16,359 nt of DNA, taken from the NCBI GenBank assembly GCA_029260695.1, contig JAJDCT010000394.1, positions 1-16,359 on the forward strand. The letters run 5' to 3'. Made by a program: the position numbers and the translations under genes. Within the stretch, counting starts at the first letter, position 1. Every line of letters starts with the position of its first letter. The notes below the pieces were generated by a model. It did no database searches. It was not told the origin of the DNA and worked only from the letters and a program-made list of their open reading frames with translations. This document shows positions 1 through 16,359 of this stretch, piece by piece. Source of the stretch: Phycisphaeraceae bacterium. Its GTDB lineage: Bacteria > Planctomycetota > Phycisphaerae > Phycisphaerales > Phycisphaeraceae.

Positions 1-252
1 CAAAGCCGTGGCGTCCCCACCCCCAGCCCCCCCGGCGCCCCCGGCACCCTCAGCAATCATCGCCGCCTGCTCCGCCTGGGTGACCACCACCGGGAAAACG
101 ACCGAGTCCAACGGCTGCCAGAAGATGCTGTACCCGTACACCGTCCCCAATACCAGCTGCACCAGGATCGCTCCGATCAGCACCTGGAATCGGATCGGGA
201 TCAACGCAGGCCCGGCAGGGGACACGGCACGATCGGGGGGGACAGCGGTCAT
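1..252 (-). CDS. OFA-type MFS transporter, N-terminal fragment (cut by window edge)
   Basis: This is the first 84 codons of a gene that continues beyond the left edge. It starts at ATG 252 (MTAVPPDRAV) with an AAAGG about 10 nt upstream. Residues about 22-45 form one hydrophobic segment, with RFQVLIGAILVQL followed by VLGTVYGYSIFWQPL. This matches the first transmembrane helix of the OFA (oxalate/formate antiporter) branch of the major facilitator superfamily, whose usual pattern is a LGxxYxxSxFxxPL segment. The part seen fits an inner-membrane secondary carrier; substrate cannot be told. After helix 1 there is an odd low-complexity stretch (GAGGAGGAGGG, residues about 70-80) just where the first periplasmic loop would be, so the loop is longer than usual. 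Family assignment rests on one helix and is moderate. Confidence 0.6.
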   Translation of the reverse strand, partial: MTAVPPDRAVSPAGPALIPIRFQVLIGAILVQLVLGTVYGYSIFWQPLDSVVFPVVVTQAEQAAMIAEGAGGAGGAGGGDATAL

Positions 253-292
253 GATCAGCAGGCCTTTCACAAGGGGGGTTCACGGTTCTTAT

Positions 293-321
293 AGTATAAA
301 GATTAATACATCTTATGTATA
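293..321 (-). promoter_or_regulatory. Candidate promoter of the MFS gene with an overlapping palindrome
   Basis: Read on the minus strand there is a -35-like TATACA (316-321) and a -10-like TATACT (293-298) separated by 17 nt, about 40 nt before the MFS start codon. A perfect inverted repeat, ATACAT-CTT-ATGTAT (306-320), overlaps the -35 box and spacer, where a repressor would be expected to sit. The pattern is seen directly; promoter and operator function are inference. Confidence 0.35.
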
Positions 322-380
322 GCCTCGGCTCCACCGAGTTCTCCACCCAGCCCAGAGGATTGGCTGTGCATCCCGCTTGG

Positions 381-408
381 CTGACGGCCCTTAAATAATA
401 AATATAAT
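381..408 (+). promoter_or_regulatory. Candidate sigma-70-type promoter for a small RNA
   Basis: A perfect TATAAT at 403-408 is preceded, with a 16-nt spacer, by CTGACG (381-386), which matches 4 of 6 positions of TTGACA. The TATAAT overlaps the palindrome at 401-415. A start site near 415 would place a U-tailed hairpin about 60-90 nt downstream. Confidence 0.3.
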
Positions 409-414
409 CTATAT

Positions 415-503
415 TGAATCTGTCTGGTGGTGGTTGTTCACCTCGGAGTCAAACGTCTCGTAAGCAATGAGTCAGACCGCTCGGTTTAGAGCGGTTTTAG
501 TTT
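415..503 (+). ncRNA. Candidate small RNA (about 90 nt)
   Basis: The interval begins one helical turn after a TATAAT box and ends in a terminator-like hairpin with a T-rich tail. It has no good reading frame. Inside it, GGTG and CACC can pair across GTTGTT, GTCTC can pair with GAG-TC-AGAC across a loop, and GTCTG near 420 can pair with CAGAC at 473-477, so it is foldable. It matches no RNA family I recognise. It could equally be a 5' leader or a coincidence in an AT-rich regulatory region. Confidence 0.22.
476..503 (+). terminator. Terminator-like hairpin with T-rich tail
   Basis: ACCGCTC (476-482) and GAGCGGT (489-495) form a perfect 7-bp stem around GGTTTA, followed by TTTAGTTT. The orientation fits plus-strand transcription only, yet no plus-strand protein gene lies upstream in the window. 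That is the main reason to suspect a non-coding transcript here. Confidence 0.4.
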
Positions 504-678
504 ATCCATAACGGGTATTGTTTAGCCGCCGCGGCCACGCGGCGTACTCCGGGCGAGGGCCGCTCGGTCTGAACCGCTGCACAAAGCTATAGATCAGGCG
601 AAACCGCTTTAGGCCGTCGGTGGGGCGGGCGGTGCTCTGTTCAAAGATGCGTATCACTCAAGACGGTACGCGTTGTCG

Positions 679-1173
679 TTAAGCCTGCGGAGGGTACTCA
701 GGCACCGCGTCCGTCTGCGCTTGACGGTAGGCCAGCAGACGTTTCTCGATCTGAGGGTCCGACAGCGCCAGGATCGAGGCTGCAAACAGAGCCGCATTCA
801 CCGCGCCGTGGCTGCCCATGCTCATCGTCCCGACCGGGATGCCCTTGGGCATGTTGCAGGTCGACAGCAGCGCATCGATCCCGCCCATCAGTTCGCCCTT
901 CATCGGCACGCCCAACACCGGCAGGTGCGTCCCCGCCGCCATCACCCCAGCCAGGTGTGCGCTCATCCCCGCCGCAGCGATGATCACTTTCAGCCCGCGT
1001 TGCGCCGCCGTGCTGACAAAATCATGGGCCCGCTGCGGCGTCCGGTGGGCTGAGCACACCTTCATCTCGTAGGGGATGCCCAACTGCTCCAGCACCGCCG
1101 TGCACTGCCGCATCGCCTGCGTATCGCTGACGCTGCCCATCACGATCCCGACAACCGGGGATTTCTCATTCAT
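679..1173 (-). CDS. purE: N5-carboxyaminoimidazole ribonucleotide mutase PurE
   Basis: A 164-residue cytoplasmic enzyme of de novo purine synthesis. It moves the carboxyl group of N5-CAIR to C4 to give CAIR, the step after PurK. The family signatures appear in order: GSVSDTQAM near residue 13 (phosphate/nucleotide-binding start of class I PurE), SAHRTP near 41 (with the catalytic His), AAAGMSAHLAGVMA near 66, and the C-terminal block MPKGIPVGTM followed by GAVNAALFAASIL. Length is normal for bacterial PurE (about 160-170). The start MNEKSPVVGIVMGS places the first strand as in relatives. No clear Shine-Dalgarno precedes it, and a TATACT box ends 7 nt before the ATG, so a leaderless mRNA is possible. 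The ABC ATPase gene lies 68 nt upstream on the same strand. No purK is visible in the window. Confidence 0.95.
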   Translation of the reverse strand: MNEKSPVVGIVMGSVSDTQAMRQCTAVLEQLGIPYEMKVCSAHRTPQRAHDFVSTAAQRGLKVIIAAAGMSAHLAGVMAAGTHLPVLGVPMKGELMGGIDALLSTCNMPKGIPVGTMSMGSHGAVNAALFAASILALSDPQIEKRLLAYRQAQTDAVPEYPPQA

Positions 1174-1180
1174 GATCGGG

Positions 1181-1186
1181 AGTATA
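1181..1186 (-). promoter_or_regulatory. Possible -10 element immediately before purE
   Basis: On the minus strand TATACT ends 7 nt before the purE ATG, so a transcript would start at or next to the start codon. The -35 region (ATTACT at 17 nt) is poor, so this is a weak call. Confidence 0.25.
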
Positions 1187-1241
1187 GGGGATCATCTGCA
1201 GGAAGTAATTCGGGCTCATCCAGGACCCACGACATCTCCTA

Positions 1242-2135
1242 TCAATCCGGCTTCACCAGATCCACCCAAGCCTCCGGCAGGACCTGCAGCCAGTACCGGC
1301 CATGCACCCGCTGCACGAACACCTTGCAGCCAAACGCCTCGCTGAGTTTTTCGGGCGTGATGATCTGTTCGGGCGGCCCGGCGGAGATGAATCGGCCATC
1401 CCTCATCAGCATCACCTTGTCTGTCTGAGGCGACAGCTCCTCGACGTGGTGGGTAATCATCAGGATCGCCGGGGCATCCCGGGGGTTGGGTTGGCTAAGC
1501 ACCTGCTCCACGGTCGCCAGCACCTGCTCCCGTCCAGCCAGATCCAGACCCGCGGTCGGCTCATCCAAAATCAACAGCTCCGGCACATGCACCAGCGCCC
1601 GGGCGATCAACGCCCGCCGCTGCTCACCGGTCGACAACAGCCCGAACCTAAGATCCATCCGATGCGATAGGCCGACCATCGTCAGCAACTCCCGGGCCCG
1701 ATCCCGCTGTTCATCGCTGTATGAGTCGTACAGCCCGACCGTCGCGAAGAACCCGGTGATGACCGCCTCAGTCGCGCTCAAATCCGCATCCACCACCGCC
1801 CCCATCGTGTGATAGCCCCCCGCATCCGTCGTCGGATTGACTATCCCGATGCGTCGGCGGAGCTTGCGGATATCGGTTTGGCCAAGTGTCTGTCCGAGTA
1901 CCGTGATGGACCCACGGGTGGCAAACATCTGGCCAAGCAGGCAGCGGGCGAACGTGGTCTTCCCGCAGCCGTTGGGCCCGAGGATCGCCGTGTATCGGCC
2001 CCGCTCAAGCCGACAACTCACCCGGTCCAGGATCGTTGTGCCTTGCCGTACCACGACCAGATCGCGCACGTCCACAGCCGGACTTTCTGAGGCAGATGCC
2101 AGCGGGGCCTCGCTGTTTGGGGGTTGATCCGTCAC
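1242..2135 (-). CDS. YlmA-like ABC transporter ATP-binding protein
   Basis: A 297-residue ABC ATPase subunit with no membrane segments. Visible motifs are Walker A GPNGCGKT (53-60), an altered signature LSTGEQRR (167-174) in place of LSGGQ, Walker B LLILDEP (187-193) with the catalytic Glu at 192, a D-loop AGLD just after it, and H-loop His (MITHH, about 226-230). The Q-loop glutamine is not evident (IVNPTTDAGG). The text ATEAVITGFFATVGLY resembles the YlmA/ModF-like group of ATPases often encoded without a permease; no permease gene is next to it here. The start is a GTG at 2135: the only nearby upstream ATG is out of frame, and an AGGA lies about 13 nt before the GTG. The gene diverges from the peptidase gene with only 37 bp between starts and precedes purE by 68 nt on the same strand. 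Substrate and partner are unknown. Confidence 0.85.
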   Translation of the reverse strand: MTDQPPNSEAPLASASESPAVDVRDLVVVRQGTTILDRVSCRLERGRYTAILGPNGCGKTTFARCLLGQMFATRGSITVLGQTLGQTDIRKLRRRIGIVNPTTDAGGYHTMGAVVDADLSATEAVITGFFATVGLYDSYSDEQRDRARELLTMVGLSHRMDLRFGLLSTGEQRRALIARALVHVPELLILDEPTAGLDLAGREQVLATVEQVLSQPNPRDAPAILMITHHVEELSPQTDKVMLMRDGRFISAGPPEQIITPEKLSEAFGCKVFVQRVHGRYWLQVLPEAWVDLVKPD

Positions 2136-2172
2136 AGGCTAACATCCTACCGCAAGTGATTACGGAGACACC

Positions 2173-3381
2173 ATGCACGCCAGACACGAAAAATACCTCT
2201 TGGAATTGACCGGCCTGCCCACCGCAACGGGCTGTGAGCAGCAGGTGATCGCTTGGGTCGAGCGTTGGGCACGCCGGCGACGATCCGTCGACCTCTCGAA
2301 GGACCGATTTGGCAACCTCCTGCTCAAACGTGCCGGTGCTCGTTCGCGCAAGCCCATCTATTTCACCGCACACATGGACCACCCGGCGTTTGTGGTAGTG
2401 AAGCAGATCGGCCCCCGTTCCGTGCTGGCCGAGTTCCGTGGCGGGGTGCAAGACCGTTACTTCGTCGGATCACGGGTCCGGCTACACATCGGTGACTCCG
2501 GGTCTTGCCCGGGACGGGTGACCAGGTTGGAGCCCGCCAAGAAGCCTGAACCCGGGGCTCCTGGGGGCGACAAGCGGGCGATGATCGAATTGGCCAAGCC
2601 CACCGTCGCCGAGCCGGGCGACATATTGACCTGGAACCTGCCGGCACCCCGTGTGGCCCGAGGCCGACTGCATGCCCCGGCGTGCGACGACCTGGCCGGG
2701 GTCGCCGCGGCGATCGCTGCGTTTGAAGAACTGAACAAGGCTCAGCCCAAACCCGGCGGACCGGACGTGCGCGTGCTGCTGACGCGAGCAGAGGAGGTCG
2801 GTTTCATCGGCGCGATCGGGGCCTGCAAGAGCGGGATCATCCCCAAAGCCGCCAGACTCGTCGCACTGGAAACCTCCAAGAGCTTTGCGGACTCACCGAT
2901 CGGTGCCGGCCCGATTGTCAGAGTCGGTGACCGCACCAGCAGCTTCGACCCAGGCCTGACCTACCAGATTGGACAGATCGCCCAACACATCCAACAACAG
3001 GACCCCAGCTTCAACTGGCAACGCAAACTCATGCCCGGTGGGACCTGTGAAGCGTCCGCCTTTCAAGCCCTCGGGTTCACCGCGACCTGCCTGTGCCTCC
3101 CACTTGGCAACTACCACAACATGAACGACGGCAACGCCGACAGCGCATCACGCCGCAAGCCCGGGAAGTCAATCGAAAAAGTTTCTAAGCAGAAAGCCCG
3201 TGACTATCCTGGCGGTGGCGGTGAACACATCGACTCGGAAGTCATCTCGATGTCGGATTATCACGGCCTGATCCGGCTGTTGATTGAAGTGGGGCGGTCG
3301 CTTGATCGTCGTGCGGTATCACCGCCATTGAAAGACCGGCTTGATCGTCTTTTTGCGCATCGGCGTACTCTGCTTACCTGA
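2173..3381 (+). CDS. M42-family (aminopeptidase/endoglucanase-like) metallopeptidase
   Basis: A 402-residue cytoplasmic di-metal peptidase of the M42/M20 type (clan MH), expected to trim N-terminal residues from peptides. The metal-ligand pattern is complete: His67-x-Asp69 in AHMDHP, the bridging Asp in ACDDLAGV (Asp172/173), the catalytic Glu pair TRAEEVG (207/208), Glu233 in ALETS (occupied by Asp or Glu in the family), and His315 in NYHNMN. GGTCEASAF (289-297) is the conserved segment before the last ligand. There is no signal peptide. The protein is about 40-50 residues longer than typical M42 enzymes; the extra part includes a Lys/Arg/Gly-rich stretch at about 326-352, after the last ligand. 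The start at ATG 2173 is supported by GGAG 5 nt upstream. It is divergent from the ABC ATPase gene. Subfamily and substrate preference cannot be read. Confidence 0.85.
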   Translation: MHARHEKYLLELTGLPTATGCEQQVIAWVERWARRRRSVDLSKDRFGNLLLKRAGARSRKPIYFTAHMDHPAFVVVKQIGPRSVLAEFRGGVQDRYFVGSRVRLHIGDSGSCPGRVTRLEPAKKPEPGAPGGDKRAMIELAKPTVAEPGDILTWNLPAPRVARGRLHAPACDDLAGVAAAIAAFEELNKAQPKPGGPDVRVLLTRAEEVGFIGAIGACKSGIIPKAARLVALETSKSFADSPIGAGPIVRVGDRTSSFDPGLTYQIGQIAQHIQQQDPSFNWQRKLMPGGTCEASAFQALGFTATCLCLPLGNYHNMNDGNADSASRRKPGKSIEKVSKQKARDYPGGGGEHIDSEVISMSDYHGLIRLLIEVGRSLDRRAVSPPLKDRLDRLFAHRRTLLT

Positions 3382-3458
3382 TCCTTCTTTATAAACCCGC
3401 GCCAATCAGAGCCCTAGTGCGTTCGCTGGCTCAGGTCGGTTTCTGCGCATACATCGAA

Positions 3459-3480
3459 CCGCGCGACAGCTGTTGCGCGG
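3459..3480. promoter_or_regulatory. GC-rich dyad, candidate enhancer-binding site
   Basis: CCGCGCGAC (3459-3467) pairs with GTTGCGCGG (3472-3480) across AGCT, with one G-T pair. The half-site TGTTGCGCG (3471-3479) recurs exactly at 3507-3515. The dyad lies about 200-215 bp before the expected sigma-54 start site, a distance at which NtrC-type activators commonly bind. Function is inferred; it could also be a stem-loop of no regulatory meaning. Confidence 0.3.
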
Positions 3481-3595
3481 CGCACAGGCTGCGCCCAGTA
3501 GGCATGTGTTGCGCGAAGGCTTGAGGTTTGAGTTAGACAAGACGGCTGGCACCCACACCGATTCTAACCGGCAAAATAATTTATTAAGCCTTATT

Positions 3596-3608
3596 TATCA
3601 GTTATTTG
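3596..3608 (+). promoter_or_regulatory. IHF-like bending site in an AT-rich block
   Basis: TATCAG-TTAT-TTG differs at one defined position from the IHF consensus WATCAA-N4-TTR. It sits about 50-65 bp upstream of the -24 element, inside an AT-rich stretch (about 3572-3634) that contrasts sharply with the GC-rich surroundings. Whether this organism has IHF or uses HU is unknown from the window. Confidence 0.3.
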
Positions 3609-3659
3609 TATAAATAATCGGCCTTTAAAATATTCCCTGCCCTGACTGTCTGGCACGGC

Positions 3660-3675
3660 TGGCACCCCGGTTGCG
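3660..3675 (+). promoter_or_regulatory. Sigma-54 (RpoN) -24/-12 promoter of the flagellar operon
   Basis: The sequence TGGCAC-CCCGG-TTGCG has the invariant GG and GC dinucleotides at exact spacing and matches the consensus TGGCACG-N4-TTGCW at all but two defined positions (C for G after TGGCAC, G for W at the end). Transcription would begin near 3685, giving a leader of about 60 nt before the first gene at 3746. No other gene start lies between. Sigma-54 control of middle flagellar genes is well known in other bacteria. The regulator gene is not in this window. Confidence 0.6.
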
Positions 3676-3745
3676 TTCTGACCGGGGGCGGCGTGCCGTT
3701 GCGCCGCGGTTGAAGTCCGGCCTCGTGGATAGGAAGTGTTAAGCG

Positions 3746-3970
3746 ATGAGTGAACAGGTCTGGTTGCCATTGATCCGCTCTTCCAGCCAGCAGACGTTGG
3801 GGCAGGCGATCCTGCGTCTGGCGTCGTTGGCCGAGGTAGCGCATCAGCAGCAGACCGCGGACGGGTTTCTCCAGGGGGGTGCAAGCGATGTATGGGTCGA
3901 CGGACCGGCCCCGCGGGACGTAGTCGCCGCCGACACTGGCGGCTTGGACCACACGGAGGTGGACCGATGA
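3746..3970 (+). CDS. Unknown 74-residue protein, first gene of the flagellar operon
   Basis: I do not recognise this protein. It has 74 residues, begins MSEQVWLPLIRSSSQQ, and has a helix-prone middle (QTLGQAILRLASLAEVAHQQQ, split here only by description: residues about 16-36) and an acidic, Gly/Asp-rich tail (WVDGPAPRDVVAADTGG). It has no signal peptide, membrane segment or cysteine. Three things support it as a real gene: an AGGAAG about 10-14 nt before its ATG, a leader of sensible length from the sigma-54 promoter, and a stop codon overlapping the flgF start as ATGA (3967-3970), the classic sign of translational coupling. Its position suggests a role in rod assembly or in regulating the operon. 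It does not look like FlgM, FliL or a known export chaperone. Confidence 0.6.
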   Translation: MSEQVWLPLIRSSSQQTLGQAILRLASLAEVAHQQQTADGFLQGGASDVWVDGPAPRDVVAADTGGLDHTEVDR

Positions 3971-4746
3971 ACTACGGCCTGTATCTGTCCGCTTCCGGCG
4001 TCCTGACCAATACCTACCGTCAGGACGTCTTTGCAAACAACCTGGCCAATGTCGAGACGCCGGGCTTCAAGCCCGACATGCCTTCGATCCGCCAGCGAGA
4101 TCCCGAGGCCATCGAAGACCAATTAGGGTTCGAGGGCTCCAACGAGCTGCTTGATCGTCTCGGCGGCGGCGTATTGGCCGGGCGACAGAGGATCAACTTT
4201 GCTCAAGGCGCTCACCGACCCACCAGCAACCCGCTGGATGTCGCGCTTGAGGGCAAGGACCAGTTCTTCGCTATTGAAGCCATAGACTCCGAAACAGGCC
4301 AGGCGCAGGTCCGCCTGACCCGTGACGGCCGTTTCACCCTCAACAGCGCCAAGGAGTTGATCACACAGTCCGGCCACCGCGTGTTGGACGCTTCGGACCA
4401 GCCGATCGTCCTGGACGGTCCGGGCAAGGCCACGATCGGCACGAACGGCCAGGTACTACTTAACGACGAACCTATCGCACAACTCCAAGTCGCCAGAGTC
4501 GACAACCTAGACAGCCTGACCAAGCGAGGCCAGGGCCTGTTCGCCTTTGAAGGCTTCGACCCCAGGCAGGCGATCCAGGACCCCAGTGTCAAACCCGGCT
4601 TCATTGAAGCCAGCGGGGTCGACCCCATCATGACCATGATGCAGGTCGTCGCCGCCACCAAAGCCGCCACGGGCAACGCCAACATGATCCGTTATCACGA
4701 CCAGATCCTGGACCGGGCTGTTAATACCCTCGGCCGGGTCGGTTAA
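3967..4746 (+). CDS. flgF: Flagellar proximal rod protein FlgF
   Basis: A 259-residue axial protein of the flagellar rod, exported by the flagellar type III system, so no signal peptide. The N-terminal rod/hook motif is present (ANNLANVETPGFK, about residues 23-35) and the C-terminal motif reads ASGVDPIMTMMQVV, both folding into the D0 coiled coil. It precedes flgG and lacks the FlgG-specific N-terminal insert, which favours FlgF. The start at ATG 3967 gives MNYGLYLSASGVL, matching the family N-terminus; an in-frame extension upstream would only read through the preceding gene in another frame. It overlaps the upstream small gene by 4 nt (ATGA). No cysteines are seen, as usual for axial proteins. 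Confidence 0.88.
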   Translation: MNYGLYLSASGVLTNTYRQDVFANNLANVETPGFKPDMPSIRQRDPEAIEDQLGFEGSNELLDRLGGGVLAGRQRINFAQGAHRPTSNPLDVALEGKDQFFAIEAIDSETGQAQVRLTRDGRFTLNSAKELITQSGHRVLDASDQPIVLDGPGKATIGTNGQVLLNDEPIAQLQVARVDNLDSLTKRGQGLFAFEGFDPRQAIQDPSVKPGFIEASGVDPIMTMMQVVAATKAATGNANMIRYHDQILDRAVNTLGRVG

Positions 4747-4795
4747 GACGTTCGAGTTTCACCCGGCACAGGCCGACGCACTGAAGAGGTAAACG

Positions 4796-5605
4796 ATGGC
4801 CATCAACGCACTGCACTCCGCCGCCACGGGACTTAGCGCCTTGTCCAACGCCATCGACGTCACCGCCAACAACCTCGCCAACGCCAACACCGTCGGCTTC
4901 AAGGCTTCACGCACCAACTTTGAAGACCTGCTCTATCTACAAAAAGCGCAGCCAGGCGTCGAGAACGCCAACGGTGACCAGCGTCCCGCGGGCATTCAGG
5001 TCGGGCTGGGCACTCGGTTAAGCAACACGCAAGCCGACTTCACCGTCGGCAGCCCCCAGAAAACCAATGGCAACTTCGACGTGATGATCAACGGTGACGG
5101 GTTCTTTAAAATCGCGATCCTCCCCGATCAGGGTGACGGCGTTGGGTACACTCGGGCAGGCAACTTCTTCCCCAACAGCGAAGGCGACCTGGTCCTGGGC
5201 AACTCCAACGGCCCACGGCTCGAGCCGGCTATCAACGTCCCCGACGGTGTCATCGGCATCGAGATTTCCGAAGACGGCACCATCTCCGGAAAGACCAACG
5301 GCTCAACCGCACCGGTCGAACTCGGTCAGATCGAGATCGCCACGTTCGTTAACCGCGCAGGTCTTGAATCTATCGGTGGCAATATCTTCATCGAGACACC
5401 CGCCTCCGGCTCGCCTATCGAAGGCACCCCCGGCGAGGGCACACTCGGGACGATTATGCACCGGTTCCTCGAATCCTCCAATGTCGACCCCGTAATCGAG
5501 CTGGTCTCGCTGATTAAGACCCAGCGTGCTTTCGAGATGAACAGCCAGACGATCCAGGCCGCCGACGAGGCCCTGCAGGTCATCGGCAACCTCAGCCGGT
5601 TCTAA
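4796..5605 (+). CDS. flgG: Flagellar distal rod protein FlgG
   Basis: A 269-residue distal rod subunit, close to the 260 residues of enteric FlgG. The N-terminal D0 helix carries TANNLANANTVGFKA (about 23-37), followed by the FlgG-specific segment FEDLLYLQKAQPG (about 43-55), which stiffens the rod relative to the hook. The middle has NGDGFFKI and YTRAGNFFPNSEGDLV, the conserved rod/hook core. The C-terminus has ESSNVDPVIELVSLIKTQRAFEMNS, split here as the SNVDPV motif plus the QRAFE motif. The start is fixed by GAGG about 8 nt upstream of ATG 4796. It lies 49 nt after flgF and 35 nt before flgA, so it is probably co-transcribed. Confidence 0.95.
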   Translation: MAINALHSAATGLSALSNAIDVTANNLANANTVGFKASRTNFEDLLYLQKAQPGVENANGDQRPAGIQVGLGTRLSNTQADFTVGSPQKTNGNFDVMINGDGFFKIAILPDQGDGVGYTRAGNFFPNSEGDLVLGNSNGPRLEPAINVPDGVIGIEISEDGTISGKTNGSTAPVELGQIEIATFVNRAGLESIGGNIFIETPASGSPIEGTPGEGTLGTIMHRFLESSNVDPVIELVSLIKTQRAFEMNSQTIQAADEALQVIGNLSRF

Positions 5606-5640
5606 ATGAAGTCGCTCAACGATAAGTAAGGACGTACCCG

Positions 5641-6768
5641 ATGCTTGATATCGAGCCCGACAACACACCCGGCGCAACCTTACGTCGAATGCTTATGCTC
5701 TTGTTGGCGGCTTTGGTGATGGCGTTCGGGATCGCAGCACGAGCAGATTCGGTCAGGCTCTACGACCAGGTTGGTGTTGAAGGCTCGAGCGTCACCCTCA
5801 ATCAGGTCGCCCATCTCGACGGCCCGTCGGCTAGAGCGCTTGGCAAAGTGGTACTCGCATCACTCCAAGAAGGCCAGGCCGAGTTCACGGTCACACTCGA
5901 TGCTGTCGAAGCCGCGCTCGACGACGCCGGCGTCAACTGGGGTCTTGTCTCGCTCCGCGGATTCAATGCATGCAGGGTCATCCGACTGTCCTCCCCACCG
6001 GCACCGGTCCCCGACCAGGGACAGGCCTTTGCGGCAAACATCGAAACACCCATCGGCCTGAGCACCACACTCACTCTACGCGGCCTGCTCGAACAGCACA
6101 TCGCAGACCGTGCATCGACGAATCTTGACGACCTGCGGATCAAGTTCACGGAACGAGACACCAAGAAACTGGATATCCCGATCCTTGGTCGATCGGTCGA
6201 GGTCGAACCCACGTCCGCGAATACCCTCGGCAGGGTCCCGGTCGTGATACGGCTCTACGACGCACAACACATCGCCGAGACGATCAATGTCAGCGCCAAA
6301 GTCCAGCGTGTGCTCCTGGCGGTGGTCGCCGATGCGCCGATCTCACGGGGTGAGGTTTTTACACGATCCAAGCTGAAAGTCCGGGAATGTTACGTCGACG
6401 ATAACGCCGTCACGCCCATCACCGACCCCAGCTCGATCATCGGGCAGGAGTCGTCCTCGTCTCTGCGTGCCGGCCAGATGGTTTCCGCACGCATGGTCAA
6501 GTCACCGATCATGGTCAAGCGCGGCGAGCTGGTTGATGTCCGATGTTTTGTCGGCGGACTCGTGGTCAGGACCGTGGGGCGCGCCGCAGAGAACGGCTCG
6601 CGAGATGATCTGATCCGCATCCATAACGATGCCGGCGGCTCCAGGGGCGAAGATTACTACGCCATCGTCACCGGGCGTCGCCAGGCCGTCGTTTCCACGG
6701 GCGCTGTGCCGAAAGCCCAAGCCACGACCGCGATGGCTGACAACCAAGAGCAGGGGGCCACACCTTGA
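5641..6768 (+). CDS. flgA: P-ring assembly chaperone FlgA (long form)
   Basis: A 375-residue secreted periplasmic protein that helps FlgI assemble into the P ring. A hydrophobic segment at about residues 17-34 (MLMLLLAALVMAFGIAARA) with a likely cleavage after ARA looks like a Sec signal peptide, preceded by an unusually long 15-residue n-region; the later Mets at 17 and 19 are alternative starts, but AAGGA upstream supports 5641. The mature N-terminal domain (VTLNQVAHLDGPSARALG) is FlgA-like, and from about residue 228 there is the C-terminal SAF/antifreeze-like domain with APISRGEVFTRSKL, SSLRAGQMVSARMV and VKRGELVDVRC. It is much longer than the roughly 219-residue enteric FlgA. Three cysteines are present. 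The stop overlaps the flgH TTG start. Confidence 0.88.
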   Translation: MLDIEPDNTPGATLRRMLMLLLAALVMAFGIAARADSVRLYDQVGVEGSSVTLNQVAHLDGPSARALGKVVLASLQEGQAEFTVTLDAVEAALDDAGVNWGLVSLRGFNACRVIRLSSPPAPVPDQGQAFAANIETPIGLSTTLTLRGLLEQHIADRASTNLDDLRIKFTERDTKKLDIPILGRSVEVEPTSANTLGRVPVVIRLYDAQHIAETINVSAKVQRVLLAVVADAPISRGEVFTRSKLKVRECYVDDNAVTPITDPSSIIGQESSSSLRAGQMVSARMVKSPIMVKRGELVDVRCFVGGLVVRTVGRAAENGSRDDLIRIHNDAGGSRGEDYYAIVTGRRQAVVSTGAVPKAQATTAMADNQEQGATP

Positions 6769-7481
6769 AATCGTTTGTTGCCGTGTTTGTATTGATAGCC
6801 GCGACATTGGCGGTCACACAGGCCGTCCCGGTGCTGGGCCAGTCGTCTTCACTGTATCTTCGTCAAGAGCCGGCCGCAGCCGTACCGTCCCAGGTTCAAG
6901 GCCCCGGCATGCTTTCCCCCGTGATCGCTGCCAACAGCTTCCTCGCCGTGCAGATCCCCGAGCCCAGGCAGTACGCCAAGAACGACCTGGTCACGATCAT
7001 CATCCGCGAGTCATTCAAGACAGACCTCAAAGCCTCGTTGGAGACCGAGAAAGAACTGAAACTCGAAGGCGAGATCTCCGACTTAATCGACTTGGACAAG
7101 CTATTGGAACTGGTCGTTCAGCCCGACGGCTTCGCCGAAGGCAACCCCAAGGTTGGCGTGGATATGACCAATGAGTGGGAAGGCGACGGCGATTACTCAC
7201 GCTCCGAAAGCATGACCGGCCGACTCACCGCGCGGATCGCAGATGTCAAGCCAAACGGCACCCTGATCCTCGAAGCCAAACAAACGATTGTCCACGACCG
7301 CGAAGAGCTGATGATTACCCTCACCGGCACCTGCCGCGCCGCGGACATCACCCTCGACAACACCGTGCTCTCTACCGAGTTGTACGACCTGAATATGAAC
7401 AAGCAGCACAAAGGCGAGTTGAAGAAGTCGACCCGCAAGGGATTCCTGACGAATTTCTTCGACGCGATTTTTAGTTTCTGA
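6765..7481 (+). CDS. flgH: Flagellar L-ring protein FlgH, apparently without a lipobox
   Basis: A 238-residue L-ring subunit of the outer-membrane bushing. The start is TTG at 6765, overlapping the flgA stop as TTGA, with AGGGGG 7 nt upstream. The N-terminus MKSFVAVFVLIAATLAVTQA is a clear signal peptide. Family features follow: NDLVTIIIRESFKTDL (about residues 73-88), SRSESMTGRLTARI (about 146-159) and the C-terminal NGTLILEAKQ, ITLTGTCRAADI, and NTVLSTELYDL blocks. Canonical FlgH is a lipoprotein with a Cys at the signal-peptide end; here the region reads AVPVLGQSSSLYL with no Cys, and the only Cys in the protein lies far inside the mature chain. It would therefore be released by signal peptidase I and sit in the ring without a lipid anchor. 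Confidence 0.9.
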   Translation: MKSFVAVFVLIAATLAVTQAVPVLGQSSSLYLRQEPAAAVPSQVQGPGMLSPVIAANSFLAVQIPEPRQYAKNDLVTIIIRESFKTDLKASLETEKELKLEGEISDLIDLDKLLELVVQPDGFAEGNPKVGVDMTNEWEGDGDYSRSESMTGRLTARIADVKPNGTLILEAKQTIVHDREELMITLTGTCRAADITLDNTVLSTELYDLNMNKQHKGELKKSTRKGFLTNFFDAIFSF

Positions 7482-7533
7482 ACCCATGGATATCGGGGCC
7501 GGCCACCGACGAACCGTAGAGAAGAAGTAAAGC

Positions 7534-8619
7534 ATGAAACCACGTAGCGTCCAATGGATATCGGGGCTCTTGATCGCGGCGGCGTTTGCCGTCTTACCCG
7601 CCAGCGCTGTGCAGGTTCAGGACATCGCCCGTCTCAAGGGGTCGGAGTCCAACAAGATCCTGGGCATGGGGCTGGTCGTCGGGCTCAACGGCACGGGTGA
7701 CGGCGGTAAATTCGCCCCCGCGATGAGGCCCCTTGCAGAGATGATCGGCCGGTTCGTCGACCCCAACACCGTCTGGACCGAACTCAAAGACGCCAAGAAC
7801 GTCGCGCTTGTCTCTATCACCGCTGAACTCCCCGCCAACGGCGTCCGTGAAGGCGACCGGGTCGATGTCCGTGTCTCCTCGATCGGCCCCGCCAAGAGCC
7901 TCAAGGGCGGCACCCTCTTCATGGTCCCCCTCATGGCGCCACGCCCCGATACCGAAATGATCTTCGCCTTCGCCGAAGGCTCGGTCAGCATCGAGGACGA
8001 GGACAACCCGACCGTCGGTGTGATCGATAACGGCGCCACACTCACACGCGACATCATGACCAAGCATGTGCACAACGGGCAGATCACGCTTGTGATCGAT
8101 GACGAGCACACCTCCTGGCCCGTCGCCCGGAACCTGGCACAGAATATTAACGACGAGCTCGCACCGGAAGGCCCACGGCTGGCGCGTGCGATCGATCCTA
8201 AGAACGTCACGGTCCAGATACCCATGTGGGAACGCAACGACCCGTCCTTGTTCTTAAGCAAGCTCATGGTGATGTCATTCCCCACCTCGCTGATGCCGAT
8301 CGAGGCCCGTGTTGTGATTAACGAGCGCACCGGAACGATCGTGATGTCCGGGAACGTTGAGATCAGTCCCGTCGTGATCTCCAAGAAAGGACTGACGATC
8401 ACCCGGTTAAGCCCCATCCCGGTGCCCGACCCCGCCAATCCCGCCTCGTTAGAAGACCACTTCGTCGGGCTCGACCCCGCGGACAGTGGCGGCACTAGGC
8501 TCGCTGATCTGATCGAAGCATTTAACCAGCTAAAAGTAGACGCCAAGGACCGCATCGAGATCATCAAGGCCATCGACGCCGCGGGACACCTGCACGCAAA
8601 ACTGGTCTTCGAGTTGTAA
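7534..8619 (+). CDS. flgI: Flagellar P-ring protein FlgI
   Basis: A 361-residue periplasmic P-ring subunit, almost the same length as enteric FlgI (365). The signal peptide MKPRSVQWISGLLIAAAF ends at about ASA (residue 25), after which the mature chain begins VQVQDIARLKG and continues to NKILGMGLVVGLNGTGDGG, the hallmark FlgI segment. GDRVDVRVSSIGPAKSLKGG (about 109-128) and the C-terminal ADLIEAFNQLKVDAKDRIEI are also typical. The start at ATG 7534 follows an AGAAGAAG tract. It lies 52 nt after flgH and 2 nt before flgJ. No unusual truncations are seen. Confidence 0.96.
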   Translation: MKPRSVQWISGLLIAAAFAVLPASAVQVQDIARLKGSESNKILGMGLVVGLNGTGDGGKFAPAMRPLAEMIGRFVDPNTVWTELKDAKNVALVSITAELPANGVREGDRVDVRVSSIGPAKSLKGGTLFMVPLMAPRPDTEMIFAFAEGSVSIEDEDNPTVGVIDNGATLTRDIMTKHVHNGQITLVIDDEHTSWPVARNLAQNINDELAPEGPRLARAIDPKNVTVQIPMWERNDPSLFLSKLMVMSFPTSLMPIEARVVINERTGTIVMSGNVEISPVVISKKGLTITRLSPIPVPDPANPASLEDHFVGLDPADSGGTRLADLIEAFNQLKVDAKDRIEIIKAIDAAGHLHAKLVFEL

Positions 8620-8621
8620 GC

Positions 8622-9029
8622 ATGAATATCCAGACGCTGAATATTCCGTCACCGACCGCCCCGGGGCTTGCCTTGCCCAAGCCTACCGGGGACCGTTTTG
8701 CGCGTGAGCTGCGTGCCGCCGCGACAGATGCCGGCGGACTCGATCCTCTGAGGGCCAAGACCCTGCGCAAGACCGCCGAGCAGTTGGTCGCCACCACATT
8801 CATCATGCCCATGCTCGCAAAGATGCGCGAAGACCCGTTCAAGAGCGATCTATTTCACGGCGGGCAGACCGAGGAGGTCTTCGGGCAGCGCCTGGACACC
8901 GTCCTCGCAGAGCGGATCGTCTCCAAGGCCGATTTCTCAATTGTCGACGCCGTCTACCGCTCCGTTGCCGAGCGCGCAGCTTCGGTGACCAGCGACATTG
9001 ACGGCAAAGGGGTTGACACCCATGGATAA
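8622..9029 (+). CDS. flgJ: FlgJ-like rod-binding protein (single domain, no muramidase)
   Basis: A 135-residue protein matching only the N-terminal rod-binding half of FlgJ. Key text is LRKTAEQLVATTFIMPMLAKMRED (in two parts, about residues 48-71), then HGGQTEEVFGQRLDTVLAERI (about 79-99), which corresponds to the conserved GxxxExxFxxxLDxxLAxxI pattern of this domain. The glucosaminidase half of enteric FlgJ (about 313 residues in total) is absent, so cell-wall opening for the rod must be done by a separate enzyme. It starts 2 nt after the flgI stop without a clear Shine-Dalgarno, so translation probably depends on flgI. Its last 8 nt overlap flgN. Confidence 0.85.
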   Translation: MNIQTLNIPSPTAPGLALPKPTGDRFARELRAAATDAGGLDPLRAKTLRKTAEQLVATTFIMPMLAKMREDPFKSDLFHGGQTEEVFGQRLDTVLAERIVSKADFSIVDAVYRSVAERAASVTSDIDGKGVDTHG

Positions 9030-9540
9030 CAGTAATGCCTCGACTCAGACAGCTTCACTCGAACAGACGCTCCGCCAGCAATTGAGCCTGCACAGCGAAT
9101 TGCTCGAACTGCTCAAACGCAAGCGCGACGTGCTCCGAAGCAGCGACACGAGGGCCGCGATCGGGCTTTGCACACTCGAACACGAGAAGATCCAGAAGAT
9201 AGCCGAGTTGGAGAAGCATCGCCTCGAACTCGTTGCGGAACTGACACTGTCGGTCGATCCTCAGGCCAAGGAGCCTTTGAGCATGTCCGAACTCGCCGAC
9301 CGTTTGGGTGAGCCAGCGAGGGGCAGGCTGTTGGTGCTGCGTCATCAACTGCTCGAACGGATGAAAGCGGTGCATTATGAAACCGGGATCGTCCGTCGCG
9401 CCACCGAGACACTATCCAAACATATGAACGGGATCGTTCAGACCATCGGCGCACTATCCGCCGGTGTTTCCACCTACGGCAACCGGGGGGCGTTCCCCCA
9501 GAGCAACACCGCCGTTAGCACCTTCAGCGCCACCGCGTAA
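9022..9540 (+). CDS. flgN: FlgN-like export chaperone for FlgK/FlgL
   Basis: A 172-residue, mostly helical protein with heptad-like pattern (LRQQLSLHSELLELLKRKRD at the start, and HYETGIVRRATETLSKH near the end), as expected for the FlgN family, which binds the C-termini of the hook-filament junction proteins and pilots them to the export gate. Sequence similarity to enteric FlgN is low, so the call leans on length, helical pattern and its place directly before flgK and flgL. I chose ATG 9022 (MDNSNASTQ) because AAAGGGG lies about 9 nt upstream; an in-frame TTG at 8998 would add 8 residues. It overlaps flgJ by 8 nt. The tail after about residue 145 is low-complexity (Ser/Thr/Ala). Confidence 0.75.
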   Translation: MDNSNASTQTASLEQTLRQQLSLHSELLELLKRKRDVLRSSDTRAAIGLCTLEHEKIQKIAELEKHRLELVAELTLSVDPQAKEPLSMSELADRLGEPARGRLLVLRHQLLERMKAVHYETGIVRRATETLSKHMNGIVQTIGALSAGVSTYGNRGAFPQSNTAVSTFSATA

Positions 9541-9554
9541 CAGACCGTTTCAAG

Positions 9555-9587
9555 GCTAACTGCTAATAGCTAAAAGCTAAAGGCTAC
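9555..9587. repeat. Short GCTAA-type degenerate repeat
   Basis: In the 53-nt gap between flgN and flgK the sequence cycles through GCTAA-like units (GCTAACT, GCTAATA, GCTAAAA, GCTAAAG, GCTAC). It is a short degenerate tandem repeat of about 7-nt units. It ends only a few nt before the flgK ATG, so its last AAAGG also serves as a possible ribosome site. Function unknown. Confidence 0.4.
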
Positions 9588-9593
9588 GGACTC

Positions 9594-11312
9594 ATGGGAC
9601 TCATCGGTTCATTACAGGTTGGTCGATCAGGGCTGCTGGCGTCGCAGTCTGCGCTGCAGGTCGTCGGGCAGAACCTGGCGAACCTTTCAACCGAGGGCTA
9701 CCACCGCCAGAAGATCACCCTCGCGCCCGAACGCTCTCAGGAGATCGGCCCGGGGCTGTTCCTGGGTAGGGGCGTGAAGATCCAGTCGATCACCCGTGTT
9801 ATCGACGAGGCTTTGGAGTCCCGGCTGCGCAGCTCAATCTCAGATCAGTCCGCCTCAGATATCCGCCAGCAATTGCTCGGCCGCATCGAAGCCATCGAAA
9901 ACGAATTCTCCGGCACCGACCTGTCCAACTCGCTTAGTGAATTCTTCAACGCCTTCAGCCAACTATCGAACAACCCCCAGGATGTTTCTCGCCGCACGCT
10001 CTTGGCCGAGCAAGCGGGTAGCCTGACCGGGTTCATCCGCGACCTCGACGCCGAACTGGGCAATGTTCAACGCCAGACGATCAGCCAAACCGACCAGACC
10101 GTCGAGGCCGTGAACGATTTGTTGACCCGTATCGCCAATCTGAACACCCAGGTCGCCGTGCAGAGCAGAGGCTCCGGCGGGGCCCCCGGCCTACGCGACC
10201 AACGCGACCAACTGCTATCCGAGCTATCACAGTTCCTGGATATCTCGACCGTCGAGCAGTCCAGCGGCTCGGTCGATGTCTTCGTCGGATCGCTCCCGAT
10301 CGTTCTTAATAACAATAGCCGTGGCGTCGAACTCCTCAAAGAGACCCTAAACGGTGAAACCGTCACCAAGGTCGTGATCTCTGCCGACAAGAGCCCCCTT
10401 GACATCACATCTGGTGAACTGGGCGCATTGATCCAATTCAAAGAGCAGGACATCCGGGACGCGATCGATGCACTCGACACGCTTTCGTCACAATTAATCT
10501 TCCAGGTCAACCGCATCCACTCCAGTGGCCAAGGCCTGGACCTGGTCGACAGCGTTACCGGCGCCACCGCAGTCACCGACCCGACGGTTGCGCTCAACGA
10601 CCCCGCGACCGACCTGACGATCTTGCCCACGCATGGATCGTTCCAGATGCACGTCGTGCAGAAGTCGACCGGTCAGGTTATCACCACGACGATCAACATC
10701 GACCTGGACGGCGTCAACCCCGCAAGCGATACCACGCTGAACAGCCTGGCCGCGGATATCGACTTAGCGAACAGCGTCACCGCAAGCGTCACACCCGACG
10801 GCCGGCTACAGATCGACACCGATACCAGCGACTTCCAGATCAGTTTCAGCGACGATAATTCGGATACGCTTGCGGTGCTGGGGATCAACACGTTCTTCAC
10901 CGGGACAAATGCTTTTGACATCGAAGTCAATCCGGTGTTGGCAGCCAGCCCACGCCTGATCGCCGCCGCCGCCGCCGGTGCGACTGGGGCCAACCCAGGC
11001 AATAACAACAACGCCCTGGCGATCGCCGCCCTGCGCGACCAGGCGATCACCGAACTCAACGGCCTGAGCCTGACACAGCACTGGAACCGCCACGTCGAGG
11101 ACTTCGCCGTGCGGCAGGCCCAGTCCCGTCAGCAGTTCCAGGCCGACACCGTCGTCCGCGAGGGGCTCGCCACCCAGCAGCAATCGATCTCCGGCGTGAA
11201 CGCAGACGAAGAATCGATCGACCTGATCCAGTTTCAGCGCGCTTTCCAAGCCAGCGCCAGGCTCTTGACCGTGATCGACGAGATGCTGGAAACGCTTATC
11301 GCCTCCGTATAA
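9594..11312 (+). CDS. flgK: Hook-filament junction protein 1, FlgK
   Basis: A 572-residue axial protein (enteric FlgK is about 547) that caps the hook as the first junction layer. The N-terminus carries LLASQSALQVVGQNLANLSTEGYHRQ, given in parts: the SQSALQVVGQNLAN D0 helix and the NLSTEGYHRQ motif. RDQRDQLLSELSQFLDI (about 202-218) is the typical FlgK block, and the C-terminus has SGVNADEESIDLIQFQRAF followed by a helix to IASV. Residues about 344-430 form a beta-rich insertion ending in LAVLGI, like the flagellin hook IN motif found three times in the neighbouring FlgL. No cysteines are seen. A short run of GCTAA-type repeats lies just before the start. Confidence 0.92.
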   Translation: MGLIGSLQVGRSGLLASQSALQVVGQNLANLSTEGYHRQKITLAPERSQEIGPGLFLGRGVKIQSITRVIDEALESRLRSSISDQSASDIRQQLLGRIEAIENEFSGTDLSNSLSEFFNAFSQLSNNPQDVSRRTLLAEQAGSLTGFIRDLDAELGNVQRQTISQTDQTVEAVNDLLTRIANLNTQVAVQSRGSGGAPGLRDQRDQLLSELSQFLDISTVEQSSGSVDVFVGSLPIVLNNNSRGVELLKETLNGETVTKVVISADKSPLDITSGELGALIQFKEQDIRDAIDALDTLSSQLIFQVNRIHSSGQGLDLVDSVTGATAVTDPTVALNDPATDLTILPTHGSFQMHVVQKSTGQVITTTINIDLDGVNPASDTTLNSLAADIDLANSVTASVTPDGRLQIDTDTSDFQISFSDDNSDTLAVLGINTFFTGTNAFDIEVNPVLAASPRLIAAAAAGATGANPGNNNNALAIAALRDQAITELNGLSLTQHWNRHVEDFAVRQAQSRQQFQADTVVREGLATQQQSISGVNADEESIDLIQFQRAFQASARLLTVIDEMLETLIASV

Positions 11313-11352
11313 CTATGACCCGGATCCCAGGCTCCCGACCTTAGGCCAGACA

Positions 11353-13293
11353 ATGTCCTCAATCTCGCGCACAACTTCACAGATGATTAGCAATCGGATG
11401 CTATCCACACTGCGCCAGACCAACGCGAGTCTGTTCGACGTACAACGTCAGATCAGCACCGGGCAGAAGCAGTCCATCCCATCGGACGATCCCAGCAACG
11501 CCAGCGCCATCCTGTTCCTGCGCCAGGGATTAACCGCTAGGGAGCAGCACGAAGAGAATCTAGTGCACTCCGCGGGGGTTCTGAACAACGCCGACCAGGC
11601 CTTGGGCGAAACGACCAACATCCTCATTGAGGCGCAGGCCATCGCGTCTAGTCTGATCAACGCCAGCGAGGAAGAGCGCCAGGCCGAAGCCCTGGTCATC
11701 GACGCCCAGATCAAGGGGTTGCTGGACCTGGCAAACCGCCAGCTTGACGGCGTATCGTTATTCGGGGGCAATGCCGGGGCCGCCGATGGAGGCCAGGTCT
11801 TCGAGGAGTTCCTCGGGGGCATCCGTTATACCGGGTCTGACGAGAATCTCCTGGCCGACACCGGCTTAGTTGAGAACCACTCCTTTACGAGTAACGGCGT
11901 CGAAGCCTTCGGGGCTTTGTCCTCACGGGTAAAGACCCAGGTCGATCTCGACCCCGACTCCTCCATCACGGCTAAGCTTAATGACCTCGACGGGGTATTC
12001 AATCAAGGCATCCGCAGGGGCCCGGTCAACCTCACCGTAGACGGCACGCAGGTCACGGTCGACCTGTCAGACGCCGACACACTGGGTGATGTCCGATCTC
12101 GGATCAACGGCGCGATCAACGCCATCGATCCCACCGCTGGCGCCATAGCGCTCGGCACGACGGCCTTCGAGCTGACCAATACCGCTGGGCACACGATCGT
12201 CATCGCCGATATCGGTAACGCCCAGACCGCATCGGACCTGGGCATCAACCTCCCGGCCCTTGCTCCGGGCGGTGGTACAGTCTTCGGCGGCGACATAAAT
12301 CGACGGCTCACGCTGACCACCGTGCTGACCGACCTGGGGCCGACGGTCGACTTCCTTGGCGGCCTCTCTATCACTCAGGGCGAGCAGACCCGCGTCGCCG
12401 ATTTCTCTGCCGCGGGTACGATCCAGGACCTGGTCAACGAGATCGATCGGCTGGAGCTTGGACTCCGCCTGCAGATTAACGACGAGGCAAATGGCCTGGA
12501 CTTAATCAGTGAGGTCAATGGGCTCCGCCTGTCCATCGGAGAAAACGGGGGGACCACGGCCGCCGACTTAGGCATCCGGACCTACGGCCTGCCGACCGCC
12601 CTCGCCGATTTCCGCGACGGCCTGGGTATCGAACCGATTACGGGCCAAGACGACTTCCAACTCACACTCAAGAACGGCGTCAATTTCGCGGTCGATGCCT
12701 CGGGCCTGGGCACCGTGGATGAACTCATCACCGCCATCGAAACCGCCGCCACCGGGGCAGGCCTCACCCTCGGCGTTAACTTCTCCGTCGGTCTGGCGAC
12801 CACCGGCAACGGCCTGGTCTTCCAGGACACCACCGGAGGCGCAGGCACGTTTACGATCACACGCGTCGGCCAGAGCCTCGTCGCAGACCAACTGGGCATC
12901 CTCAAGGAGGACGGAGCGGCCGCAACCTTCCAGAGCGCCGACAACGCAACCGTCCGTGTCGAGAATGCTTTCACACATTTAGTAGATTTACGCAACGCAT
13001 TACTCAATAACGACACGCTTGGCATCACACTTGCAGGTAGCAGTCTCGAAGCGGATACCCGCACGGTCACCCAGGCCCGCGCCAGCGTCGGCGTAAGGGC
13101 ACAAAGGGTCGAGCGTCAGCAAGAACGGTCACAGGACCTTGGATTGTTGGAACAGACCATGCTTAGTGATTTGCAGGACGCAGACCTAACCGAAGTCATC
13201 ACGCGATTCCAGCAATTGCAAACGCAGTTACAAATCTCGTTGCAGATGGGAGCGCAAAATCTGCAACTGAGTTTACTCGACTTCTTGCGCTAA
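11353..13293 (+). CDS. flgL: Hook-filament junction protein 3, FlgL, enlarged with repeat domains
   Basis: A 646-residue junction protein, about twice the length of enteric FlgL (317). The N-terminus has MISNRMLSTLRQTNASLFDV and QRQISTGQKQSIPSDDPS, the flagellin-like D0/D1 start of FlgL; the C-terminus has SVGVRAQRVERQQERSQDL and EVITRFQQLQTQLQISLQM, which return into the coiled coil. Between them, residues about 224-516 hold three similar beta-rich units, each ending in a Leu-Gly-Ile motif: about 224-299 (ending SDLGI), 337-408 (ending ADLGI) and 433-516 (ending DQLGI). Each has a Ser/Thr-Leu-x-Asp-Leu/Val-helix element in the middle, as in the Flagellin_IN motif. These would form surface domains on the junction. 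It lies 40 nt after flgK; the ribosome site is weak. Confidence 0.9.
   Translation: MSSISRTTSQMISNRMLSTLRQTNASLFDVQRQISTGQKQSIPSDDPSNASAILFLRQGLTAREQHEENLVHSAGVLNNADQALGETTNILIEAQAIASSLINASEEERQAEALVIDAQIKGLLDLANRQLDGVSLFGGNAGAADGGQVFEEFLGGIRYTGSDENLLADTGLVENHSFTSNGVEAFGALSSRVKTQVDLDPDSSITAKLNDLDGVFNQGIRRGPVNLTVDGTQVTVDLSDADTLGDVRSRINGAINAIDPTAGAIALGTTAFELTNTAGHTIVIADIGNAQTASDLGINLPALAPGGGTVFGGDINRRLTLTTVLTDLGPTVDFLGGLSITQGEQTRVADFSAAGTIQDLVNEIDRLELGLRLQINDEANGLDLISEVNGLRLSIGENGGTTAADLGIRTYGLPTALADFRDGLGIEPITGQDDFQLTLKNGVNFAVDASGLGTVDELITAIETAATGAGLTLGVNFSVGLATTGNGLVFQDTTGGAGTFTITRVGQSLVADQLGILKEDGAAATFQSADNATVRVENAFTHLVDLRNALLNNDTLGITLAGSSLEADTRTVTQARASVGVRAQRVERQQERSQDLGLLEQTMLSDLQDADLTEVITRFQQLQTQLQISLQMGAQNLQLSLLDFLR
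13020..13035 (+). promoter_or_regulatory. Sigma-54-like promoter inside flgL
   Basis: TGGCAT-CACAC-TTGCA matches TGGCAC-N5-TTGCW except for one position before the spacer and the following G, with exact GG/GC spacing. It lies in an AT-richer pocket of the gene. Transcription would start near 13046 and run through the end of flgL into fliW-csrA-fliC, with a leader of nearly 390 nt before fliW. Being inside a coding region, it may be coincidence. Confidence 0.3.
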
Positions 13294-13311
13294 CCAGCGC
13301 AAGCCTTGCGC
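13284..13311 (+). other. Two overlapping, mutually exclusive hairpins at the flgL stop
   Basis: Three arms lie in a row: CTTGCGC (13284-13290), GCGCAAG (13297-13303) and CTTGCGC (13305-13311). Arm 1 with arm 2 makes a perfect 7-bp hairpin with a 6-nt loop around the flgL stop codon; arm 2 with arm 3 makes a 6-bp hairpin with a 3-nt loop. They cannot form together. No U tract follows, so neither is a standard terminator. Confidence 0.45.
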
Positions 13312-13352
13312 AGCCCGGCGGCTCATCGGCCAGCTAACGGGCACGAACGACA

Positions 13353-13424
13353 GACGGCAAGTGCCGTCGACCTGGGCTGGAAGCCCAGGTAGGACATCCA
13401 GGACGGACAGGCCGTGAATTAGGA
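13353..13424 (+). promoter_or_regulatory. fliW leader: two tight hairpins and a cluster of GGA motifs
   Basis: GACGGC-AAGT-GCCGTC (13353-13368, with one further A-T pair possible on the inner side) is followed directly by a 9-bp perfect hairpin with arms ACCTGGGCT (13370-13378) and AGCCCAGGT (13382-13390) and the triloop GGA. Four more GGA trinucleotides follow, at about 13392, 13401, 13405 and 13422, the last being the fliW Shine-Dalgarno. GGA in loops and at ribosome sites is the recognition element of CsrA. Binding here is inferred. Confidence 0.45.
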
Positions 13425-13432
13425 CCTTGGTC

Positions 13433-13879
13433 ATGCTGATCAATACCTCGCGTTTCGGTGAAGTCGATGTGGACCAGACACGCATCATCACCTTCCCCAA
13501 GGGGATGCTTGGGTTCCCCAAGTACAAGCAGTATGTGCTGATCGAAGCCGGTGAAGAGAGCTACTTCTGGTGGCTGCAGTCCATCGAGATGCCCGACCTG
13601 GCATTCGTCGTCACCGACCCCAGCCTGTTTGTCCCGACCTACAAAGTCCCGCTGAAGCCCGAGCAGATGCAGGAGATGGGCCTGGAATCCCTCCAGGACG
13701 CTCAGGTGTTTGTGATTGTCAACAAGCGGGAACAACTGCTTACTGGCAACCTCCAGGGCCCGTTGGTGATCCACTGTGGCAAGCGGGTCGGGGTCCAGTT
13801 GGTCCTCAGCGATCGACGATTCACGACAAGGGTCCCCCTGATCGAGCTAGGGGCCGCCGTTCACGCGGCTTCGGCCTGA
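13433..13879 (+). CDS. fliW: Flagellar assembly factor FliW (CsrA antagonist)
   Basis: A 148-residue cytoplasmic protein. FliW binds newly made flagellin or CsrA; when flagellin is exported, FliW is freed, binds CsrA and relieves its block on flagellin translation. Family features are the N-terminal INTSRFGEVDVD, the segment ITFPKGMLGFPKYKQYVLI (with the conserved FPxGxxGF), YFWWLQSIEMPDLAFVV and the C-terminal LTGNLQGPLVIHC, which matches the usual LxANLxAPIVIN pattern. I chose ATG 13433 (MLINTSRFG) because AGGA lies about 8 nt upstream and relatives begin the same way; an in-frame TTG 6 nt earlier is possible. It is 139 nt after flgL and 133 nt before csrA, directly next to its two partners. 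Confidence 0.95.
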   Translation: MLINTSRFGEVDVDQTRIITFPKGMLGFPKYKQYVLIEAGEESYFWWLQSIEMPDLAFVVTDPSLFVPTYKVPLKPEQMQEMGLESLQDAQVFVIVNKREQLLTGNLQGPLVIHCGKRVGVQLVLSDRRFTTRVPLIELGAAVHAASA

Positions 13880-13958
13880 CATAACCGTGGTCGGTGCCCA
13901 CGCGCCGCCTCACAGAGACGTGCCTTGATTATCAACGCATACAACTACGAAACGGGAA

Positions 13959-13976
13959 CGCCGCAAGGAAGCGGCG
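13959..13976 (+). promoter_or_regulatory. CsrA-type hexaloop hairpin in the csrA leader
   Basis: CGCCGC (13959-13964) and GCGGCG (13971-13976) form a perfect all-GC 6-bp stem around the hexaloop AAGGAA, which contains the ARGGA core of the known CsrA binding consensus in its preferred hexaloop setting. It ends 36 nt before the csrA ATG. The csrA ribosome site itself, AAGGAAGGAG (13994-14003), holds two more GGA motifs. This is the layout expected for CsrA controlling its own translation. Confidence 0.55.
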
Positions 13977-14012
13977 CGAACGCGACACGGCCCAAGGAAG
14001 GAGCCCGAACCG

Positions 14013-14273
14013 ATGCTGGTTCTATCGCGTCAACGCGACGAGACGATCATGATCGGCGACGAGATCGAGATCACCGTCGTAGACATACGGGGAGACAAAG
14101 TCAGGCTGGGCATCTCCGCCCCCAGGCAGGTCCAGGTGCACCGCAAGGAGGTCTACGAGGCCATCCAACGCGAGAACACCTCTGCCACCCGGGTACAGGT
14201 GGACGACCTGAATGTAGCCGACAAAAACCTGCGCAAGCACAACGGCAAGCCGCCGAGCACGCAGACTTCATAA
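14013..14273 (+). CDS. csrA: Translational regulator CsrA
   Basis: An 86-residue RNA-binding homodimer subunit. The core [18 protein letters not shown] is canonical, with Leu4 and Arg6, and [19 protein letters not shown] carries Arg44; Leu4, Arg6 and Arg44 are the key RNA-contact residues in enteric CsrA. The C-terminus is long (enteric CsrA is 61 residues), extending from [10 protein letters not shown] through a Lys/Asn-rich tail. Extended C-termini are typical of CsrA proteins that work with FliW, which binds this region. The start is fixed by AAGGAAGGAG about 9 nt upstream. It sits between fliW and flagellin, the same arrangement as in other FliW-dependent systems. Confidence 0.96.
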
Positions 14274-14293
14274 ATAGAGGAACGAAAACGCCC

Positions 14294-14319
14294 GCGCGGA
14301 CCATGGAAGTTCCCCGCGC
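14294..14319 (+). promoter_or_regulatory. Upstream hairpin of the flagellin leader with a GGA in the loop
   Basis: GCGCGG (14294-14299) pairs perfectly with CCGCGC (14314-14319) around a 14-nt loop containing GGA at 14305-14307. In the Bacillus hag leader CsrA binds two sites, one upstream and one at the Shine-Dalgarno; this hairpin could be the upstream one. The loop is large, so the support is modest. A separate small hairpin CCGGC/GCCGG lies at 14358-14373. Confidence 0.35.
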
Positions 14320-14385
14320 CAGGGTACACACCCAAACCAGATTCAGCTCCGACGCCGCCGGCCATAAAGCCGGGTAGGCACTCGC

Positions 14386-14405
14386 GACAATCAAGGAGGA
14401 TTGTC
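14386..14405 (+). promoter_or_regulatory. CsrA-type hairpin presenting the flagellin Shine-Dalgarno in its loop
   Basis: GACAATC (14386-14392) and GATTGTC (14399-14405) form a perfect 7-bp stem, with the hexaloop AAGGAG (14393-14398). The loop is most of the flagellin ribosome site AAGGAGGA, which is fully complementary to the 16S tail and ends 6 nt before ATG 14407. GGA inside a hexaloop on a short stem is the best known CsrA target, and binding here would directly cover the ribosome site. The structure is seen in the sequence; binding is inferred. Confidence 0.72.
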
Positions 14406-14406
14406 T

Positions 14407-15873
14407 ATGACACGCATAAACACCAACGTCTCATCCCTGATCGCCCAGCGCAACCTGGCCGCCTCAAACGACAACCTCTCTGTGAGGCTCCAGAGGCTGA
14501 GCACCGGCCTGAAGATCAACCGCGGTGCCGACGACCCCGCGGGTCTGATCGTCTCCGAGCGGTTGCGGACCGAGATCTCCGGCGTCTCGCAGGCCGTCGA
14601 CAACATCGAACGCGCCAGTAACGTCATCGCCACCGCCGAGGGTGCGCTCTCGGAGATCAGCGCACTGCTGATCTCCATGAAGAGCCTGACCATCGAGTCC
14701 GCCAATACAGGGGCATTCTCGAAAGAAGAGATCGAGGCCAACCAGCTGCAGATCGATTCCGCGATCGACTCGATCACCCGGATCGCCAACACCACCAGCT
14801 TTGCCGGGCTTAAACTGCTCAACGGCTCGCTGGACTACATCAACCAGGGCCTGATCGCCTCTCAGATCACCGACCTGAGCATCACCGGCGTCAACTTCGG
14901 GACCAACGCAACGCTCCCAGTCACCGTCGAGGTCCTCAACTCCGCAGAGACCGCGACGCTGTTTATCTCCGCGTCCAACCCGGCAGCGCCCACGACCATC
15001 CTTTCGAGTGTCACCTTCTCACTGGCAGGCACCAACGGCGTGGAGGTCTTCGAGTTCGTCTCCGGCACGGCCCTGTCCTCGATCGCCTTCGGCATCAACG
15101 CCGTCTCCGACGCCACTGGCGTCTCCGCGCTCGTACTCAATACCTCTGGTTTACAGCTTAACGGCACCGCCTTCGGGTCCGACTCCTTCGTCTCGGTCAA
15201 GAAGCTGGACGACGGCGACTCGTTCAACACCGTCGACGCACTTAATGGCGCCTCGGTCAACCGCGATGAGGGTGCAGACGTACTCGCGTTGGTCAACGGG
15301 AACCTCGCGCTGGGCGATGGCCTGGACGTCACACTGAGGACCACCACGCTCGGCCTGGAGTTGTCACTGACTTCCGCCGCCGCGCAAACCCTCAACACGC
15401 CCTACAACTTCACCATCACCGGCGGCGGCGCGACCTACCAGATCGGCCCCACCGTCAACACGCAGCAACAGATCGGCTTCGGGATCCAGTCCGTCGCAGC
15501 CAACAACCTCGGCAATACCGTCGATGGGTTCCTCAGCTCCGTAAAATCGGGCGGGGACAACTCATTAGTCAAAGGTTCGGACGCCGCTGAACAGGCACGC
15601 AAGGCCTCGATTATCGTGGATAATTCGATCGATCAGGTATCCGTCCTCAGGGGTCGGCTCGGTGCCTTCGAACGCAACACCTTGCAGACCACGCTGCGTA
15701 GTTCGCAGATCGCCGTGGAGAACCTGACCTCCGCCGAGAGCGATGTCCGCGACACCGACTTCGCCGAGGAAACCGCCTTGCTCACACGTGCACAGATACT
15801 CCAGCAGGCCGGCACATCCACGCTGGCGATCGCAAACAACTCCGCTTCGAGCGTGTTGTCACTACTCGGCTAA
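14407..15873 (+). CDS. fliC: Flagellin (filament protein FliC)
   Basis: A 488-residue filament subunit, exported without a signal peptide. The conserved D0/D1 N-terminus begins MTRINTNVSSLIAQRNL and includes LQRLSTGLKINRGADDPAGL (about residues 26-45); the segment EEIEANQLQIDSAIDSI (about 108-124) is of the type I associate with planctomycete-like flagellins. The C-terminal D1/D0 part has RLGAFERNTLQTTL, SAESDVRDTDFAEE and QAGTSTLAIANNSASSVLSLLG. The variable centre (about 155-385) is beta-rich, with one IN-motif-like unit near 200-255. No cysteines. I chose ATG 14407 because AAGGAGGA ends exactly 6 nt upstream; a TTG at 14401 lies in the ribosome site. The gene follows csrA by 133 nt. No sigma-28 promoter is evident before it. 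Confidence 0.96.
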   Translation: MTRINTNVSSLIAQRNLAASNDNLSVRLQRLSTGLKINRGADDPAGLIVSERLRTEISGVSQAVDNIERASNVIATAEGALSEISALLISMKSLTIESANTGAFSKEEIEANQLQIDSAIDSITRIANTTSFAGLKLLNGSLDYINQGLIASQITDLSITGVNFGTNATLPVTVEVLNSAETATLFISASNPAAPTTILSSVTFSLAGTNGVEVFEFVSGTALSSIAFGINAVSDATGVSALVLNTSGLQLNGTAFGSDSFVSVKKLDDGDSFNTVDALNGASVNRDEGADVLALVNGNLALGDGLDVTLRTTTLGLELSLTSAAAQTLNTPYNFTITGGGATYQIGPTVNTQQQIGFGIQSVAANNLGNTVDGFLSSVKSGGDNSLVKGSDAAEQARKASIIVDNSIDQVSVLRGRLGAFERNTLQTTLRSSQIAVENLTSAESDVRDTDFAEETALLTRAQILQQAGTSTLAIANNSASSVLSLLG

Positions 15874-15879
15874 ATCGCG

Positions 15880-15906
15880 GCCGCCCTATCGGTGGGGTAG
15901 GGCGGC
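15880..15906 (+). other. 9-bp hairpin just after flagellin
   Basis: GCCGCCCTA (15880-15888) and TAGGGCGGC (15898-15906) form a perfect 9-bp stem with a 9-nt G-rich loop, starting 6 nt after the flagellin stop. There is no U tract. Placed before the true terminator, it may act as a 3'-end mRNA stabiliser for an abundant message. Confidence 0.5.
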
Positions 15907-15930
15907 GCGGGTCGAGACCCCAGTAATATC

Positions 15931-15962
15931 AAACCCGTGGCCAATCCGGCCGCGGGTTTTTT
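15931..15962 (+). terminator. Strong intrinsic terminator of the flagellar cluster
   Basis: AAACCCGTGGCC (15931-15942) pairs with GGCCGCGGGTTT (15948-15959) through a long stem with one T-G pair and a 5-nt loop, and a run of six T (15957-15962) follows the GC-rich part. This is a standard Rho-independent terminator and marks the end of the flagellin transcript. Confidence 0.9.
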
Positions 15963-16055
15963 CTCGGCTCGATGGATGACCCGCCCCGGTCTAGCCCCAG
16001 CCAAGACTTGGATTACAATGCACCGGCACCCTCTACTCACCCCGCGGGGTTACCT

Positions 16056-16359
16056 GTGCTGCGCATCGAAGATCTTGCTATCACCCCCGGCACACCAGAC
16101 GGCCGGAACCTGTTCGCCGGCCTGTCAATGACAGTCAAGCCCGGCGATTCCATCGGCGTGACGGGCCCATCCGGCTGCGGTAAATCGACGCTCTTAAGAT
16201 CCATTGTCGGCCTGATCGACCCAGCCGACGGTGCAGTTACTCTCGACGACAAGACACCCGGCGAGATCGGCTGGCCCACCTTCCGCAGGCGGGTCGGTCT
16301 TGTCCCTCAGCGTCCTGTCGTCTTCGACGGGTCGGTCGCATCCAATCTGCAAAGGCCAC
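16056..16359 (+). CDS. FetA/YbbL-like ABC transporter ATP-binding protein, N-terminal fragment
   Basis: The first 101 codons of a gene cut by the right edge. Residues 37-45 are Walker A (GPSGCGKST), followed by LLRSIVGLIDPADGAVTLDD and a Q-loop with RRRVGLVPQRPVVFDGSVASNL (in parts; Gln85). The PSGCGKSTLL start and the LVPQxPxxFxGSVxxNL pattern are like the FetA/YbbL family of ATPases, which pair with a FetB/YbbM permease and are linked to iron export in enteric bacteria; the part with signature, Walker B and partner gene lies outside the window. The start is taken as GTG 16056 (LRIEDLAIT follows) because no ATG lies in frame nearby; a GGGG lies a few nt upstream. A TACAAT (16014-16019) could be its -10 box. 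It stands after the flagellin terminator and is not part of the flagellar system. Confidence 0.75.
   Translation, partial: MLRIEDLAITPGTPDGRNLFAGLSMTVKPGDSIGVTGPSGCGKSTLLRSIVGLIDPADGAVTLDDKTPGEIGWPTFRRRVGLVPQRPVVFDGSVASNLQRP

Follow-up and report, generated by a model that had tools for sequence, protein, structure and literature searches.

A conserved hairpin presenting the flagellin Shine-Dalgarno sequence as a predicted CsrA site in Phycisphaeraceae and their relatives

The flagellar locus and the anatomy of its hairpin

The window, which denotes the whole stretch of 16,359 nucleotides analysed in this study, is an entire contig of a Phycisphaeraceae assembly that is 77% complete and distributed over 492 contigs. 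Profile classification defines a flagellar order of flgF-like, flgA-like, weakly flgJ-like, flgN and flgK genes, followed by a gene with a flagellin domain and then by fliW, csrA and a flagellin, with further genes at 4796-5605, 6765-7481 and 7534-8619 lying between the classified ones. The flagellin-domain gene preceding fliW is taken for flgL on the basis of its position. The fliW gene (13433..13879, forward strand) encodes 148 residues that match Pfam family PF02623 and chain A of PDB entry 5dmb, with scores below the cut-offs of the NCBIfam FliW models, and its product is by homology a predicted antagonist of CsrA. The csrA gene (14013..14273, forward strand) encodes 86 residues including a C-terminal extension, matches PF02599 and exceeds the cut-offs of NF002469 and TIGR00202; the best PDB match of its product by E-value is chain D of 5dmb, aligned over residues 2-75, in an entry that also holds FliW. 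The csrA-linked flagellin (14407..15873, forward strand, 488 residues) contains the domains Flagellin_N and Flagellin_C (Pfam PF00669 and PF00700). Its location just downstream of fliW and csrA, proposed in an earlier note on this DNA, is confirmed by Pfam matches and coordinates, and the description of the gene set as planctomycete-like was right in its placement in the Planctomycetota, with relatives that are Phycisphaeraceae by title.

The end of the flagellin leader is occupied by a hairpin at 14386..14405 on the forward strand, whose perfect 7-bp stem and AAGGAG hexaloop, as described in the same note, are confirmed by direct reading of the sequence. The 5' arm GACAATC (14386..14392), defined by direct reading, folding and covariation with its partner, and the 3' arm GATTGTC (14399..14405) enclose the loop (14393..14398) with a C-G and then a U-A as closing pairs, and a single T at 14406 separates the 3' arm from the flagellin ATG at 14407, located 8 nt past the hexaloop. 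The loop contains the core of the Shine-Dalgarno (SD) sequence together with a predicted CsrA site of the form A-N-GGA-G. The equation of the hexaloop with the SD core is borne out, with the qualification that the SD probably runs one base into the stem to comprise AAGGAGG including G14399.

The stability of this structure is reflected in a free energy of -7.1 kcal/mol for the isolated 20-mer, which is equalled by only one of 200 dinucleotide shuffles. In a context of 80 nt, the hairpin dominates the local folding ensemble, with a probability of 0.99 for its second stem pair and of 0.997 for GGA being unpaired. The 111-nt flagellin leader as a whole is of unremarkable stability (z -0.85), thus illustrating that the hairpin signal is local. 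In place of the two or three pairs that had been proposed to break for translation, we infer that the 30S subunit would need to melt most of the hairpin. A stem of -7.1 kcal/mol is in principle enough to slow 30S binding, and in the window it spans the whole SD neighbourhood, properties that would also suit a protein-free brake acting by intrinsic SD sequestration or as a thermosensor, for which CsrA would be irrelevant. We consider such a brake unlikely as the full explanation in light of the features of the loop and its distribution described below, although the stem by itself may also slow initiation.

About 70 nt past the flagellin stop, the window contains a terminator-like hairpin with a T tail (15943-15958); three hairpins of this kind were found in the region compared to 2.5 in shuffled sequences, which is about chance. 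A search of Rfam with positions 13200-14700 yielded zero matches at E-values up to 1, and no sigma-70-like promoter was found within 13250-16359. Candidate sigma-28 and sigma-54 promoters in the window were rejected, as their consensus patterns scored no better than chance. For Planctomycetia, predicted sigma-54 targets are reported to be enriched in CsrA genes (PMC12316311).

Conservation, covariation and loop signature

Leaders were collected from 51 genomes of the window's family, with loci taken from the best 30 flagellin matches, and from a wider scan of GTDB genomes, of which the best 80 of 409 flagellin relatives were included, mostly Phycisphaerae by title and one titled Brocadiia. Upon removal of 14 duplicates, the 110 loci provided 96 distinct leaders, 95 of which constitute the gapless alignment A1, whereas L030 was dropped for want of GGA. 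The register of A1 was fixed by a search for A.GGA, which is present in 93 of the 96 leaders, and GTGGAG was aligned manually in L063 and L067. The linkage of csrA and fliW to flagellin found in the window extends to these relatives: in 95 of 96 leaders, csrA is encountered no more than 270 nt upstream, and 94 also have fliW on their upstream side, with L102, whose contig offers just 175 nt, displaying neither of the two. At least two CsrA matches are present in 42 of the 51 family genomes, the second being divergent and located away from the flagellar operon; in the genome of the window this second copy resides at G000:C271:2923-3084 (L295).

Among the distinct leaders, GGA is in register in 95 of 96, the exception being L030, and the loop is surrounded by at least five pairs in 80 of the 95 flagellin leaders obtained from the best 80 of 409 GTDB relatives and the best 30 family matches. 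The distance from the loop end to the start codon is confined to 7-11 nt in all 95. The second stem pair is formed with a probability above 0.5 (80-nt context) in 29 of 32 family leaders versus 38 of the 63 remaining leaders of A1, and inspection by eye of about 100 nt upstream across the window's family did not reveal conserved blocks other than the stem. Relatives that keep the SD but lack the arms, which the earlier note had named as evidence against its reading, do exist as a minority, with stems of fewer than five pairs in 15 of the 95 leaders, all of which have csrA and fliW upstream. Two family genomes depart further, both retaining csrA and fliW: in G003 (C19; L030, L275), GGA is missing before the csrA-linked flagellin, and in G042 (C1; L274), ATGGAG is placed on just three pairs.

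The complementarity of the arms is preserved by covariation. In 88 distinct rows, and in comparisons that take no account of relatedness among them, 84.7% of cells pair versus 76.2% upon shuffling, both sides are altered in 52 cells versus 19.2, and the covariation score of 0.253 exceeds the shuffled value of 0.125, being reached by none of 500 shuffles, with slid registers remaining at or below 0.124. Six of the seven stem pairs have changed on both sides. On a flagellin tree of 188 branches constructed by a quick method, with changes averaged over 20 random parsimony resolutions, pair-to-pair double changes on single branches amount to about 8.4, compared to 0.6, 1.0 and 2.8 if the partners are slid by 1, 2 and 3 positions, and the evidence from covariation hence comes down to about eight compensatory events. 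Co-change above independence is found for pairs 2 (U-A to A-U), 4, 5 and 6 (p 0.0002 to 0.03); the value for pair 1 (p 0.005) derives from one change only, and pairs 3 and 7 fail to reach significance on their own. A compensatory example is located beside the closing pair, where U-A is converted to A-U in GACAAAC/GTTTGTC. The closing pairs of the window prevail throughout the 88 rows, with C-G in 87 and U-A in 80. A comparison of relatives for covarying arms around an invariant GGA, as the earlier note had suggested, has thus turned out positive.

These properties bear on two further interpretations. If just an extended SD were conserved and the complementary arms incidental, conservation of the inner arm as sequence would be expected, and bases T11, C12, G19, A20 and T21 are indeed kept in at least 90% of A1. 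However, the compensatory changes largely refute this reading, which we regard as extremely unlikely. Alternatively, the inverted repeat might act at the DNA level as an operator bound by a transcription factor, since GACAATC/GATTGTC is also a palindrome in DNA with a 6-bp spacer, and the wobble pattern (17 G-U versus 8 A-C cells) is weak as a test of RNA versus DNA. An operator is nevertheless very unlikely in light of a spacer that is asymmetric and the most conserved part of the element, of the invariably short distance of the repeat to the start codon noted above, and of other flagellin starts bearing the same loop form on different arms.

The loop contains a first A in 93 of the 95 rows, GGA in all and G as sixth base in 94, whereas the second base is free, which is reflected in the hexaloops AAGGAG (46), ACGGAG (34), AGGGAG (7), ATGGAG (5), GTGGAG (2) and AGGGAA (1). 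On the flagellin tree, loop positions 1-6 have changed 1, 18, 0, 0, 0 and 1 times, compared to 29-43 changes for each of the 13 bases 5' of the stem. With both sets anchored on whichever GGAG lies nearest upstream of the start, which excludes L008 and L030, the base two before GGA is an A in 92 of 94 leaders of flagellins versus 78 of 268 control SD sites of the same loci. As judged from these aligned sequences, the conservation pattern of the loop is that of the A(N)GGAX rule of CsrA/RsmE. A hexaloop of this form placed directly on a stem is described, in the accessible text, as the high-affinity form for these proteins (PMC4005645), and it is found in the window as AAGGAG on seven pairs. A fixed A and a free base before GGA are not called for by an explanation that involves only the ribosome, and a protein-free brake would require neither these two positions nor a fixed hexaloop with an unpaired SD.

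Distribution of the hairpin and leader architectures

For comparison, we used 268 control SD sites of mechanically defined open reading frames of at least 150 codons, from loci numbered L044 and up, and unlinked flagellin paralogues of the window's family, of which 40 were fetched and 39 counted, the start of L148 being out of register. On the contigs of these 40, no CsrA match is located within 80 kb of the paralogue, as determined by comparing positions by eye. A stem of at least five pairs around a hexaloop is found in 11 of 268 control sites and in none of the 39 paralogues, as opposed to 80 of 95 leaders, and the hairpin is therefore beyond chance. The control matches comprise eight further flagellins and one fliW; of the remaining two, one precedes a csrA start by 67 nt and the other belongs to an unrelated gene. 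This concentration on flagellin, fliW or csrA-upstream sites (10 of 11) is not expected for a protein-free brake.

The further flagellins (L082, L084, L088, L090, L091, L092, L094 and L097) are located downstream of the csrA-linked one and carry their own SD hairpins with other arms, namely GATAAC-ACGGAG-GTTGTC, ATAAC-ACGGAG-GTTGT or ACAAC-ACGGAG-GTTGT. The ANGGAG hexaloop hairpin at the fliW start (L071) reads TGTAC-ATGGAG-GTACA and precedes the start of the flagellin by about 961 nt, and the one upstream of csrA (L053) reads GAGGC-ACGGAG-GCCTC and precedes it by about 460 nt.

In the unlinked paralogues, the SD is mostly kept (often as ACGGAGGA) while the arms are mostly absent, illustrating that the arms do not simply arise along with an SD and adding to the evidence against a merely extended SD. 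Even if loops of 4-9 nt are permitted close to the start, stems of at least five pairs are restricted to 6 of 39 paralogues versus 90 of 95 leaders. The unlinked flagellins could in turn not be retained as a control free of CsrA, since under relaxed criteria GGA-loop hairpins are present further upstream in 18 of 39, compared to 6.5 expected from shuffles; the strict upstream ANGGAx hexaloop is found in 1 of 39. These flagellins may therefore be subject to CsrA through a differently arranged leader. Leaders L124, L130, L131, L133, L135, L136, L138, L142, L144 and L145 combine GGA-loop hairpins with an open SD, and hairpins such as GGAT-CGGAG-ATCC and AGGC-AGGA-GCCT appear, as judged by eye, to be common to several of them.

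The specificity of the hairpin was investigated with a covariance model (R1) that was run on the 51 family genomes and to which family leaders had contributed, so that the search tests specificity and not discovery. At E <0.01, 44 of 45 places are located at the csrA-linked flagellin, covering 44 of 51 genomes, with one found elsewhere. Of the seven genomes without a match, two lack the stem (G003 and G042) and five lack such a leader in the assembly: G004, G010 and G025 are devoid of the operon-type CsrA, the flagellin of G032 starts only at a contig edge, and G007, whose assembly is 78% complete, has no flagellin match and only the second type of CsrA. A scan of 294 genomes of the phylum at E 0.02 identified 28 places in 27 genomes, 16 at flagellin starts and 12 elsewhere, with flagellins accounting for 12 of the best 13 (E up to 6e-4) and including L184, L188, L194 and L199 outside the class. 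Two matches preceding genes that escaped the flagellar queries are candidates for further CsrA targets: GACATCC-AAGGAG-GGATGTC, which precedes a 293-residue protein of unknown function in a planctomycete genome (L182:1501-1530, forward strand), and a match in the window's family before a protein resembling ParB on visual inspection (L169:2026-2055, reverse strand).

Leaders were further classified by a strict rule defining an ANGGAx hexaloop on at least four Watson-Crick pairs, either at the SD or in an upstream zone (SL1) between -75 and -21. In the window's family, represented by 32 leaders excluding L030 and further members found later, the SD hairpin is present in 32 of 32 and the upstream hairpin in 1 of 32; a looser rule detects the latter in 7 of 32 versus 2.8 expected. 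The remaining 63 rows of A1 contain 8 upstream and 48 SD hairpins. A distinct picture emerges for 63 leaders from other planctomycete classes, where SL1 is found in 24 (0.3 expected from shuffles), the SD hairpin in 22 and both in 15, and where a second ANGGA hairpin off the SD, as present in these 24, would not be required by a protein-free brake. The spacing of the two loops in the 15 double leaders is 22-26 nt in 13 cases and 38 nt in two. This sample is not random, as it comprises a ranked list together with L188, L194 and L199, which were picked from model matches, and L200, which was first met likewise; without these four loci, SL1 is found in 22 of 59 leaders, the SD hairpin in 18 of 59 and both in 13, with a spacing of 22-26 nt in 11 of the 13. 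The 63 leaders also include five species of one genus (L209-L212 and L214) and regions starting a few bases off the true start (L218, L220, L225, L243 and L266-L269 among others), while L201-L203 were left out of the strict count and kept in the looser one.

A trade-off between SL1 and the length of the SD stem is not supported, as trends are opposed between leader sets in tests that take no account of relatedness. With SL1 assigned by the loose rule, A1 leaders outside the window's family show shorter SD stems in its presence (p 0.049, n 7 vs 56). The opposite applies to other classes, where SD stems are longer with SL1 (p 0.013, n 22 vs 31), and all 95 leaders taken together show no difference (p 0.225, n 10 vs 85).

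The SD region of csrA itself (GGCCCAAGGAAGGAGCC; 13989..14005, forward strand) contains tandem GGA motifs. Across csrA leaders, GGAAGGA is found in 68 of 94 and A.GGAAGGA in 47 of 94, with a flanking stem of at least four pairs in 15 of the 68, which makes this region a possible site of CsrA autoregulation.

A putative CsrA-FliW brake on flagellin synthesis

The described anatomy of the hairpin, its conservation and covariation, the signature of its loop and its linkage to fliW and csrA are direct observations, and the structure predicts a CsrA site that overlaps with the SD of the flagellin. In light of an SD embedded in a conserved, CsrA-shaped hairpin, it is very probable that a CsrA-FliW brake of the Bacillus and Campylobacter type is used by these poorly studied planctomycetes, with the hairpin acting as a translational control element through which CsrA would repress and FliW would release flagellin synthesis. 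In this mechanism, the SD would be displayed as an A(N)GGAX hexaloop on a stem closed by C-G and U-A, the high-affinity shape for CsrA/RsmE, and CsrA encoded by the adjoining gene would dock on the loop and block access of the 30S subunit. FliW that is not occupied by unexported flagellin would remove CsrA from the leader, and the export of flagellin would set FliW free, as described for Bacillus in the available parts of the respective studies (PMC6529632, PMC7652899), so that flagellin would be made only during export. As a prediction from sequence, the earlier interpretation of the hairpin as a CsrA target is well supported.

The comparison with known systems underlines shared and distinct features, as far as the consulted parts of the literature describe them. 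The flaA leader of Campylobacter jejuni, against which the proposed likeness was checked in the published account, also places an ANGGA loop over the ribosome site, shows compensatory changes in relatives and belongs to a genome with FliW; in contrast to the window, it contains two ANGGA hairpins, with CsrA binding shown at both and GGA motifs 21 nt apart, in a leader of 45 nt (PMC4894983). CsrA is a dimer and flaA uses two sites, whereas the window's family offers essentially the SD hairpin alone with its 7-bp stem. The two-hairpin leaders of other classes (15 of 63, with 13 of 15 showing the 22-26 nt spacing) resemble flaA in this respect. In the window, a second upstream CsrA site was not seen, and the hairpin CCGGC-CATAAA-GCCGG (14358..14373, forward strand), near the spot of the GGA-loop hairpin in many other-class leaders, does not contain GGA. 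Since one site may suffice, the missing second site lowers the likeness to flaA but not the membership in the CsrA-FliW-flagellin module. In case of Bacillus subtilis hag, the flagellin SD is likewise blocked by CsrA, which is antagonised by FliW, and the genes of both proteins are neighbours, although two CsrA sites are reported (PMC7652899, PMC6529632); this likeness was drawn from literature descriptions and not from the hag sequence. A close structural counterpart is found in Pseudomonas fluorescens hcnA, where a 20-nt stem-loop bound by RsmE encompasses the ribosome site with an ACGGAU hexaloop, though hcnA is not a flagellin gene and antagonism is exerted by small RNAs, RsmX and RsmZ among them, instead of by FliW (PMC4005645). 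According to the same source, C-G followed by U-A closes three of the four RsmE-bound stem-loops of RsmZ, whose SL1 is said to share its loop and stem sequence with the 20-nt ribosome-site RNA (PMC4005645).

Collectively, our study has revealed the spread of the hairpin through the class and a two-hairpin form in other planctomycete classes, which are both new. To our knowledge, the phyla with characterised CsrA targets are few, and a search of the literature on Planctomycetota, mostly at the level of titles and abstracts, did not retrieve a described CsrA RNA target or a binding, footprint or expression experiment. The hairpin thus provides a precise candidate target of 20 nt that is open to a direct binding test, and the natural variation between leaders with one hairpin, two hairpins or no SD hairpin, as found in paralogues of one genome, would help to define the number of sites needed per CsrA dimer and to show how bacteria with multiple flagellins ration their filament proteins. 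We tentatively consider, as one possibility, that flagellin leaders of Planctomycetota are widely controlled by CsrA in several architectures, including two hairpins in other classes, a single hairpin in the window's family, where the SD loop would suffice by itself, and upstream GGA hairpins alone in unlinked paralogues. If this holds true, a single pool of CsrA and FliW could set which flagellin is made when in cells with multiple flagellins, to which the tandem GGA at the start site of csrA would add autoregulation.
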